Positions 1 to 62,464 of a stretch of DNA of 62,464 bases are shown here, in pieces. Source of the stretch: Anaerolineaceae bacterium (lineage in GTDB: Bacteria > Chloroflexota > Anaerolineae > Anaerolineales > Anaerolineaceae); assembly GCA_029975475.1 (NCBI GenBank), contig JARKPB010000020.1, positions 1-62,464 on the forward strand, given 5' to 3'. Each line of letters starts with the position of its first letter. Position 1 is the stretch's first letter. Position numbers and translations under genes: made by a program. Under the pieces are notes generated by a model. The model searched no databases, was not told the origin of the DNA, and saw nothing but the letters and a program-made list of their open reading frames with translations.

Positions 1-180
1 AAAGCGCTGCAGCACCTTTTCCAGCACGGAGGGGGCGAACTCTTCCACCCGGATCACCTTGAGCGCCACCTCGCGCTCCAGGGTGGTGTCCAGCGCCCTG
101 TACACCGCGGCCATGCCGCCCTGGCCAATGGGCTCAATCACATGATAGCGGCCGATGTCTTTTCCGCTCAGGTCTGGCAT
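1..180 (-). CDS. Serine/threonine protein kinase, N-terminus only (cut by window edge)
   Basis: The 60 codons visible read from ATG at 180 toward the window start and remain open. They begin MPDLSGKDIGRYHVIEPIGQ, followed by the glycine-rich nucleotide loop GQGGMAAVY (about residues 19-27). The invariant ATP-binding lysine follows in VALKVI (about residue 45). This is the N-lobe of a Hanks-type (PknB-like) kinase, which phosphorylates Ser/Thr on protein substrates at the membrane or in the cytoplasm. A purine-rich GGGGGG lies 4 nt before the ATG, and a TATAAT lies at 215-220 on the minus strand. It is divergent from recA. The C-terminal sensor or effector part is outside the window, so the subtype cannot be told. 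Confidence 0.85.
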   Translation of the reverse strand, partial: MPDLSGKDIGRYHVIEPIGQGGMAAVYRALDTTLEREVALKVIRVEEFAPSVLEKVLQRF

Positions 181-214
181 ACTGCCCCCCAGTCTTCTTA
201 TTGATTTCCCCTTG

Positions 215-220
215 ATTATA
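215..220 (-). promoter_or_regulatory. -10 box of the kinase gene
   Basis: A perfect minus-strand TATAAT lies 35 nt upstream of the kinase ATG. No convincing -35 hexamer is visible at the expected spacing. It is back to back with the recA promoter. Confidence 0.45.
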
Positions 221-260
221 TCCCTCCCCGCCAAAAGCGCAAAACAGCCCCAATTGCCAC

Positions 261-288
261 TTGACCCTTTGAACAAATGTACTATAAT
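261..288 (+). promoter_or_regulatory. recA promoter with candidate LexA operator
   Basis: TTGACC (261-266), a 16-nt spacer and TATAAT (283-288) form a strong sigma-70-type promoter. The spacer holds TGAACAAATGTACT (270-283). It matches the Gram-positive LexA consensus CGAAC-RNRY-GTTYG at 11 of 14 positions by hand count. An operator lying between -35 and -10 is where LexA would block RNA polymerase. The promoter is clear; the operator is an inference. Confidence 0.7.
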
Positions 289-331
289 AAAAAGATAAGC
301 AATCCAAATCACCCCGAAAGAGGAGATCGTT

Positions 332-1423
332 ATGGCCCGTAAACCCGCCCCCACCCAACCAGTCTTTGGCGCGCCGGCGCCGATGGATGACGCGAAAAAA
401 GCCGTTCTGGACAAGGCTCTGGGCGAAATTGTGAAACGCTACGGCGAAGGCTCGATCATGCGCATGGGCGAAGCCAGCCACCTGGAGGTCGAGACCATTC
501 CCACCGGTTCGCTCTCGATTGACCTGGCGCTCGGCGTGGGCGGCATTCCGCGGGGGCGCATCACGGAAATTTTCGGTCCTGAATCCTCGGGTAAGACCAC
601 GATCTGCCTGCACATCGTGGCAGAAGCGCAAAAAATGGGCTACACCGCCGCCTACGTGGATATGGAACACGCGCTTGACCCGGCTTACGCCGCCCGTCTG
701 GGGGTGGATGTGCAAAACCTGCTGGTGTCTCAGCCGGATACGGGCGAGCAAGCCCTGGAAATCGCCGAGACGCTGGTGCGTTCGGGCGCGGTGGAGGTGG
801 TGGTGGTCGACTCGGTCGCCGCGCTGGTGCCGCATTCTGAAATCGAAGGCGACATGGGCGACGCGACCATGGGCATGCAGGCCCGCCTGATGTCCCAGGC
901 GCTGCGCAAACTCTCCGGCGCGATCAACCAGACCAAAACGGCGGTGATCTTTACCAACCAGCTGCGCCAGAAGATCGGCGTGATGTTTGGCAACCCGGAG
1001 ACCACCCCCGGCGGTCTGGCGCTCAAGTTCTACGCCTCGATCCGCCTGGATGTGCGCCGCATCCAGTCCATCAAGGTCGGCGCGGAAATCATCGGCAACC
1101 GCGTGCGCGTGCGCGTGGTCAAGAACAAAGTCGCCCCGCCTTTCCGCACGGCGGAATTCGACATCATGTACAACGAAGGCATCTCCAAGGTCGGCGATAT
1201 CATTGATCTCGGCACCGCCCTCGATATTATCGTCAAGCGCGGAGCGTTCTTCTCCTACGGCGATCTGCGCCTCGGTCAGGGCCGCGAGAACGCCAAAGAG
1301 TTCCTGCGCCAGAATCCGAGCATCGCCCAGGAAATCGAAGCCGCGGTGCGCCAGCGAGCCACCGGCGGAGAAGTGCCGCTGGCGTTTGGCGCGGATGTGG
1401 AAGACGCCGCCGCGGACGAATAG
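332..1423 (+). CDS. recA: Recombinase RecA
   Basis: A 363-residue protein of normal RecA length. It forms ATP-dependent filaments on single-stranded DNA, drives homologous strand exchange, and is the co-protease that triggers LexA self-cleavage. The Walker A motif GPESSGKTT is at about residues 82-90, after the conserved [19 protein letters not shown] region. Walker B is in [12 protein letters not shown], and loop L2 includes [13 protein letters not shown]. The start at 332 follows AAAGAGGAG with good spacing. The N-terminal extension before the conserved helix (about 18 residues, Pro/Ala-rich) is slightly long. It appears monocistronic, and the next gene seems to have its own -10 box. Confidence 0.98.
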
Positions 1424-1460
1424 GCTTGCTTTTTTTCGCTCCCCCGCTGATAATCAGGTC

Positions 1461-1982
1461 ATGAGACCACGACGGTCAACGGGCAGGCGTTTCTGGCTGG
1501 CAGCCCTGCTGGTATTTCTGCAGGGCTGTTCGCTTTTCTCTTCCCGGCCGGCGGCGACAGCCGCGCCGTATTTCATCCCGCCCACCGCCGCGCCAGACGG
1601 GGAAAACGGTCCGGCGGAAAGCGGGCCTTCCGTTCCAGCGGATGCGAATTGCAGCAGCAATCTCAAATTTATCCAGGACCTCACCATCCCGGACGGCACC
1701 GCGGTTCCGCCCGGCGCCAGCCTGGACAAGCAGTGGCTGGTGGAGAACAGCGGCACCTGCGCCTGGGATGAACGCTACCGCCTGAGGCTCATCGCCGGCC
1801 CGGAACTGGGCGCGCTGACCGAGCAGTATCTCGTCCCGGCGCGCGGCGGCAGCCAGGCGGTTCTGCGGATCGTGTTCACCGCGCCCGCCGAACCCGGCCC
1901 GTACCGCTCGGCCTGGCAGGCTTTTTCTCCCTCCGGAGATCCGTTCGGCGACCCGATCTTTATTGACATCCTCGTTCAGTGA
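1461..1982 (+). CDS. Lipoprotein with NBR1-type Ig-like domain
   Basis: A 173-residue predicted lipoprotein. The N-terminus has Arg residues, a hydrophobic stretch LAALLVFLQGC and a lipobox cysteine at about residue 24, then a Pro/Ala-rich linker. The C-terminal about 105 residues form an NBR1-like (four-tryptophan) Ig-like domain, with the landmarks KQWLVENSGTCAW, PARGGSQAV, APAEPGPYRSAWQAF and IDILVQ. In eukaryotic NBR1 this domain binds proteins. In Anaerolineae it recurs in secreted proteins and its ligand is unknown. No ribosome-binding site precedes the ATG, but GATAAT ends 6 nt upstream, suggesting a leaderless mRNA. The next lipoprotein gene follows after 7 nt. Confidence 0.8.
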   Translation: MRPRRSTGRRFWLAALLVFLQGCSLFSSRPAATAAPYFIPPTAAPDGENGPAESGPSVPADANCSSNLKFIQDLTIPDGTAVPPGASLDKQWLVENSGTCAWDERYRLRLIAGPELGALTEQYLVPARGGSQAVLRIVFTAPAEPGPYRSAWQAFSPSGDPFGDPIFIDILVQ

Positions 1983-1989
1983 GCGCGCC

Positions 1990-2808
1990 GTGCCCCGCAA
2001 CCTGACCGCCCTCCTCTGCCTGTGCCTGCTGGCTGGCTGCTCCGCGCGCGAAAACCGCCTGGAGCCGCCCGCCCCCCTGCCCAGCCCGACCGCGCTGGTG
2101 CTGGTCTACGCCCCCGAGGACCTCCCGGCCACCAAAACCCCTTTCCAGCCGCTGCCAACCGGAACGCCAACCCCGACCCCCTCCCCCAGCCCGACCCCGC
2201 CGCCGAGCCCGACCCCCACAACCGGGCCGACGCGCAAAGCCGCACTGCCCGAGAGCGCGGAGATCAGCGGGATCAGCGGCCAGAATCAGGCTTACCCGCT
2301 TGACTGCGAAGCCCGCTCGGCGGTTGACTGGGCAGCCTTTTTTGGCATCACCATCGGCGAGATGGAATTTCAAGATGCCCTGCCGGTCAGCGACAATCCG
2401 GAAGAGGGCTACGTGGGTTCATACCGCGATCCCCCCGGTTACATCCCGCCCAATTCGTACGGGGTGCATGCCGCCCCGGTGGCGCGGCTGCTGCGGGCTT
2501 ACGGACTGCCGGCCGAAGAGCGCAAGGGGATGAGCCTGAGCGAGTTGAAGGCGGAAATCGCCGCCGGGCGCCCGGTGATTGTGTGGATTATCAACGCCGC
2601 CAGTCCCGGCGCGCCGGTCGAATACACCGCCAGGGACGGCAGCAAGGTGCGGGTGGCGTATTTTGAGCACACCGTCATCGCCTACGGATACACCGGCCAG
2701 ACGATCCTTTTGCTGGACGGGATGTATAAAAAAGAAATCAGCAGCGCTTCTTTTGAAGCCACCTGGGCTGTGCTGGGCAACATGGCCGTCACCGCGCGGG
2801 CAAAATAA
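1990..2808 (+). CDS. Lipoprotein with C39-like cysteine peptidase domain
   Basis: From the GTG at 1990 this is a 272-residue protein beginning with a compact signal peptide and lipobox LLAGC (Cys about 16). A long Pro/Thr/Ser linker (about residues 45-75) follows, then a C39_2 peptidase-like domain. The likely catalytic Cys is in YPLDCEARSAV. The likely His is in FEHTVIAYGY, and the Asp in LLLDGMY. Family knowledge suggests a papain-fold hydrolase on the outer face of the membrane; the substrate is unknown. A TTG at 1963 is also in frame but would sit inside the previous gene and spoil the signal peptide. It probably forms a two-gene unit with the Ig lipoprotein. Confidence 0.75.
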   Translation: MPRNLTALLCLCLLAGCSARENRLEPPAPLPSPTALVLVYAPEDLPATKTPFQPLPTGTPTPTPSPSPTPPPSPTPTTGPTRKAALPESAEISGISGQNQAYPLDCEARSAVDWAAFFGITIGEMEFQDALPVSDNPEEGYVGSYRDPPGYIPPNSYGVHAAPVARLLRAYGLPAEERKGMSLSELKAEIAAGRPVIVWIINAASPGAPVEYTARDGSKVRVAYFEHTVIAYGYTGQTILLLDGMYKKEISSASFEATWAVLGNMAVTARAK

Positions 2809-2811
2809 AAA

Positions 2812-2835
2812 CGGGCTGACACGCCTGCCAGCCCG
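2812..2835. terminator. Hairpin between convergent genes
   Basis: CGGGCTG (2812-2818) pairs with CAGCCCG (2829-2835) across a 10-nt loop. It lies between the lipoprotein stop and the ahcY stop. An AAAATAAAA run precedes it, giving a T-rich tail on the minus strand, so it fits ahcY termination best and may serve both strands. Confidence 0.65.
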
Positions 2836-2858
2836 CGACCGATGCAGAAAACGCCGGT

Positions 2859-4151
<1,293 letters not shown>

Positions 4152-5111
4152 TTAAGAGAGCAAGCGGTCCAATTTCCCGTGGTCGTCAAAGTGCCTGCGG
4201 TAACGGGCAACAAATTCAGCCGGGGTATAGCGGTGATTCTGAGTTCCGCGCTGCTCCAGGCAGTAGGCAGCCGCCAGCGAACCCATGCGGCCGCAGGTTT
4301 CCAGATCGACCCCCAGGCTCATGCCGCGCAAAAATCCGCCGCGAAAAGCGTCCCCCACCCCGGTCGGGTCGAGGATGGTGTCGACCGGCACCGCGTCGAT
4401 CAGGTAGGTCTGGCTGCCTTCAAAGATCAGCGCGCCGCGCTCGCCGCAGGTTACCACGGCGAATTTGACCGCTTTCTTGATCTGGTCGCTGGTCAATCCC
4501 GTGCGTTTCTGCAGCAGTTCGTACTCATACTCATTCACAAACAGGCAGTGCGCCCCTTCCACGCCTTCGCGCAGATCCGCCGGGTCATTGCGGGCAATTT
4601 GCTGGCTGGGATCAAAGAGGTAAGCGATTCCCAGCTGCCTGCATTCGCGGGCGCGTTCGCGCATCGCGGTGGGGTCGTCCGGCGAGATGACCACCAGATC
4701 CGGCAGATCGCTGCCGAATTCTGTCAAAGAGAGTTCGGCGGCGTGCGCCATCGCACCGGTGTAAAAAGAGGCGATTTGATTATTGCTTAAATCGGTGTTG
4801 GCAAAAAAGGATGCCGTGAACTTGCCGGGGATCACCCGGATATGGCTGGTGTCAATTCCCTGGGCATCCAGCCAGGCGCGATATTCGCCGAAATCTTCCC
4901 CGACCGTGCCGTATACGATCGGGCGCTCGCCCAGCAGCGCCAGGGTATAAGCGATATTGGGAGCGATCCCGCCGCGCTGCTTGGTCATACTGTCCACCAG
5001 AAAAGAAAGGCTGATCTTATCCAGGTGCTCTGTTAAAAAATGATCCTTAAAGTAACCCGGAAAGGTCATCAGATAATCATAAGCGATAGAACCAGAACAA
5101 ACGATCTTCAT
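4152..5111 (-). CDS. PfkB-family carbohydrate kinase, probable adenosine kinase
   Basis: A 319-residue ribokinase-fold kinase. It has the N-terminal GSIAYDYLM segment, the substrate-side motif RGGIAPNIAYTLALLG, and the C-terminal anion hole and catalytic base DPTGVGDAFRGG (about residues 248-259), where Asp is the base. The family phosphorylates sugars and nucleosides using ATP. Being next to ahcY suggests it removes adenosine by converting it to AMP, pulling SAH hydrolysis forward. Its ATG overlaps the mtnA stop by 4 nt (ATGA), so translation is likely coupled. Another nucleoside or a methylthioribose-like sugar cannot be excluded from sequence alone. Confidence 0.85.
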   Translation of the reverse strand: MKIVCSGSIAYDYLMTFPGYFKDHFLTEHLDKISLSFLVDSMTKQRGGIAPNIAYTLALLGERPIVYGTVGEDFGEYRAWLDAQGIDTSHIRVIPGKFTASFFANTDLSNNQIASFYTGAMAHAAELSLTEFGSDLPDLVVISPDDPTAMRERARECRQLGIAYLFDPSQQIARNDPADLREGVEGAHCLFVNEYEYELLQKRTGLTSDQIKKAVKFAVVTCGERGALIFEGSQTYLIDAVPVDTILDPTGVGDAFRGGFLRGMSLGVDLETCGRMGSLAAAYCLEQRGTQNHRYTPAEFVARYRRHFDDHGKLDRLLS

Positions 5112-6166
5112 GCGATTTTTCCTGCTTGCTGCAATAGGTTTTTCAGACTCTGGTCAAACGGCGGGTAGGCGATGCCCGCTTCGGTAACGATCGCGCTGAT
5201 CAGCTCATGCGGGGTCACATCAAAAGCCGGGTTGCGGGCTCTGGCTCCCGCGGGAACAACCGGCTCGCCGTTAATTTCGAGACACAAGACTTCATCCATG
5301 GGCCGCTCTTCAATCGGGATCTCCGCGCCGCTCGGGGTGCCCGGGTCGATCGAGGAGGTCGGGGCAACGCAGATCACGGGGACATCTTTGGCGCGGGCGG
5401 CCAGCGAAAGCATGTACGTGCCAATTTTATTGGCGACATCCCCGTTGGCTGCCACCCGGTCAGCGCCAAACAGCACCCGGGAGACTTCACCGCTGCGCAG
5501 AAAGTGGCCGGCCGCGTTGTCTGTGATGATTTCATAAGGGATGCCGTACTGTGAAAGTTCCCAGGCGGTCAGCCGTGCACCCTGAAGGCGCGGGCGGGTC
5601 TCGTCCACCAGGACATGCACGCGCTTTCCCTGTTCAACAGCCATGCGGATCGCACCCAGCGCGGTCCCCCAGTCCACGGCGGCCAGCGCGCCGGTGTTGC
5701 AGTGGTGAATAATGGTATCCCCATCACTTATTAATGAAGCGCCATACTCAGCCATGCGGCGGTTAACCGCGACATCCTCTTCGGCCATGCGCTTCGCTTC
5801 CGCCAGCACCAGGGCGCCCAACCCGCCGGTCTTTCCGGCCCAGTCTTCCGCCACGCGCATCACCCGCTCCACCGCCCAGCGCAAATTCACCGCGGTCGGT
5901 CGGGCAGCCAGCAGCAGGGCAGCGTCCTGACGCAGCCGGGCTCGCTGTTCAACCAGATCAGCGTCTTCCACCGATAGGGCTGAGAGCGCCAGGCCAAAAG
6001 CGGCCGCCACCCCGATGGCCGGAGCGCCGCGAACGGTCATGTTAAGGATCGCTGCCGCCACATCGCCGGGAGTCTGACAGGCCACATAAGCCAGCCGGGC
6101 GGGCAAGGCGCGCTGGTCGATCAACTTCAACTGGCGCTTGGCGTCATCCCATTCGAGTGTGCGCAT
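5108..6166 (-). CDS. mtnA: S-methyl-5-thioribose-1-phosphate isomerase
   Basis: A 352-residue member of the eIF2B-like aldose-ketose isomerase family. It converts 5-methylthioribose-1-phosphate to the ribulose form in methionine salvage. Landmarks are RGAPAIGVAAAFG, the catalytic-cysteine motif HHCNTGALA (about residue 157), DETRPRLQGARLTAWEL, and the catalytic-Asp motif GADRVAANGDVANKIGTY. The start is uncertain. The family N-terminus (MRTLEW) favours 6166, but the best Shine-Dalgarno GGAGGG lies 16 nt away; ATGs at 6190 and 6202 are in frame. It is the first gene of the mtnA-kinase-ahcY operon. No methylthioadenosine phosphorylase or later mtn genes are in the window. Confidence 0.95.
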   Translation of the reverse strand: MRTLEWDDAKRQLKLIDQRALPARLAYVACQTPGDVAAAILNMTVRGAPAIGVAAAFGLALSALSVEDADLVEQRARLRQDAALLLAARPTAVNLRWAVERVMRVAEDWAGKTGGLGALVLAEAKRMAEEDVAVNRRMAEYGASLISDGDTIIHHCNTGALAAVDWGTALGAIRMAVEQGKRVHVLVDETRPRLQGARLTAWELSQYGIPYEIITDNAAGHFLRSGEVSRVLFGADRVAANGDVANKIGTYMLSLAARAKDVPVICVAPTSSIDPGTPSGAEIPIEERPMDEVLCLEINGEPVVPAGARARNPAFDVTPHELISAIVTEAGIAYPPFDQSLKNLLQQAGKIA

Positions 6167-6218
6167 ACAACACCAAAAGACGCCCTCCATTGAGAGCGTC
6201 ATGGATTCAGGCAAATCA

Positions 6219-6247
6219 AGTTTAACATGCAATTTCTCCTTTGTCAA
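6219..6247 (-). promoter_or_regulatory. Promoter of the mtnA operon
   Basis: A perfect minus-strand TTGACA (6247-6242), a 17-nt spacer and TAAACT (6224-6219). The predicted start near 6212 leaves a short leader before mtnA. The -35 box lies 4 nt from the -35 box of the divergent transglycosylase promoter. Confidence 0.65.
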
Positions 6248-6251
6248 AGCA

Positions 6252-6280
6252 TTGACGGTTTGGAGACTTTTCGGTATAAG
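6252..6280 (+). promoter_or_regulatory. Promoter of the lytic transglycosylase gene, predicted leaderless
   Basis: TTGACG (6252-6257), a 17-nt spacer and TATAAG (6275-6280). Only 6 nt separate the -10 box from the ATG at 6287. A start site at the usual distance would fall on the A of the start codon, and no Shine-Dalgarno sequence is present. Confidence 0.7.
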
Positions 6281-6286
6281 CCTACT

Positions 6287-8671
6287 ATGAAAACTCGCCT
6301 GTTCTTTCTCGGTCTGGTGATCGCCCTGGCAGCCTCTGCCTGCGGCGGTCAGGCGCAGCCTGCTCCCCTGCCCGGCCAGATCGCGCTGCCCACCGTCACC
6401 CCCAGCCCAACCATTCCCCCAACCCCATCACCGGAGCGCCGCATCAGCCTGGCTGAGCGCTCGCTTTTCCTGGGGGATTTCGACGCTGCCGCGCAGGAAT
6501 TACAAACCGCGCTGGCATCCAGCGGCGATCCCGAGGTGCTGGCGCACGCCACCCTCGAGCTGGGACGCATCGCCTACCTGCGCAAAGATTACCCGGCCTG
6601 CATTAACACGCTGACGACCCTGTACGCCAACTGGCCGGAAACCCAGGCTTCCGTCAATGCCGCGTTTTTTCTGGGCGAATGTTATTTTCAATCCGACCAG
6701 CCAGCCCAGGCGGCGGAGTGGTTTACCCGCTTTTTAAAGACTGCCCCGGACTGGGTAGACGGATTTGTGCTTGACCGGCTGGGCGACGCGCTCAGCGCCG
6801 CCGGAGATCACCCCGCCGCCATTCAGGCGTTTGAATCCACCCTGGCAACCGGCTATTTCGCTGATCCGGCGTATTTACACCTCTCGATCGGCAAGGAATA
6901 CGCCGCGCAGGGAGATCACAGCAGCGCGGTGCGCAGTTATCTGACTGCTTACGAATCAACCAATAATGAATACGCCAAATCCCAGGCCAATCTGCTGCTG
7001 GGACAATCTTATCTGGCGCTGGGAGAGCCAGCTCAGGCTTACGCCCGTTATCAGGACTCAGTTAACAATTTTCCCCGTCCTTTTGATACCTATACGCAGT
7101 TAGTTGCCCTGATAACAGACGGCCAGCCCGTGAATGAATTCCAGCGCGGCCTGGTGGATTACTACGCCGGTCAGTACTCGGTCGGCGTGGAAGCCTTTGA
7201 CCGCTACCTGGCGGCCAATCCGCAGCACAACGGCGCGGCGCATTACTACAAAGCGCTCTGCCTGCGCGCGCTCAGTCAGCCGAACCCGGCCATCAACGAG
7301 CTCGATCAATTGATCCGCGATCACGCCAATGACCCGCTCTGGGCGAAAGCCTGGGATACGCGCGCGGACATCTTATGGCGCGATCTGGAAAATTTTGATC
7401 AGGCTGCCCAGACTTTGCTGGATTTCGCCGCCAAAGCGCCTGCCGCGCCCGAAGCCCCGAACGCCATTTTTACCGCCGGCCGAATTTACGAGATCGGCAC
7501 GCGCCTGACCAGCGCGGCTGCAACCTGGAGCCGGCTAATAGATGAATACCCTTCCGCAGAACGATCGTATCTGGCTCTTTTTCTGTCAGGCATCACGTAT
7601 TACCGGCTGGGAAATTTCGATCAGGCCATTCTAACCTTCCAGCGAAATCTGGCCCTCTCTCAGGCGCCGGCCGATCAGGCTCAGGCTTATTTCTGGATCG
7701 GAAAAGCGCTCAACGCCAAAAACGACCGCACAGCGGCCGAAAGGGCCTGGATGCAGGCGTATCAAGCCGATGCGACCGAGTACTACGGGGAACGCGCCCG
7801 GCAGTTAATCGCCGGCGAGCCAATCCTCAACCCGCCGGCTCCGTATGACCTGGGGTACGACCTGGCTGCCGAGCGGCCTGAAGCCGAAGCCTGGCTGCGC
7901 GCTACCTTCAACCTGCCCGCCGATACCGATCTATCCGGAATGGGCGAACTGGAATCTGACCCAAATTTTCAACGCGGCAACCAGTTCTGGCAGCTCTCAC
8001 AGTACACCGCGGCGCGGGCTGAATTTGAGACCCTGCGGCAGCGAGTCGCCGGAGATCCGGTCAACACCTACCGCCTGATGAACCACCTGCTTGAGCTGGG
8101 AATGTACCGCCCGGCGATCCTTTCAGCGCGCCGGATTCTCGACCTGGCTTATCTGGATGACGCCGCCACGCTCAGCGCGCCAAAATATTTTAACCACATC
8201 CGATTCGGAGTCTATTTTAGAGAGCTGATCATTCCCGAAGCGCAGGCGATGAACCTGCATCCGTTTGTGCTCCTCAGCCTGATCCGTCAGGAAAGCGCTT
8301 TTGAAGCCACCATCGTTTCCAGCAGCGGCGCCATCGGGCTGATGCAGCTGCTGCCGGCGACCGGCGCGGAGATGGCGAACAGCATCGGCTGGCCCGCCGG
8401 GTTCAGCGCCAACGATCTCTACCGCCCGCTGGTCAATGTGCGCCTGGGCAGCCGCTACTTCAAACGCCAGCTGGATTATTTTGGCGACCTGTACGCCGCG
8501 CTCTCCGCATACAACGGCGGACCCGGCAACACCATTTTCTGGAAGGCACTTTCTCCCACGGATCCGGATCTCTTTGTCGAATTGATCCGTTTTGAAGAGA
8601 CGCGCCACTATATCCGCCAGATCGTGGAATATGTCAATCTGTACCGCCTGATTTATCAGCGGTTGAATTAA
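6287..8671 (+). CDS. Lipoprotein lytic transglycosylase with TPR repeats (Slt70-like)
   Basis: A 794-residue lipoprotein whose signal peptide ends in lipobox ASAC (Cys about 19). It has a short Pro/Thr linker, then some 550 residues of TPR-like helical repeats (for example AIQAFESTLATGYF and QAAEWFTRFLKTAPD). A C-terminal goose-lysozyme-like SLT domain follows. The catalytic Glu is in LIRQESAFEATIVSSSGAIG, followed by LMQLLPATG, NVRLGSRYF and ALSAYNGGPGN. By family it cleaves the MurNAc-GlcNAc bond of peptidoglycan to 1,6-anhydro ends. The ATG at 6287 is chosen because the signal peptide begins there and the promoter predicts a leaderless message. It stands alone and ends in a strong terminator. 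Confidence 0.9.
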   Translation: MKTRLFFLGLVIALAASACGGQAQPAPLPGQIALPTVTPSPTIPPTPSPERRISLAERSLFLGDFDAAAQELQTALASSGDPEVLAHATLELGRIAYLRKDYPACINTLTTLYANWPETQASVNAAFFLGECYFQSDQPAQAAEWFTRFLKTAPDWVDGFVLDRLGDALSAAGDHPAAIQAFESTLATGYFADPAYLHLSIGKEYAAQGDHSSAVRSYLTAYESTNNEYAKSQANLLLGQSYLALGEPAQAYARYQDSVNNFPRPFDTYTQLVALITDGQPVNEFQRGLVDYYAGQYSVGVEAFDRYLAANPQHNGAAHYYKALCLRALSQPNPAINELDQLIRDHANDPLWAKAWDTRADILWRDLENFDQAAQTLLDFAAKAPAAPEAPNAIFTAGRIYEIGTRLTSAAATWSRLIDEYPSAERSYLALFLSGITYYRLGNFDQAILTFQRNLALSQAPADQAQAYFWIGKALNAKNDRTAAERAWMQAYQADATEYYGERARQLIAGEPILNPPAPYDLGYDLAAERPEAEAWLRATFNLPADTDLSGMGELESDPNFQRGNQFWQLSQYTAARAEFETLRQRVAGDPVNTYRLMNHLLELGMYRPAILSARRILDLAYLDDAATLSAPKYFNHIRFGVYFRELIIPEAQAMNLHPFVLLSLIRQESAFEATIVSSSGAIGLMQLLPATGAEMANSIGWPAGFSANDLYRPLVNVRLGSRYFKRQLDYFGDLYAALSAYNGGPGNTIFWKALSPTDPDLFVELIRFEETRHYIRQIVEYVNLYRLIYQRLN

Positions 8672-8674
8672 AAA

Positions 8675-8701
8675 AACACGGGAGCCTGACGCTCCCGTGT
8701 T
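8675..8701. terminator. Bidirectional intrinsic terminator
   Basis: An 11-bp stem AACACGGGAGC / GCTCCCGTGTT with loop CTGAC. An A run on the left gives a T tract for minus-strand transcripts of the pdh operon. It also ends the transglycosylase message. Confidence 0.9.
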
Positions 8702-8714
8702 TACTCCTGAATAG

Positions 8715-10004
8715 CTAGACCAGCAAACGGATCGGGTGTTCCAGGTACGCAGCCAGGCGCTGCATGAACTGGGCCGCTTCCGCGCCGTCAGAGATGCGGT
8801 GGTCGGCGGACAGAGTCGCCTTCATCACCTGCCCGACCGTCACAGCCCCATTTTCGACCACCGGGACGGCTTTGGATGAACCCACAGCCAGGATGGCCGC
8901 TTCAGGCGGGTTGATAATCGCGATAAAATCTTCCACGTCATACATACCCAGGTTGCTGATGGAAAAGGTTGATCCTTCCACATCTTCCGGGCGCACTTTT
9001 CCGGAACGCGCCCGGGCGACCATCTCTTTTATTTCCGCCGATAGCGCCCGCAGCGGTTTTTGATCGGCATTGTGAGCCACGACCGTCATCAAGCCGCCCG
9101 GCACCGAAACCGCAACACCGATATGCACTCCCCCGCGGCGCACGATGGTCTGCTCAACCAGAGAGGCGTTCAGATTGGGAAATTCGCGCAGGGTGAGCGC
9201 GACCGCTTTCACAATAAAATCGTTGACGGAGATTTTCTGCTCTTCAGGCAGCAATTCGTTGATGTCTTTCCGCGTCTGAAGCAGTGCGTCCATGCGGTAG
9301 GCGTGAGTAACATAGAAATGAGGCAGCTGCTGTTTGGATTCCACCAGCCGGCGGCTGATCGCCTGACGCAGTTTATCCATGGGGACGCGCTCATCCGCTG
9401 CGGCCGGGCCGGCGGGCGCAGAAAAAGCGGAAGCGGGCGCAGGCGCTGCGGCCGGCGCCGAGGGCTGAGATTTCGGCGCGGGTTGGCCGGTCACCGCCCG
9501 AAGTCCGGAAAGGACCGCCTCCACATCCTTGCGGATAATGCGGCCGTTTGGTCCGCTGCCGCGCAGCATGCTCAAATCGATCTGATTGTCGCGCGCGATT
9601 TTACGCGCCACCGGGGACGCGATAATTTTGCGCCCGTCAGCCGGCTGAACGGCGGCTTCAACGGAAGCTGGTTCAACCGCGGCCTGTCCGAGCGCCGGCT
9701 GCGCTTTGGGCGCGGATGCCGCCGGTTGACCGCCCAGCCCCAGCGCGGCGTCATCCACCGTTTCACCGGGATCGGCGATCACGGCGATCGGCGCGCCAAC
9801 CGGAACCGGCTCGCCCTGCTGCACCAGGTGGCGGTGCACGATCCCGTCAAAGGTTGATTCAACCTCAACGGTGGCTTTATCCGTTTCAATTTCAGCCAGA
9901 ACGTCGCCCTTCTTGACCGCTTCGCCTTCGGCTTTTACCCAGCGGTTGATCATGCCTTCGGCCATATCAAAACCCAGTTTCGGCATTGCCACGATATTAG
10001 CCAT
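8715..10004 (-). CDS. pdhC: Dihydrolipoamide acyltransferase, E2 of pyruvate dehydrogenase
   Basis: A 429-residue E2 with the usual three parts. The N-terminal lipoyl domain carries the lipoylated lysine in ETDKATVEVES (about residue 43). An Ala/Pro-rich linker leads to the peripheral-subunit-binding domain (ASPVARKIARDN to RIIRKDVEAVL, about 130-165). After a second linker, the catalytic acyltransferase domain ends in the active-site motif DHRISDGAEAAQF. It moves the acetyl group from lipoamide to CoA and forms the complex core. The start codon lies inside the end of the E1-beta gene (8-nt overlap). No E3 (lipoamide dehydrogenase) gene is nearby. The substrate could also be another 2-oxo acid. 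Confidence 0.93.
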   Translation of the reverse strand: MANIVAMPKLGFDMAEGMINRWVKAEGEAVKKGDVLAEIETDKATVEVESTFDGIVHRHLVQQGEPVPVGAPIAVIADPGETVDDAALGLGGQPAASAPKAQPALGQAAVEPASVEAAVQPADGRKIIASPVARKIARDNQIDLSMLRGSGPNGRIIRKDVEAVLSGLRAVTGQPAPKSQPSAPAAAPAPASAFSAPAGPAAADERVPMDKLRQAISRRLVESKQQLPHFYVTHAYRMDALLQTRKDINELLPEEQKISVNDFIVKAVALTLREFPNLNASLVEQTIVRRGGVHIGVAVSVPGGLMTVVAHNADQKPLRALSAEIKEMVARARSGKVRPEDVEGSTFSISNLGMYDVEDFIAIINPPEAAILAVGSSKAVPVVENGAVTVGQVMKATLSADHRISDGAEAAQFMQRLAAYLEHPIRLLV

Positions 10005-10974
10005 TCAGCACCTCCTTGACCGCCGCGACCACCTGTTCGACTTTTGGCAAAGCCATTTGCTCCAGGGCGCGGTTATACGGCAGGGGAACTTCTAGCTGCG
10101 CAACCCGCTTGATGGGCGCATCCACATAATCAAAGGCATCTTCATAAATCCGCGCGGAAATTTCCGCTCCGACGCCGTAAGATTTCCAGCCCTCTTCAAC
10201 AATCACCGCCCGGTTGGTCTTCTTGAAAGATTCCAGAACAGGCTCCATATCCAGCGGGCGCAGGGTGCGCAAATCCACAACTTCAGCCTCAATTCCTTCG
10301 CCGGCCAGCTGATCCGCGGCTTTCATGGAGACTTCCAGCATCTTGCTGTAGGTAATAATGGTGATATCCTTCCCCGTCCGCTGGATTGTGGATTTGCCGA
10401 TCGGCACCACATAATCCCCTTCGGGAACTTCGCCGCGGGTCTGATACAGGGTGGCGTGTTCAATAAACATGACCGGATCTTGGGAGCGGATGGCCGCTTT
10501 AAGCAAACCTTTGGCGTCCGCCGGCGTGCCTGGCGCGACCACTTTTAAGCCGGGGAAGTGGGCAAACACCGCGTCGGGGGTCTGGGAATGCGTAGCCCCG
10601 AGCTGGCGTCCGCCGCCGCCAACGGTGCGGATCACGAGCGGCAGCACCATCTGGCCGCCAAACATGTAATGCAATTTTGCGGCTTCATTTACAATGTGGT
10701 CCATGGCAGCGAAGGCGAAATTAATCGTCATCAACTCCGCCACCGGCCGGGTTCCAACCAGGGCAGCCCCGATGGCGGCCCCGACAATGGCGGCTTCAGC
10801 AATGGGGGTATCGCGAACCCGCTCCGGGCCGAAGTGATCATAAAATCCTTTGGTCACCGCGTAGGTCCCGCCCCACACACCGACCTCTTCACCGAGAATA
10901 AAGACGCGCGGGTCGCGTTCCATTTCCTCCCATAATGCCTGGGAGATGGCTTCTCGCATTGTAATCCTTGCCAT
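9997..10974 (-). CDS. pdhB: Pyruvate dehydrogenase E1 component, beta subunit
   Basis: A 325-residue transketolase-like subunit. With the alpha subunit it performs thiamine-diphosphate-dependent decarboxylation of pyruvate and reductive acetylation of the E2 lipoyl group. Landmarks are the N-terminal MARITMREAISQAL, the ThDP-contacting FILGEEVGVWGG, and the C-terminal VEEGWKSYGVGAEISARI transketolase_C region. The gene lies 9 nt after E1-alpha and overlaps E2 by 8 nt, so the three are almost certainly one operon. Branched-chain 2-oxoacid dehydrogenase subunits are close relatives and cannot be fully excluded. Confidence 0.93.
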   Translation of the reverse strand: MARITMREAISQALWEEMERDPRVFILGEEVGVWGGTYAVTKGFYDHFGPERVRDTPIAEAAIVGAAIGAALVGTRPVAELMTINFAFAAMDHIVNEAAKLHYMFGGQMVLPLVIRTVGGGGRQLGATHSQTPDAVFAHFPGLKVVAPGTPADAKGLLKAAIRSQDPVMFIEHATLYQTRGEVPEGDYVVPIGKSTIQRTGKDITIITYSKMLEVSMKAADQLAGEGIEAEVVDLRTLRPLDMEPVLESFKKTNRAVIVEEGWKSYGVGAEISARIYEDAFDYVDAPIKRVAQLEVPLPYNRALEQMALPKVEQVVAAVKEVLNG

Positions 10975-10983
10975 GTGCGCCTC

Positions 10984-11943
10984 CTATTCCTCAACGTAAA
11001 TATTGGTGAAAAGTTCTTCCGGCGCGGGTTCCGGGCTGTTTTCAGCAAATTCGACCGCTTCCAGCACTTCCGCTTCCGCCAGTTTGTCCTGTTGATCCAG
11101 TTCTTCAACCGTGGCCAGTTTCTTACCGGTGAGATAAGCGCGGTAGATTCCGATCGGGTCATTTTCCTCCCAGCAGGATACTTCATCCGGCTTGCGGTAC
11201 CGTTCCGGGTCGCCCATCGAATGGCCGCGGAATCGGTAGGTGTGGGCTTCCAGCAGCATGGGACCGTTACCGGCGCGAATTTGCGCCAGCATTTTTGCCG
11301 TCTTCTCTTTAACCTTGATCACATCCATGCCGTCAACTTCATCATTGGGCATGCCGTAGCCTTCCGCTTTTTTCCGAATCTCCGAAACGGCGGAAGCGCG
11401 CTCGACGGCGGTTCCCATGCCGTACTGATTATTCTCGCAAACCCATAGAACCGGCAGCTTCCAGACCATGGAGAGGTTCAACGCTTCATGGAAGAAACCA
11501 ATATTGGTCGCGCCGTCGCCAAACATACAGATCGTTACATTGTCTTCTTTCAGATACTGATCGCCCAGCGCCAGCCCGGCAGCGATGGGAAGGTGCGCGC
11601 CCACAATGGCGTGTCCGCCCCAAAAATTCTTGCTGACGTCTGCCATGTGCATGGACCCGCCTTTGCCTTTGGATATCCCGGTGGCTTTTCCGAGCAATTC
11701 AGCGATGATCGCGCGGGTTTCAATGCCCACATTCACCGCCACACCGTGATCCCGGTAAGCCGTGATGATGCGGTCCTGAGGTTTGCGGGCCGCCACCAGC
11801 CCGGTGCTGACGGCTTCCTGGCCAATGTAGAGATGTAAAAAGCCGCCGATTTTGCCCTGCTGGTACAGTTCAGCAGCCTTTTCTTCCATTCGGCGGATGA
11901 CAACCATCTGATGATACAGGTTCAGATATTCATTTTTATCCAT
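10984..11943 (-). CDS. pdhA: Pyruvate dehydrogenase E1 component, alpha subunit
   Basis: A 319-residue ThDP-binding subunit. The ThDP/Mg motif is GDGATNIGFFHEALN followed by the NN-containing VCENNQYGMGT. The phosphorylation-loop region reads YRFRGHSMGDPERYR. The ATG at 11943 follows GAGGAG; upstream in-frame codons to 12000 lack family similarity and sit in the leader. First gene of the pdhA-pdhB-pdhC operon. It supplies acetyl-CoA from pyruvate and links to the pyruvate-forming ppdK gene nearby. Confidence 0.94.
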   Translation of the reverse strand: MDKNEYLNLYHQMVVIRRMEEKAAELYQQGKIGGFLHLYIGQEAVSTGLVAARKPQDRIITAYRDHGVAVNVGIETRAIIAELLGKATGISKGKGGSMHMADVSKNFWGGHAIVGAHLPIAAGLALGDQYLKEDNVTICMFGDGATNIGFFHEALNLSMVWKLPVLWVCENNQYGMGTAVERASAVSEIRKKAEGYGMPNDEVDGMDVIKVKEKTAKMLAQIRAGNGPMLLEAHTYRFRGHSMGDPERYRKPDEVSCWEENDPIGIYRAYLTGKKLATVEELDQQDKLAEAEVLEAVEFAENSPEPAPEELFTNIYVEE

Positions 11944-12030
11944 GAAAGCTCCTCCTCGGCAATGAGTCCACTTTGAAAACTGCTCAGGCTGAAGAATCAT
12001 CCGGGCAGCAGTCTATCATCGTCTGGGAAG

Positions 12031-12078
12031 ATTATACCAAAAAGCCCCCTTCGTTGACCTGATCTGTACACTTTGTAC
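12031..12078 (-). promoter_or_regulatory. pdh operon promoter region with palindrome
   Basis: A minus-strand TATAAT at 12036-12031 gives a leader of roughly 80 nt before pdhA. The -35 region is weak. Upstream, GTACA (12066-12070), CTT, TGTAC (12074-12078) form a perfect 5-bp inverted repeat with a 3-nt centre, positioned like an activator or repressor site. The regulator is unknown. Confidence 0.5.
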
Positions 12079-12096
12079 CAGGTTTGTAAAAACAGC

Positions 12097-12130
12097 TAAA
12101 AAATAAGGGCCTCGCGGCCCTTATTTTTTA
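12097..12130 (-). terminator. Intrinsic terminator of the permease gene
   Basis: A 15-bp perfect stem (12097-12111 with 12116-12130) around a TCGC tetraloop, with A/T-rich outer arms. The stop codon TAA of the permease gene is the first triplet of the stem as transcribed on the minus strand. Its T-rich arms allow it to work on both strands. Confidence 0.9.
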
Positions 12131-13750
12131 TTCCTGCCAGTCCTCCTGCGGATACTGTTGAAAGACCGCCGTCAGGTTTTGCTTTTTCCCCTTGAGAGCG
12201 TAGTAGCGCACCAGGTAGAGCAGCAGACCGGCGGCCAGAATACCGGCCAGCAAAAGCAGGGTAGCAAGACCCACCGGCGAACCGATCGAGGGTAGAAAGA
12301 TCGCGGAGAGAAACAGCCAGAGCAGGTAGAGCAGCGTGACGGCGCCAATTATAGTAATGACCGGAACGCCAAACAGCCGGCGGCGCACAAAAGGCGGAGC
12401 GGCTTCAAACCAATCTTTCTTCAAAAACGGCATCAGGGTAATCCCCAGCACCGGGGCAAATTGTGAGACCACGGCGAAGAAAACGAAGTTCAACTGCGAA
12501 CCGATTACATTTCCGAGCGCGGCGTCAATCAAACCGACCTGAGCGGCAATCGCGACCAGCAGCATGGCGATCAGCGGGATACGGCTGGTCGGGTGGATAT
12601 AGCCGACCAACTCAGGTACCAGCCCGTCGCGCGCCCAGGCGAGAATAATACGCGAAGCGTAGAAAAAGTAAGTTTGCACCAGGTTGATCAGGGTTACGAT
12701 CCAGGCCAGAGACACAATCCCGACCAGATACAAATCGGGGCGCAGCACCGCCGCGTAGAATGTGACCCACGGCATGGCTTCTTTGCTGCCGTTTAGATAC
12801 AGATAACTCTGGGCTGAAAGCCATTCTGGAGAGACCAGACGGTTAAGGAAATAACTGGCGAGGATAAAAATCGCCCAGGTTAACACCAGCGCGATGATCC
12901 CGCCGCGGAACAAATTCTTCTCCGGTTTTTTAACCTCGCCGGCTGTGAAAGTGGCGATGAAATAGCCGTAAAAAATCCAGAACCCCATCAGCAAACCCGC
13001 CAGGGTTGTGATCCCCGGAGCAGCAGCGGTTGGCATCCCCTGAGCAATCGCCTGCTGCAGGGAGCCGGAATAAGAACCGACACCCATAAAACGTTCCCAG
13101 CCGGTTTCCATCGCGGCGGGCTGCGAACCTGAAAAGACGACGAAGATGATTCCCCAGGCCGCCAGACCAAGAACCAGCCCGAGGATCAGCCAGCGCTGAA
13201 AGTTGCGCGTACTGGTCAGCATGGTAACAAAGGCGATCACCGAAATCACCGCCCCGACTGCCAGAGTGCCTTGCGGCGTGGCAACACTGGAAGCCAGTTG
13301 AAGCGCTTGAATCTGCCCCGTCACCAGCGCATACGTGCGCAGCAGCACCGGCAGAACCGATTGAGGGATCCAGGCGATCAGCGAACCCGCCACCAGAGCG
13401 CTGAACACCACCAGCAAAAACGAAGAGGCAAACCCGATCGGCGCGTTTAACACCCGTGTGGAAATGACGTAGTCCGCGCCAGAAAAAGGCGCGGCGGTCC
13501 CAATCGCCGCGAAAGTGTAGGCGTGCAGCACGCTGAGCGCCATCGCAATGGTCAGGATCGCGATAATGCTGCTGCCGGGAAAGAGGCCGGCGATGGTTGA
13601 AAACGGCAGTAAACCAGAAGAGGACAGGCTGATGCATGCCACCCCGAGGGCCACCACCCCGATCAAACCAAGGCTGCGAGATACAGCGGTACCGCGGGCG
13701 CCGATGACAACAGGGGTTTGCGGGGCAGCAGGTTGCGCAGAGTCAGACAT
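12128..13750 (-). CDS. APC-family amino acid/amine permease
   Basis: A 540-residue integral membrane protein with about 12-14 hydrophobic helices. The first helix region has the APC-type GLIGVVALGVACISLSSSG unwound segment. PFSGADYVISTRVLNAPIGF follows, as do many Gly-rich helices. The family exchanges or imports amino acids or polyamines with protons or Na+. The substrate cannot be told. The ATG at 13750 follows GAGGAGG. A TATAAT lies upstream at 13789-13784. A single-gene unit with its own terminator. Confidence 0.85.
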   Translation of the reverse strand: MSDSAQPAAPQTPVVIGARGTAVSRSLGLIGVVALGVACISLSSSGLLPFSTIAGLFPGSSIIAILTIAMALSVLHAYTFAAIGTAAPFSGADYVISTRVLNAPIGFASSFLLVVFSALVAGSLIAWIPQSVLPVLLRTYALVTGQIQALQLASSVATPQGTLAVGAVISVIAFVTMLTSTRNFQRWLILGLVLGLAAWGIIFVVFSGSQPAAMETGWERFMGVGSYSGSLQQAIAQGMPTAAAPGITTLAGLLMGFWIFYGYFIATFTAGEVKKPEKNLFRGGIIALVLTWAIFILASYFLNRLVSPEWLSAQSYLYLNGSKEAMPWVTFYAAVLRPDLYLVGIVSLAWIVTLINLVQTYFFYASRIILAWARDGLVPELVGYIHPTSRIPLIAMLLVAIAAQVGLIDAALGNVIGSQLNFVFFAVVSQFAPVLGITLMPFLKKDWFEAAPPFVRRRLFGVPVITIIGAVTLLYLLWLFLSAIFLPSIGSPVGLATLLLLAGILAAGLLLYLVRYYALKGKKQNLTAVFQQYPQEDWQE

Positions 13751-13806
13751 AGAAAATCCTCCTCAATGGGTGGCGATATAATTATTATATATCCATCCAG
13801 GAACAC

Positions 13807-13853
13807 AAAAAGGGTTTGCAAGGCAATCGTAAGGTCGCCCGCAAACCCTTTTT
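13807..13853. terminator. Bidirectional terminator after ppdK
   Basis: AAAAAGGGTTTGC (13807-13819) pairs with GCAAACCCTTTTT (13841-13853), a 13-bp stem with a 21-nt loop. It ends the minus-strand ppdK transcript 17 nt past the stop codon. Confidence 0.85.
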
Positions 13854-13869
13854 TGGTTCGGATTACGGA

Positions 13870-16665
13870 TTATTTATCGGTATTCTGTTTGCCGGTCGCG
13901 TATTTCAAAGCCGCGTGCGCTGCAGCCAGGCGAGCGACGGGGACGCGGAAGGGCGAGCAGGAGACGTAATTCTGACCGATGGTATGGCAGAAGTCAATGG
14001 AAGCCGGGTCGCCGCCGTGTTCACCGCAGATACCCACTTCCAGGCTCGGGCGGGTGGCCCGGCCGTCTTCCACCGCCATGCGCATCAGGCGGCCAACCCC
14101 GTCCTTGTCCAGGGTCTGGAAGGGATTCTTGGGGAGAATGCCGTTCTCGACATACTTGACGAGGAAGGAGCGTTCGGCGTCATCGCGGCTGTAGCCAAAG
14201 GTCATCTGGGTCAGATCGTTGGTGCCAAAGGAGAAGAATTCGGCGACTTCGGCGATTTCGGCGGCGGTCACCGCAGCGCGCGGGATCTCAATCATGGTGC
14301 CGAATTTATATTCGAAGGTTACCTTCTTCTCTTCCATCACGTGGCGGGCGATTTCCACCAGGCGCGGCTGAATGACCTTCAATTCATTGACGTGCCCGGT
14401 CAGCGGGATCATCACCTCGGGATGCGGATCCTTGCCCGCCAGTTTGACATTGGCGGCGGCTTCAAAGATGGCGCGCACCTGCATCTCCACGATTTCGGGC
14501 ATCACAATGGAGAGACGGATGCCGCGCAGGCCCATCATCGGGTTGCTTTCGTGCATCGCTTCCACCGCTTTGAGCAGTTTTTCCAGTTCCACCACTTCTT
14601 TCAGCTCACCGCGGCCGAGAACAAAACTGGAAAGACCGTCCCCGCTTAACCGCTTGGCGGTGATTTGCGCTTGAAGTTCTTCAGCGGAAGGCAGGAACTC
14701 ATGCAGCGGCGGGTCGATCAGGCGGATGATCACCGGCAGACCGGTCATGGCTTCGAAGAGGCCTTCAAAGTCGGCGCGCTGATACGGCAGCAGTTCATCC
14801 AGGGCAGCCGTGCGTTCTTCACTGGTTTTCGCCAGGATCATGCGCTGAACGATTGGCAGACGTTCGGGCTCAAAGAACATGTGCTCGGTCCGGCACAGGC
14901 CGATACCCTTAGCGCCGTAAGAGCGGGCGCGCTGGGCGTCCTTGGGATAGTCCGCGTTTGCCCAGACCTGCAGACCGACGGTGGGACCGCTGGCGCCCTG
15001 GCGGATGCCGGGTTTGGCGCAGTATTCATCCGCCCATTCCAGCAGGGTGAGAAGATCTTTCTGTTCCTCAAGAGAAGGAACGGTGAGGGCGAGTTTGCCG
15101 GTAAAAACTTCACCGGTGCCGCCGTCCAGCGAGACCCACTCGCCTTCGTGGACCACGACCCCGTTGGCTTCCATCAGACGCTTGTCCAGGTCAATCCGCA
15201 CGCTGGAAGCCCCGACCACGCAGGGCACGCCAAACTGGCGGGCAACCACGGCCGCATGGGAAGTCGCCCCACCTTCAGAGGTCAAAATACCCTTGGAGGC
15301 GAGCATGCCGTGGACATCGTCCGGCTTGGTGAACGGGCGCACCATGATCACATCCTGGCCTTCTTCTTTGTGCTTCTTTTCCGCCAGGTCGGCGTCAAAG
15401 TAAATCCGGCCCACCGCCGCGCCCGGAGAAGCGTTCACACCGCTGCAGAAGAACCGCCCAGCTTTCTTGGCTTCTTTAATCACACTGCTGTCAAATTGCG
15501 GGTGCAGCAGCGTATCCACCTGATCCGGGGTAACGCGCAGGATGGCTTCTTCTTTGGTGATCAGGCCTTCATTGACCATATCCACCGCGGCTTTTACCGC
15601 CGCGCGGGCTGTGCGCTTGCCGCTGCGGGTTTGCAGCATCCACAGGCGGCCGCGTTCAATGGTGAATTCCACATCCTGCAGGTCTTTGTAATGCAGCTCC
15701 AGTTTCTTGCAAATTTCGATAAACTGGTCGTAGGCGGGCTTTAATTCTTTTTCCAGGTTTTCAATGGGTTCAGTATTGCGAATACCGGCGACCACGTCTT
15801 CGCCCTGGGCATTCAGAAGATAACCGCCGTAGAGTTTGCGCTCGCCGGTGGATGGATCGCGGGTAAACGCGACACCCGTGCCGGAGTCCCAGCCCATGTT
15901 GCCGAAGACCATCGCCACGATGTTGACCGCCGTACCAAGGTCATCCGGGATGTTGGTGGCGCGGCGGTAATCCACAGCGCGCTTGCCGTTCCAGGATTTG
16001 AAGACCGCTTCGGTCGCCAGTTTCATCTGTTCCAGCGGGTCCTGCGGGAAATCGAACCCCATCTCGCGGCGGACAACCGCCTTGAATTTCCCCGTTAATT
16101 CCTTTAACTGCTCAGCGCTCAGGTCCGTGTCGACCTTGGCTCCTTTTTCTTTCTTGAACTCTTCCAATACATCTTCAAAAGCCTCGTCCGGCAGCCCCAT
16201 GACCACCGAACCGAACATCTGAATCAGACGGCGGTAAGAGTCATAAACAAAACGGTCGTTGCCAGTTAATTTGACCATGCCCTCGGCGGTTTCGTCATTC
16301 AAACCAATGTTGAGGACAGTATCCATCATCCCGGGCATGGAAAACTTCGCCCCGGAGCGGCAGGAAACCAGCAGCGGGTTGGAAGGATCGCCAAACTTTT
16401 TACCGGCAGCATTTTCAACTTCTTTGAGCGCAGCCAGCGCCTGCTCCCACATGCCAGCCGGGAATTTGCCTTCCGCCTGGTACGCGTTGCAGGCTTCGGT
16501 GGTCACGGTGAAGAATGGGGGAACCGGCACGCCAATGCGGGTCATTTCCGCCAGGTTGGCGCCTTTTCCGCCAAGCAGGCCGCGGACTTTATCCCAGTCG
16601 CCGCCCACATACTCAATCGCTTTATCCAGTTCGTTGAACAGATACACCCACTTTTTTTCAGCCAT
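13870..16665 (-). CDS. ppdK: Pyruvate, phosphate dikinase
   Basis: A 931-residue enzyme interconverting pyruvate + ATP + Pi and PEP + AMP + PPi. The N-terminal ATP-grasp part begins KWVYLFNELDKAIEYVGGDW and includes LLGGKGANLAEM. The phosphohistidine domain has the swivelling His in TSEGGATSHAAVVARQFG (about residue 465). The C-terminal PEP/pyruvate TIM barrel includes GIGLCRTEHMFF and the Cys-containing GICGEHGGDP. Full length. Shine-Dalgarno GGAGG lies 5 nt before the ATG. The leader contains a terminator-like hairpin and a small ORF, suggesting attenuation. A PPi-linked enzyme here agrees with the ambiguous PfkA signature downstream. Confidence 0.96.
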   Translation of the reverse strand: MAEKKWVYLFNELDKAIEYVGGDWDKVRGLLGGKGANLAEMTRIGVPVPPFFTVTTEACNAYQAEGKFPAGMWEQALAALKEVENAAGKKFGDPSNPLLVSCRSGAKFSMPGMMDTVLNIGLNDETAEGMVKLTGNDRFVYDSYRRLIQMFGSVVMGLPDEAFEDVLEEFKKEKGAKVDTDLSAEQLKELTGKFKAVVRREMGFDFPQDPLEQMKLATEAVFKSWNGKRAVDYRRATNIPDDLGTAVNIVAMVFGNMGWDSGTGVAFTRDPSTGERKLYGGYLLNAQGEDVVAGIRNTEPIENLEKELKPAYDQFIEICKKLELHYKDLQDVEFTIERGRLWMLQTRSGKRTARAAVKAAVDMVNEGLITKEEAILRVTPDQVDTLLHPQFDSSVIKEAKKAGRFFCSGVNASPGAAVGRIYFDADLAEKKHKEEGQDVIMVRPFTKPDDVHGMLASKGILTSEGGATSHAAVVARQFGVPCVVGASSVRIDLDKRLMEANGVVVHEGEWVSLDGGTGEVFTGKLALTVPSLEEQKDLLTLLEWADEYCAKPGIRQGASGPTVGLQVWANADYPKDAQRARSYGAKGIGLCRTEHMFFEPERLPIVQRMILAKTSEERTAALDELLPYQRADFEGLFEAMTGLPVIIRLIDPPLHEFLPSAEELQAQITAKRLSGDGLSSFVLGRGELKEVVELEKLLKAVEAMHESNPMMGLRGIRLSIVMPEIVEMQVRAIFEAAANVKLAGKDPHPEVMIPLTGHVNELKVIQPRLVEIARHVMEEKKVTFEYKFGTMIEIPRAAVTAAEIAEVAEFFSFGTNDLTQMTFGYSRDDAERSFLVKYVENGILPKNPFQTLDKDGVGRLMRMAVEDGRATRPSLEVGICGEHGGDPASIDFCHTIGQNYVSCSPFRVPVARLAAAHAALKYATGKQNTDK

Positions 16666-16692
16666 TTAAGCCTCCTGAAATGGTATAAGATC

Positions 16693-16736
16693 TAAAAAAA
16701 ATCCAATCCTCCGGGTTACGAACCGGATGATTGGAT
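16693..16736 (-). terminator. Terminator-like hairpin in the ppdK leader (candidate attenuator)
   Basis: As transcribed on the minus strand, AATCCAATC and GATTGGATT form the base of the stem. TCCGG pairs with CCGGA above it, with a CGT loop. The hairpin is followed directly by a run of eight or more T. It lies 28 nt before the ppdK ATG, too close for a promoter in between, so most ppdK transcripts should pass through it. Confidence 0.7.
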
Positions 16737-16741
16737 TGGTT

Positions 16742-16777
16742 TTACAAAACTGCGGAATTTCTTACCTGAACGGTCAT
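16742..16777 (-). CDS. Possible ppdK leader peptide (11 codons)
   Basis: ATG at 16777 opens the frame MTVQVRNSAVL and stops with TAA at 16742, 6 nt before the terminator hairpin. AGGG lies 8 nt before the ATG. The position resembles attenuator leader peptides, but no codon run of one amino acid is present. Its translation is unproven. Confidence 0.3.
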   Translation of the reverse strand: MTVQVRNSAVL

Positions 16778-16798
16778 GGTTTTAACCCTAATCTAGAA

Positions 16799-16806
16799 AT
16801 TTTACC
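16799..16806 (-). promoter_or_regulatory. Candidate extended -10 promoter for ppdK
   Basis: TGGTAAAAT on the minus strand (TG-n-TAAAAT) would start transcription near 16792, giving a leader of about 127 nt that contains the small ORF and the terminator hairpin. Confidence 0.4.
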
Positions 16807-16858
16807 ATATTCAAGGCAGATTTATGGAAGAAATGTCAACGTTTTCACCAACCTGGCT

Positions 16859-16864
16859 TATACT
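16859..16864 (+). promoter_or_regulatory. -10 box of the aldo/keto reductase gene
   Basis: TATACT 23 nt before the ATG, followed by an AGGAGGTG ribosome-binding site. No clear -35 hexamer. Confidence 0.45.
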
Positions 16865-16887
16865 ATCTTTATTCCGCAGGAGGTGAG

Positions 16888-17880
16888 ATGAACTACACGG
16901 CTTCAGATACCCGTTACGACCGCATGCGCTACAACCGCTGCGGCCGCAGCGGCATTCAACTCCCGGCTATTTCGCTGGGCTTGTGGCACAACTTTGGCGG
17001 GGTAGATTCGCTGGAGAACGCCCGCGCGATGCTGCGCACCGCGTTTGATCTGGGGATCACACATTTTGACCTGGCCAATAATTACGGTCCGCCGTATGGA
17101 TCAGCCGAAGAGACTTTCGGGCAGATCCTGAAAAAAGATTTCCTTCCCTACCGGGATGAATTGATCATCTCCAGCAAAGCGGGCTGGGATATGTGGCCCG
17201 GACCCTACGGCGACTGGGGTTCGCGGAAATATCTGATTGCCAGTCTGGACCAGAGTCTGAAACGCATGGGCCTGCCCTACGTGGATATTTTTTACCACCA
17301 CCGGCCTGATCCGCAAACCCCGCTGGAAGAAACCATGGGGGCTCTGGACTCGATTGTGCGCAGCGGACGCGCCCTGTATGTGGGCATCTCTTCCTACCGT
17401 CCTCCCGAAGCCCGCCGGGCAATCGAAATCTTGCGTTCCCTGGGCACTCCCTGCCTGATCCACCAGCCCAATTACAGCCTGTTTGACCGCTGGGTTGAAC
17501 ACGGGCTGCTCGACCTGCTGGAAGAAGAAGGCGTGGGGTGCATCGTCTTCTCCCCGCTGGAACAGGGACTGCTCACGGATAAATATCTGGATTCTATTCC
17601 AGCCGGCTCACGGGCTTCAAAACCCAACAGCTATCTCAAGGCGAGCGACATCACCGCCGAGAAACTGGCGCGGGTGCGCGCTTTGAATGATCTCGCCCGC
17701 CGCCGCGGTCAGTCGCTGGCCCAGATGGCTCTGGCCTGGGTGCTGCGCCGGCCGGCAGTTACCTCAGCCCTGATCGGCGCCAGCCGTCCTGAACAAATCA
17801 CGGACGCAGTGGGAGCGCTCGAGCACCTGGATTTCAGCAGCGAAGAGCTCGCGGCCATCGAGACCATTCTGGCCAGTTAA
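16888..17880 (+). CDS. Aldo/keto reductase, YghZ / L-glyceraldehyde-3-phosphate reductase type
   Basis: A 330-residue TIM-barrel NADPH-dependent reductase. The N-terminus YDRMRYNRCGRSGIQLP and LSLGLWHNFGG-like block are diagnostic of the AKR14/YghZ subgroup. The catalytic tetrad is visible as Asp and Tyr in FDLANNYGPPYG, Lys in ISSKAGW and His in FYHHRPD. YghZ-type enzymes reduce L-glyceraldehyde-3-phosphate and methylglyoxal, and related voltage-gated K+ channel beta subunits share the fold. The ATG follows AGGAGGTG. It is a single gene ending in a strong terminator, divergent from ppdK. Confidence 0.9.
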   Translation: MNYTASDTRYDRMRYNRCGRSGIQLPAISLGLWHNFGGVDSLENARAMLRTAFDLGITHFDLANNYGPPYGSAEETFGQILKKDFLPYRDELIISSKAGWDMWPGPYGDWGSRKYLIASLDQSLKRMGLPYVDIFYHHRPDPQTPLEETMGALDSIVRSGRALYVGISSYRPPEARRAIEILRSLGTPCLIHQPNYSLFDRWVEHGLLDLLEEEGVGCIVFSPLEQGLLTDKYLDSIPAGSRASKPNSYLKASDITAEKLARVRALNDLARRRGQSLAQMALAWVLRRPAVTSALIGASRPEQITDAVGALEHLDFSSEELAAIETILAS

Positions 17881-17895
17881 ACCCAAACCGATGAA

Positions 17896-17920
17896 AACAC
17901 CCGGGAGAAACCCGGGTGTT
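17896..17920. terminator. Intrinsic terminator
   Basis: AACACCCGGG / CCCGGGTGTT, a 10-bp stem with AGAAA loop, followed by CTTT. It lies between the aldo/keto reductase and the convergent Rieske gene and can serve both strands. Confidence 0.85.
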
Positions 17921-17928
17921 CTTTCAGG

Positions 17929-18909
17929 TTATTTTTCCCTTCGACTGGCTTCCAGCAATTTTTCCCGCTCCTGGCGGTAGATCAGGATCGCGCGGTCAGA
18001 CTGCATGATTTTTTCTCCGATGCGCAGCCCGGTCTTTTTGGGCCACTGATTGCTGACGATCCGGCGGTCTTGATTGGCGATTACAATACTGCCAATCTTC
18101 CCGCCCCAAAGAATGAGCTGCTTTATCAGCGGCAGACGGGTAATGCGCTGATAAAACCGCCCGTAGAACAGGCCGTTTTCCTCATCCACCGGGACAAAGG
18201 CGGCCGTGACGCGCACGTCATCCGAGATCCAGTTGTGCCAGATATTGGGAAATCGGAACTGAAGAAATGGATGGCGGGTCGGCTCGGGCAGTTTATCCGC
18301 CGGGACTGGCGGGCGGCCGTCATCTACACGGTTGTATACCCACAGCTCCAGCAGCCCGTTTTGGTGGCGCACCAAGGGGCCGTCCACCACTTTCCGCCCT
18401 CCGCGGCCGATGGTGTTATGGTGAACGAAAGCCAGATGACTGACGTCCAGCTGATTTTCAACCATGCGGGAATAATGAACCGGCCAGCGTTGATGGATAG
18501 AAATATAGCTGAAATCATCGGTCAGGGAGTCAAAATAAAGCGGAGGCTGCAATTCGCCCTCTGCCTGACCCCAGTATATCCAGATGTAACCGTGGGCTTC
18601 GTGGGTTGGATAGGTTCCAGCTTTTAACGCTTTGGGGATCACGCCGTTGCGCCCGTAGGCGGGAAGATAAACACATGCCCCGCTCGGATCGTATTCATAT
18701 CCGTGAAAGGGGCAGGCCAGGTGCCCATCCACCAGTTTTCCCTGGGACAGGCGCGCGCCCAAGTGAGGGCACAGGTCTACCATACAGACCACTTTCCCGT
18801 CCGGGCTGCGCCAGAAAACCATCTTTTCCCCCATTCGGGTCACTGCGGTCAGCTTATTTTTCCTCACTTCATTAGATTCCAGAACAACATACCACTGATT
18901 TCGTATCAT
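17929..18909 (-). CDS. Rieske non-heme iron oxygenase (aromatic ring-hydroxylating type)
   Basis: A 326-residue protein. The N-terminal Rieske [2Fe-2S] domain has CPHLGA and CPFHGYEY (Cys-x-His ... Cys-x2-His, about residues 47-69). The catalytic domain has the mononuclear iron site ENQLDVSHLAFVHHN, where Asp, His and His fit the D-x2-H-x4-H pattern. Family members hydroxylate or demethylate aromatic rings, sterols or pigments using electrons from a reductase. No reductase gene is nearby and the substrate is unknown. The ATG at 18909 follows GGGAGG with 5-nt spacing. It lies downstream of the photolyase gene on the same strand, 71 nt in between. Confidence 0.85.
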   Translation of the reverse strand: MIRNQWYVVLESNEVRKNKLTAVTRMGEKMVFWRSPDGKVVCMVDLCPHLGARLSQGKLVDGHLACPFHGYEYDPSGACVYLPAYGRNGVIPKALKAGTYPTHEAHGYIWIYWGQAEGELQPPLYFDSLTDDFSYISIHQRWPVHYSRMVENQLDVSHLAFVHHNTIGRGGRKVVDGPLVRHQNGLLELWVYNRVDDGRPPVPADKLPEPTRHPFLQFRFPNIWHNWISDDVRVTAAFVPVDEENGLFYGRFYQRITRLPLIKQLILWGGKIGSIVIANQDRRIVSNQWPKKTGLRIGEKIMQSDRAILIYRQEREKLLEASRREK

Positions 18910-18980
18910 CCCGACCTCCCAAAAGATTGACGGCTTCTTTCTTCAGCCGTTTAAGACCAGAGAAACTGACGGCGAACCTT

Positions 18981-20381
18981 TTACGCGCCTCCGCGCAGCC
19001 TGTATACCTGTAAGGCGCGGGTTTTTGATTCGGCGTGATCAACCAGCGGGTAAGGGTAATCCCGGCCCAGGACGAAGCCCGCCTGGCGCTGGGTTTCCAG
19101 ATCCATCAACCAGGGCTGATGGATAAACTCCGGCGGAACCCTTCGCAATTCGGGCAGCCAGCGGCGGATATACGCGCCGTGCGGGTCAAATTTCACGCTC
19201 TGGGTGATCGGGTTGAAAATGCGGAAATAAGGGGCCGCATCCGTACCCACACCGGCGGTCCACTGCCAGCCGCCGTTATTGGCCGCCGGGTCGCCATCGA
19301 TCAAATGGCGCATAAACCAGCGTTCGCCTTCGCGCCAGTCAATTAACAGATCTTTCACCAAAAATGAAGCGGCGATCATGCGAGCGCGGTTGTGCATCCA
19401 GTTCATACCGGTCAACTGGCGCATGGCCGCGTCCACCACCGGGTAACCCGTCTGACCAGCCTGCCAGGCTGCCAGATCCGCTGCGGCGCTGCGCCAGCGG
19501 ATGGCGCGCATACCGGGCTGAAAGGCTTCGCGCAGGACACCGGGAAAATGATAAAGAATGCTCTGATAAAACTCGCGCCAGATCAATTCGTTTAACCAGG
19601 TTTCCAGCCCGCCGCGATCCGCGGGGTCTGCCTGGGAAATCTTGCCGCGAACAGCGCTCACAGCCGCGCGGGAAGAAATCAGCCCAAAACGAAGATAGGG
19701 GGACAGGCTGGAGGTGCCCTCAAGATCCAGGCGGTTGCGGTCCTCCTGATAGGCCGCGGCTGGACCGGCCAAAAACTCGTTTAAGCGCCGCTGTGCTTCC
19801 CGCTCGCTGGCCGGAAAATCAGGATGCGCAGCGCCTTCAGGCAGCGGCTGGACGAAGAGATCAGATTTTACTTCTGGCAGCCGGGTGGGAGCCTGCCAGG
19901 GTTTACCGCTGGCGGGGAGGGCTTTCCAGGCTTTGCTGAAGGGGGTAAAAACCGTGTACGGCTTACCATCCGCTTTAACCACCGCCGCAGGATGATGAAC
20001 CGTCAGACCCAGGGTAAGGGTCAAGGGCACGCGTTTTGCGGCGGCGGTGTCCCGCCTACGGGCATAGGGCGAATAATCCTCTTCAGCAAAAACCATCGCT
20101 GCGCCAACCTGATGGGTAAAAGCCGAGAGGGTCTCTGCCGGCTCGCCGCGAAGGACCAGAAGCCGGCTGCCGCGCTGGCGCAGTTCCTCATCCAGCGACC
20201 TTAAAGCCGCGAATAAAAAGTTCACCCGGGCAGAGGCTTCGCTTCTTAAGAGCACCGGGTCAAGAATAAACAACGGGATCACCGCCTGTCCGGTGGACAA
20301 GGCAGCTGCCAGAGCGGCATTATCGTTGACCCGCAAGTCTCGCCGCAGCCACCAGATTACAGGCGCTTCTTTTGAAGGCAT
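18981..20381 (-). CDS. phr: Deoxyribodipyrimidine photo-lyase
   Basis: A 466-residue class I photolyase/cryptochrome. The N-terminal antenna-binding Rossmann domain begins VIWWLRRDLRVNDNAAL. The C-terminal FAD domain has the signatures MNWMHNRARMIAASFLVKDL, NNGGWQWTAGVGTDAAPYF and RIFNPITQS. It uses blue light to split cyclobutane pyrimidine dimers. The start at 20381 has TAAAAT ending 6 nt upstream, matching the leaderless pattern seen elsewhere, with only a weak GAAGG. Divergent from pfkA. Presence implies exposure to light or UV in the habitat. Confidence 0.92.
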   Translation of the reverse strand: MPSKEAPVIWWLRRDLRVNDNAALAAALSTGQAVIPLFILDPVLLRSEASARVNFLFAALRSLDEELRQRGSRLLVLRGEPAETLSAFTHQVGAAMVFAEEDYSPYARRRDTAAAKRVPLTLTLGLTVHHPAAVVKADGKPYTVFTPFSKAWKALPASGKPWQAPTRLPEVKSDLFVQPLPEGAAHPDFPASEREAQRRLNEFLAGPAAAYQEDRNRLDLEGTSSLSPYLRFGLISSRAAVSAVRGKISQADPADRGGLETWLNELIWREFYQSILYHFPGVLREAFQPGMRAIRWRSAAADLAAWQAGQTGYPVVDAAMRQLTGMNWMHNRARMIAASFLVKDLLIDWREGERWFMRHLIDGDPAANNGGWQWTAGVGTDAAPYFRIFNPITQSVKFDPHGAYIRRWLPELRRVPPEFIHQPWLMDLETQRQAGFVLGRDYPYPLVDHAESKTRALQVYRLRGGA

Positions 20382-20440
20382 GCCTTCATTTTATTCCCGC
20401 CTGTGAATTCTTGCACGACCCGGTACAAGGTTAATCGGAT

Positions 20441-20468
20441 TTGACTTTTCCACCTGGTTTTCTATAAT
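20441..20468 (+). promoter_or_regulatory. pfkA promoter
   Basis: TTGACT (20441-20446), 16-nt spacer, TATAAT (20463-20468). A GGAGGT ribosome-binding site follows at 20481. Confidence 0.75.
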
Positions 20469-20490
20469 CAAAAAATACCTGGAGGTGGAT

Positions 20491-21573
20491 ATGAAACGAA
20501 TCGCAATTCTCACCGGCGGCGGAGACGCGCCGGGCCTGAACGCCGTCATCCGGGCTGCCGTCAAGACCGCCATCCAGGTCTATGACTGTGAAGTGCTGGG
20601 CATTCGCGATGGTTATGACGGCTTTGTAAACCCGGGCGGCATCTTTCCCCTGGATCATACCGCGGTTCGCGGCATTCTACCGCGCGGCGGGACAATCCTG
20701 GGGACGGCAAACCGCGGCAATCCCTTTGCCAGAAAAGTCATCCGCGACGGTGTGGAAGTTATTGAAGATATTTCCGGCGCGATCATGGAAAGCATTCGCC
20801 AGCTCAACCTGGACGCGCTGATTGTGGTGGGGGGAGACGGCACGCTGCACATCGCCCACGAAATGGCCGAGCTCGGTGTGCCGGTCATCGGTGTGCCGAA
20901 AACAATTGATAATGACCTGGGCGGGACCGACTACACCTTCGGCTTTGATACCGCCCTGGTCACCGCCACAGAAGCGCTGGATAAACTGCACACCACCGCT
21001 GAGGCTCACCACCGCGTGATGGTACTGGAGTTAATGGGCAGAGACGCCGGGTTTATCGCCCTGCACGCCGGAATGGCCGGCGGAGCGGATGTGATTCTGA
21101 TCCCGGAAATTCCTTTTCACGCCAGGTCGATAATTGAGAAGATAAACAGCCGGATTGAGCGCGGGACAACATTTTCGATTATCGCCGCGGCTGAAGGCGC
21201 GCGGCCGGTGGACGGCCAGCAGCAGATCGCCCGGCCGGGAGACAGTGTTTATGTTCCCCGCCTGGGAGGTATCGGACAGGTGGTCGCTGACCTGGTCAGC
21301 CAGGGCTGCGGGGTTGAAACCCGTGTCACCGTCCTCGGTCATCTGCAGCGCGGCGGCAGCCCCAGCGCGTTTGACCGTGTGCTGGCCAGCCGCTTTGGCG
21401 CGGGTGCGGTTCATGCCGCAGCAGACAGGAAATTTGACTGTATGGTTGCTTTGAGGGGTGAAGCGGTATGCACGGTTCCCCTCGCGGAAGCGCTGGCAAA
21501 ACCGAAGCGGGTGGATCTGAACGGCGACCTGGTTCGCAGCGCGCGGGATTTGGGAATCTCCCTGGGCGACTGA
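20491..21573 (+). CDS. pfkA: 6-phosphofructokinase (ATP or PPi donor uncertain)
   Basis: A 360-residue PfkA-family enzyme that phosphorylates fructose-6-phosphate at C1. Motifs are LTGGGDAPGLNAVIRA (residues 8-22), GGDGTL (114-119), PKTIDND (136-142) and MGRDAGFIAL. In family knowledge Gly in GGDG favours ATP, while Lys in PKTIDND is typical of PPi-dependent or mixed-group enzymes; ATP-only enzymes usually have PGTIDND. This protein has the mixed combination. The ATG at 20491 is chosen over the in-frame GTG at 20485 because GGAGG sits 5 nt upstream and family N-termini begin MKRIAILTGG. Single gene followed by a terminator. Confidence 0.93.
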   Translation: MKRIAILTGGGDAPGLNAVIRAAVKTAIQVYDCEVLGIRDGYDGFVNPGGIFPLDHTAVRGILPRGGTILGTANRGNPFARKVIRDGVEVIEDISGAIMESIRQLNLDALIVVGGDGTLHIAHEMAELGVPVIGVPKTIDNDLGGTDYTFGFDTALVTATEALDKLHTTAEAHHRVMVLELMGRDAGFIALHAGMAGGADVILIPEIPFHARSIIEKINSRIERGTTFSIIAAAEGARPVDGQQQIARPGDSVYVPRLGGIGQVVADLVSQGCGVETRVTVLGHLQRGGSPSAFDRVLASRFGAGAVHAAADRKFDCMVALRGEAVCTVPLAEALAKPKRVDLNGDLVRSARDLGISLGD

Positions 21574-21588
21574 AGGTTGCGATTAACG

Positions 21589-21623
21589 CAATTCACCGCC
21601 CGGGCAACCCGTACGGTGAATTG
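21589..21623. terminator. Terminator after pfkA
   Basis: CAATTCACCG (21589-21598) pairs with CGGTGAATTG (21614-21623). An inner CGGG/CCCG pairing lies in the loop and TTTT follows. Confidence 0.8.
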
Positions 21624-21630
21624 TTTTGGG

Positions 21631-21677
21631 GGCGCTGTGGCTTCCTAGAGCTTGCTCAGGAGGGATGCCACAGCGCC
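21631..21677 (-). terminator. Strong 11-bp hairpin overlapping the end of the small ORF
   Basis: GGCGCTGTGGC (21631-21641) is perfectly complementary to GCCACAGCGCC (21667-21677) with a 25-nt loop. It covers the last codons and stop of the small ORF at 21645-21707. No T run follows, so it may be a structural or RNA-stability element rather than a classic terminator. Confidence 0.5.
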
Positions 21678-21707
21678 GCGTTGCTTACGATCACACATTG
21701 TTGACAT
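21645..21707 (-). CDS. Possible 20-residue small protein
   Basis: The minus-strand frame reads MSTMCDRKQRGAVASLLSKL and stops with TAG. AGGAGGTG, a near-perfect anti-16S match, lies directly before the first ATG and 11 nt before a second in-frame ATG. A good promoter (TTGACT-17-CATACT) lies upstream at 21763-21791. The coding end folds into an 11-bp hairpin. I do not recognise the peptide. It is basic with one Cys and no membrane segment. It could instead be a regulatory RNA whose Shine-Dalgarno is incidental. Confidence 0.4.
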   Translation of the reverse strand: MSTMCDRKQRGAVASLLSKL

Positions 21708-21762
21708 CACCTCCTATTCCATTAGGATGGCAAAGGAATGGCGGAGTAACCGCGCTTGATTT

Positions 21763-21791
21763 AGTATGACACATTCATCCTGCGAAGTCAA
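21763..21791 (-). promoter_or_regulatory. Promoter upstream of the small ORF
   Basis: Minus-strand TTGACT (21791-21786), exactly 17 nt, CATACT (21768-21763). The predicted start near 21756 gives a leader of about 49 nt containing GCGG/CCGC and ATTCC/GGAAT pairings. It lies just past the stop of the DUF3048 gene. Confidence 0.5.
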
Positions 21792-21821
21792 GAAAAAACG
21801 GCCCGTGTGCAGCCTTTTAAG

Positions 21822-22997
21822 TTAAGGAGTGCTGAAAGTAAACCGCCAGTCCGGGCTGCCAGGGGCAACCTTGCTGCTCTGGCCAAGAACTTCGAACCAG
21901 GTTTTTCCGGGCTTTAACGGAAACGGGCTTCCATCGGTAGCAGTGAGGCGGACAATGCTGCCCGCCGAATCGCGCTGCCACTTAATCGCGAAGGCCTGCC
22001 CGTCGCGGAAGGCATAACCATCCCCCTGCCCGCGCAGGGGAATATCCCATACTTCAGAATCCGCGGTGATAATCTCGGCTTTATAAGGCGCCAGCAAGAT
22101 CACCAGCGTATCAGCGCCAATCTGCCCGCCGTTTGCCCGGTCAGTCAAAGGAGCGTAGACTTCATTATTCCCGTCCAGGTCGTTCTGCGTATCGCTGAAG
22201 CGCAGCCAGCGACCCACTTCGGGGTACCAGTCCCAGCGGTTATAGATCGCCGCGGAAAAGCGCACATACACGCGGTTGACCGGCTGCCCTCCTTCCGGCA
22301 CGAGCGCATTAAAATGCAGACCCGTCAGGTCTTGAGCAGAATTATCCAGCCTGGCCTGTTTTAAGAAATTTGCCAGCGCGGCGGTATTGGCCATTAGATA
22401 ATTCTTCCCGCGCGGATCGTAACGGCACAGCGCCGGGCAGCTGTACTGACTTTCAACCACCAGCTGATTGCCGGCGTTGTTCACCAGGCGGCTGAAGGTT
22501 CCTTCAAAGGCTCCCCCAAACACCAGAATACCCTTGAACATTTGCAGCAGGCTGAGGTCAAAGTTCCTTGCCGACCGGACGGGCCCGACCATCTCGGCAT
22601 CTTCACCGTAAAAGATAGCCGCGAAACGGGTTGAACCGCGCTCGGTGTAATATTCAAACACCAGATCAGCGCTGGAGAGGCCCCATTGCGGACGGTCTTC
22701 GCGCGGAATGTTTTGCACCTTTACGATCACCGGCCGGCGGTTGAGCAGCCCCGGATCGGAGGCTTTTAACCCGGTCAGCGGGTTATAGCCCTGCGGGAAC
22801 AGATCCGGTCCGGTCCCTTCGGGTGGATAATCAGGAGTTGGGGCAAGGGTCGGGCTGGGTTCCGCAGTGGGCGGCAACGCTGTGGGTTCAGCCTGAGTTG
22901 GCGCCGAAGTCGGGGTGGGCTGCGCGGTTGGAGCAGCGCAGCCGCTGATCACAGCAAAGCACAAAACCAGCCAGAGAGAGCGGTACTGAAGTTTCAT
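21822..22997 (-). CDS. DUF3048 lipoprotein (YerB-like)
   Basis: A 391-residue lipoprotein with lipobox ISGC (Cys about 20) and a long Pro/Thr/Glu linker (PTSAPTQAEPTALPPTAEP and onward). The DUF3048 N-terminal domain has NRRPVIVKVQNIPREDRPQWG, DLVFEYYTERGSTRFAAIFY and VGPVRSARNFDL. The DUF3048 C-terminal domain has IYNRWDWYPEVGRWLRF and NVIVL-like strands. Bacillus YerB is the named relative; the molecular function is not established, and an extracytoplasmic role is inferred. The ATG at 22997 (not the GTG at 23003) follows AAAGGAAG. Confidence 0.88.
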   Translation of the reverse strand: MKLQYRSLWLVLCFAVISGCAAPTAQPTPTSAPTQAEPTALPPTAEPSPTLAPTPDYPPEGTGPDLFPQGYNPLTGLKASDPGLLNRRPVIVKVQNIPREDRPQWGLSSADLVFEYYTERGSTRFAAIFYGEDAEMVGPVRSARNFDLSLLQMFKGILVFGGAFEGTFSRLVNNAGNQLVVESQYSCPALCRYDPRGKNYLMANTAALANFLKQARLDNSAQDLTGLHFNALVPEGGQPVNRVYVRFSAAIYNRWDWYPEVGRWLRFSDTQNDLDGNNEVYAPLTDRANGGQIGADTLVILLAPYKAEIITADSEVWDIPLRGQGDGYAFRDGQAFAIKWQRDSAGSIVRLTATDGSPFPLKPGKTWFEVLGQSSKVAPGSPDWRFTFSTP

Positions 22998-23048
22998 AAG
23001 CACTTCCTTTCTGTCAGGCCTATTTTACCCCGCTTTGCGGCGGCCTGA

Positions 23049-23054
23049 TATAAT
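23049..23054 (+). promoter_or_regulatory. -10 box placed for a leaderless message
   Basis: TATAAT ends 6 nt before the ATG at 23061 and no ribosome-binding site exists between. No good -35 hexamer is visible. Confidence 0.55.
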
Positions 23055-23060
23055 CGCGGA

Positions 23061-23705
23061 ATGCGGTTCTATTTTATCCGCCACGGCGAATCCACGGCCA
23101 ATCTGCTAAGGGTCATCTCCAACCGCTGTCTCCCCCACCCATTAACCGCGACCGGTCGGCAGCAGGCGGCCGAACTGGCCGAACGGCTGACCCCGGCCGG
23201 GCCTATCCGCCTTTTTCACTCCCCCATCCCCCGGGCGGTGGAGACCGCCCAAATCCTGGCAGCAGCCTGGAGCCCCGAGCAGGTGATCGAGGCCGAAGCG
23301 CTGCGCGAGTATGACCTGGGCATCTACGAAGGACAGAGCAGCCCGGAAGCATGGCGGGTCTATCAGCAGCTGCTGGAGGAATGGGTTGAATTTGGACGTC
23401 TGGATGCCGCCGCGCCGGGTGGGGAAAGCTGGCTCGACATGCGCGAACGATTCCAGCCCTGGCTGTTTCAGCGGATCGGCGAACTGGAAAACCGCCCGGG
23501 CAGCGCTGTTTTTATCAGCCACGGGGGATTGTTCCGGTCCATGCTGCCGGAAACGGCGCTCAATTTACCGCGAGGATACCCGCTCACCCACCCGCTGGGG
23601 TATACCGGGGTGATTGAAGCCAGACCGTTCAGGGGGAAACTGGTCATCACCCGCTACGGCCCGGCCAGGTTTACCGTTATAGGGCCAAAAGAAACCGGGC
23701 TTTAA
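23061..23705 (+). CDS. Histidine phosphatase family protein (phosphoglycerate-mutase-like)
   Basis: A 214-residue branch-1 histidine phosphatase. The catalytic His lies in FIRHGESTANL (residues 5-15). The second Arg is in SPIPRAVETAQ, the acid Glu in LREYDLGIYEG, and the second His in FISHGGLFRSML. Family members dephosphorylate sugar phosphates, phosphorylated cofactors such as alpha-ribazole phosphate, or phosphoproteins. Substrate unknown. It is divergent from the DUF3048 gene, predicted leaderless, and stands alone. Confidence 0.88.
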   Translation: MRFYFIRHGESTANLLRVISNRCLPHPLTATGRQQAAELAERLTPAGPIRLFHSPIPRAVETAQILAAAWSPEQVIEAEALREYDLGIYEGQSSPEAWRVYQQLLEEWVEFGRLDAAAPGGESWLDMRERFQPWLFQRIGELENRPGSAVFISHGGLFRSMLPETALNLPRGYPLTHPLGYTGVIEARPFRGKLVITRYGPARFTVIGPKETGL

Positions 23706-23990
23706 AGAGAGAAATGCCCCGGGCCGCCGAGAGACTGGCTGCGCTGATTGCGCTGGCGAATGTAAATCCCTTTTCTAGCGCGGGAGGATGTGGCGCAATC
23801 CGCGCCGCCTATGCGCAGTCACAGACTGACCCAATTCATGATTTAAAGCCCTCAGGCAGCCCCGCCAGGGGGTAATTCGCCCGCTCTCTCGTGAGGTGGA
23901 AGGGACAGCCGACACACGAACGCGGATCCTTTCGACCGGGTTGAATCGAAGGCAGCCAGAAGAGAATGCCGCGGCGGTTGCAACCAGATG
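23706..23990. other. Gene-free region rich in potential RNA stems
   Basis: No convincing coding frame is present between two convergent genes. On the plus strand several local stems can be drawn: GGCGC/GCGCC within 23801-23817, GCGCA/TGCGC nearby, AGTC-ACA-GACT, CTC-TCGT-GAG, and CCTTTCGA with TCGAAGG (one bulge) near 23930-23955. I looked for RNase P RNA, tmRNA, SRP RNA and 6S RNA signatures and found none I could defend. It may be an unidentified noncoding RNA or degraded sequence. Confidence 0.3.
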
Positions 23991-23998
23991 AATCAAAA

Positions 23999-24018
23999 CC
24001 GCAGGGAAATCCCTGCGG
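23999..24018. terminator. Bidirectional terminator
   Basis: CCGCAGGG / CCCTGCGG with AAAT loop. The flanking AAAA gives a T tract on the minus strand for the aminotransferase gene, and CTTT follows on the plus strand. Confidence 0.8.
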
Positions 24019-24055
24019 CTTTGGCAGTCAGCGCCGTGGAATTACCGGCGGAGAT

Positions 24056-25123
24056 CTACAGCTTCATGAAATCCTGCATCGCCAGGATCAATTTATCCAC
24101 ATCTTCCATCGTGGTTTCGCCCATCGTGGCGATCCGGATGGTGATGTCCTTCAGCTTGCCGTAGCCGTTGGCAATGCGCATGCCGCGCTCGCCAAGGAAT
24201 TTGTTCAGATCTCCCACCACCCAGTTCTTGGCGTTCTTCACGGTCACAACCGTCTTGGAACGGTAGGGTTCGTCAGCCAGCGGAAGCATCTCATTGGCGA
24301 TCGCGAATTCCTGGAAACGCCGGGACATGGCCGCGTGGCGGGCAAAACGATTTTCCAGCCCTTCTTCCAGCATTCGATCCAGCTGAACATCCAGCGCATA
24401 GATTAAGGACATGGCCGGAGTCATCGGGGTGGAATCTTTGACGCGGTGCTTTTCCATGCGCAAAATATCAAAATACCAGCCGCGATTCGGCACACTTTCG
24501 GCTTTTTTCATCGCGCGCTCAGAAGCGGCGGCGAAGGAGAGTCCCGGTGGGAGAGCGAAGCACTTCTGCGATGAGGTCAGCAGGAAATCAAGCCCCCAGG
24601 CATCCATTTCAATCTTCACACCGCCCAGCGATGAGACCGCGTCCACCAGGATCAGGGTGTCCGGGCTGACCTCGTGAACCACACGTGCCAGTTCTTTCAC
24701 CGGGCTTTCCACGCCGGTGGAGGTCTCGTTGTGGACAATGGTGACCGCTTCGTAATGCTTCTTCTTGAGCGCGTCGGCCAGTTCATCCGGGGTAACGGCT
24801 TTGCCCCACTCAAAATCCAGCCGGTCTGCTTCCTTGCCGTTATTGACCGCCACCTCATACCAGCGTTCGGAGAATGAGCCGTTCACACAGGCCAGCACGG
24901 TCTTATCAACAAAGTTGCGGATGCCCATTTCCTGCATCCCAGAACCGGAATGCGAACCCTGAATCACCGGGCGTTCGGTAAAAAACACCTTGCGCAGGCG
25001 TTCTTCGGTGCTGCGAAACAGGGCTTCAAAATCTTTGCTGCGGTGCGGAACCATAGGTTTGGTCTGCGCCTGCAGCACTTCTGAGGCAACGTCCACTGGA
25101 CCGGGAACAAACATTCGCGTCAT
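24056..25123 (-). CDS. Class V aminotransferase (alanine-glyoxylate / serine-pyruvate type)
   Basis: A 355-residue PLP enzyme. The N-terminal FVPGPVDVASEVL, the GSHSGSGMQEM phosphate-binding block, HNETSTGVESPV, VDAVSSLGGV, and the PLP-lysine motif SSQKCFALPPGL (about residue 190) mark the class V fold. Related enzymes are alanine-glyoxylate, serine-pyruvate and some phosphoserine aminotransferases. In the absence of serA or other serine genes beside it, the substrate stays open. The ATG at 25123 follows AAGGAG with 8-nt spacing. A small membrane protein and a sortase gene lie upstream on the same strand. Confidence 0.85.
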   Translation of the reverse strand: MTRMFVPGPVDVASEVLQAQTKPMVPHRSKDFEALFRSTEERLRKVFFTERPVIQGSHSGSGMQEMGIRNFVDKTVLACVNGSFSERWYEVAVNNGKEADRLDFEWGKAVTPDELADALKKKHYEAVTIVHNETSTGVESPVKELARVVHEVSPDTLILVDAVSSLGGVKIEMDAWGLDFLLTSSQKCFALPPGLSFAAASERAMKKAESVPNRGWYFDILRMEKHRVKDSTPMTPAMSLIYALDVQLDRMLEEGLENRFARHAAMSRRFQEFAIANEMLPLADEPYRSKTVVTVKNAKNWVVGDLNKFLGERGMRIANGYGKLKDITIRIATMGETTMEDVDKLILAMQDFMKL

Positions 25124-25201
25124 AACCAATCTCCTTGTTGGAATCTAAAGCGTGATTCAATCGCAACACAGGTTCGGATGAACCCGTGATCCCCCCAGGG
25201 T

Positions 25202-25411
25202 TTAGCGCAAAAAGATTGCCAGGATTGCCAGTAAACCGACAAACGAAAGCGCCAGCGTGCCAATGCGCTTCAGATCTTTTTTTACATAGGAGTAATCAGG
25301 GTTAAATTCAGCGGTCGATTCGCCGCGGCGAGCGGCGACTACTGCCTTAACGCCCAGTTCTCCGCTCATGGATGAAACCTTACGGGTATCGCGTTTCTGT
25401 TTTTTTGACAT
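25202..25411 (-). CDS. Small single-pass membrane protein of unknown function
   Basis: A 69-residue protein with a strongly basic N-terminus (MSKKQKRDTRK), a polar middle with EFNPDYSYVKKDLKR, and one C-terminal hydrophobic helix of about 20 residues (IGTLALSFVGLLAILAIFLR). GGAG precedes the ATG. It would sit with the basic part inside the cell. I recognise no domain. It lies 29 nt after the sortase gene on the same strand, so it may be co-transcribed with it. Confidence 0.7.
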   Translation of the reverse strand: MSKKQKRDTRKVSSMSGELGVKAVVAARRGESTAEFNPDYSYVKKDLKRIGTLALSFVGLLAILAIFLR

Positions 25412-25440
25412 TCGAAATCTCCTTCATCTCAGAATAATGG

Positions 25441-26334
25441 CTACTTTCCCTGCAAATAAGCCCGCACGATGATGCGCTTGTCATCCACCCGGTAGGGATA
25501 ACAGGAAATCAAGGTGACGACCGCCTCTTGAGTCTGGTCAAGCACTTCAAGAGCGGTCGGTTCGACAATGCGGACTTCACTGACAATGTAAACGTACTCG
25601 CGCTGGCTGGTGTAGAGGTAAATCTCATCGCCTGGTTTTAATTCATCCAGATAACGGAAGATTTCACCGAAGACATCATTGTGCGCCGAGAGGACCAGAT
25701 TCCCGTTCTCACCCGGATCCACGCCGTTCAGGTGCTGGCCCACCCCTTTCTTTAGTTGCTCAAACCCGTCGCCCTGAACAACCGAAGCGTCCACACGGAT
25801 GCGCGGGATGCGGATGCGAATAGCCTGAGCGGGGCCGGGCGTAGGAATTGGAAGAAACTCGCTGCCGGCCACAAAGGGCTGTAAATGTTCCGGGATTTCC
25901 GCTTTGTTAAAACTGACATCCTGCGATAAGGCTGGAGAAGTGTGTCCTGAAGGTAAGACCACCACGCGGTACATTGGCGTCGGGGTCAATTCAGGCTGTT
26001 TTAACGCGGCGGCGAACTCGGAATTCCACGAGACCAGCACATTCAGCACTCGAAAGATGATAAAGATCAACCCGGCCACCGCAGCCAGTTCAAGCAAGAG
26101 CAGAAAACCATCCAGCGCGGTCCTCTGGCGGCGCTGGGCGCGGGGGGCCGGGAGCAGCTCATCGGCCTCCAGCGATGCCACGGCAGCCGGCGCCGGGGCG
26201 GGCGCGACCGGGATAATCCTACCCGTGCGGCGATATGCATCCAGGCGGCGCTCGCGGCGCTGCCGGCTTTTCTCGACCAGCAGACGGCGCAATTCTTCTA
26301 CCGATAAGTCTTCGGCGGCTTTACTGCGGGGCAT
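25441..26334 (-). CDS. Class D-like sortase
   Basis: A 297-residue membrane-anchored transpeptidase. An N-terminal basic cytoplasmic region of about 75 residues precedes one membrane helix (LLLLELAAVAGLIFIIFRVL, about 78-97). A linker follows, then the sortase barrel with catalytic His in LVLSAHNDVFGE, catalytic Cys in LISCYPYRVDD and the Arg in DDKRIIVRAY. By family it cleaves a sorting signal and attaches surface proteins. No obvious LPxTG substrate is present in this window. The ATG follows GGAAG. Confidence 0.88.
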   Translation of the reverse strand: MPRSKAAEDLSVEELRRLLVEKSRQRRERRLDAYRRTGRIIPVAPAPAPAAVASLEADELLPAPRAQRRQRTALDGFLLLLELAAVAGLIFIIFRVLNVLVSWNSEFAAALKQPELTPTPMYRVVVLPSGHTSPALSQDVSFNKAEIPEHLQPFVAGSEFLPIPTPGPAQAIRIRIPRIRVDASVVQGDGFEQLKKGVGQHLNGVDPGENGNLVLSAHNDVFGEIFRYLDELKPGDEIYLYTSQREYVYIVSEVRIVEPTALEVLDQTQEAVVTLISCYPYRVDDKRIIVRAYLQGK

Positions 26335-26483
26335 TCGCGCTTCCTTAATAGCTTCAGGCCGGTATTCCTATCCGATTATACCCCAATTCAAAGACCGCTC
26401 CTATTGATGAAGGTCGGGCAGGCGCATGAGGAATAGCATAACGGCGAAGAAAAAGCGTATTATTCCTATGATAGAATGATTGT

Positions 26484-27155
26484 ATGGGAAAGAGTAACCG
26501 CCTGGTCTGGTGGATTGCCGCTGTCGGCGCGCTGCTGATCACCGCCGTGCTCTGGTTTACCATCGCCCGACCGGTGGTTGTGCTGCCGCGCAGCCGGCTC
26601 TCACCCGGTTACACTTTAACCGACTCCAGCGGGAAACCCTTCAGCAGCGAATATCAACGCGGCCGCCTCACCCTGTATTCTTTCGCCTATACAGGCTGCG
26701 GCCAGCGCTGTCAGGCGATTTATGATTTACTGCGCGCGCTGGATGAACGCCTTTCCGGTAAAGCGCTCAATCCGCCTTTGGATTACATCACGATCAGCGT
26801 TGACCCCGCCCGCGATCTGCCGGCCGCGCTGGCATCTTTCCCGCTCCCTTTTCAACCCGCGCGGATTAAGTGGATCTGGCTGACGGGCGAGGAATCCTGG
26901 CTGCGCAACGTGGTCGGCGGCGGGTTTGAAGTCGCGTTTCAACCGCAGGAGGACGGCAGCGTTTTCTTTGACCCGCGCCTGGTGCTGGTGGACGGAGAGG
27001 GCGTGATCCGCGGAGAGTACGATCTGGCCCAGACCAGCGCGGACCAACTGGCATATCATCTGGATTTGCTTTACCAGGAAATTGAACAATCCAGCGGAGC
27101 GGGTAAGTTCGCCTACGAAGCCGCTCATTTCTTCGCCTGTTACCCGCGTCACTGA
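26484..27155 (+). CDS. SCO1/SenC-like membrane-anchored thioredoxin-fold protein, variant
   Basis: A 223-residue protein with an N-terminal membrane anchor (about residues 9-27) and an outward SCO-type thioredoxin domain. The Cys pair is CGQRC (residues 72-76), matching the SCO C-x3-C metal/thiol site. The conserved third ligand His, normally in a DHS/DHT motif, is not present at the equivalent strand (FFDPRLVLVDGEG). SCO proteins deliver copper to cytochrome oxidase or act as thiol reductases. Loss of His suggests a redox or altered role. TAGAAT ends 6 nt before the ATG, predicting a leaderless message. First gene of a run with the second SCO gene. Confidence 0.8.
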   Translation: MGKSNRLVWWIAAVGALLITAVLWFTIARPVVVLPRSRLSPGYTLTDSSGKPFSSEYQRGRLTLYSFAYTGCGQRCQAIYDLLRALDERLSGKALNPPLDYITISVDPARDLPAALASFPLPFQPARIKWIWLTGEESWLRNVVGGGFEVAFQPQEDGSVFFDPRLVLVDGEGVIRGEYDLAQTSADQLAYHLDLLYQEIEQSSGAGKFAYEAAHFFACYPRH

Positions 27156-27171
27156 CGAACCGGAGGTTGGT

Positions 27172-27777
27172 TTGAAGAACAAGAAAGCCCTGCTGCTATC
27201 CTTGACCGGTCTTCTCCTTGGGCTGGCAGCCGTGCTGCTGCTGAGTGTCTGGCTCAGACCGCACACATTCGGCGGCACCTTGCTGCAGTCCCCCCAGCCG
27301 GCGTACGATTTCGCTTTCAAAGGACCTGAGAACCGCACGTACCGCCTTTCCGATTTTTCTGGAAAGGTGGTTTTAATTTTTTTCGGCTATACTTACTGCC
27401 CGGATGTCTGCCCGATCACGCTGGATACGCTCAGCGATGTGCTTTCCGCGCTGGGCACCAAAGCTGACCGGGTTCAGGCGGTCATGATTACCGTTGACCC
27501 GGCCCGCGATACCCCGCAAAGGCTGGAGGAATATTTACAACGTTATAAAGCGCCAATTCTGGGCCTTTCCGGCAGTGAAGAGGATATTATCCGCGCCGCT
27601 GTGGCTTACGGTGTTTCCTTTCAACGCCGAGAAGGCCCCACCCCGGAACAGTATTTCATGGATCACACCGCGACCATCATGCTGGTTGACCCCAAAGGGT
27701 ATCTGCGCGTGGTTTACCCCTATGCCACCCGGGCGGATGCGATCGTTTCTGATATTCGTTATATTTTGAGCCATTAA
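27172..27777 (+). CDS. SCO1/SenC copper chaperone-like protein
   Basis: A 201-residue SCO-family protein. After a basic start, one membrane helix (about 7-27) leads to a thioredoxin domain with YCPDVCP (Cys76, Cys80). The metal-ligand His is in FMDHTATIMLVDPKG. The start is TTG at 27172, supported by GGAGG at 27162-27166 with 5-nt spacing; the frame is open further upstream but overlaps the preceding gene. By family it helps assemble the CuA centre of cytochrome c oxidase. It is paired with the His-less paralogue 16 nt upstream. Confidence 0.88.
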   Translation: MKNKKALLLSLTGLLLGLAAVLLLSVWLRPHTFGGTLLQSPQPAYDFAFKGPENRTYRLSDFSGKVVLIFFGYTYCPDVCPITLDTLSDVLSALGTKADRVQAVMITVDPARDTPQRLEEYLQRYKAPILGLSGSEEDIIRAAVAYGVSFQRREGPTPEQYFMDHTATIMLVDPKGYLRVVYPYATRADAIVSDIRYILSH

Positions 27778-27786
27778 AAGGGATTT

Positions 27787-28563
27787 ATGAATAAGAAGAA
27801 GAACTATCTCATTGACATGGACGGTGTTTTGGTGACCGGGCGTCAAACCATCCCCGGCGCGGATCAGTTCATCCGCCGTCTGCAAGATTGCGGACTGGAG
27901 TACCTGATCTTGACCAATAACCCGATGTATACCCCGCGCGATCTGGCCCACCGGCTGGCGAACGGCGGGCTGGACGTCCCGCCAGAAAGAATCTTCACTT
28001 CGGCGATGGCGACGGCACGTTTTGTTTCATCGCAGATCCCGAAAGGCAAGGCATTTATCATTGGCGAGTCGGGGCTCTTCCACGCTTTATACGCTGCCGG
28101 GTATGTCAGCACGGATATCGAGCCGGATTACGTTATTTTGGGCGAGGTATTCACCTACAACTTTGAGCAGATCCGCACGGCCGTACGTTTGATCAGCAAA
28201 GGCGCCCTGTTCATCGCCACCAACCCTGACCCCACCGGGCCGGACGAAGACGGGCCTTCCCCGGCTGCCGGAGCGCTGGCCGCGTTAATTGAAAGGGCTA
28301 CCGGCGTTACGCCTTATTATGTGGGCAAACCCAACCCATTCATGATGCGTTCAGCCTTAAATTATCTGGGCATCCATTCTGAAGATACCATCATGATCGG
28401 CGACCGGATGGATACCGATATCATCGCCGGGATTAACAGCGGTCTTGAAACCATTCTGGTGCTGAGCGGAATCTCAAGCCCGGAAATTATTAAACGTTTC
28501 CCCTACCGCCCCAACCGGGTGGTGGATTCCATCGCGGATATTCAGGTAGAATGTGGAGAATAA
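27787..28563 (+). CDS. HAD-superfamily phosphatase, NagD-like (subfamily IIA)
   Basis: A 258-residue HAD hydrolase. The nucleophile motif I is [10 protein letters not shown] (Asp 10 and 12). Motif II is LILTNNP. The class IIA cap region follows, then motif III Lys in [11 protein letters not shown] and motif IV acids in [14 protein letters not shown]. NagD-type enzymes dephosphorylate nucleotides or sugar phosphates. It follows the SCO gene by 9 nt and is probably co-transcribed. An RBS is weak (AAGGGA). Confidence 0.9.
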
Positions 28564-28599
28564 ACGCGTTTACCGGTAAATTTGGAGTGAAACAGATTC

Positions 28600-29523
28600 A
28601 TGGGTGATCATCAAAACCAGTCTCTTGAGAGAAAATTTATCCTGTCCATCCTCCTGACTGCCGTTATTTTTCTGGCAGAACTCATCGGCGGGATATGGAC
28701 CGGCAGCCTGGCGCTGCTTTCCGACGCGGCTCACGTTTTTATGGACGTTTTTGCCCTGGGTCTTTCTTTCGTGGCGCTTAAACTGGCCGCTCGTCCGGTC
28801 GACGACCGCCATTCTTTCGGCTGGCACCGGTTGGAAGTGATGGCTGCGCTGATCAACGGAATTTCACTGCTAATCATCGCCGGCGGAATCTGGTATGAGG
28901 CCGTTCAGCGCTTTCAGCAGCCGCAGGAAATCCGCAGCGGCGAAATGATGCTGATCGCCGTCATCGGGTTGGTAGTCAACCTGGTTGTGGCGTTCGTTTT
29001 ACGCGAACATTCCCACGCGCACGCTGAAGGGATTGAACAGCGCGATCTCAACGTCCATTCCGCGTTTTTACACGTGATTGGAGACGCGGTTTCTTCCATT
29101 GGCGTGATCGCGGCTGCCCTGATCATTCAGCTGACCGGCGCGGTGTGGGTAGATCCGGCCATCAGCGTGCTGATCGGATTGATCATCCTTTCCGGCGCCT
29201 GGCGGGTGCTGCGCGGTTCGGTGCATATTTTGATAGAAGGCGTCCCGGAAGGAATCTCCCTTCAAAAGGTCGCCGATCAGATGCAGCAGGTGGAAGGTGT
29301 TCTTGAAATCCACGATTTGCACATCTGGAATGTCTGCTCGGGACATATCGCCCTCAGCGCTCACGCTGTCGCCGGTCCGCAAACAGCCCCGGAACCTTTG
29401 CTGGACGCCTTAAACGCTTCCCTGAAAACTCATTTTGGTATCGAACACACCACCATTCAGCTGGAATCTCAACCGTGCGCCCAGAGCGGCGCGCCCTGCG
29501 GGGCAAAAACGCGGGCTGCCTGA
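28600..29523 (+). CDS. Cation diffusion facilitator (CzcD-like Zn2+/heavy-metal exporter)
   Basis: A 307-residue membrane protein with six predicted helices and a C-terminal cytoplasmic metallochaperone-like domain. Transport-site residues are visible in TM2 LSDAAHVFMD (His45, Asp49) and TM5 HVIGDAVSS (His and Asp). A His-rich loop HSHAHAEG lies between TM4 and TM5. It exchanges cytoplasmic Zn2+ or Cd2+ for protons. The C-terminus ends with Cys pairs (QPCAQSGAPCG) that could bind metal. It lies 36 nt after the HAD gene on the same strand; the SCO and CDF genes together suggest a metal-handling neighbourhood. Confidence 0.9.
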   Translation: MGDHQNQSLERKFILSILLTAVIFLAELIGGIWTGSLALLSDAAHVFMDVFALGLSFVALKLAARPVDDRHSFGWHRLEVMAALINGISLLIIAGGIWYEAVQRFQQPQEIRSGEMMLIAVIGLVVNLVVAFVLREHSHAHAEGIEQRDLNVHSAFLHVIGDAVSSIGVIAAALIIQLTGAVWVDPAISVLIGLIILSGAWRVLRGSVHILIEGVPEGISLQKVADQMQQVEGVLEIHDLHIWNVCSGHIALSAHAVAGPQTAPEPLLDALNASLKTHFGIEHTTIQLESQPCAQSGAPCGAKTRAA

Positions 29524-29624
29524 ACCGGTTGAAATTTTAAGAATTGGATTAGACTTATCCTCTTTCGCCAAATGCGGGCTGGCACTTAGTGGTAAGATTA
29601 AATATCCGTTTCTGTGGATCTGGT

Positions 29625-30611
29625 ATGGCTGCTCAATCACACAAGCTGATTCCGTTGGTCATCGCTGCCGTGCTGCTGCTCAGCCTGGGGGGATTGCAAT
29701 CCGCGCACGCCCAGAATGATTCCGGTCAGGTGATTGATACCTGGCAAATTGAAATTATGCCAGAATACGACCGCCCGGATGTTCTGGTGATCCACCGCAT
29801 CAGTCTGACCAACACCGGGGGCGTTCCTGCCCATTTGAGTATGAAGATCCCGGCCGCGGCCGGCGCGCCTTTCAATATCGCTGCCCTCGGCTGGGACGGC
29901 GCTCTTTATAAAATTAATTACAAGGTCAAACAAGAAGGGGAATGGCTGGTTGTGGACCTGAACAGCGTCTACCCCAGCGTCCAGATTGAATATTACGACC
30001 CCCGCCTGACCATTCAAGGGGACCAGCGCTCGTTCCAATACGTCATCCCCTTTGACATCACCATCCGCAACCTCAAAGTCTTGGTTCAACAGCCGGTTCA
30101 CGCCAGCGCGCTTACCCTGTCTCCCAACAGCGCTGAACCATTTACCGGTCAGGACGGCTTTACCTATTACCTTCGCGAATGGGGAAGGGTTGAAGCGGGG
30201 AGCCAATTCAAACTGAACATTCAGTACTTAAAAACCGACAACGTCCTCAGTTTTTCCGCCCAGCCGGTTCAACCCGCGGAGCCGCTGCCAGACCCCGGCC
30301 AGGCTGTTGGAAATGGCGGCAATGAGTTCTATCAACCCCTGGTCTCCAACGGGTTTCTGGTGATCGCCGGTTCGGTGCTGGGCGGCTTCGGCGCTGTCTT
30401 TGTAATCATGGCTTTGCTGTCCGGTTACTGGCGGCCAAAGTGGCTGGCGGCGCAAACGAGCACATCCCCCCGCCGACTGAAAGCCGGTCCCAGCATGCAT
30501 TTGAGTAAACCGCCTTCCAGCCTGGAAAAACATTTCTGCCCTCAATGCGGGAAACTGGCGCAAAATGGAGATCAATTCTGCCGCGCCTGCGGATCGAGAA
30601 TTGAACCCTGA
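29625..30611 (+). CDS. Exported, membrane-anchored protein with C-terminal zinc ribbon
   Basis: A 328-residue protein with a signal peptide ending near AHAQND (about residue 30). An extracellular beta-rich domain of about 210 residues follows, then one membrane helix (FLVIAGSVLGGFGAVFVIMALL, about 243-265). The cytoplasmic tail carries a zinc ribbon with Cys pairs in FCPQCG and FCRACG. The topology puts the ribbon inside the cell. The extracellular domain is not recognised with certainty. The ATG at 29625 begins the signal peptide; a GTG at 29589 is in frame but unlikely. Ends in a terminator. Confidence 0.7.
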   Translation: MAAQSHKLIPLVIAAVLLLSLGGLQSAHAQNDSGQVIDTWQIEIMPEYDRPDVLVIHRISLTNTGGVPAHLSMKIPAAAGAPFNIAALGWDGALYKINYKVKQEGEWLVVDLNSVYPSVQIEYYDPRLTIQGDQRSFQYVIPFDITIRNLKVLVQQPVHASALTLSPNSAEPFTGQDGFTYYLREWGRVEAGSQFKLNIQYLKTDNVLSFSAQPVQPAEPLPDPGQAVGNGGNEFYQPLVSNGFLVIAGSVLGGFGAVFVIMALLSGYWRPKWLAAQTSTSPRRLKAGPSMHLSKPPSSLEKHFCPQCGKLAQNGDQFCRACGSRIEP

Positions 30612-30615
30612 AATC

Positions 30616-30639
30616 ATCAGTCCCCTGACGGGGACTGAT
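30616..30639. terminator. Bidirectional terminator between convergent genes
   Basis: ATCAGTCCCC / GGGGACTGAT, a 10-bp stem with TGAC loop, located between the zinc-ribbon gene stop and the hydrolase stop. Confidence 0.8.
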
Positions 30640-31431
30640 TTAGCGTACGCGCCGCACCCACTCTTCCTTTAACTGCAAATCTCTTGGGCTTTCTCCCGAT
30701 TCTAATGCCAGAAAATCCGCCAGCAGACGGTTAAACTTGTTTCGGTCTTCTAACATAGGAAAATGACCGGCCTGTTCCAGGTAAATTGCGTGCATTTGAG
30801 GCGGCAGATCAAACAACTGTTCATTCCTCGGACTCTCAATCAACGGGTCATTGGCACCATTGACCAGCAGGCAGGGGGTTTTCAAATGCTGCCAGACAGC
30901 GTTTAAACCCACATCCCCGAGCGAGCTTAAGGAGACTGGCAGCACCTGAGGATCTGCCTTCGGAGCATCGCTGCGGGCTGCTTCGTTGTCAGGATCTCGG
31001 CCTAAAAGAGATTCTGCCAGGCTTATCGGAGATCCGCTCCGCAGACGGCCGGTGATCATACTTTCCTCGAGCGGGTAACTGACCGCCATAATCCGGTCCA
31101 CCAGTTCCGGATGCCGCCAGGCGTACAGGAAGGCGACCACAGCCCCAAGGCCGTGCCCGACCAGAGCAACCCGGCCGATCCCCATTTGGTTTAGAAAGAA
31201 GTCAAGCAGCGCGGTCTGTTTGTCAATTGTGTAATACTCGGGTCTTTTAGCAGTATCACCAAAACCCCACAGATCCAGGGCGTAAGCGCGAAACAGGAGG
31301 GAAGCAGTCGCCTGCATGGTGGGGATCCAGTAGCGCCAGGAACCCACCCAGCCGTGCAGGAAAATGACGGGCCGGCCGCGGCCAAGCACCTCGTAATGGA
31401 CCACATCCTGCCCGACCAGGATCGCGCTCAT
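30640..31431 (-). CDS. Alpha/beta hydrolase-fold protein lacking the nucleophile serine
   Basis: A 263-residue alpha/beta hydrolase. It keeps the oxyanion segment IFLHGWVGSWRYW, the LDLWGFGDT strand, the acid in VNGANDPLIE and the catalytic His in QAGHFPMLED. The nucleophile elbow, however, reads VGHGLGAVV, with Gly94 where Ser is expected (GxSxG). A paralogue at 43833-44624 has intact GHSMG. The codon is GGC, one base from AGC (Ser). It may be a non-hydrolytic binding protein or use another chemistry. It lies 7 nt after the response regulator gene and ends the signalling run. Confidence 0.85.
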   Translation of the reverse strand: MSAILVGQDVVHYEVLGRGRPVIFLHGWVGSWRYWIPTMQATASLLFRAYALDLWGFGDTAKRPEYYTIDKQTALLDFFLNQMGIGRVALVGHGLGAVVAFLYAWRHPELVDRIMAVSYPLEESMITGRLRSGSPISLAESLLGRDPDNEAARSDAPKADPQVLPVSLSSLGDVGLNAVWQHLKTPCLLVNGANDPLIESPRNEQLFDLPPQMHAIYLEQAGHFPMLEDRNKFNRLLADFLALESGESPRDLQLKEEWVRRVR

Positions 31432-31438
31432 CGCCCGC

Positions 31439-31813
31439 CTATTTACCCGCCCGCGCCAGGATCGTGCGTACTTTCTGGGTCAGTTCGTATGGTGCAAAGG
31501 GCTTGAGGAGGTACTCTACCGCGCCCGCGTCGATCCCGGCCCGAATTTCGTTTTCCTGCCCTTTGGCAGAGAGAAAAACTACCGGGATGTTGGCAATTTC
31601 CGGGATGTTCTTCATCCTCGCGCAGGCTTCATAGCCCGTCATCAGCGGCATTCGCCCGTCCAGCAGGATCAAATCAGGCATTTCAAGCGGTGCGACTTCG
31701 ACCGCTTCCTGCCCATTCGTCACGGTTACCACATCAAACCCCGCAAAGCGCAGGGTGAACGCGATCAGGTCGCGAATGTCGCGCTCATCTTCTGCCACTA
31801 AGACTTTTGCCAT
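31439..31813 (-). CDS. Single-domain response regulator
   Basis: A 124-residue receiver domain without output domain. The acid pocket is AEDER (about 7-11). The phosphoacceptor is Asp52 in LILLDGRMPLMTG, and the switch Lys lies in FLSAKGQENEI. CheY-like proteins of this kind pass phosphate to other partners or bind targets directly. It lies 9 nt downstream of the giant histidine kinase gene, its most likely phosphodonor. Confidence 0.92.
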   Translation of the reverse strand: MAKVLVAEDERDIRDLIAFTLRFAGFDVVTVTNGQEAVEVAPLEMPDLILLDGRMPLMTGYEACARMKNIPEIANIPVVFLSAKGQENEIRAGIDAGAVEYLLKPFAPYELTQKVRTILARAGK

Positions 31814-31822
31814 ACAACACCT

Positions 31823-34800
31823 CTACTTCTCTTCCTCAGGTTGAACCGCTGGCAGCATGAATGAAAATACGCTGCCTTCACCTGGTATACCCGTACTCTT
31901 AAACCAGATCTGACCGCCGTGCATCTCGACAATTGAACGCGAAAGCGCCAGACCAAGCCCGAACCCGGCGGTCGCAAGCACCAGGGGATCTTCCCCCCGG
32001 TAGAAGCGGTCAAAAATTCGGTGATGAACGGATGGATGGATCCCGATTCCGTTGTCCTCAACATCCACCTGAACGCCTTTCTCAACCGGCTGAATGTGCA
32101 GGATGACCTTCCCGCCGTCCGGAGTGTAATTATACCCATTGGAAAGCAGGTTCCCCAGAACCTGACGGATGCGTTCGCGGTCGCCGGCAATTTCAGGAAT
32201 GCTTCCGGTTATATCGAGCTGGATGTCAATATTTTTATTTTCCTCTTGCGCGCGGCGTTGAATATCCTGGAAGACCTCCTGGGCGAGTTCATCCAGCTGC
32301 ACGGGCTGGATATTTAAGCGCACGCGCCCGGTTTCCATGCGGGCAATATCCAGGAGGTCATTGACCAGCGCGCTCAAGCGCTCGGTATTTTCTTTAATAA
32401 TTTCCAGGAAATGGCGTTGTTGTTCGCCCACTTCGCCCGCCGCACCCATCAGGAGAATTTCGGTATAGCCTTTAATCGAAGTCATCGGGGTACGCAGTTC
32501 GTGCGAGACGTTGGCGACAAACTCTGATTTCAGGCGGTCCACCTGCACCTCATGGGTAATATCGCGGAAGGTTGATACCGTCCCGAGGAACTGGTTTCTC
32601 CAGTACACGGGGGCGAGATGAACCGATACAACTTTCTGGTTGTCCAGATCCACCTGCTCCGAGAAGGGCTCGACGGATTGATAGGCGGTCGGATCCTGAG
32701 ACCACGTGCTGATCGTCTGCGCCCAGGTGCGCGAAGCTTTTCCAAAGAGGCCGATAAAATCTTCGATCGGTCTGTTCATGACCCGATCCGCCTTAAGATC
32801 GAGGATGGTTTCTGCCGATTTGTTAAAGAGGGTAATCTTATTCTGGCTGTCTGTGACCAGAACGCCGTCAGCGACCGCCTCCAGAATGGCGCGCGAGCGG
32901 CTGGCTTCAATTTGCTGTTCACGCAGCATGCCGCCCAGGCGTTCTGCCTGATCGCGGATCAAACCAAACAATTCGGCGTTGTTCAGGGAAATCGCAATCT
33001 GTCGGGCTGAGGCTTCGAACAGGTCGATTTGTTCCAGCAGGAAGAAGCTGGTCTCAGGATGCAGCAGCAGCAGCGTGCCCAGCACGTCTTCGCCGACGAT
33101 CAGCGGGACACACGCCGCACTGCGGTATGCGGGCATGCTGTCTGGATCCACTTTCCAGCGGGCATCCTGGCCAATATCGTCAATCAGGGCTGGTTCGCGG
33201 TGTTTCATCACCCAGCGGTGAATATCATTTTCAAGCCCGGTTTTACCTTTGCTGAAATCTGCCAGCGGGGTGCCGGTCTGATAAATATTCGGCGACTGCG
33301 CCAGTAAAATCGCTGCCTGGCCCGCCCCGGTTGATTCCACCAGGACTTTCAGGGCGCGGTGCAACACCTGATCAAGATCGAGGCTGGTTGAGAGCTCGGT
33401 GATAATCCGCAAGAGGGTCTGCGAATTGCGGTGTTCGCGGGTTAACTCCTCGGTGCGTTCTTCCACCCGCCGTTCGAGGTCAGTGGTCAGACGGTGGGTT
33501 TCCGCGAACAAACGGCCGTTTTGGATCGCGATACCCGCCTGGTTGCAAATCGTCCGCGCCAATTCTATTTCCTGTTCGCTGAAGCGGTAAATCTCTGACA
33601 TCATCAACAGGAACCAGCCATGAAAGTTCGCGCCAGAGACAACCGGCACGGCCAGCAGCGACGAGACCGCGTCTCCGCGCATCAGGTGAGGAATTAACGC
33701 CGAAGCCGACCGCTCGCCAGCGAGGTTATCGGTGCTGAAAATCCCCTGGGTTTCGCGTAAATGCCGCAGCCAGGGCAGATCGGGCAGAAGGCGGGGTAGT
33801 TTTTCTTCACGGTCCGCCGGTTCAACCACCTGAATCTGGAAGCGCCCCTGATCATCTACCAAAATTGCCGCGGCGCGGTCCACCCCCAGCGCCTGCACCA
33901 GCTGCTGGGCGGTCAGGCGCAGGATGTAATCCACATCCAGCGAAGCGCCCAGTTCGCCTGAAAGGCGGTTGAGCAGCGCGAGACGTTCAGAGCGTTGGTT
34001 TAACTCGGCGGCGCGCTGGTTGCTTTCTTCAAACAGCCGGGCGTTCTCCAGCGCGACGGCTGCCTGACTGGCAAAAGTGGTAGCCGCCTGAACATCTTCC
34101 GTCGAATAGGCGCCCACCGGTTTCTTTTCCAGAGCGATTAATCCAATCAATTCATCCTTCGCCACCAGGGGGACGCCCATCCAGGAAAGGTACTCCGGTT
34201 CAACCAGCGAGGGGAAGCGTTCATCCGCGCGAACATCGGGCACCAGGATGGCCGTGCGGGTAGCCGTCATCTGCTGAAAGAGCAGGCTGTCTTCCACCTG
34301 AACCGTGATGCCCAGGCGGGATTGCTCATCCGTGAACCCGCTGGCAGCGGAAATGTACAAGCGGTCTTCATCGCGCAGCCAGAGGGTCGCGGTATCGTAA
34401 TCAAGGACGGTTTTCAACAGGGGCAGCAAATCGCCCAGCAGTTCTGCGCTTTGCAGGCGAGAGGTGAGACTTGCGCCGACCTGGGTCAGCGCCTGAAGCT
34501 GCCCGGCGCGCTGCCCCACGGCGCGGAAAAGACGGGCGTTCTCAAGGCCGAGAGCGCTTTGCTGGGTAAGGGATTCGAGCAAGGCGACGTCTTCTTCACT
34601 GAAGGCAGCCGGGGTGGAAAAATTATCCAGGACGACCACCCCGAGCGCCTGATCGGGCAGCAAGATCGGCACCGCCAGACTGGAAACGGGGAGACGACCG
34701 CCCACCGCTGCGCGGTAGCGCATTAAATCATCTGACGGCAGGGCATAATCCCGGGCAAAATCCAGCTCGGTTAACCGAACCGGAGCAGACTGGCGCAGCG

Positions 34801-37800
34801 GGCGCAGCGGGAATACCTCGCGGTCTGGATCTTCCCCGGGAGTAAAGACGATTTCCAGCAGACTCAGGTGGTCTTTATAACCGCGCGCCGCCCGCGGGAT
34901 CAACCGCCCGCTGTCATCCAGCAAACCGACCCAGGCCGCTTCCGCGCCGCCAATCACCTCCAGCGCGCTGGAAGCCAGCGAAGCCAGAATCTCATCCGGG
35001 TCCAGGCTGCCCAGGCGGCGGCTAAACTGGAGGAGCAGATCGACCTCGGTCAGATGGCGGCGGGTCTCGCTTAACAGCGCCAGATTCTGCAGGGACAAAC
35101 TGACCTGACGGGAAAGGCGCGCCAGCGCGCGCTGATCTTCCTCGGAAAAGGCGAGTTGAGATTGTTGACCGATGACCAGCAGCGCGCGCCCGCTGTCTGC
35201 GGTAACCTGGAGCGGAAGGGTCAGGAAACTCTGAGCGGCAAAGGCGTTTAACAGGGGCGAGTCTTTCCAGGTCGGGTCGCTGCTCAGATCAGCGGAAACC
35301 AGCACTTTGCCTTCCAGCAGGGTCTGCCGCAGCGGGTTGCGCTGCCCAAAGAGAGAATCCGGGTGGACAGAAGGCGGAACCGCGCCGTGGGTCTCCAGCA
35401 GGCGCAGCCCGGCGGCATTCTTTTCCGCAAGAATCGCGGCCTGCATTCCAAAGCGGTTCATCACTTCGCGGGCGAGCTCGCGCAGCATTGCCTCCGGAGA
35501 AGTCTGGCGAGCAGCAGCCTCGGCGATTTCCATCCCGGCCTGCAAGCGGCTCATCCCCATTTGCAGGATCCCGGTTCGACCGCTAGAAACCACCTGCGGC
35601 TGGACTCTCAGCTGGGCTTCCATTTCGCTCAAACGGAAATGGCTTTCCACAATCATCGCAGCCTGAGCCGCAAAAAGATTGAGCGCTTCCAGGGTTGTGA
35701 CGTCCGGCCTGCGGCCGTCTGAAGGAGCGTCCAGACTGATCAGACCGATGGGATCGCCGTTACTGGCCATCAGCGGCACAAGCAGAAAGTCATCCGGGTG
35801 CCAGCGGTCTGGAGACGGTTCTGAGGAATCGGAAAGAACCGTCAGGGTGTGCAGCGTTTCTGAAATGGCGGGGGTTTTATCTGCCGGAATGTAATAAACG
35901 CCGCCGGTCTTAAATTCTGGCTGGAGCAAAGGTTCCACAGCTGCCCAGGTCTGGGTATGCGCGCTGAGTTCATTCCAGGCTTCCGGCGATAGGCCGACCC
36001 CGGCAATCCGCCGCAGGGAGGACGTCCCAGGTTCGATCACGCTGAACAACACAACCGAGAAGCGGGTGGCTTCGCGAATCCCCTGCGCCACGTTGCTGAG
36101 CGTCTCTTCCAGAGGAGCGCCAAAGTGCAGCGCCTGGGTGGTGTGGAACAGGTTCGAAGCCACTTCCAGCTGCCGTTTGAGGATTTCACCCCGGCGGGTC
36201 TGTTCCTCAAACAGGAGTGCGTTGCTGAGCGCGATTGCAGCCTGAGAAGCCAGCGACTGGGAAACTTCAACCGCGGTCTGGTCAAAGGCGGCCGGGCGGC
36301 GGGAATGCAGCACCATCAACCCGGCGGGACGATCGCGCACCATGATCGGGATCAACAGCGCGGACTGCACGCCTTCATGCGCCATTTCATAAGCCCCGGC
36401 ATCGGGCAGATTGGCGATCTCACCGCTGCCCAGCACATCCATCTCAAGGGCGGTCAGCGAGTCAAGCGGGGTATCGCCAAAAAAGAGGCGCACAATTGGC
36501 GCGGAATCCGCTGGCCGGCTCAGATCAAACAAAAGCGTCGAACCGCAATCCGCACCGGTGATTTGCACGGCATCATCATGAATCACCTGGATCAGACGGT
36601 TGATATCCAGCAAAGTGCTTAATTCACGGCTGATCCGGCTGAGGGAGGTAAGCTGATCCACCCGGCGGCGCAGGGATTCATCCGTTTGCGCGGCGAGAAC
36701 ATTTTGCTCGACCACACCGGCAAGCTGACCGGCGGCCGTGACAGCCGCCTGAAGATCGCCCTGATCAAAGGCGCGGATGCGTGAAGCGGTCAGCCACAAT
36801 TCCCCGACTCCGCGCTCGCGCACACTCAGCGGAACGGTAATAAACGAATGCGCGCCTAGCTGCCGGAGGGTATTCAGATAGAAAGGAATGATGGCGGGTT
36901 CTTCATCTACGCTGGCGACATTGAGGGTATGCAGGCTGCCGGCTACCGTGAAGGGAAATTGCGGATCAGAGAGCGGCAGGCTGGCAGCCGAATCGTTTAT
37001 CTGACCTTCGCCCAGATGAAGAGAAGGCACGTGAAGGGCCAGGTCTCCGCTGCCCTCGTTCACCAGGAAGAGGAAACCACTTTCAGCCTCAACCAGGCGG
37101 ACAAGCTCTTGAATGGAGAATTTCAAAATCTCATCCAGGTTGGCGGCAGAGGATGCCAGCGAGGCGATCCTGCGCAACGCTTCAGCCCGCTGGGCGCGCT
37201 GGCGGCTTTGCTGCACCAGAACCGCGTTCTCGATAATCGAGGCGGCCTGATTGGCGATAATCAGCAGCAGACGAAGCTCATCTTGAGAAAAAATCGTCGT
37301 GCCGTCGCTGTGGTTGGAAGCCTGCAGATATCCAATCATGCGGCCAGAAGAGGTTAACGGCACCAGAACCGTGTCGCGCAGCCCGGCGGCAACCGCCATG
37401 CTGTCCAGCCCAAGGGTCTTCCAGCGCTCGTCCTCTGAAGCGTTTTCGCTCATGACGATATCCTGCTCCAGAAAACTTTGCTCCAGCGGGCTGCCGGCGC
37501 GGATTTCTACGCGGTACATGGCCTGAATAAATGGCTCCGGCAGACCGTGGAACGGAGGACGCCCTTCCAGCATCCGGGTGTTCTCGTTGTAGAGTAAGAA
37601 CCCTAAGATATCTACCGGAACCAGCGGGATGATGGAGTCAACCAATCGCTCAAAAATGCTGCCGGACTCGCGCACCAGGCTCATCGCCTGAGAAAGCTGC
37701 GCCAGGCCTGACAGTTCGCGCGATCGGCGGCGCTCCTCGCGGTAGAGGGTGGCGTTGTGGACCGCGATGGCGGCCTGGCCAGATAGCAGACGCAAAAACT

Positions 37801-38686
37801 CGAGGTCTTCGTTCTTGAAGGTGCCCGGGGAAAGCGAACCCAGCTCCAAAGTACCGATAAATTCTTTGCCAAGCATGAGCGGCACACCCAGATAAGAGCG
37901 GATCGGGTACGTATTGCGGTTAATGGTTGGACGAATATCCGTGCGCTCATTGGTATCTTCTACCAGAAGATGCGTTCGCTCGCGGGCGATATACCCGGAA
38001 TAGCCCTGGCCTATTCGATATCGGTCCGGCGAAGCCTCCACCCTGCGCTCACCGCCAGCCGCCCCAATTCGGCGGTAGGGAATCAGCCATTCCGAATCCG
38101 CATCCCATAATGTAATTTCGAGATAATCCGCCGGGATAATTTTGCCGACGCTGTCGAGAATGGCCGATATGGTGGCCTCGAGTTCCAGGCTGGCTGCCAT
38201 CGCCTGGGTCAGCTCGGTGATGGTGGAGAGGGTCTGTGTGCCGGCCGTTCCGCCTTCCGCGCTCAAAGTTGAGACATCGCTTTGCCTCAAGGTAACGGCG
38301 ATCAAAGTCTGACCGGGAACAGGCAGCAAGTGGGATTCGGCCGCGTAGGTTTTTCCATCAATCACAAAGGTGCCCTCACCGGGCGCGGCGCAAAGGGCGA
38401 GGAATGGCTCCGACGGGCGCATTTGACGCGCCAGGCGTTCAAGGTTAGGGAGATCGGTTTCCCCCAGGTGAAACAGCGCGCGCGCGGTCTGATCCAGCGC
38501 GAGCACCCGGCCGCCTGGTTCAATGGTTATAACGGCTTCTCGATCCTGATAAAGCGGTTCTCCAACCAGACCGGGAATCGGGCGAATCCGCGCCGAAGTG
38601 CGCAGCAAGAAGCGGGTCATCAGCCAGAATAAAAGGCCGAGAACCACAAATGCCAGGCCCACTCCGATAATGCTTAGCAGTTCCAT
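31823..38686 (-). CDS. Giant multi-GAF hybrid sensor histidine kinase
   Basis: A 2287-residue kinase. One N-terminal membrane helix (about residues 3-24) is followed by ten GAF-like domains by my count, each ending in a repeated ASQAAIALxNAxLF-type helix. One PAS domain follows (LEAVADGVLVTDSQNKITLF to VSTFRDITHEVQ). Next come HisKA with the phospho-His in FVANVSHELRTPM and HATPase_c with LGNLLSN, VEDNGIGI and GFGLGLALS. GAF domains bind small ligands or mediate dimerisation. No receiver domain is fused, but two receivers flank the gene. Each GAF may sense a different signal, or the array may act as a long spacer. The start at 38686 has only a weak ribosome-binding site. Confidence 0.93.
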   Translation of the reverse strand: MELLSIIGVGLAFVVLGLLFWLMTRFLLRTSARIRPIPGLVGEPLYQDREAVITIEPGGRVLALDQTARALFHLGETDLPNLERLARQMRPSEPFLALCAAPGEGTFVIDGKTYAAESHLLPVPGQTLIAVTLRQSDVSTLSAEGGTAGTQTLSTITELTQAMAASLELEATISAILDSVGKIIPADYLEITLWDADSEWLIPYRRIGAAGGERRVEASPDRYRIGQGYSGYIARERTHLLVEDTNERTDIRPTINRNTYPIRSYLGVPLMLGKEFIGTLELGSLSPGTFKNEDLEFLRLLSGQAAIAVHNATLYREERRRSRELSGLAQLSQAMSLVRESGSIFERLVDSIIPLVPVDILGFLLYNENTRMLEGRPPFHGLPEPFIQAMYRVEIRAGSPLEQSFLEQDIVMSENASEDERWKTLGLDSMAVAAGLRDTVLVPLTSSGRMIGYLQASNHSDGTTIFSQDELRLLLIIANQAASIIENAVLVQQSRQRAQRAEALRRIASLASSAANLDEILKFSIQELVRLVEAESGFLFLVNEGSGDLALHVPSLHLGEGQINDSAASLPLSDPQFPFTVAGSLHTLNVASVDEEPAIIPFYLNTLRQLGAHSFITVPLSVRERGVGELWLTASRIRAFDQGDLQAAVTAAGQLAGVVEQNVLAAQTDESLRRRVDQLTSLSRISRELSTLLDINRLIQVIHDDAVQITGADCGSTLLFDLSRPADSAPIVRLFFGDTPLDSLTALEMDVLGSGEIANLPDAGAYEMAHEGVQSALLIPIMVRDRPAGLMVLHSRRPAAFDQTAVEVSQSLASQAAIALSNALLFEEQTRRGEILKRQLEVASNLFHTTQALHFGAPLEETLSNVAQGIREATRFSVVLFSVIEPGTSSLRRIAGVGLSPEAWNELSAHTQTWAAVEPLLQPEFKTGGVYYIPADKTPAISETLHTLTVLSDSSEPSPDRWHPDDFLLVPLMASNGDPIGLISLDAPSDGRRPDVTTLEALNLFAAQAAMIVESHFRLSEMEAQLRVQPQVVSSGRTGILQMGMSRLQAGMEIAEAAARQTSPEAMLRELAREVMNRFGMQAAILAEKNAAGLRLLETHGAVPPSVHPDSLFGQRNPLRQTLLEGKVLVSADLSSDPTWKDSPLLNAFAAQSFLTLPLQVTADSGRALLVIGQQSQLAFSEEDQRALARLSRQVSLSLQNLALLSETRRHLTEVDLLLQFSRRLGSLDPDEILASLASSALEVIGGAEAAWVGLLDDSGRLIPRAARGYKDHLSLLEIVFTPGEDPDREVFPLRPLRQSAPVRLTELDFARDYALPSDDLMRYRAAVGGRLPVSSLAVPILLPDQALGVVVLDNFSTPAAFSEEDVALLESLTQQSALGLENARLFRAVGQRAGQLQALTQVGASLTSRLQSAELLGDLLPLLKTVLDYDTATLWLRDEDRLYISAASGFTDEQSRLGITVQVEDSLLFQQMTATRTAILVPDVRADERFPSLVEPEYLSWMGVPLVAKDELIGLIALEKKPVGAYSTEDVQAATTFASQAAVALENARLFEESNQRAAELNQRSERLALLNRLSGELGASLDVDYILRLTAQQLVQALGVDRAAAILVDDQGRFQIQVVEPADREEKLPRLLPDLPWLRHLRETQGIFSTDNLAGERSASALIPHLMRGDAVSSLLAVPVVSGANFHGWFLLMMSEIYRFSEQEIELARTICNQAGIAIQNGRLFAETHRLTTDLERRVEERTEELTREHRNSQTLLRIITELSTSLDLDQVLHRALKVLVESTGAGQAAILLAQSPNIYQTGTPLADFSKGKTGLENDIHRWVMKHREPALIDDIGQDARWKVDPDSMPAYRSAACVPLIVGEDVLGTLLLLHPETSFFLLEQIDLFEASARQIAISLNNAELFGLIRDQAERLGGMLREQQIEASRSRAILEAVADGVLVTDSQNKITLFNKSAETILDLKADRVMNRPIEDFIGLFGKASRTWAQTISTWSQDPTAYQSVEPFSEQVDLDNQKVVSVHLAPVYWRNQFLGTVSTFRDITHEVQVDRLKSEFVANVSHELRTPMTSIKGYTEILLMGAAGEVGEQQRHFLEIIKENTERLSALVNDLLDIARMETGRVRLNIQPVQLDELAQEVFQDIQRRAQEENKNIDIQLDITGSIPEIAGDRERIRQVLGNLLSNGYNYTPDGGKVILHIQPVEKGVQVDVEDNGIGIHPSVHHRIFDRFYRGEDPLVLATAGFGLGLALSRSIVEMHGGQIWFKSTGIPGEGSVFSFMLPAVQPEEEK

Positions 38687-38705
38687 TCGCCCGGTTTAAA
38701 CCTTT

Positions 38706-39608
38706 TTAGCGGCTTGCCGCAGAAGTCTCTTGACGCCTGACTTCAGAGGCGATTTCGGTGATTTCGCGGATGTCGGAGAAGGAATGCGTGGACGGTGAAA
38801 CCACCCCAATCGAAAGGCTCATTAATTGCGCGCGCTGCATCTGACCTTTATCATCCGGCGCCATGATAAATCCGTTTTGGCGGTCCATAAAATTGTAGTG
38901 CGTGAGAATTTCCTCCGCGAAGCGTTCGATCAGGCGAGTTTTTATCCCGGACGCGCTGTTTTCAGCCGTTATGATGACAAAATTATCTCCGCCCGCATGC
39001 CCGACAAAGTCATTCAGGGTGCCTTTTTCATCCACCACATCACCCAGCAGCATGCCGGTAAAGCGAAGCACGTCATTGGCGGCGATAAAACCGTAAACGT
39101 CCTTAAAAGCATCAAAAGCGTTGACGCGGATATCCATAAAAGCCCAGCCGGATGTGCGGATAATACGGCGCAGTTGATCCTCAATTAAACGGCCGGTGGG
39201 AAGACCCGAAGTCGGGTCGGTCAGCGCTTCCCGCTCTGCGCGGGCAATCGCGTTATGAATGCGTAATTTCAATTCCTCAATATCAAAGGGTTTGGTGATG
39301 TAATCATCCGCCCCTAATTCAAGACCCTGAAGTTTATCGCTGCGCTCATCTTTCTGGGTAAGGAAGATGACCGGGATATGGCTGGTGCGCGTCTGGGTGC
39401 GCAATGTCCGGCAAACTTCATAACCGTCAACATCCGGAAGCATGATGTCCAGCACAATCAGATGCGGCATCACATGCCGGGTGAGTTCCAGGGCATCATT
39501 CCCGCGGTGGGCGACATCTACTTCATAGCCCTGGCCGGCGAAATAGATGCGCAGCATATTGGCGATATCAACGTCATCTTCGACAATGCAGAGTCGGGCT
39601 TTGCCCAT
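38706..39608 (-). CDS. Response regulator with degenerate GGDEF domain
   Basis: A 300-residue protein. The N-terminal receiver has Asp54 in IVLDIMLPDVDG and the switch Lys in ADDYITKPFD. The C-terminal GGDEF-like domain has signature AGGDNF in place of GG(D/E)EF and no visible RxxD inhibitory site. Loss of the catalytic Glu makes cyclic-di-GMP synthesis unlikely; such domains often bind GTP or c-di-GMP or act as protein interaction modules. The ATG at 39608 follows GGGAGG with 5-nt spacing. It precedes the giant kinase gene by 19 nt. Confidence 0.88.
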   Translation of the reverse strand: MGKARLCIVEDDVDIANMLRIYFAGQGYEVDVAHRGNDALELTRHVMPHLIVLDIMLPDVDGYEVCRTLRTQTRTSHIPVIFLTQKDERSDKLQGLELGADDYITKPFDIEELKLRIHNAIARAEREALTDPTSGLPTGRLIEDQLRRIIRTSGWAFMDIRVNAFDAFKDVYGFIAANDVLRFTGMLLGDVVDEKGTLNDFVGHAGGDNFVIITAENSASGIKTRLIERFAEEILTHYNFMDRQNGFIMAPDDKGQMQRAQLMSLSIGVVSPSTHSFSDIREITEIASEVRRQETSAASR

Positions 39609-39694
39609 AGAAACCTCCCAGCAGTACAATCATAAGTTCAGATCTACCCACTTCTTATCAGAGCGCGGATAATACCAACTGTTAATCTTATGCG

Positions 39695-39717
39695 AAAACC
39701 GGTAAAACGGCAACCGG
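39695..39717 (-). terminator. Intrinsic terminator of the XPB-N-like gene
   Basis: On the minus strand CCGGT and ACCGG pair across a 9-nt loop and TTTT follows. It lies 19 nt past the gene stop. Confidence 0.6.
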
Positions 39718-39736
39718 CACAACGCACCGATTGCTC

Positions 39737-41377
39737 TCAGCGGCTGGATGGATCAACCCCTTCGGTCAGAAAACCCATCGCCAGCAGGGCTTTATTCACC
39801 GCTTCCCGACCGCCGGGTTTTAAGATCACCGCGGACGGGCTAAGCTGCTCGCCCAGGTAACGGCTGGCCGGGCCAGCGCGCAGCTCCGCCAGGATATCCG
39901 GTGAAGACAGCCGCAAAATTGTGGCTTCCTGAATGCTGGCCTGAGCGCCTGAGGTTTCCCAGCGGTCCAGGGCATGAAGCAGCGCCGGGGCGACGGGCTG
40001 GCTGGAAAACCTGGAAAGGAGCGCCGCCAGCTGACCAACCTTTAATCCCTGCTTCCTGGCTCGCTCAAGGGCAAAGGGAGTCACGCGGTAGAAATAACCG
40101 TCTGCGGTTTCCTCACCCCAGGCGCAAAACCTCGCCAGCTGGTAACGGGCGGCGCGGTTCAGAGTCAGCGGCGCAAAGATTACCTCGTCTGACCCGACCC
40201 GGATCCTGCCGTCTTCTTTTTCATCAATCTCCGGCGCTTTTTCGCTCAGCAGGTCGGCCGCCCATTTGGAAAGTCGGAAGGCGCAAGGATCAGCGCCGGG
40301 CTGCGGGGCAGCCAGATCAGCGATCCCCAGCCAGTGAAGCGGCCCGCAGATGAGATACCGCAGCAGGCGACCGTCCACCGCATCCCACGAGGAAAAACCG
40401 CGCAGGTACTGGCCGTTATTTTCATCCAATATGAACCAGGAATCATAATCGCCCGCCGGCCGCTGGAAATCCGGGTGTTTTTCTTTCACCCAGGAAACAA
40501 AGGAGTCAAGGTTCCACCAGGTGTTTTCGGGAACGGCGGCGATCCATTCCAGCACCTGAGCGCGCACCCGCTTGGGATCGTTATCCCATTCACCCTCAAA
40601 CCGCAATCCCGCCAGCTGGCGCAGCTCGTCGAATTTGGTACTATGCAGCCAGGCCGAGACCAGGCTGTTTAGAGCTTCCCCGCGGCTGGCGGACAGGAAT
40701 TCGCGCGCAGCCTCCGGGACTGGACGATGCAGGGCATCAACCAGACCAGCCGCCTGCAGAAGCTCTCCCAGCACGGCTGGATTCGGCTGCCAGGCTGTTC
40801 TCACCAGGCTGGAAGGATCCATCCCGATCCGGCTGGCAGCCAGGAGCGTGCAGGCGTGATCCAGAATTCGGTCGCTGGCCGTCAGACTGTGCGCGGCTTC
40901 CCCGGGAGTGGCTGGTCGACCGGGAGGGGGAGGCGAGGCGGAAGGGAAAACCGGCAGCAGAACCAGGAGGTCGTCCGGGATGTAGGCGTATTCCTCCGGC
41001 GCGCCTTCGCCCATAAAGAAAGCCCGGCCGATCAACCCGCGGTACCAGAGCATTTCCGCCGGCGAAGCCGGGTGAAGGTCCGGCCGCTCCCGTTCGCGCC
41101 TGGCGGCGCCCATCGGGCGCACATCGCCAAATTCGCGCGTAAAAGCAGCCCACAACATGCGCCCATCTTGATCGACAAGCTCTGAAAGCGCCTGGCGCCC
41201 GGCCGGAGGCAGAGCTTCAACCACTTCGGTCACCAGCCCCTGATCCAGCATTAACGCCGGTAGCGCCTCCAGCGCCCTGCGGACATCCTGAGCCTGTAAT
41301 TCAATCCCCCAGGCAGAAGCAACTGCCCGCAGGAAGCCCAGATCATGTCCCTGAAGCGTGTGCGCCAGATCAGGCAT
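39737..41377 (-). CDS. Helicase XPB/Ssl2 N-terminal-domain-like protein, no motor domain
   Basis: A 546-residue mostly helical protein. The C-terminal stretch ATILRLSSPDILAELRAGP to RYLGEQLSPSAVILKPGG resembles the XPB/Ssl2 N-terminal (Helicase_C_3) family found alone in Chloroflexota and Actinobacteria. Repeated winged-helix-like segments lie in the first 350 residues (for example VVEALPPAGRQALSELVDQDGRM). No Walker A or DEAD box is visible, so it is not a helicase on its own. It may bind DNA or a partner helicase. Its ATG lies within the stop region of the preceding lipid-kinase gene (8-nt overlap). Confidence 0.7.
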   Translation of the reverse strand: MPDLAHTLQGHDLGFLRAVASAWGIELQAQDVRRALEALPALMLDQGLVTEVVEALPPAGRQALSELVDQDGRMLWAAFTREFGDVRPMGAARRERERPDLHPASPAEMLWYRGLIGRAFFMGEGAPEEYAYIPDDLLVLLPVFPSASPPPPGRPATPGEAAHSLTASDRILDHACTLLAASRIGMDPSSLVRTAWQPNPAVLGELLQAAGLVDALHRPVPEAAREFLSASRGEALNSLVSAWLHSTKFDELRQLAGLRFEGEWDNDPKRVRAQVLEWIAAVPENTWWNLDSFVSWVKEKHPDFQRPAGDYDSWFILDENNGQYLRGFSSWDAVDGRLLRYLICGPLHWLGIADLAAPQPGADPCAFRLSKWAADLLSEKAPEIDEKEDGRIRVGSDEVIFAPLTLNRAARYQLARFCAWGEETADGYFYRVTPFALERARKQGLKVGQLAALLSRFSSQPVAPALLHALDRWETSGAQASIQEATILRLSSPDILAELRAGPASRYLGEQLSPSAVILKPGGREAVNKALLAMGFLTEGVDPSSR

Positions 41378-42296
41378 CTCTGGCCACCTTTACCGCGCCG
41401 GGAAGAATATCCACTTCCAGGCTGCGCACGGTTGAATCCAAACCGGCAAAGATTTCACCGTCAGTATGAATATACAGCGGTTGGCTGGCCGTCAATTTCA
41501 GGGACTGAAACGTGCCTGTCCGCGCGTAGGGTAAGCGGTGGGCGGTGCCGCGAATAAAATGCAGCAAAGTCAAAACCATTCTGGGAATGCCAATCCGGCG
41601 AATTGCGATGAAATCGCCCGTTCCGTCATCCAGCGCCGCCTGCGGGGCGACAATAAATCCGCCGCCTTCCCGCCGGCCGTTGGCAAGAATCGTCATCAAG
41701 AGTTGATCCCGCCAGGAAAGGCCATCGATTTCAAAACTGGCATCGTACGTGGTGTAATTCTTAAAAATTGTTTGCAGCGCAGCCGCCAGATACATCCAGA
41801 ATCCGCGCAGCCGCCTCATCTGGCGGGAATGGATATTGATCACGGCGTCAAAGCCGATACCGAGCGTGTTTAACCAGTATTCCTCCCTGCCGGAATCATC
41901 GCGTAGCAGCCCGATATCCAGAGAAAAAAGGGGCGAGGCGATCGCGCAGCGCAGCGCTTTGGCGGGGTCCCGTGAAACCCCCAGCCCGCCGGCCAGGTCG
42001 TTCCCCGAACCGATCGGTACCACGCCGATGGCCGGGCGGCCGCGCTCCGGCAGGCGCATCAAGCCGTTGACCACCTCATGCACGGTGCCGTCGCCTCCAG
42101 CAGCGATCACCCGTTGGCAGCCGGACGCGCCCGCCTGAAAGGCGAGATCAACCGCGTGGCGGTAATATTGGGTAGGACACCATTCAATTCGCGGGTCAGC
42201 ATCCACCAGGGGGCGCATCAGCGCTTCAGCCTGCGCACCTTTACCTTTATTGGCAACCGGGTTAAAAATAATGCGGATTTTCGCGTTTCCAGCCAT
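41370..42296 (-). CDS. Diacylglycerol/lipid kinase family protein (YegS/DagK-like)
   Basis: A 308-residue lipid kinase. The N-terminal IIFNPVANKGKGA, the nucleotide motif AAGGDGTVHEVVNGL and the PIGSGNDLAGGLG motif define the DAGK catalytic fold. The C-terminal domain carries DDGTGDF and DGEIFAG, typical of the metal site. It phosphorylates diacylglycerol or a related lipid, recycling it to phosphatidic acid. TATAAT lies 11 nt upstream of the ATG, so the leader is very short. Overlaps the XPB-N-like gene by 8 nt. Confidence 0.92.
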   Translation of the reverse strand: MAGNAKIRIIFNPVANKGKGAQAEALMRPLVDADPRIEWCPTQYYRHAVDLAFQAGASGCQRVIAAGGDGTVHEVVNGLMRLPERGRPAIGVVPIGSGNDLAGGLGVSRDPAKALRCAIASPLFSLDIGLLRDDSGREEYWLNTLGIGFDAVINIHSRQMRRLRGFWMYLAAALQTIFKNYTTYDASFEIDGLSWRDQLLMTILANGRREGGGFIVAPQAALDDGTGDFIAIRRIGIPRMVLTLLHFIRGTAHRLPYARTGTFQSLKLTASQPLYIHTDGEIFAGLDSTVRSLEVDILPGAVKVARDA

Positions 42297-42307
42297 ATAT
42301 GGAATAG

Positions 42308-42313
42308 ATTATA
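42308..42313 (-). promoter_or_regulatory. -10 box of the lipid kinase gene
   Basis: Minus-strand TATAAT with 11 nt to the ATG at 42296, predicting a leader of only about 5 nt. Confidence 0.55.
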
Positions 42314-42362
42314 CGCCAGTCAGCAGGCTGAGAATCCTAACAAAAACGATGACTGACTGGGT

Positions 42363-42391
42363 TTGACTTGCCCTTTTCTTACCTGTATAAT
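42363..42391 (+). promoter_or_regulatory. Promoter of the PATAN-GTPase operon
   Basis: TTGACT (42363-42368), exactly 17 nt, TATAAT (42386-42391). The predicted start near 42398 leaves a 31-nt leader with a weak AAGGCGG before the ATG. Confidence 0.8.
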
Positions 42392-42428
42392 TCTTCAAGC
42401 CCATAAGTTATGAGCAAAAAGGCGGCCC

Positions 42429-43244
42429 ATGGCTCTTAAAGGCAATTTGCGCGATTTTACCATTACCCAGCTGCTCAACCTGATCAACCTGGCCTGTAAA
42501 ACTGGCACCCTGGTGATTGAAGGACCAGGTGAGGTGGCTCGAACCGCCTTTCGGGAAGGTAAACTCGCCTACGCGCAAATTGGACAGCATGACGACGCCC
42601 TGCCGACAATCCTATTAAAGAACCGCAAAATATCCCCTGCCCAGCACAAGTTCCTTCAAGAAAAAGCCACCACGATGAATGATAAAGAGCTGGGGCTGCT
42701 GCTGGTAAACGCCGGATATCTTTCGCAAGAGGATGTGCTTGACAGTCTGCAGGCTTACTACGTGGATGCGGTGCGCCAGCTCTTCACCTGGGCTGAAGGT
42801 TTTTTCCGCTTTGAGCAGGAAATATCCCCTCCGGGAGACAAGATCCTGGTGAGGGTTGACCTGGAAAATTTAATTATCGAAGGTTCGCGCCAGCTGCGCG
42901 AGTGGGAGCATTTGCAGGAGGAAATTCCCAGCCTGGATATGGCATTGAAGTTTACCGACCGCCCCGGAACCAATTTGCGGGATATCAATTTAAGCGTTGA
43001 AGAGTGGCGGGTGGTGTCTTATGTCAACCCGCAAAACACCATGCGCCAGATCGCCAAGGCGACCAAAATGAACGATCTGGAAATCCGGCGGGTGGTTTAC
43101 AGCCTGCTGCAAGCCGGGCTGGTGGAAATCGTCCGCCCCGGCGGCGCGCCGGTCATCAACCCCAAGAAGATGTTCCCCACCTCTGACCGGGTGGAGCAAA
43201 AGGGAATTATGGATAAGCTGATCAGCCGGATCCGGTCCCTATAA
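42429..43244 (+). CDS. DUF4388 (PATAN) domain protein
   Basis: A 271-residue cytoplasmic protein. The N-terminal 95 residues are a PATAN/DUF4388 domain (GNLRDFTITQLLNLINLACKT, GTLVIEG, AYAQIGQHDDALPTILL). A second segment with EQEISPPGDKILVRVDLENLI repeats the style. The C-terminal part is a winged-helix-like segment (VNPQNTMRQIAKATKMNDLE, VYSLLQAGLVEIV). PATAN proteins are adaptors in GTPase and two-component signalling. First gene of an operon; the GTPase follows 24 nt later, so this is the likely partner of that GTPase. Confidence 0.85.
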   Translation: MALKGNLRDFTITQLLNLINLACKTGTLVIEGPGEVARTAFREGKLAYAQIGQHDDALPTILLKNRKISPAQHKFLQEKATTMNDKELGLLLVNAGYLSQEDVLDSLQAYYVDAVRQLFTWAEGFFRFEQEISPPGDKILVRVDLENLIIEGSRQLREWEHLQEEIPSLDMALKFTDRPGTNLRDINLSVEEWRVVSYVNPQNTMRQIAKATKMNDLEIRRVVYSLLQAGLVEIVRPGGAPVINPKKMFPTSDRVEQKGIMDKLISRIRSL

Positions 43245-43268
43245 CCTGATGATTGAGGATTAGGCTTT

Positions 43269-43808
43269 ATGCAAACGGTTAAAATCGTTGTCACCGGTCC
43301 ATTCAATTCAGGAAAGACCCAGTTTATCCAGACGGTCAGCGAAATTGATGTCGTTTCGACTGAACGCAAGGTCACCGCAGAAGCGGAAAAAATCAAAGAA
43401 TCGACAACTGTGGCGATGGACTTTGGACGGATTACCGTGGATGACGATCTGGTCCTGTATTTATTTGGCACCCCCGGTCAAAAACGGTTTGACTTTATGT
43501 GGGAAATTCTGTCCGAAGGGATGCTCGGATTTGTGGTCATGGTTGACTCAACCCGGCCAGAAACGTTTCGAGAGGCGCGCAGCATCCTGGAGACATTTCG
43601 CGCCTACGCCCCGACCCCTTTTGTGGTCGCCGCGAATAAGCAGGACAAAGCTGACGCCTGGGAACTGAACGACATGCGCGTCGCGCTGCGTCTGGATTCC
43701 AAGATCAAACTGCTTCCCTGCACCGCCACCAAAAAACAGCCGGTAAAAGCCGTTTTGCTGGAACTGCTCTACAGCATTCTGGCAGAAATGGAAGCGGGCG
43801 AAGCCTGA
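43269..43808 (+). CDS. MglA-like small GTPase
   Basis: A 179-residue Ras-like GTPase. The P-loop is GPFNSGKT (10-17). The switch I threonines are in ESTTVAMDFG, switch II in LFGTPGQKRF, the guanine motif in AANKQDKAD, and G5 in LLPCTATKK. It belongs to the prokaryotic Arf/MglA-like (COG2229) group that controls polarity, motility or local assembly. Switch II has Gln in the position used for hydrolysis. The partner is probably the PATAN protein upstream. No separate Roadblock/MglB gene is visible here. Confidence 0.92.
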   Translation: MQTVKIVVTGPFNSGKTQFIQTVSEIDVVSTERKVTAEAEKIKESTTVAMDFGRITVDDDLVLYLFGTPGQKRFDFMWEILSEGMLGFVVMVDSTRPETFREARSILETFRAYAPTPFVVAANKQDKADAWELNDMRVALRLDSKIKLLPCTATKKQPVKAVLLELLYSILAEMEAGEA

Positions 43809-43832
43809 TCGCCCGGATCTGGAGCGCGTTCC

Positions 43833-44624
43833 TTGTCATCCATCACGACCCGTCAGGGAATCCTGCATTATGAAGTTTTCGGCCGCGGAAAGCCGGTGAT
43901 CTTGCTGCACGGCTGGCTTGGCTCGTGGGGATTGTGGCGCGAGACAATGGCTTATTTAGGACAGTATTACCGCACCTACGCGCTGGATTTCTGGGGATTT
44001 GGCGAGTCAGGAAAGTCGCTGGATACCTTTCAGGTCAATGATTTCGTGGATCTGGTTGACCAGTTCATGGATCAACTGGGAATAGTCTCTGCACCGATTG
44101 TTGGCCACTCGATGGGAGGGACGGTCAGCCTGCTGGTTTCGATGCACTACCCGGAGCGAGCGCAAAAAGTTGTGATTGTCGGTTCGCCCGTCGTTGGTTC
44201 TTCCCTGGCTTTCGCGTTAAAGCTGGCCGGCATCCGCCTGAACGCCTGGGCGTTATTTATGGTCTTTCCTCTTTTCCGGGGAATTATGCGCCTGGTATCG
44301 CCGATGATTTGCCGTGATCCGCGTTTCCCGGCGATGATGGACAGCGATTTGTCAAAGACCACGCTGGAATCGTTCCTGACCAGCATCGCTTCGCTGCGGC
44401 GCACTGACCTCAGACCGCGCCTCAGCCAGGTAACCTGCCCGGTAATGGGGATGTTTGGCAGTAAGGATAATATTGTCCATCCTGATCAATGGCAGCCGCT
44501 GTTGGAAGGCGTTCCAACGGCTCGAATTGAAAGGTTTCCAAAAGCCGGCCATTTCATCATGCTCGATGAACCCGCGCCTTTCATGCAAACTTTGAAAGAT
44601 TTTCTTGATACCCCGGTAAAATGA
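43833..44624 (+). CDS. Alpha/beta hydrolase with intact catalytic triad
   Basis: A 263-residue hydrolase. The nucleophile elbow is VGHSMGGTV (Ser93). The acid Asp is in FGSKDNIVHP and the His in PKAGHFIMLDEP. A substrate is not predictable; similar folds are esterases, dienelactone hydrolases and epoxide hydrolases. The start is TTG at 43833, supported by GGAG 9 nt upstream, with no better codon nearby. It is a paralogue of the Ser-less protein at 30640-31431, sharing YEV-GRG-PVI-LHGW and SW residues. It overlaps the V4R gene by 4 nt. Confidence 0.85.
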   Translation: MSSITTRQGILHYEVFGRGKPVILLHGWLGSWGLWRETMAYLGQYYRTYALDFWGFGESGKSLDTFQVNDFVDLVDQFMDQLGIVSAPIVGHSMGGTVSLLVSMHYPERAQKVVIVGSPVVGSSLAFALKLAGIRLNAWALFMVFPLFRGIMRLVSPMICRDPRFPAMMDSDLSKTTLESFLTSIASLRRTDLRPRLSQVTCPVMGMFGSKDNIVHPDQWQPLLEGVPTARIERFPKAGHFIMLDEPAPFMQTLKDFLDTPVK

Positions 44625-45250
44625 ACCAGCCTCCCGCCCCCCGCTGCCCGACCGAACTGGGCCAGATATTTTTCAGGGGATTCCTGGAAATCCTGGGCCA
44701 GGCCGGGGTCAATGCCGCCTTCCACCTCTCCGGCCGCTCTCACCTGATCAAAGGCGATTTCCTTGATACCCAGCTGGCAGAAAACTACACCTGCGAAGAT
44801 ATTGGCGCATTACGCCAGGCGATCAACCAGCTGTATGGACCGCGCGGAGGGCGCGGAATGGCGCTGCGTTCGGGCAGGGCCGCCTTTCGCTATCTGGCCC
44901 GGGATTTTGGTGAGGCGATCGGCATTCATTCGCTCGAATTTCGGCTGATCCCGTTGAGAAAACGCCTGTTCACCGGACAGCGATTACTGAGCGATTTCTT
45001 ATCCCGGCAATTCCATCAGCAGATTGAACTGGAGGAAACTGGGGACGCCTGGACCTGGAAAATCTACGGCTGCATGGAGTGCTGGGGCGTCAGCAGTGAA
45101 GAACCGGAATGCACTTTTTTTGTGGGCATGCTGCAGGAGTATTTTGCCTGGGTAAGCGGTGGAAAATTTTATCAAGTGATTGAGACAGCCTGCAGCGCGG
45201 CCGGCAGCCAGGCCTGCATTTTCCGGATCGAGCGAAAACCAGTGGAATAA
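44621..45250 (+). CDS. V4R (4-vinyl reductase) domain protein
   Basis: A 209-residue cytoplasmic protein whose C-terminal half has the V4R signature. Cys and Gly are spaced in YGCMECWGVSSEEPECTFFVG. LLQ-like MLQEYFAWVSGGKFYQVIE and CSAAGSQACIFRI follow. V4R domains bind small hydrophobic molecules and are found as sensors and in bacteriochlorophyll synthesis (BchJ). The N-terminal half is helical and lacks a recognisable domain. It begins at the ATGA overlap of the hydrolase stop, so translation is coupled. Function likely senses or carries a hydrocarbon ligand. Confidence 0.8.
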   Translation: MNQPPAPRCPTELGQIFFRGFLEILGQAGVNAAFHLSGRSHLIKGDFLDTQLAENYTCEDIGALRQAINQLYGPRGGRGMALRSGRAAFRYLARDFGEAIGIHSLEFRLIPLRKRLFTGQRLLSDFLSRQFHQQIELEETGDAWTWKIYGCMECWGVSSEEPECTFFVGMLQEYFAWVSGGKFYQVIETACSAAGSQACIFRIERKPVE

Positions 45251-45254
45251 GACC

Positions 45255-46532
45255 ATGTTTAAGATTATTTTACAAACACGGCGGATCATTCCACCTTTTA
45301 ACGAAGCAGCTCGAGATCTGCGGATTCAAAACAAACCGCTCTGGCTTATCCAGAGGGATGTTCTGGCTCCTTATACCCAGCATGAGCTGGAACTGCCGCC
45401 TGGCGCTCCGCTTCCGCAAACTCGCGAAGAATGCATCGTTTACCGCGACAACCTTTGTTTTGACAGAGATTATTTTGAAGCATTTTTGACGGAAGCAAGA
45501 CGGCGGAAGCGAGCCTGCCGGGCTGCTTTTACCCTGAAAGACCCGGCTTTTCGCGAACATTGTCTGCCGCTGTCCTTATCCTATACCCCATCGGGCGAAC
45601 ATCATCTGGCGGATTTGTGGTATTTCCCGAACGGTCCGGAAGCGGATGCTGAACCGCTGGTTGTGGACATGCAGTCGCGCGAAATCGGTTATTACCACGT
45701 GCCGACCTATATGGCTTATGAACAGGGCGACCTGGTGTACCAGGTTCCGCTGCGTTACCTTATCGCGATTGATTCCTGGGTGCATGTGTTTATCGCCGAT
45801 ACGGTCTTCGGGCTCTTTGGACGCGGCGCGCGTTTCGAGAAACGGTTGAACAGCGATGTTTTGTTTAATTTATCCATCCTTTTGACGGCCATGTTTGAAG
45901 GCAGGCAGCTGCTGGAATGTTCGCGCATGGTGCGGATCGGTAAAAATTGCTCCATTGATCCCACCGCGGTGATCCACGGCCCGACCACGATTGGCGATCA
46001 CGTCACCATTGGCGCCGGGGCGGTGATTGAGAATTGTATCATTGGCAGCAACGTCAACATTGGCCAGGGTTGTCATTTAATGCTCTCGGTGGTTGGCGAC
46101 GGCACGTTTCTACCGTTTCGCGCCTCACTCTTTATGACCACCATCATGGATAACGGCATGGTTGCTCAAAACACCTGCCTGCAAATGTGCGTCCTGGGCC
46201 GCAACACCTTTGTGGGCGCCGGCAACACCTTCACCGATTACAACCTTGTGCCGGCTCCGCTCAAAGCGCGGGATGCCAGCGGCCAGCTAAAGGTCGCCAA
46301 CCGGCCGGTGTTAGGCGGCTGCGTGGGGCACAACTGCCGCATTGGCTCGGGCCTGATCATCTACCCGGCGCGAATGATTGAGTCCGATGTCATTCTGGTC
46401 GCCAGTAAAGAGCGCCGCGTGATTGACCGCGACATTCGGTTTGAGGATTCCGACCATCATTCTCTCAGATCCGGCCGTCTCCACCGGCGGTTATATCCCC
46501 GGCCAGGCGAAGAAGTCGAAGAATCCTGGTAA
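45255..46532 (+). CDS. Left-handed beta-helix (hexapeptide-repeat) protein, GlmU-C-like
   Basis: A 425-residue protein. The N-terminal 220 residues are not recognised. The C-terminal part carries a run of hexapeptide turns (VRIGKNCSIDPTAVIHGPTT, IGDHVTIGAGAVIENCIIGS and NVNIGQGC...) typical of trimeric acyltransferases and the GlmU C-terminal domain. The last 50 residues are basic and polar. A transferase acting on a sugar, lipid or polyprenyl substrate is possible, but the catalytic His of the family is not obvious. It follows the V4R gene by 4 nt in the same operon. The ATG at 45255 is chosen over the upstream in-frame ATG that would overlap the V4R gene. Confidence 0.7.
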   Translation: MFKIILQTRRIIPPFNEAARDLRIQNKPLWLIQRDVLAPYTQHELELPPGAPLPQTREECIVYRDNLCFDRDYFEAFLTEARRRKRACRAAFTLKDPAFREHCLPLSLSYTPSGEHHLADLWYFPNGPEADAEPLVVDMQSREIGYYHVPTYMAYEQGDLVYQVPLRYLIAIDSWVHVFIADTVFGLFGRGARFEKRLNSDVLFNLSILLTAMFEGRQLLECSRMVRIGKNCSIDPTAVIHGPTTIGDHVTIGAGAVIENCIIGSNVNIGQGCHLMLSVVGDGTFLPFRASLFMTTIMDNGMVAQNTCLQMCVLGRNTFVGAGNTFTDYNLVPAPLKARDASGQLKVANRPVLGGCVGHNCRIGSGLIIYPARMIESDVILVASKERRVIDRDIRFEDSDHHSLRSGRLHRRLYPRPGEEVEESW

Positions 46533-46605
46533 GCCCCGGTAATTCCATTACAAACGACCGCGAAAGGCGGGAAAGATGCATATGCGCCATCCACTTAGAT
46601 GGCTG

Positions 46606-46611
46606 TATAAT
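46606..46611 (+). promoter_or_regulatory. -10 box of the Kbl-type gene
   Basis: TATAAT 34 nt before the ATG at 46646, with GAGAGG as ribosome-binding site. No clear -35 hexamer. Confidence 0.5.
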
Positions 46612-46645
46612 GACGGTACCTTCCATCTTCTACTGAGAGGTCAAG

Positions 46646-47830
46646 ATGTCAAATCGTTTGGATTGGATCCAACAGGAACTGGCCGGGTTAAAAGAAGCCG
46701 GCCTTTATAACCGCATCCGCACCATCGGTTCTCCCCAGGGCGCGTGGTTAATTGTGGACGGGAAACGCGTGTTGAATTTCTGCTCCAACAATTACCTGGG
46801 CCTGGCGAATGAGCCGCGCATGGTCGCGGCGGCCAAAGCCGCTTTAGACCAGTTCGGTGTGGGCCCGGGCGCTGTGCGCACAATCGCCGGGACCATGTCG
46901 CTGCACCTGGAGCTGGAACGCCGTATGGCAGCCTTTAAAGGGGTGGAATCAGCGATCACCTTCCAGTCCGGGTTTACCGCCAACCTGGCGACCATCCCGG
47001 CACTGGTTGGAAAAGAAGATGTGGTCTTCTCGGATGAATTAAATCACGCCAGCATCATCGACGGATGCCGGCTTTCGGGCGCCAGGATCGTCCGCTACGC
47101 GCACGCGGACGCGCTCGACCTGGAGCGGGTGATAAAAGAAAATGAAGGCACCTATAACCGCGCGATTATCATCACGGACGGCGTGTTCAGCATGGACGGC
47201 GATATTGCCCCGCTGGATAAAATTTACGAAATCGCCAGCGCTTATGACATCATTTTGATGGTCGATGATGCCCACGGTGAAGGCGTGCTTGGCAAGGGCG
47301 GGCGCGGAATTGTCGATCACTTTGGCCTGCACGGCAAAGTTGACATTGAGGTTGGCACCCTGTCCAAAGCCTTTGGCGTGGTTGGCGGGGTGGTCGCGGG
47401 CAACCCGGTGATCGTTGAATGGCTGCGCCAGCGCGGACGGCCTTTCCTGTTCTCCTCGGCGGTCACGCCTGCCGACGTGGCTGCCGGAATCGCCGCGGTT
47501 GACCTGCTGGAAAATTCAACCGAACTGGTTGACCGTCTGTGGGAGAACGCCCGCTACTTTAAAGCCGAGATGAAGACCCTCGGGTTTGATACCGGTTTCA
47601 GCACCACCCCGATCACTCCGGTCATGCTGGGCGAAGCCCCGCTGGCGCAGCAGTTCAGCCGCGAGCTGTTTGAGGAGAATGTCTTTGCCATGTCGCTGGG
47701 CTTCCCCACGGTTCCGCGCGGCAAAGCCCGCATCCGGGTGATGATCTCCGCGACCCACTCGCGTGAAGATCTGGATCAGGGTCTGGAAGCTTTCGCCAGG
47801 GTTGGGCGCAAGCTCGGGGTGATTCACTGA
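46646..47830 (+). CDS. kbl: Alpha-oxoamine synthase (glycine C-acetyltransferase type)
   Basis: A 394-residue PLP enzyme of the alpha-oxoamine synthase family. The PLP lysine is in [13 protein letters not shown] (about residue 237). [28 protein letters not shown] and TNGVFSM-like [10 protein letters not shown] are conserved. Length and N-terminus fit 2-amino-3-ketobutyrate CoA ligase (Kbl). The relatives 8-amino-7-oxononanoate synthase and serine palmitoyltransferase cannot be excluded. No threonine dehydrogenase gene is adjacent. It lies after the hexapeptide gene with its own -10 box, so co-regulation is unproven. Confidence 0.85.
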
Positions 47831-47848
47831 TCCCAATTGACCAGTGCG

Positions 47849-47874
47849 ACATGCCCTCCTTAAGGAGGGCATGT
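47849..47874. terminator. Perfect palindromic terminator
   Basis: A 26-nt perfect palindrome (ACATGCCCTCC with GGAGGGCATGT) with a minimal TTAA centre, followed by TTCTATTT. It ends the Kbl-type gene. Confidence 0.85.
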
Positions 47875-47976
47875 TTCTATTTAATAATGATTTGAATTTT
47901 CCGTGCAACCGATTGCGGCGACCTTACTGGTTCAAGAGCGAAGAGAAAGCCCTCCCCCCTGCTCTGGCTGTCTGGA

Positions 47977-49026
47977 TCACGGGATAAGTTTGCTGGCCGC
48001 CCGCTGCAAACGGTCGCGCAGCGCCAGGCCGGGACCGTCCGTCCCCAGGTCGCGGACAAAAATGACATCCACCTGCTGTTCATCCAGCGAGCGCATCCCC
48101 GCGTACAGGCGCCGGGCCGCCTGCCAGAGATTGCGCGCGGAACCAAGCGACGCGGTCACAACCGGCAGATCATCAAATACCGGGCGGTCTTCCTCCAAAA
48201 TCAAGAGTCCCACGCGCTTCCCGCTTTGAACGGCCTCTTCGATCAACTGGCGCATGCCAGCCAGTGCTTTTTCCCGCTCCGGTTCCGTGAAATAATACAA
48301 AACCGCGCGCGGTGAGTAATGCTTCCGCAGGGTGCCGGGGGACGATTGCGGACCGCCCGCGCTGTGAACGGCGCGCACGGCGACGTCACCCAGCACCTCC
48401 ATTAATTGTTCGCGGGTTACCCCGCCCGGTCGCAGGATGGTCGGACGCGTACCGCTGAGATCCAGGACGGTGGATTCAATTCCAATGCGAGTCTCGCCCC
48501 CGTCCACCAGAACATCGATCCGCCCCTCCAGGTCAGCCAGCACATGACTGGCGCGGGTGGGGCTGGTGCGGCCGAAGCGGTTGGCAGAGGGCGCGGCGAC
48601 CAGTACATCGGCTGCCTCCAGCAGGGCTAACGCCACCGGGTGATCCGGAACGCGCACCGCCACCGTATCCAGCCCTGAGGTCACCAGGTCTGGAATTTCA
48701 GGGCGTTTTGCCAATATCAGGGTTAACGGCCCGGGCCAGAAGGATTCAGCCAGGCGCAAGGCGAGCGGCGGCACAACCGCCGCGGCCCTTTCCAGCCAGG
48801 CCGCTCCGGCGAGGTGAACGATCAGGGGATCATAACTGGGACGTCCTTTGGCTTCAAAAATGCGTGCGACCGCGGATCGATTCAGCGCGTCCGCTCCAAG
48901 TCCATAAACCGTTTCCGTCGGAAAGGCGACCAGTTTTCCCTGCTGAAGCGCGCGCGCGGCCGGGCGGATACATTCCGGGTCTGGATGGATCGGATCAACT
49001 TGGATGACCTGAACCGTCAATGGCAC
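47977..49026 (-). CDS. L-threonylcarbamoyladenylate synthase (Sua5)
   Basis: A 349-residue Sua5-type enzyme making threonylcarbamoyl-AMP for the t6A modification of ANN-decoding tRNAs. The N-terminal YrdC domain has AFPTETVYGLGADA, FEAKGRPSYDPLIVH, WPGPLTLIL and SANRFGRTSPT. The C-terminal Sua5 domain follows the GGPQSSPGTLRKHYSP segment. The start is ambiguous: GTG at 49026 (GGAG 5 nt upstream) or TTG at 49020 (GAGG 5 nt upstream). A TATAAT lies at 49119-49124 on the minus strand. Function is essential in most bacteria. Confidence 0.92.
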   Translation of the reverse strand: MPLTVQVIQVDPIHPDPECIRPAARALQQGKLVAFPTETVYGLGADALNRSAVARIFEAKGRPSYDPLIVHLAGAAWLERAAAVVPPLALRLAESFWPGPLTLILAKRPEIPDLVTSGLDTVAVRVPDHPVALALLEAADVLVAAPSANRFGRTSPTRASHVLADLEGRIDVLVDGGETRIGIESTVLDLSGTRPTILRPGGVTREQLMEVLGDVAVRAVHSAGGPQSSPGTLRKHYSPRAVLYYFTEPEREKALAGMRQLIEEAVQSGKRVGLLILEEDRPVFDDLPVVTASLGSARNLWQAARRLYAGMRSLDEQQVDVIFVRDLGTDGPGLALRDRLQRAASKLIP

Positions 49027-49259
49027 CTCATCTCCGGGACAACGCGAATCACCTCTGGGATTGACCACGGCGCTCGCGCTGCCCGCGATATATAAATAAA
49101 AAAAACGGCCAAGCTGGAATTATAACCGTTTGAGCGAACCGGCGAATAGAATGATAGGCGAGAAAAACAGGGAGCGCCCCGCGCGTCAATTAACCACCTG
49201 CGCGCCCAAGGGGTTTTATGATCAGATGCTGCAGTGTTCTCCCAGATGCCAGACGCGAA

Positions 49260-49490
49260 TCAGTCGCGCTCATCAAAGGGATCATAAACCGGGTTCGCGC
49301 CTGACCACTTGCAGGACCCCTTCTGGAACAGCATGCACTGCGCTCCGTGCGAGCAGCGGTGGCTAAAAATCCGCGGGGGTTGATCCGGTAAATATTCCGG
49401 TGCGTAGGCGACATGGGCTTCCAGCGCGACCTTGCTTTCCGCGTTCTTGCAGTAACGAACTTTTACCGTTTGCCAGGTTCGAACAGTCAT
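49260..49490 (-). CDS. Small Cys/His-rich protein of unknown function
   Basis: A 76-residue cytoplasmic protein. Cys and His residues lie in YCKNAE, then FSHRCSHGAQCMLF and GSCKWSGANP. Five Cys and several His could bind Zn or Fe-S, but the spacing matches no family I recognise. The ATG at 49490 follows GGAGGTACGC; the longer frame to 49502 lacks a site. The C-terminal DPFDERD segment is acidic. The nearby gap 49027-49259 contains no gene. Confidence 0.65.
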   Translation of the reverse strand: MTVRTWQTVKVRYCKNAESKVALEAHVAYAPEYLPDQPPRIFSHRCSHGAQCMLFQKGSCKWSGANPVYDPFDERD

Positions 49491-49533
49491 GCGTACCTCC
49501 AAAATAGAATCCTACCAGATCTTGCCGCACCGG

Positions 49534-50802
49534 TTAAGGGCTGCGCACCAGCCGGAAGACCCGACCGCCGCCGATATCCAGTAAATACAGTTCACCAGCC
49601 TCATCCTGCCCAAATGCGCTGATCGGCAGGCCGGTTTGCCAGAGTTCCGCGCTCATCCAGCCCTCGGGCGTCTGAAGCAGACCCCAGACTGTGCCGGAAC
49701 AATAATCGCCAAAGATATACACACCGCTCAATTCGGGCAGTTCGCTGCCGCGGTACACATACCCGCCGGTGATGGAGCAATGCGGCCCGTGGCGGTATTC
49801 AAACACCGGGTCGGTCAACTCCAGATCTGCCGGCGGCGTCCCCTGGTAAGCGTGGGCGCCTTCCCGGAAATTCCAGCCGTAATTGACCCCGCCCGGGCTG
49901 CCGGCGGGTTGAAAATTCACCTCCTCCCACTGGTTCTGCCCGACATCCGGCAGGTACAAATCTCCGGTCTGCCGGTCAAAGGAAAAACGCCAGGGGTTGC
50001 GCAGACCGTAAGCCCAGATTTCAGCGGATTTTGTAAACGGGTTATCGACCGGGGCGGCGTACCCCCTGCCGGTTGAGACATCGATGCGCAGCAGTTTACC
50101 CAGCAGGGTATTGAGATTCTGCCCCGCGCCGAGCGGATCCCCGCCGCTGCCGCCGTCACCCAGGCTCAGGTACAGGTAGCCGTCCGGGCCAAATTCCACC
50201 CCGCCCCCGTTATGGTTTGGATAAGGTTGATCCACGCGGATCAACACCTCTTCTGAAGCCGGATCAGCCTGGGTCTGGTCGAGCGGCATGCGCGAGAACC
50301 GCGAAATGACCGTGTTGCCGCTCAAATCTGTGTAATTGACATAGAAAAAGCCGTTGGAAGCGTAATTCGGATCAAAATCAAACCCGAGCAGCCCCTGTTC
50401 GCTGCCTTTTGAACCTACCCGATCGGTTAGATCCAGAAACGGGTATGGCGCGATCTGCCCGTTTTCGATGCGCTGAATACGCCCGGGTTTTTCAATGACG
50501 TAGAACGCCTGCGGATCTGCAGGAGTGGTTTTAAGATCAACCGGCAGGGTTAGACCGGACACGATTGGCTGCCAGGTGAACAAATCTCCAGCCGGCAGGC
50601 GGGTAACAGCGGGTAATCCGGCGGGTAAAGCGGTTTCTTCCCCGCCCGGCGCGGGATAGGCTGGCAGAGTGGGTTCTGCCATTCTGGTTGGGCTGGCTGG
50701 TTGGGGCGGTGGGTAAGCCGGCCCCTGGGGGGCAGCCGTTAAGCCGCACCCCGCCAGCAGTAACCCGGCCAGGACCATGGCCAGCAGGGAAAAACGTCTC
50801 AT
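49534..50802 (-). CDS. PQQ-dependent sugar dehydrogenase (Asd/Ylii-like), lipoprotein
   Basis: A 422-residue lipoprotein with lipobox LLAGC (Cys about 19) and a Pro-rich linker. The six-bladed propeller has FYVIEKPGRIQRIENG and GLLGFDFDPNYASNGFFYV, the active-site His in NHNGGGVEFGPDGYLYL, and Arg in LRNPWRFSFDRQTGDLY. Soluble aldose sugar dehydrogenases oxidise sugars with PQQ; the quinone must be imported or made elsewhere. The start at 50802 follows GAGGAGG with 7-nt spacing. It overlaps the DUF1232 gene by 4 nt, so they are one unit. Confidence 0.88.
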   Translation of the reverse strand: MRRFSLLAMVLAGLLLAGCGLTAAPQGPAYPPPQPASPTRMAEPTLPAYPAPGGEETALPAGLPAVTRLPAGDLFTWQPIVSGLTLPVDLKTTPADPQAFYVIEKPGRIQRIENGQIAPYPFLDLTDRVGSKGSEQGLLGFDFDPNYASNGFFYVNYTDLSGNTVISRFSRMPLDQTQADPASEEVLIRVDQPYPNHNGGGVEFGPDGYLYLSLGDGGSGGDPLGAGQNLNTLLGKLLRIDVSTGRGYAAPVDNPFTKSAEIWAYGLRNPWRFSFDRQTGDLYLPDVGQNQWEEVNFQPAGSPGGVNYGWNFREGAHAYQGTPPADLELTDPVFEYRHGPHCSITGGYVYRGSELPELSGVYIFGDYCSGTVWGLLQTPEGWMSAELWQTGLPISAFGQDEAGELYLLDIGGGRVFRLVRSP

Positions 50803-51137
50803 CCTCCCACCTCCTCAGGATCAACCTCCCGGAATTTCCCTTCGATCACTTCACCCTGTTCCGGGCTGTGGGAAGCGGGGAAGCCGCCTTCAATCGCGCG
50901 CCAGTGTTCTTCAACAACCTCCGGGGGACAAAGCTCAATAAACAGATAAAACCCAACCCACAGCACCGCCCCGTCGTCCAGCGGGCCAAGCAATCCTTCC
51001 GGAAAGATCAGATAAATCAGGGAAAAGACCGGCAGAAGCTTCCACAGGAAAAAAACTCGCGGATCAGCCAGAAGGCGAAAGACCAGACGGATATGGATGC
51101 CAATGGATTGGAAAAAACCCGGGTTGTTCCGCTTCAT
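50799..51137 (-). CDS. DUF1232 (YkvA-like) membrane protein
   Basis: A 112-residue protein with one or two hydrophobic helices and the DUF1232 block DPRVFFLWKLLPVFSLIYLI, then GLLGPLDDGAVLWVGFYLF. The function of the family is unknown; members are small membrane proteins. The C-terminal 30 residues are acidic and outside the domain. Overlaps the sugar dehydrogenase start by 4 nt (ATGA), so translation is coupled. Confidence 0.8.
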   Translation of the reverse strand: MKRNNPGFFQSIGIHIRLVFRLLADPRVFFLWKLLPVFSLIYLIFPEGLLGPLDDGAVLWVGFYLFIELCPPEVVEEHWRAIEGGFPASHSPEQGEVIEGKFREVDPEEVGG

Positions 51138-51214
51138 CTTTACCTAATGTATACGATTATACAGGATGCACGGGGATGTTTTCCGCAGCCAGACACGGGT
51201 GTAGAGCCTTTGGA

Positions 51215-51985
51215 TCAACCTGAACGGTCAAATAAGCGGCGGCGCTTCCAGCGGATGTAGGGAGCAACCACTTTGCGGATATAGTACTTAGCCACAATCC
51301 AGGAGAAGAATGAGCCGCCGTCGCGGTAATGCACTTTAAGCATTTCCGGCCAGCAGCGGTCGTCAGCCGAGATGGTTTTGGTATCGGAATGCAGGCGAAA
51401 AGAAGCCCACAGACGCGGGAGGTAAACCAGCGGCGCCAGCCTGGCCAGGCGCACCCAGAGATCGTAATCCATGGCGAAATAAAATGAGTCATCCAGCGGC
51501 CCGACTTTGCGCCACAGCGTTGCGCGGAAGAAGGAAGCCTGCTGGGGGATATGCACATATCCCCGGCGCAGCTTACGGTAATCGGTCTGGGCGGCGGGGA
51601 AGCGGCCGATTGTACGCCCGTTTTCATCAATGTACGTGCAGTCCCCATAAACCATACCGACTTCAGGATGAGCCTGAAGGTAATCCAGCGCCTCGGCTGC
51701 CGCTCCGGGTAATAAGATGTCATCTGAATTGAGCCAGGCGAGCACATCCCCGCTGGCGCGGGCAAACCCTTTGTTGATCGCTTCGGTCTGCCCCTTATCT
51801 TTTTCGCTGACCCAGTACGCCAGGCGCGGAGCATACTCGCGGATGATCTCGACGCTGCCGTCCGTGGATCCGCCGTCAATGATGATATATTCCAGCTCCA
51901 CCCCCTGCTGGGAGAGGACCGACTCAATTGTCTGGCGTAAAAAGCGCGCCTGGTTATAAGAAGGGGTGACCACAGAAAGACGCAT
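51215..51985 (-). CDS. Glycosyltransferase family 2
   Basis: A 256-residue GT-A enzyme. SVVTPSYNQARFLRQTIESV, DGGSTDGSVEIIREY and the metal-binding NSDD in VLAWLNSDDILLPG are classic GT2 motifs. The acceptor-side DYDLWVRLARLA is also present. It transfers a nucleotide-activated sugar to a lipid or glycan acceptor on the cytoplasmic face. Last gene of the glycan cluster by direction of transcription, 6 nt downstream of the DUF6056 gene. It is a paralogue of the GT2 at 54876-55829. Confidence 0.93.
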   Translation of the reverse strand: MRLSVVTPSYNQARFLRQTIESVLSQQGVELEYIIIDGGSTDGSVEIIREYAPRLAYWVSEKDKGQTEAINKGFARASGDVLAWLNSDDILLPGAAAEALDYLQAHPEVGMVYGDCTYIDENGRTIGRFPAAQTDYRKLRRGYVHIPQQASFFRATLWRKVGPLDDSFYFAMDYDLWVRLARLAPLVYLPRLWASFRLHSDTKTISADDRCWPEMLKVHYRDGGSFFSWIVAKYYIRKVVAPYIRWKRRRLFDRSG

Positions 51986-51991
51986 ACGACC

Positions 51992-53398
51992 TCACGGTAG
52001 AGCAGTGATGGATTGAACCTGGTAATAACTGGCAGCGCAGCGGTTGATCCAGTCTTCGGGGTCGGGCCCGTAATCTCCCAGACTGGCGACCACATCGGTC
52101 TGGCGCACCAGCAGATTGCGCTGACCGGCAGCGATCTGCGCGTTGATCTCGCCGCTGCGCTGATCCCAGCGAGCCGAGCGAACAGCCAGCTCCGCGCGGT
52201 CCGCCAGCGGGAGGCTGAAGGTGCGCAGGAGATATACGGAGCCGGCCAGAAGGATAACGGTCAGCAGCGCGGAAACCCAGCGCTCGCGCCGGGCTAAGAA
52301 CCCCCTCAGCGATAACCCGCAGAGCCCCCCCAGGACCGCCAGACCGGTTAGCAGCGCCATGCGAGCCGGCATCAGCGCCCGACCAGTCGGGTATTGAGAA
52401 CCGGCGAAAACGCTCGGCGCGGTAACCGCCAGAATCAGCAGGAAAGTAACCGGGATGACGGCCGCCGCGAACAGCAAGGAGCGCCGCCAGCCAGGCCGGT
52501 AGGGAAGAAAGAGACCGGACAACGCGCCAGCCAGACCAAAAAAAACGAGGTTTGGCAGCGGTTGACCGCGTAAAGAGTAGACCACGAAATCCAGACCATA
52601 GCGCAGCGTTAATGAAACGAAGGCAGACAATGAATCTGGCGGCGGAAGGACAGCCTGACGCCAGACATTCGAGGGGGAAGCCAGCATCAACCCCATCGCG
52701 GCCAGCGAACCCGCCAGCAGCAGTCCCAAACGCCACACCGCCGGCCAGCGGAGAACGGTGTTTTGTCGGGCGAAGGCGAACAGGATCAAAATTAGGAGCA
52801 GGGCGGTTTGCAGCGCGGCGAAAGTCTCTGAAGACCCGGCGGCAAACCAGGCCAGCAGCATGCCGGCAGCCGCCGCTGCCGCGGCGCGCCAACCGCGCCA
52901 GCGCTGCCAGGCATACAGTCCAAAGGCAGCATTCAGCGCCAGCAGCGCCAGCGGTAGGGTGTAGTGAAACGCCCCCATGCGCCAGTAGAGCGTCTGGATG
53001 CGGTCTGGCGCCAGCAGGGCAAGAAAATAGGCCGTCAGGACGCCGCCCGTCAGAGAAAAAAGCCGGCCGGCCTGAAACAACCGCTTCAGCAGCACGGCAA
53101 ATCCGGCCGCCAGCAGCGCCAGCAGCAGGGCGGGCAGATAAGCCGGGGCAAATTCGCCGAGCAGATCGCTGGCTGCCACAAGGGGCAAAGCGCTAAAACG
53201 ATTACCGCCGGTCTCCCACCATTCCACCTGCGCCTGCCAGAAACCGCGGCCGCGCAAAAATCCGCTGTAACAGTAATCGTCTGCCCACAGCCGGCTGTGG
53301 CTGCCCGCCGCGGCGAAGAGAACCAGACCAATCAGCCCGGCCAGCAGCAAAAGGCCAGCCGCCCATTTGAACAGCGGCGGGTTAAATCTTGTTTTCAT
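51992..53398 (-). CDS. Polytopic membrane protein, DUF6056-like (GT-C-type fold)
   Basis: A 468-residue protein with about 11 to 12 membrane helices. The first extracytoplasmic loop carries LWADDYCYSGF, an acidic motif in the place used by GT-C glycosyltransferases for the lipid-sugar donor, and matches DUF6056. It could transfer sugars from polyprenyl carriers to an acceptor outside. The C-terminal 80 residues are soluble. Its start overlaps the stop of the GT39-like gene by 4 nt. Confidence 0.75.
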   Translation of the reverse strand: MKTRFNPPLFKWAAGLLLLAGLIGLVLFAAAGSHSRLWADDYCYSGFLRGRGFWQAQVEWWETGGNRFSALPLVAASDLLGEFAPAYLPALLLALLAAGFAVLLKRLFQAGRLFSLTGGVLTAYFLALLAPDRIQTLYWRMGAFHYTLPLALLALNAAFGLYAWQRWRGWRAAAAAAAGMLLAWFAAGSSETFAALQTALLLILILFAFARQNTVLRWPAVWRLGLLLAGSLAAMGLMLASPSNVWRQAVLPPPDSLSAFVSLTLRYGLDFVVYSLRGQPLPNLVFFGLAGALSGLFLPYRPGWRRSLLFAAAVIPVTFLLILAVTAPSVFAGSQYPTGRALMPARMALLTGLAVLGGLCGLSLRGFLARRERWVSALLTVILLAGSVYLLRTFSLPLADRAELAVRSARWDQRSGEINAQIAAGQRNLLVRQTDVVASLGDYGPDPEDWINRCAASYYQVQSITALP

Positions 53399-54879
53399 GG
53401 CTGCCCGCCCCGCAGGTCAAACAGCCAGACTCGCCGGGTTTGAATCACCAGCGGATAATGCGCCAGCAGATATTCTTTCACTTCCGGCTGACGATCCAGG
53501 TCCTCCAGCAGGGTTACCAGGAAGTAATCCCGTCCTTCCGTCTCGGCGCGGATCAGCGCAGCCGCATCCAGGGTCTGACCGGAGTCGCGGCGCACAGCGA
53601 AATCGCCGCTGCTGAGCCAGTTGACCGGGCGAATCCAGCCCCAGTATTCCAGGCGGTAGCCGTAATCTTCGCTGAGCGCGACCACAGATTTATCCAGCCC
53701 GATCTGCTGCCCCAGATTTTGCCAGAAGGCAGCTTCAGGGCGGTAATCCGTGCGCCGCAGTTCCGCCCGCGCCTGGTAGGCCGATAAACCGGCAGCGCTA
53801 AAAAGCATCAGCGCGGCCAGGATCCGCCAGATCAGGCGTTCACCCGCCAGGCGGTCAAAAATTACCTGGGCCAGCCCGGCGAGAGCCAGAGCAGCAAACG
53901 GGATCAACGGGAGTTGATAATAATCATGGGTGGCGGTGTGGTGAGAAAGGGCAAATCCCATCAGGACTTCGCCGGCAAAACCCGCGCTGATCAACCAGCG
54001 CGCCGGTCCGCGGGGTAGGAGCAACAGCCCGAGCCCGGCCAGCAGCAGCCAGGGCAGGCTAAACACGCTCTGCAAAATATTCCACCAGCGCAGGTAGAAG
54101 ACTGGATCCAGCCAGTATTGCGGGAAGAAGCGCATGGCGGTCTGGCCGGCTAAAATACCGTTGATCCACACGCCCCAGATCCAGTACGCCGCGAAGGGCA
54201 TTAAAACCAGGGCAGCAAGCGCCCAGACTTTGCCGACCCGCCAGAATCCGCGCCCGTAACGCCAGATAACCCCGGCCAGGAAGAGCGGCCCGATAAAAAA
54301 TACCGCGGTTGATTTGATAAACACCGCCAGCCCGCCCAGCAGCCCGGCTGCTATCAGGCGCGGCCAGGAGGGCTCTTCAAGGCAGACATCCAGACCGTAG
54401 AGCGCCCAGATCAACAGGGCGGTCATCAGCGGATCGGGCATGAATACCCGGCTGGCGAGGATGCCGTACGGCAGGACCAGGAAAAAACCAAGGGCAAAAA
54501 GGGCAGCCGCGGGCGAAAAATGGCGGCGCGCGAAAAGGAAAAGCGCCAGCCCGCCCAGGCACCAGAAGGCGATTGAGAGCGCGCGCGGAATCCACAATTG
54601 TTCTGACCCGGCCAGGCGGTAACCCCAGGCGCTGAGCGTCTCGACAATTTGCGGTTCCACCAGCCCTTCCAGCCGGCCGTAAGCCACAGCGCGCTGACGC
54701 TGCCATTCAGGCACGCCGGTCAAATCCGCGTAATACAGGCCGCGGGCGATCACAGCGGAATGAAGCTGGCGGGTGGGATGAAATTCAAGCGGGAGATCGC
54801 TTAAATCGCTCAACCGCGCCGCCAGGCCAAAACTCAACAGAATGAACGCGCCCAGCCAGGGCAGCAGCCTGCGGATCAT
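53395..54879 (-). CDS. Glycosyltransferase family 39/PMT-like membrane protein
   Basis: A 494-residue integral membrane protein with about ten helices. The first loop holds FHPTRQLHSAVIARGLYY, and RVFMPDPLMTALLIWALYG follows. SHHTATHDYYQLPLIPFAAL is typical of the ArnT/PMT-2 group, which moves sugars from polyprenyl phosphate on the outer face. The start ATG at 54879 follows GGAGG with 4-nt spacing; the longer frame to 55161 lacks a site and runs inside the GT2 gene. Overlaps the GT2 stop and the DUF6056 start by 4 nt each. Confidence 0.85.
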   Translation of the reverse strand: MIRRLLPWLGAFILLSFGLAARLSDLSDLPLEFHPTRQLHSAVIARGLYYADLTGVPEWQRQRAVAYGRLEGLVEPQIVETLSAWGYRLAGSEQLWIPRALSIAFWCLGGLALFLFARRHFSPAAALFALGFFLVLPYGILASRVFMPDPLMTALLIWALYGLDVCLEEPSWPRLIAAGLLGGLAVFIKSTAVFFIGPLFLAGVIWRYGRGFWRVGKVWALAALVLMPFAAYWIWGVWINGILAGQTAMRFFPQYWLDPVFYLRWWNILQSVFSLPWLLLAGLGLLLLPRGPARWLISAGFAGEVLMGFALSHHTATHDYYQLPLIPFAALALAGLAQVIFDRLAGERLIWRILAALMLFSAAGLSAYQARAELRRTDYRPEAAFWQNLGQQIGLDKSVVALSEDYGYRLEYWGWIRPVNWLSSGDFAVRRDSGQTLDAAALIRAETEGRDYFLVTLLEDLDRQPEVKEYLLAHYPLVIQTRRVWLFDLRGGQP

Positions 54880-55829
54880 TCCCCCTCCTTTCCGGCGGAG
54901 AAGCGGCGGCGGCGGCGCGCCAGCACGCGTTCTTTTATACCGCGCAAACCCAGACGGGCAAAAGGAATGTAAAGGATGCGCTTCCATTCCAGCAGGGCTT
55001 CGCGCCAGTCCAGTTTTAACGCGCGGATGTAACCCTGCCAGGCTTCCACCTCGCGCCCGGCGTCCAGCAAATAGCGGGCGTTGAAGCGTTCCGCGCCGGC
55101 CCGGGCGGAGCGGCTGCAGCGCTGCAAGGTCGGGGCGATCTCCGGCTGCAGCGCGGCCCAATCCAGGATGCGAAAGGCTTCCGCGCCAAATTCCGCCGCG
55201 CGGGCGACATTCTTGGCCTGCTCGTGATAGCGCGCTTCAGCCCAGGCCTGACCGGCATATACCATCGGAGCGAGCGCCGACATCCGCACCCAGAGGTGAT
55301 GATCCAGCAAAAAATGGTAGGAGAGGTCCAGGTATCCGGCCTGTTCCAGGACCGCGCGGCGCATAAAGACGCCCGGTTGGCCGAGAATCCGAAAACAGAG
55401 CAGGTCTTTCAGCCCCCACTGCCGGTAGCGCATCCGGTTCGTGCGCCGTCCGGCGGCATCCACCGCGTAGACATCGCCGTACACCAACCCCGCTTCGGGG
55501 TGAGCTTGCAGCAGGCGCACGGCAGCGCTGACCGCGCCGGGCAGGTAGCAGTCATCCGAATTCAGCCAGGCGACATACTCGCCGCGGGCGCGGCGCAGGC
55601 CCTTGTTAATCGCATCCGCCTGACCGTTATCCCTTTCGCTGACCTGCCAGGCCAGGCGGTCCGAATAGCGCCGGATGATTTCCACGCTGCCGTCGGTTGA
55701 ACCGCCGTCCACCACCAGGTATTCCAGGTTGGGGTAATCCTGCTGCAGCACCGAACGCAGGGTCTGTTCCAGAAAGGCAGCCTGGTTATAAGAAGGCGTA
55801 ACGATCGATACCAGCGGAGCTTCAGACAT
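54876..55829 (-). CDS. Glycosyltransferase family 2
   Basis: A 317-residue GT2 enzyme. SIVTPSYNQAAFLEQTLRSV, DGGSTDGSVEIIRRY and NSDDCYLPG are conserved. The C-terminal 90 residues (after residue 225) are basic and unlike the first GT2. The two GT2 proteins share the first 120 residues closely, suggesting duplication within the cluster. The start follows the DUF115 gene stop by 2 nt. Substrate unknown. Confidence 0.92.
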   Translation of the reverse strand: MSEAPLVSIVTPSYNQAAFLEQTLRSVLQQDYPNLEYLVVDGGSTDGSVEIIRRYSDRLAWQVSERDNGQADAINKGLRRARGEYVAWLNSDDCYLPGAVSAAVRLLQAHPEAGLVYGDVYAVDAAGRRTNRMRYRQWGLKDLLCFRILGQPGVFMRRAVLEQAGYLDLSYHFLLDHHLWVRMSALAPMVYAGQAWAEARYHEQAKNVARAAEFGAEAFRILDWAALQPEIAPTLQRCSRSARAGAERFNARYLLDAGREVEAWQGYIRALKLDWREALLEWKRILYIPFARLGLRGIKERVLARRRRRFSAGKEGE

Positions 55830-55831
55830 AC

Positions 55832-56644
55832 TTAAAACAGGCTCTCATAATCGACCTTGGGAAATATTTGCAGCTTCCCGCCAATCGTGGCGTCCAGCAC
55901 GCATCGCCCATCCGCCTCAAAAGCCTGACGCGCCAAAGCGTAGCCGATTTCCGACGTATCCAGATCGGGTAATTGCCAGCGGAAACCTTTGCCAAAATAG
56001 CCCGGGGTAAAGTGATTGGGGTCGTCGCCCTGCGATACCACCGTGGTGTTGGGTTTGCCCTGGGTAACAAAACTGTGGTCAACTCCGATCAGAATTACGG
56101 TGGAAAACCCCATGTGATAGGCGAGCTGCAAAGCCACATTGGTGACCGTGGCGCTTTCCCAGATGCGGCCGGCAGCGTTGCGGGCGAATTTCGGCCCGGT
56201 GTAGGTGGTAAAGAGGTAATGAATATTTTCCGCCGGCGCCAACCAGCGGCGCGCCCGCCAGGAGACAAAGAGCGGGATCCCCAGCCCCTGAAAGTCGCGG
56301 TAGCACTGCTCCATCACCAGATCATTAACGGTGACGATGCAGCTGGTTGAAAAGCCGATCTGATCAAACGCCATGTAAATGCGGTTCATCCCGAAGGTGA
56401 ATTCGCCCTTCAGGCGCGAGAGATCGGTTTTTTGCAGGCTCGGGCCGTTGCCGATGATAAAACAGCGTTCGCCCTGGCGGCTGTTGCGCAGGGCGTTCAG
56501 GCGGCGGATCGAGTCGCGCCGCCAGGGATGCAGCGCGGCGGAGGGCCACTGTGCGGCGCGCGCCAGCCCGTCGCGGGTATCCCGCAGTACGCCTAACAGC
56601 GGCGCCGGCAGGGATTGCTTCACCTTTTCGCGCAGCGTGCTCAT
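55832..56644 (-). CDS. DUF115 / MptE-like protein (Maf-related)
   Basis: A 270-residue protein. The core RCFIIGNGPSLQKTDLSRLK, GMNRIYMAFD and IGVDHSFV segments match the DUF115 family, which includes archaeal 6-hydroxymethylpterin diphosphokinase MptE and the motility-associated Maf glycosyltransferases. In a glycan cluster, a nucleotide-sugar or pseudaminic-acid-type transferase is more plausible than pterin synthesis. Overlaps the SDR gene stop by 4 nt. Confidence 0.8.
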   Translation of the reverse strand: MSTLREKVKQSLPAPLLGVLRDTRDGLARAAQWPSAALHPWRRDSIRRLNALRNSRQGERCFIIGNGPSLQKTDLSRLKGEFTFGMNRIYMAFDQIGFSTSCIVTVNDLVMEQCYRDFQGLGIPLFVSWRARRWLAPAENIHYLFTTYTGPKFARNAAGRIWESATVTNVALQLAYHMGFSTVILIGVDHSFVTQGKPNTTVVSQGDDPNHFTPGYFGKGFRWQLPDLDTSEIGYALARQAFEADGRCVLDATIGGKLQIFPKVDYESLF

Positions 56645-57408
56645 TCGGTGCTCAACCTCGCTGTCGCGCCGCCGTCCACGATCAGCGCCTGGCCGGTCAT
56701 GAAGGACGACTGACGGCTGTCCGCCAGGAAGAGGATCGCTTTGGCGATTTCCTCGGGTTTGCCCACCCGCCCGTTAACCGTCTTGCGCGCCAAATTTTCC
56801 AGCCGGTCGAGCAGGCTTTCACCGCCCAGGTGACCGCGGTCGAGGCCGGCGCGCAGCATCGGCGTGTCCACCGCGCCGGGCAAAATGGCGTTGACGCGGA
56901 TATTGTCGCGGGCGAACTCAATCGCCATCGCGCGGGTCAGCGCCAGCATACCGCCCTTGCTGGCAGCGTAAGCGGCGATATTGGCTGATGTCTGCACGGC
57001 GTGAACCGAAGAAACATTGACAATCGCGGCCGTTCCGGCGGCCTTCAGCAGCGGGTACGCCAGCTGAGCGCTTAAGAACACCGGCCGCAAGTTGGAATTC
57101 ATGACCGCGTCCCACTCTTCCACGGTGGTATCCAGCAGCGGTTTGGCGATCTGCAGCGCGGCGTTATTGATCACCGCGTGCAGCGCGGGCGTGAACGCTC
57201 GGGCGGAGTCGTAAATGCGCTCCATTTCTTCCGGCCGCGAAATATCCGCCTGAATAAACAGGCCGTCGGCAGGGAAATCCTCGCCGACCGGATTGCGGTC
57301 CACTCCGATCACGCGCCAGCCGGCGCTGTGAAAGACGCTGACCGTCGCCCGGCCTACGCCGCCGGCCGCGCCGGTGATCAGCATGGTTAAAGCTCGCTGT
57401 GAGGTCAA
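56641..57408 (-). CDS. Short-chain dehydrogenase/reductase
   Basis: A 255-residue classical SDR. The cofactor motif TGAAGGVGRATV, NNAALQIA, the catalytic Ser in VNVSSVHAVQ, and YAASKGG (Tyr and Lys) are present, with PGAVDTPM after. It reduces or oxidises a hydroxyl group of a small molecule with NAD(P). The start is TTG at 57408, supported by GGAGG 5 nt upstream, giving MTSQRALTML. An ATG at 57384 is also in frame. It follows the 2-hydroxyacid dehydrogenase gene by 17 nt; together they may make a modified sugar acid for the cluster. Confidence 0.9.
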   Translation of the reverse strand: MTSQRALTMLITGAAGGVGRATVSVFHSAGWRVIGVDRNPVGEDFPADGLFIQADISRPEEMERIYDSARAFTPALHAVINNAALQIAKPLLDTTVEEWDAVMNSNLRPVFLSAQLAYPLLKAAGTAAIVNVSSVHAVQTSANIAAYAASKGGMLALTRAMAIEFARDNIRVNAILPGAVDTPMLRAGLDRGHLGGESLLDRLENLARKTVNGRVGKPEEIAKAILFLADSRQSSFMTGQALIVDGGATARLSTE

Positions 57409-57425
57409 ATTTTCCTCCGCTGAAA

Positions 57426-58403
57426 TTAACGGGATAATTTCTGCCGCCACGCTTCCAGGTCGTCATGGGGGATCCCCAGGCCGTCCAGCAGGTTGCGGAT
57501 GGTGGACCAGTGCACGCGCTCCCAGGCCGACGGGCTGGAGTTGGAGTTATGCGGGGCGAGCATCACCTGGTCCATCTGCTTGAGGGGCGAATCAGCCGGC
57601 AGCGGCTCGTGCTCAAAGACATCCAGGGCTGCCCCGGCGATCTGTCCGCTGCGCAGCGCGGCGATGAGCGCCGGCTCATCCACCACGGGACCGCGCGAGG
57701 TGTTGATCAGCACCGCCGAAGGCCGCATCAGCGCCAGGGTGCGCGCGTTGATTAAATGGCGGCTGGTCGGATTCAAGTCGGTGTGCAGGCTGACGAAATC
57801 AGCGCGCGAAAGCAATTCCTCCAGGCTGAGGGACTCCACCCCGTTTTCCAGCAGGAAATCGGGAGCGATCGGCTGAATGTCGTTGCCAAGCAGTTTCATG
57901 CCAAAGGCGCGCGCGCGGCGCAGCACGGCTTTGCCAATGTTGCCAACCCCGATGACCCCCAGCGTGCACTCGCTGAGCGAGCGGCCGGGGATCTTTTCCC
58001 ATTCGCCGGATTTCATCGCGCGGTCCATCCACGGCTGGCGGCGCGCGAAAGCCAGGATGTAACCGAGGGTTGAATCGGCCACCGGCAGGGTGAAAGCGTT
58101 GGGCGTGTTGCGCACCTGGATGCCCAGGCGCTCTGCCTCCGCTTTGTGGATCGAATCGATGCCGATGCCCCACTTGGAGATAACTTTCAGGCGCGGCAGG
58201 CAGGCGGCCAGGACGCGCGGGGTGTAGCGGTCGTCGCCGCAGATCGCGCCGTCAAATTGCCCCGCGTAGCGCAGGATCTCGTCTTCTTCCAGGCGCTCAT
58301 GGACATCCGGGACGATTAATTCCACACCGTAATGGTCAAACAGCGGGGCGAAGCGCTGGCGAAAGGGCAGCATATAAGGAGCGGAGAAGAGAACCGTTGG
58401 CAT
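57426..58403 (-). CDS. D-isomer-specific 2-hydroxyacid dehydrogenase (SerA-like)
   Basis: A 325-residue NAD-dependent dehydrogenase. The Rossmann motif is GVGNIGKA; the active-site Arg is in LINTSRGPVVDE, the Glu in DVFEHEPLP and the His in LAPHNSNSS. It lacks the ACT domain of full SerA, so it is not a regulated phosphoglycerate dehydrogenase. The substrate may be a sugar-derived 2-hydroxy acid used in the glycan cluster. First gene of that operon; an extended -10 (TGGTATAAT) lies upstream and AGAGG precedes the ATG. Confidence 0.9.
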   Translation of the reverse strand: MPTVLFSAPYMLPFRQRFAPLFDHYGVELIVPDVHERLEEDEILRYAGQFDGAICGDDRYTPRVLAACLPRLKVISKWGIGIDSIHKAEAERLGIQVRNTPNAFTLPVADSTLGYILAFARRQPWMDRAMKSGEWEKIPGRSLSECTLGVIGVGNIGKAVLRRARAFGMKLLGNDIQPIAPDFLLENGVESLSLEELLSRADFVSLHTDLNPTSRHLINARTLALMRPSAVLINTSRGPVVDEPALIAALRSGQIAGAALDVFEHEPLPADSPLKQMDQVMLAPHNSNSSPSAWERVHWSTIRNLLDGLGIPHDDLEAWRQKLSR

Positions 58404-58436
58404 AAGTTCCTCTGAATATCAGTAAAGGATGACGAA

Positions 58437-58445
58437 ATTATACCA
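58437..58445 (-). promoter_or_regulatory. Extended -10 promoter of the glycan cluster
   Basis: Minus-strand TGGTATAAT (TG-n-TATAAT) about 35 nt before the first start codon. No -35 hexamer is needed for extended -10 promoters and none is visible. Confidence 0.6.
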
Positions 58446-58543
58446 TCCAGCGCGGGCCGGGCGAGGACAGGCAGGCGCGCCCAGGCTGCGCGGTTTCATC
58501 CGCAGCGCTTTCGCCCGGGAAAGGGCAGGGCAGAAACCGGCGG

Positions 58544-59413
58544 CTACGGCCGGTAAGCGCAGCGGAATCCGCTGGCGCTGCCGAGAAGATCCGGGAAAGT
58601 CCTGAGGCGGCCGGAAACCCGCAGATAAGCCGGTTCGTTGTACCAGGAGCCGCCGCGAAGCACGCGGTACCCGCCGCCCTGCGGGCCGGGTGGGTTGCGA
58701 GATGGAGCGCTCTCATAATAATCTCCACTGTACCAGTCAGCCGCCCATTCCCAGACGTTACCGGCCATATCTTCGGCTCCGTACGGGCTGGCTCCCTCCG
58801 GGTAGCTGCCGACCCTGACCGTGTCTGCGGCCAGGAAATTTGCCAGGCTGCTGGTCGGAGCCTGATCCCCCCACGGGTACAGGCGCCCGTCTGTGCCGCG
58901 CGCCGCCTTCTCCCACTGCGCCTCGGTGGGCAGACCTTCCCCGGCCCAGGCGCAGTAGGCGCTGGCCTGGTTCCAGTCCACGTAAACCACCGGGAAATCT
59001 GCAAAAGCCGCCTGGCGGTAGTAGCTGCCGCGGGAGAAGGAGCGTTCCTCTCTGGGCGGGGTGCAGCCGCCGGCGCTGACGCACCGCTGATACTGGGCGT
59101 TGGTCACCTCAAAGCGGTCGATCCAGTAAGCGTCCAGATAAACCTGCCGCCCGGGCTTCTCGCCGGGTTCCGCGCCAGGGTCACCCTCCGCCGCGCCCAT
59201 CCAGAACTCGCCCGCCGGCACGCAGACCATCTCCCCGCCGTCAGCCGGGTTGACCCAGCGCTGGCCCGCCCGGGCACATTCATCTGCGCCGCCGGGGGTG
59301 AGCTGAGGATCGTCCCGGGGAGAAAGCGGTTCTGCGGCCGCGCCGCAGCCGGCGGTCAGCAGGACAGTCCAGCAGAAAGAGAGGATGAGCAGGGTAAAGC
59401 GGGATAGTTTCAT
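58544..59413 (-). CDS. FGE/SUMF1-fold lipoprotein, paralogue of the DGR target
   Basis: A 289-residue lipoprotein with lipobox TAGC (Cys about 23). The FGE-sulfatase (SUMF1) fold begins WVNPADGGEMVCVPAGEFWM and includes RFEVTN, PWGDQAP, EDMAGNVWEWAADWYSG and RGGSWYNEP. The catalytic Cys pair of true FGE near RGGSW is absent, so it is a binding scaffold (C-type lectin fold) rather than an oxidase. It shares long near-identical coding stretches with the DGR target at the right end of the window. Its C-terminal segment aligns with the template repeat by residue but has many non-adenine changes, so it is not a current target. An ext -10 lies at 59483-59491. Confidence 0.9.
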   Translation of the reverse strand: MKLSRFTLLILSFCWTVLLTAGCGAAAEPLSPRDDPQLTPGGADECARAGQRWVNPADGGEMVCVPAGEFWMGAAEGDPGAEPGEKPGRQVYLDAYWIDRFEVTNAQYQRCVSAGGCTPPREERSFSRGSYYRQAAFADFPVVYVDWNQASAYCAWAGEGLPTEAQWEKAARGTDGRLYPWGDQAPTSSLANFLAADTVRVGSYPEGASPYGAEDMAGNVWEWAADWYSGDYYESAPSRNPPGPQGGGYRVLRGGSWYNEPAYLRVSGRLRTFPDLLGSASGFRCAYRP

Positions 59414-59482
59414 GCGAACAGTGATCGAACAGCGGCAGCCGGCAAACGCACCCGGGCCGCAGCGAAGAATGCGGACAGCAAA

Positions 59483-59491
59483 ATTATATCA
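59483..59491 (-). promoter_or_regulatory. Extended -10 promoter of the FGE lipoprotein
   Basis: Minus-strand TGATATAAT (TG-n-TATAAT). The predicted leader of about 65 nt has no clear ribosome-binding site. Confidence 0.5.
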
Positions 59492-59560
59492 TCCCGCGCG
59501 GGATGGGCGGGGGAAGCCGCCAGGAAATTGATCCTTCCCGGTGGTGTGCCAGTCCGATGC

Positions 59561-59629
59561 GCCCGGCTTTAAGACCGCGGGGTCAGAAAGCCGGGCTATT
59601 CGATTTTTGTCCGAAATTCAATTCGGACA
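59561..59629 (-). ncRNA. Structured region downstream of the template repeat
   Basis: Two strong stems lie 90-160 nt past the template repeat in its direction of transcription. TGTCCGAA (59608-59615) pairs with TTCGGACA (59622-59629), and GCCCGGCTTT (59561-59570) pairs perfectly with AAAGCCGGGC (59587-59596), with GACC/GGTC inside its loop. In known DGRs the RNA 3' of the template is needed for cDNA priming by RT-Avd. That role here is an inference; the stems may also simply end the transcript. Confidence 0.45.
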
Positions 59630-59718
59630 GGGGCAGCTGGCGCTCGCTTTCCGGGCACGCTGACAGGGTCTGGCGTCCTTGCTAACCCGGCCAAATCTGG
59701 CCCGTATACCAGGTGGAA

Positions 59719-59832
59719 TGCGATAGGGAACAGCGGAACCCGTTGTTGTTCCTTGTGTTGTCGGGATTGTTCCTGTTGCGGTTAGATGACCGCAGGTTCC
59801 TCGCTTCATTGTTCCAGGACCCGCCGCGTTCT
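59719..59832 (-). repeat. DGR template repeat (TR)
   Basis: A 114-nt noncoding copy of the 3' end of the target gene, read on the minus strand. In the target frame it would give RGGSWNNEARNLRSS and then Asn-rich residues, with AAC or AAT at most positions that vary. It matches 61342-61455 with 25 differences, all at adenines of the template strand (about 36 adenines in total, hand count). It begins 13 nt downstream of the avd stop. Left and right borders are set where the first non-adenine mismatches occur. Confidence 0.93.
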
Positions 59833-59845
59833 CTCCCCAGCGCCC

Positions 59846-60217
59846 CTACACACAGAAATTACTTTCTGATTGTGCCGCCTTTGCTTTGTTCATCCAACCA
59901 CCCAGCAGCTTTCCTACCTCTATTACCAGGCGACTGATATGCTCATACTGAGAAATGCTGATCCATGAGCGGGCAAAGCACAGCCGCAGATAAAACCGTA
60001 ATTTATCTAATTCTATGTCTGCCAGAATTAATTCCTGGCGATGATTATCCCTGTCCCGGACCGCCTTAAGAAGGTATTCATGGAATAAAAAAACGGAATC
60101 TTCTAATCGCCGGGCTAGCCGGAACCGCTCATGCTTCGGAAACTTATCACAGTATCCCAACAGGCAAATAGATAAATCATAGGTTTTTGTAAATATCGGG
60201 GATTCAGTTGGGTGCAT
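59846..60217 (-). CDS. avd: DGR accessory variability determinant (Avd-like)
   Basis: A 123-residue helical protein. Helices around TKTYDLSICLLGYCDKFPKH, RRLEDSVFLFHEYLLKAV and LRFYLRLCFARSWISISQYE fit the four-helix-bundle (S23-like) Avd family. Avd forms a basic pentamer that binds the reverse transcriptase and the template RNA and is required for mutagenic cDNA synthesis. The start lies within the last 14 nt of the RT gene. It ends 13 nt before the template repeat. This gene and the RT gene look more AT-rich than their neighbours, consistent with horizontal transfer. Confidence 0.9.
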   Translation of the reverse strand: MHPTESPIFTKTYDLSICLLGYCDKFPKHERFRLARRLEDSVFLFHEYLLKAVRDRDNHRQELILADIELDKLRFYLRLCFARSWISISQYEHISRLVIEVGKLLGGWMNKAKAAQSESNFCV

Positions 60218-61268
60218 GGGTTATCCGTATCGCCGGAAGCAAACTGACCAGTCTTTCTCTTAAACCAAATGTGTCACCAAATTGAGCGTGACCAATCCAT
60301 CCCCGCAGCGATAAAGAGAGCGTTTCCAACGTGGCGTCTCCATGATTAACCGCCGCGGCGATGTGCAGCAGGCGGGACCTGGCGCGTAATGCGTTTCGGC
60401 GTTTCAACCTGCGAAAGTCGGGATAGACTTGAAAGCCCAAAAACCCTACCCCGTGGCTGGAGGGATATACCTGCGCTCTTTCCAGGTGCAATTTCAAGCG
60501 CAGAGGTTCCAAACATCTTATAATCTCATTCAACCAGACTTGTAATTGATGTTTCGAATTTGAAAACAGCAGCATGTCATCCACATAGCGGACATATCCC
60601 CGGCAGCCCAGGGTTCTCTTAATGAAATGGTCAAAATCATTCAGATAAACGTTAGCCCAAAATTGACTTGTGAGGTTGCCTATCGGCAATCCCCTCGGCC
60701 GTAAACAGGATAACAGATCATCACCCGCAAAGAATAGATTTTGACCTTTAGCCGTGTGGATGCCAGCTCCTCCGTCAATGATTTGGCCTGCCAGGTGCAG
60801 GATGCGTGGTTCATGAATAGTTTTTCTCAATATATCCTTCAGGATTTGATGGTCAATACTTGGGAAAAACTGTTCGACATCCAGGAACAGGAAATACCCA
60901 AACCGCCTCAGGTATTGAGTGCAACGTGCAATCGCGGCATGGGTTCCTTTACCGACCCGATTGGCATAGGTATCAAAAATGAACTTCCGCTCATATACTG
61001 GCTCCAGTTGACGAACAAGCGCATGATGAACCACTCGATCGCGAAAAGGTGCCGCTGAAATTAAGCGCCGCTTGGCTTCGCGCACATAAAAATTCCTGTA
61101 CGTTCCGGGATAGTAAGCACCGCCGCGCAATTCATCCTGAAGGAAAATTAAGTTGTCCACCAGACGCAATTCAAAATCAGCCACTTCAGGCTGGCTGCGT
61201 TTCCCCCTGGCGGCCTTTCGATAAGAAAGCCACAAATTCTCAAATGAAGTCAATTCCTCCCAATCCAT
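60204..61268 (-). CDS. DGR reverse transcriptase
   Basis: A 354-residue reverse transcriptase. Motif A Asp is in FLFLDVEQFFPSIDH (Asp130). Motif B reads GLPIGNLTSQFWANVY (residues 193-208), where IGxxxSQ is the diagnostic DGR variant of the QGxxxSP found in retrons and group II introns. Motif C is YVRYVDDMLLF (YVDD at 228-231). There is no maturase or endonuclease domain. It copies the template RNA into cDNA with frequent adenine misincorporation. The ATG follows GGAAAGGG. It lies 66 nt after the target gene stop and overlaps avd by 14 nt. Confidence 0.96.
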   Translation of the reverse strand: MDWEELTSFENLWLSYRKAARGKRSQPEVADFELRLVDNLIFLQDELRGGAYYPGTYRNFYVREAKRRLISAAPFRDRVVHHALVRQLEPVYERKFIFDTYANRVGKGTHAAIARCTQYLRRFGYFLFLDVEQFFPSIDHQILKDILRKTIHEPRILHLAGQIIDGGAGIHTAKGQNLFFAGDDLLSCLRPRGLPIGNLTSQFWANVYLNDFDHFIKRTLGCRGYVRYVDDMLLFSNSKHQLQVWLNEIIRCLEPLRLKLHLERAQVYPSSHGVGFLGFQVYPDFRRLKRRNALRARSRLLHIAAAVNHGDATLETLSLSLRGWIGHAQFGDTFGLRERLVSLLPAIRITHAPN

Positions 61269-61279
61269 TTTTCCCTTTC

Positions 61280-61300
61280 CTGGGGGGCTCCGCCCCCCAG
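61280..61300. other. GC-rich hairpin downstream of the variable repeat
   Basis: CTGGGGGGC and GCCCCCCAG pair perfectly over 9 bp with a 3-nt loop. It lies 42 nt past the end of the variable repeat, between the target stop and the RT start. Bordetella phage DGRs need a similar DNA hairpin just downstream of the target for efficient homing. No T tract follows on either strand, so it is not a standard terminator. Confidence 0.65.
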
Positions 61301-61334
61301 ACCCCCCTGCAGAATTTCAGAAGCCAGAAGCCAG

Positions 61335-62464
61335 CTACCGGGGCGAGAGGGAACAGCGGAACCCGTCGTTGAACCAAGTGAAGTCGGGATAGAGCCAGGA
61401 GCGGTAAGACGACCGCAGGTTCCACGCAGCATAGCTCCAGGACCCGCCGCGAACCACGCGGTACTCACCGCTCTCCGGCCCGGTTGGATTGCGCGGCGGG
61501 GCAACCTGGTAATAACCCGCGCTGTACCAGTCCGCAACCCACTCCCACACGTTCCCGGCCATGTCCTCCGCCCCGTACGGGCTGGCTCCAGCCGGGTAGC
61601 TGCCTACCGCGACTGTGTCATTCAAATTTTGATCGTAATTTGCCAGGCTGGCAGCCGTAGCCTGGTTCCCCCACGGATACACCCGCCCGTCTGTGCCGCG
61701 CGCGGCTTTCTCCCACTGCGCCTCGCTGGGCAGATCTTCCCCGACCCAGGCACAGTAAGCCCTGGCATCGTTCCATGAAACGTTCACCACCGGGTGGTCC
61801 TCTCGCCCAGCCGTGCCGCTGCCCGGCCCTTTCGGAGCGGACCACTTCGCGCCGCTCACCTGCTCCCAGGATGATCCCGTATAAACATAACTCCAACCCG
61901 CTTTTTCAGCATCAGTGATGTAACCCGTGCTTGTCACAAATTCGGCAAACTGGCGGTTGGTCACTTCAAAGCGGTCGATCCAGTAGGCGTCCAGATAAAC
62001 CTGCCGCCCAGGCCTTTCATCATCCAGCGCCTGGCTGTCGCCACTCGCCGCGCCCATCCAAAACTCACCCGCCGGCACGCAGACCATCTCCCCGCCGTCT
62101 GCCGGGTTGACCCAGTGCTGGCCTACTTCCGTGCAAGCAGGAGGAATATTGGGATCCAGCGTTGGATCCATCAACGTCGGTGGCGCGAAGGTCGCAGTTT
62201 CCGTCGGCCGCAGGAACACGTTCGGTGCTGCAGTTTCCGTCGGCCCGGGTACCATTGAACTGTTCCGCGTGAGCAGGATGATCAACACGATCCCGGCCAG
62301 CGCTGCCCCCGCCAGCCCAACAAATAGCCGCGGGCGGCGCCGGGGTTTCAACGCCTGCGGTAGGCCCGGCGGGACTGGCAGCGGCGCGGCCGTCGCCTCG
62401 ACGTTCACCGTTCTGGTTTCCGGCGCGTGTTCCTCTCCCTCCGGCTTTTCCGCCCGCTTCAACC
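61335..62464 (-). CDS. DGR target: membrane-anchored FGE-fold (C-type lectin) protein, 5' end outside window
   Basis: The visible 376 codons are open to the window edge; a TTG at 62462 is in frame but is too close to the edge to judge as a start. A basic Pro-rich segment leads to one membrane helix (LFVGLAGAALAGIVLIILL, about residues 46-64 from that TTG). A Pro/Thr linker and an FGE/SUMF1 domain (PAGEFWMGAASGD, RFEVTNRQF, EDMAGNVWEWVADWYS) follow. The protein ends in the variable repeat (about the last 38 residues). The catalytic Cys of FGE is absent, so the fold displays a variable ligand-binding face. The upstream part may include a kinase or other cytoplasmic domain. Confidence 0.9.
   Translation of the reverse strand, partial: LKRAEKPEGEEHAPETRTVNVEATAAPLPVPPGLPQALKPRRRPRLFVGLAGAALAGIVLIILLTRNSSMVPGPTETAAPNVFLRPTETATFAPPTLMDPTLDPNIPPACTEVGQHWVNPADGGEMVCVPAGEFWMGAASGDSQALDDERPGRQVYLDAYWIDRFEVTNRQFAEFVTSTGYITDAEKAGWSYVYTGSSWEQVSGAKWSAPKGPGSGTAGREDHPVVNVSWNDARAYCAWVGEDLPSEAQWEKAARGTDGRVYPWGNQATAASLANYDQNLNDTVAVGSYPAGASPYGAEDMAGNVWEWVADWYSAGYYQVAPPRNPTGPESGEYRVVRGGSWSYAAWNLRSSYRSWLYPDFTWFNDGFRCSLSPR
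61342..61455 (-). repeat. DGR variable repeat (VR) in the target gene
   Basis: A 114-nt copy of the template repeat forming the C-terminus of the target protein. In frame it reads RGGSWSYAAWNLRSSYRSWL and continues to the last residues before the TAG stop. All 25 differences from the template lie at template adenines. Codons AAC and AAT become TAT, TAC, TCC, CTC, TTC and GAC, giving Tyr, Ser, Leu, Phe and Asp at exposed positions of the fold. The stop codon lies just outside the repeat. Confidence 0.93.

Follow-up and report, generated by a model that had tools for sequence, protein, structure and literature searches.

A diversity-generating retroelement of a Chloroflexota bacterium with probable receptor kinase targets

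Sequence analysis confirmed that the window studied here, which is the whole of contig C11 (62,464 bases), carries a genuine diversity-generating retroelement (DGR) of a Chloroflexota bacterium. We think it likely that this cellular DGR serves at least two targets, T1 and T2, each of them a single-pass receptor made of a kinase, a membrane helix, and an FGE-fold domain whose tip the DGR varies. All parts lie on the minus strand: first the target with its variable repeat (VR), then the reverse transcriptase (RT), avd, and, last, the template repeat (TR) (Table 1). Every part that a first-pass annotation had named on this strand was recovered. That annotation had called the DGR complete, which is too strong, as the target is cut off by the contig end; its guess of an Anaerolineae host is in line with the three nearest named RTs, which come from "Anaerolineae" and "Anaerolineales" metagenome-assembled genomes. 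C11 carries recA, which rules out a self-closed circular replicon and argues that the contig is chromosomal. An Rfam search of the window gave no match at the gathering score.

Table 1 Features of the DGR and of associated genes in the window
Feature	Coordinates	Strand	Basis
Ser/Thr kinase gene, first 60 codons, runs off the contig	1..180	-	PF00069 positions 1-41, below curated cutoff
FGE-fold paralogue without VR; LTAGC resembling a lipobox by eye	58544..59413	-	ORF and domain search
TR, 109 nt, 32 adenines	59720..59828	-	81% identity to VR1
avd, 123 aa, overlaps RT end	59846..60217	-	NF033474 DivGenRetAVD; PF22296 bAvd; PHROG "Avd protein of DGR"
DGR RT, 354 aa	60204..61268	-	RVT_1, 6e-21; PHROG reverse transcriptase family, 1e-111
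Perfect 9-bp hairpin, GGA loop, between VR1 and RT	61280..61300	-	Inverted repeat; identical copy after VR2
T1, 3' part, open at contig end (ORF 61335-62462, 375 aa)	61335..62464	-	ORF list; contig end
VR1, codons 338-373 of the target's 375 readable codons	61343..61451	-	Match to TR
T1 FGE-sulfatase-fold ectodomain, VR at C-terminal end	61353..62090	-	PF03781, E 1.3e-66
T1 predicted membrane helix, T1 residues 46-64	62271..62327	-	Hydropathy scan

Reverse transcriptase, Avd, and repeats

The RT carries RGLPIGNLTSQF and YVRYVDD, and the two motifs given in the first-pass annotation, IGNLTSQ (DGR type) and YVDD, were both found in it. Its best solved relative is 8ub7 (175 bits, E 2.6e-50), which we take to be the BPP-1 DGR RT, although its PDB title reads simply "Reverse transcriptase"; among group II-type RTs, the top score is 68 bits, contradicting the retron or group II intron identity that the annotation had named as its own refutation. 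BPP-1 brt matches the RT at 35% identity (E 2e-44), covering 94% of it. Avd scores 86.6 bits against NF033474 (cutoff, 80). An RT of DGR type and its accessory Avd are both present. That a retron, DRT, or group II intron RT merely sits beside a chance repeat is vanishingly improbable: retron, DRT, and intron models from NCBIfam and PADLOC do match, and some phage relatives were annotated as "retron-type" by their depositors, but all nine NCBIfam RT models listed remain far below cutoff (best, 122 against 300 bits), and such an identity is contradicted by the BPP-1 brt and 8ub7 matches along the RT, by Avd, and by the TR/VR pattern. In a phylogenetic tree whose members were all retrieved by their similarity to the window's RT, and which is thus no test against retrons or introns, the RT lies on a long end branch (0.88) in a clade of 12 rows (support, 86/74).

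All 21 mismatches between TR and VR1 fall on TR adenines, of which 21/32 are changed, and the two repeats are the same at 77/77 non-adenine positions; the hypergeometric chance of 21/21 mismatches on A is 8.5e-15, for a stretch that had been picked by similarity. A TR search of the genome found a second repeat beyond the window, VR2 (C4:855-965), in which, leaving aside a 2-base insertion, 20/20 differences fall on A. Differences from TR are thus confined to its adenines in VR1 and, apart from the insertion, in VR2. When 60 DGR loci were scanned with one rule, repeat pairs biased to A were found in 48, to T in 9, to G in 6, and to C in 0. Adenines occur in 19 TR codons, 11 of which are AAY, and 0/19 can turn into a stop through adenine mutation. 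The variable stretch comprises 36 residues, ends two residues before the target's C terminus, and has ∼1.9e16 possible sequences. Its constant 3' stretch (∼61343-61366), presumably the IMH, differs from TR by one change, A to C at 61347, which is common to VR2.

An inverted repeat lies downstream of each VR: the same hairpin occurs, identical, at two places in the readable genome, once after VR1 (at ∼42 nt) and once after VR2. None of the 62 VRs examined is followed by a BPP-1-type 4-nt GRNA loop; the loop is GGA at this locus, and the relatives' hairpins favor GNA or GYNA over phage GRNA, a testable difference from the phage prototype in target-site recognition. In the phage set of Guo et al. 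(2011, PMC3240598), by comparison, the loop is GRNA (4 nt, against 3 nt here) and the hairpin-VR distance is 4 to 34 nt.

It is unlikely that these parts are intact in sequence while activity has been lost. The T2 frame is shifted in its VR, and the long RT branch would suit decay, but the RT and Avd frames are open, the RT motifs are intact, and the hairpin is perfect at both VRs. Moreover, at none of the 109 bases do TR and VR1 differ other than on adenine, pointing to recent transfer from TR to VR1.

The readable target and its missing half

As the first-pass annotation had described, the target has one predicted membrane helix and a C-terminal FGE fold. RRRPR precedes the helix, and by the positive-inside rule, the N side of a helix next to such residues lies inside; the kinase side is therefore predicted to face in and the FGE domain out. 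The Cys pair of 5nxl, which we take to be the active-site pair of formylglycine-generating enzyme, is absent from the VR-aligned stretch of T1, and on this count T1 is not predicted to be a catalytic enzyme. The T1 domain is closer in sequence to the FGE enzymes 5nxl and 6s07 than to Treponema denticola variable protein 1 (2y3c; E 9e-12), presumably a DGR variable protein, which has no kinase, unlike T1 as we reconstruct it. 5nxl, in our understanding an actinobacterial FGE, carries the depositors' label of protein kinase; it aligns with FGEs, however, and the label was not counted as kinase evidence. FGE folds are C-type-lectin-like, and the VR lies near the 3' end of the target, which codes this predicted C-type-lectin-type domain. 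AlphaFold, run on the ectodomain with an eight-row alignment, returned a poor model (pLDDT 55.4; VR < 40).

The missing front half of T1 is most probably a Ser/Thr kinase on the cytoplasmic side, and the varied domain would therefore be the sensor of a signaling receptor. Thus, the surface-receptor target of the first-pass annotation stands insofar as it is a membrane-anchored FGE/C-type-lectin-type protein but is probably not simply a membrane-anchored binding protein. C10 and C11 begin with exactly the same 141 bases, coding part of a kinase N terminus, and the start of C4 and the end of C11 have exactly 141 bases in common, coding the same pre-helix linker; 141-base overlaps are also present at C10R/C18R, C4R/C5R, C16L/C16R, C19L/C5L, and C19L/C3L. 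Paired forks of this kind are left by a segment common to two genes that the assembly could not resolve. By graph logic, the kinase start at the other end of the window would be the 5' end of T2, whose 3' end lies on C4. The 2-base insertion in VR2 breaks the frame, which loses its GFRC end, and T2 may therefore be inactive or misassembled.

Several observations count against the receptor-kinase reading. The kinase fragments are short and weakly scored (60 aa; 22.6 bits, below the Pfam cutoff), the segment joining the kinase to the FGE domain of T1 is absent from the readable assembly, and a shorter start at GTG/TTG codons in the T1 fragment is formally possible (before the helix there are a GTG at codon 19 and two TTGs, one at codon 38 and the other right at the contig edge). 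These starts, with a readable T1 of linker, helix, and FGE only, would suit a short adhesin or receptor that is anchored in the membrane but has no kinase, the kinase fragments at the contig ends being unrelated genes; most cellular DGR targets are described as membrane-anchored binding proteins (Roux et al. 2021, PMC8144416). We nevertheless hold this to be quite unlikely, given the paired 141-base forks, the lack of any in-frame ATG upstream of the helix in the T1 or T2 fragment, and kinase-helix-FGE genes with VRs in a relative. It is very unlikely that the missing effector is another signaling domain, such as the TIR of TIR-helix-FGE targets in related DGRs. Three loci (L076, L082, and L090) have TIR, helix, and FGE beside an RT of the same 12-row clade, whose support is only 86/74, but the forked contig ends that can pair with the FGE ends code a kinase start.

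We propose that TR RNA would be reverse transcribed by an RT-Avd complex with errors at adenines and that the cDNA would replace the VR, with the hairpin and the VR's constant 3' end as guides. The assembly graph and the relatives suggest that each target has an N-terminal cytoplasmic Hanks-type Ser/Thr kinase, one helix, and an outward-facing FGE/C-type-lectin-type domain. A ligand bound at the varied face might alter kinase output, and cells could test new recognition specificities while the signaling half stays constant. One receptor gene, T1 by contig-graph logic, shares its operon with genes for a WXG100-like and an EspG-like protein. A fuller reading is doubtful, in which two surface Ser/Thr receptor kinases have one identical kinase half, one DGR keeps rewriting the tips of both, and the varied receptor gates type-VII-like secretion or a contact response by recognizing neighbors or phage; such a system would be the bacterial counterpart of a receptor kinase that varies somatically.

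Known systems and related loci

Kinase-lectin DGR targets are already published for cyanobacteria; the type is known in outline, and this locus is a new, well-resolved example that ties targeted hypermutation to a probable transmembrane signaling receptor outside cyanobacteria. For filamentous and colonial cyanobacteria, Vallota-Eastman et al. (2020, PMC7517822) describe DGRs whose targets join a serine/threonine kinase to CLec. Those resemble the present DGR, as far as described there, in RT, TR, C-terminal CLec VR, N-terminal Hanks-type kinase (inferred here), and the presence of paralogous and remote targets within a single genome; the host phylum differs, and the cyanobacterial targets are mostly predicted to be cytosolic, with membrane or secreted cases mentioned, whereas one helix would separate kinase from FGE here. 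In multicellular bacteria, among whose named hosts are filamentous Chloroflexi, Clade 5 DGRs diversify putative antigen sensors, with CLec sensors joined to NACHT/STAND or KAP NTPases and TIR effectors and, in one figure legend, mention of a protein kinase domain (Dore et al. 2024, PMC10907252). Our relatives' targets likewise have NACHT, KAP, and TIR, a likeness of target domains, but the window's target is receptor type, unlike the NTPase-type targets of Clade 5 (PMC10907252).

The BPP-1 DGR, by contrast, belongs to a phage. Its target is Mtd, whereas the window's DGR is cellular, has the order VR-RT-avd-TR, and has an FGE-fold target. The two are alike in RT, Avd, TR/VR, and a hairpin downstream of the VR (Guo et al. 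2011, PMC3240598); the solved structure 4dwl is BPP-1 Avd (PMC10053308).

In a genome of the same family (G321), two kinase-helix-FGE genes with VRs lie beside one RT, one of them cut 5' by the chosen stretch. Kinase, helix, and FGE occur in one polypeptide at loci L072 and L166 and in a C16 paralogue of our own genome (703 aa, helix 384-402 by hydropathy); the C16 paralogue and a 651-aa protein of genome G309 have all three in one frame. TR searches found no VR in the C16 and G309 proteins or elsewhere in G309, and no match at the FGE-fold paralogue beside the DGR; in genome G315, the search picked up the TRs belonging to that genome's other DGRs, plus one additional weak site. Among related DGRs, 34 of the 41 labeled target rows are NTPase fusions, mostly NACHT by a profile made here, which counts against a receptor kinase. 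Within a single bacterial order, the same FGE sensor is combined with kinase, TIR, NACHT, and KAP domains, supporting the idea that DGR targets are interchangeable sensors for defense or communication. Scanning viral contigs with the RT, a search limited in reach to close relatives, confirmed 0/11 candidates, and the 164 named phage records with an RT match all fall below 60% identity (best, 36%).

Contig ends within ≤500 bases of the RT were more frequent on the target side than on the other (7 versus 2; p 0.18, not significant) among 49 RT matches with known contig extent, other matches being dropped. Of 18 hand-picked loci, six have contigs that start inside the VR (L097, L102, L166, L176, L177, and L178); in the other 12, the contig does not start in the VR or there is no TR match. 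Four of the six begin in the VR's last 20 to 36 bases, three of these directly after the last variable adenine run, which would fit, indirectly, population variation at the VR.

A diversity-generating retroelement at the right contig end

The cassette lies on the minus strand in the order claimed by the first-pass annotation (target with VR, RT, avd, TR). That annotation called it complete, which holds for RT, avd, TR, and VR1 but not for the target (T1): the window is the whole contig, and the gene is cut at its end. TR and VR1 align without gaps; all non-adenine positions are identical (77/77), and 21 of the 32 adenines are changed. The 19 A-containing TR codons can reach ∼1.9e16 protein sequences, with 0 stops. 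One of the 21 differences, an A-to-C change near the 3' end, is common to VR1 and a second variable repeat, VR2, and is therefore better read as the fixed IMH/IMH* difference than as a random mutation.

The RT matches RVT_1 (Pfam) and a PHROG RT family (1e-111). As the annotation proposed, it is of the DGR type: the nearest solved RT is 8ub7 (2.6e-50), presumably the BPP-1 DGR RT, whereas the next, a group II-type RT, stands at 8e-18, and BPP-1 brt is 35% identical across 94% of the RT (E 2e-44). Avd exceeds the curated cut-off of NF033474 and matches the structure 4dwl at 0.004. The locus is a real DGR; DGRs as such are already known, and it adds one further member. The nearest named RT records are Anaerolineae and Anaerolineales MAGs, in line with the host guessed earlier. 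The closest kin of the RT (L064, L097, and L166) all come from the same bacterial family, and this four-row group has 99/98 support on the RT tree. Kin reaching E 1e-40 or lower occur patchily: 52 genomes of the 400 examined in the order have them, own genome included.

Coordinates of the features discussed
Feature	Position	Strand or orientation	Remark
DGR cassette (T1 3' part, then RT, avd, TR)	window 59.7-62.5 kb	minus	
TR	window 59720-59828	minus	
VR1	window 61343-61451	minus	
VR2	contig C4:855-965		
recA	window 332-1423	divergent from kinase fragment at left contig end	
FGE-fold lipoprotein-like paralogue	window 58544-59413		without VR
EspG-like and WXG100-like genes	contig C10:203-2125 (L030)	same strand as kinase start, directly upstream	9e-4 and 1.5e-4, both under Pfam cut-offs
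Second WXG100 protein and nearby Ser/Thr kinase	contig C18:154655-155913		∼250 bases apart
L075 single ORF	6538-10824		1429 aa; NACHT-like, FGE, and RT regions

Two targets and their predicted kinase half

The readable part of T1 (375 residues) comprises a linker and RRRPR, followed by the predicted single membrane helix and the C-terminal FGE fold, both as claimed earlier; the rest lies beyond the contig end. T1 has no counterpart of the Cys pair found in the aligned region of the solved structure 5nxl, and its FGE domain is therefore likely to serve in binding, not catalysis.

A search of the genome with TR gave one further good match, VR2, in an FGE gene (T2) that begins at the edge of contig C4. 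With a 2-base gap put in TR, 20/20 differences fall at A. The corresponding insertion in VR2 shifts the T2 frame, with loss of the conserved GFRC ending; it may be either a true retrohoming error or an assembly fault.

A kinase model matches 14 places in the genome, including the left end of C10 and that of the window contig, C11. These two are kinase N-termini running off the contig, and they overlap by exactly 141 bases, as do the right end of C11 and the left end of C4. Among all contig ends compared (N ends set aside), the overlap is always 141 wherever two readable ends overlap. Such paired forks are exactly what two genes with an identical middle would leave. The shared half of T1 and T2 is identical at both readable ends, and the FGE halves differ. 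Closure of C11 on itself, joining its left and right ends, is unlikely because this contig carries recA. The simplest path would assemble T1 from C10, the shared segment, and the right end of C11, and T2 from the left end of C11, the same segment, and C4. Judged against L166, with its helix at 348, about 240 residues would be missing. From these ends we infer, with good support, a membrane-spanning kinase receptor as DGR target. The whole reading, a cellular DGR with at least two targets, each a predicted kinase-TM-FGE receptor, is in our view quite probable; confidence is slightly lowered by the TTG and GTG codons in the T1 fragment, where no ATG was found upstream of the helix.

Similarity between the lipoprotein-like paralogue and the two targets is mosaic. 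Parts of the first FGE half of T2 are nearer the lipoprotein-like paralogue (59/60 bases in one block, versus 41/60 to T1), and the later part is nearer T1 (57/60 in one block, versus 47/60 to the paralogue). This suggests that FGE paralogues have recombined.

The 22 nt between the C10 kinase start and the upstream gene contain a GGAGGAAAGG stretch. Kin of the EspG-like and WXG100-like proteins were sought near the other DGR loci compared, and none were found; the link to a type-VII-like system is weak. A second WXG100 protein neighbors a different Ser/Thr kinase gene. Contig C16 (287 kb), which bears a kinase-TM-FGE paralogue, has the same 141 bases at its start and end and so may be a separate circular replicon.

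Target types among relatives

In G321, a genome of this family, an RT-avd-TR cassette lies inside 8 kb together with two kinase-TM-FGE genes that carry VRs, and 22/22 and 19/20 TR/VR mismatches are at A; a third kinase gene between the two targets has no FGE match. Other targets scanned with Pfam are mostly NACHT- or STAND-type NTPase-FGE proteins, plus one KAP-FGE and three TIR-TM-FGE. On the RT tree (81 rows, 40 without label, including L104, a TIR-FGE lacking a predicted helix), receptor-type labels (7 rows, 3 of them solely for a helix before FGE) and NTPase-type labels (34 rows, a few from outside the order) require 1 change, versus at least 4 (mean, 6.6) in 300 shuffles.

Published work already describes kinase-CLec DGR targets (PMC7517822) and sensors of conflict systems (PMC10907252); related papers are a global DGR survey (PMC8144416), a diel cyanobacteria study (PMC12691664), and an account of DGRs in immunity (PMC10053308). 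In the open-access literature, where absence proves little, we found no paper on DGR with receptor kinase and two on DGR with Anaerolineae, and DGR with Toll-like receptor and transmembrane gave only papers unrelated by title and abstract.

In L075, target and RT appear to be fused in frame. Contigs L097, L166, L102, and L176 start within the last 20-36 bases of a VR. In three of these, the start comes immediately behind the final run of variable adenines. Assembly breaking on VR variants could leave such a pattern.

Hairpins downstream of variable repeats

The hairpin CTGGGGGGCGGAGCCCCCCAG occurs at two places in the readable genome (≤2 mismatches), one 3' of each VR; the reversed-pattern control gave 0. 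Of 66 sequences surveyed, 54 (the window, relatives mostly from the order, plus named relatives) yielded 62 VRs with enough flank; one contig is counted twice (L083 = L106).

Hairpins (stem ≥5, ≤120 nt downstream) after VRs and in controls
Loop	VRs	TRs	Random windows
GNA triloop	23/62	2/62	21/1240
GYNA tetraloop	9/62	0/62	11/1240
GRNA tetraloop	0/62	0/62	12/1240
Other triloops	17/62	11/62	190/1240
Other tetraloops	11/62	19/62	177/1240

The loop rule is not universal, since 30/62 VRs are followed by neither a GNA nor a GNNA loop. Phage DGR hairpins have a GRNA consensus, according to Guo et al. (PMC3240598); in contrast, the loops here are GNA or GYNA, after 32/62 VRs (23 plus 9).
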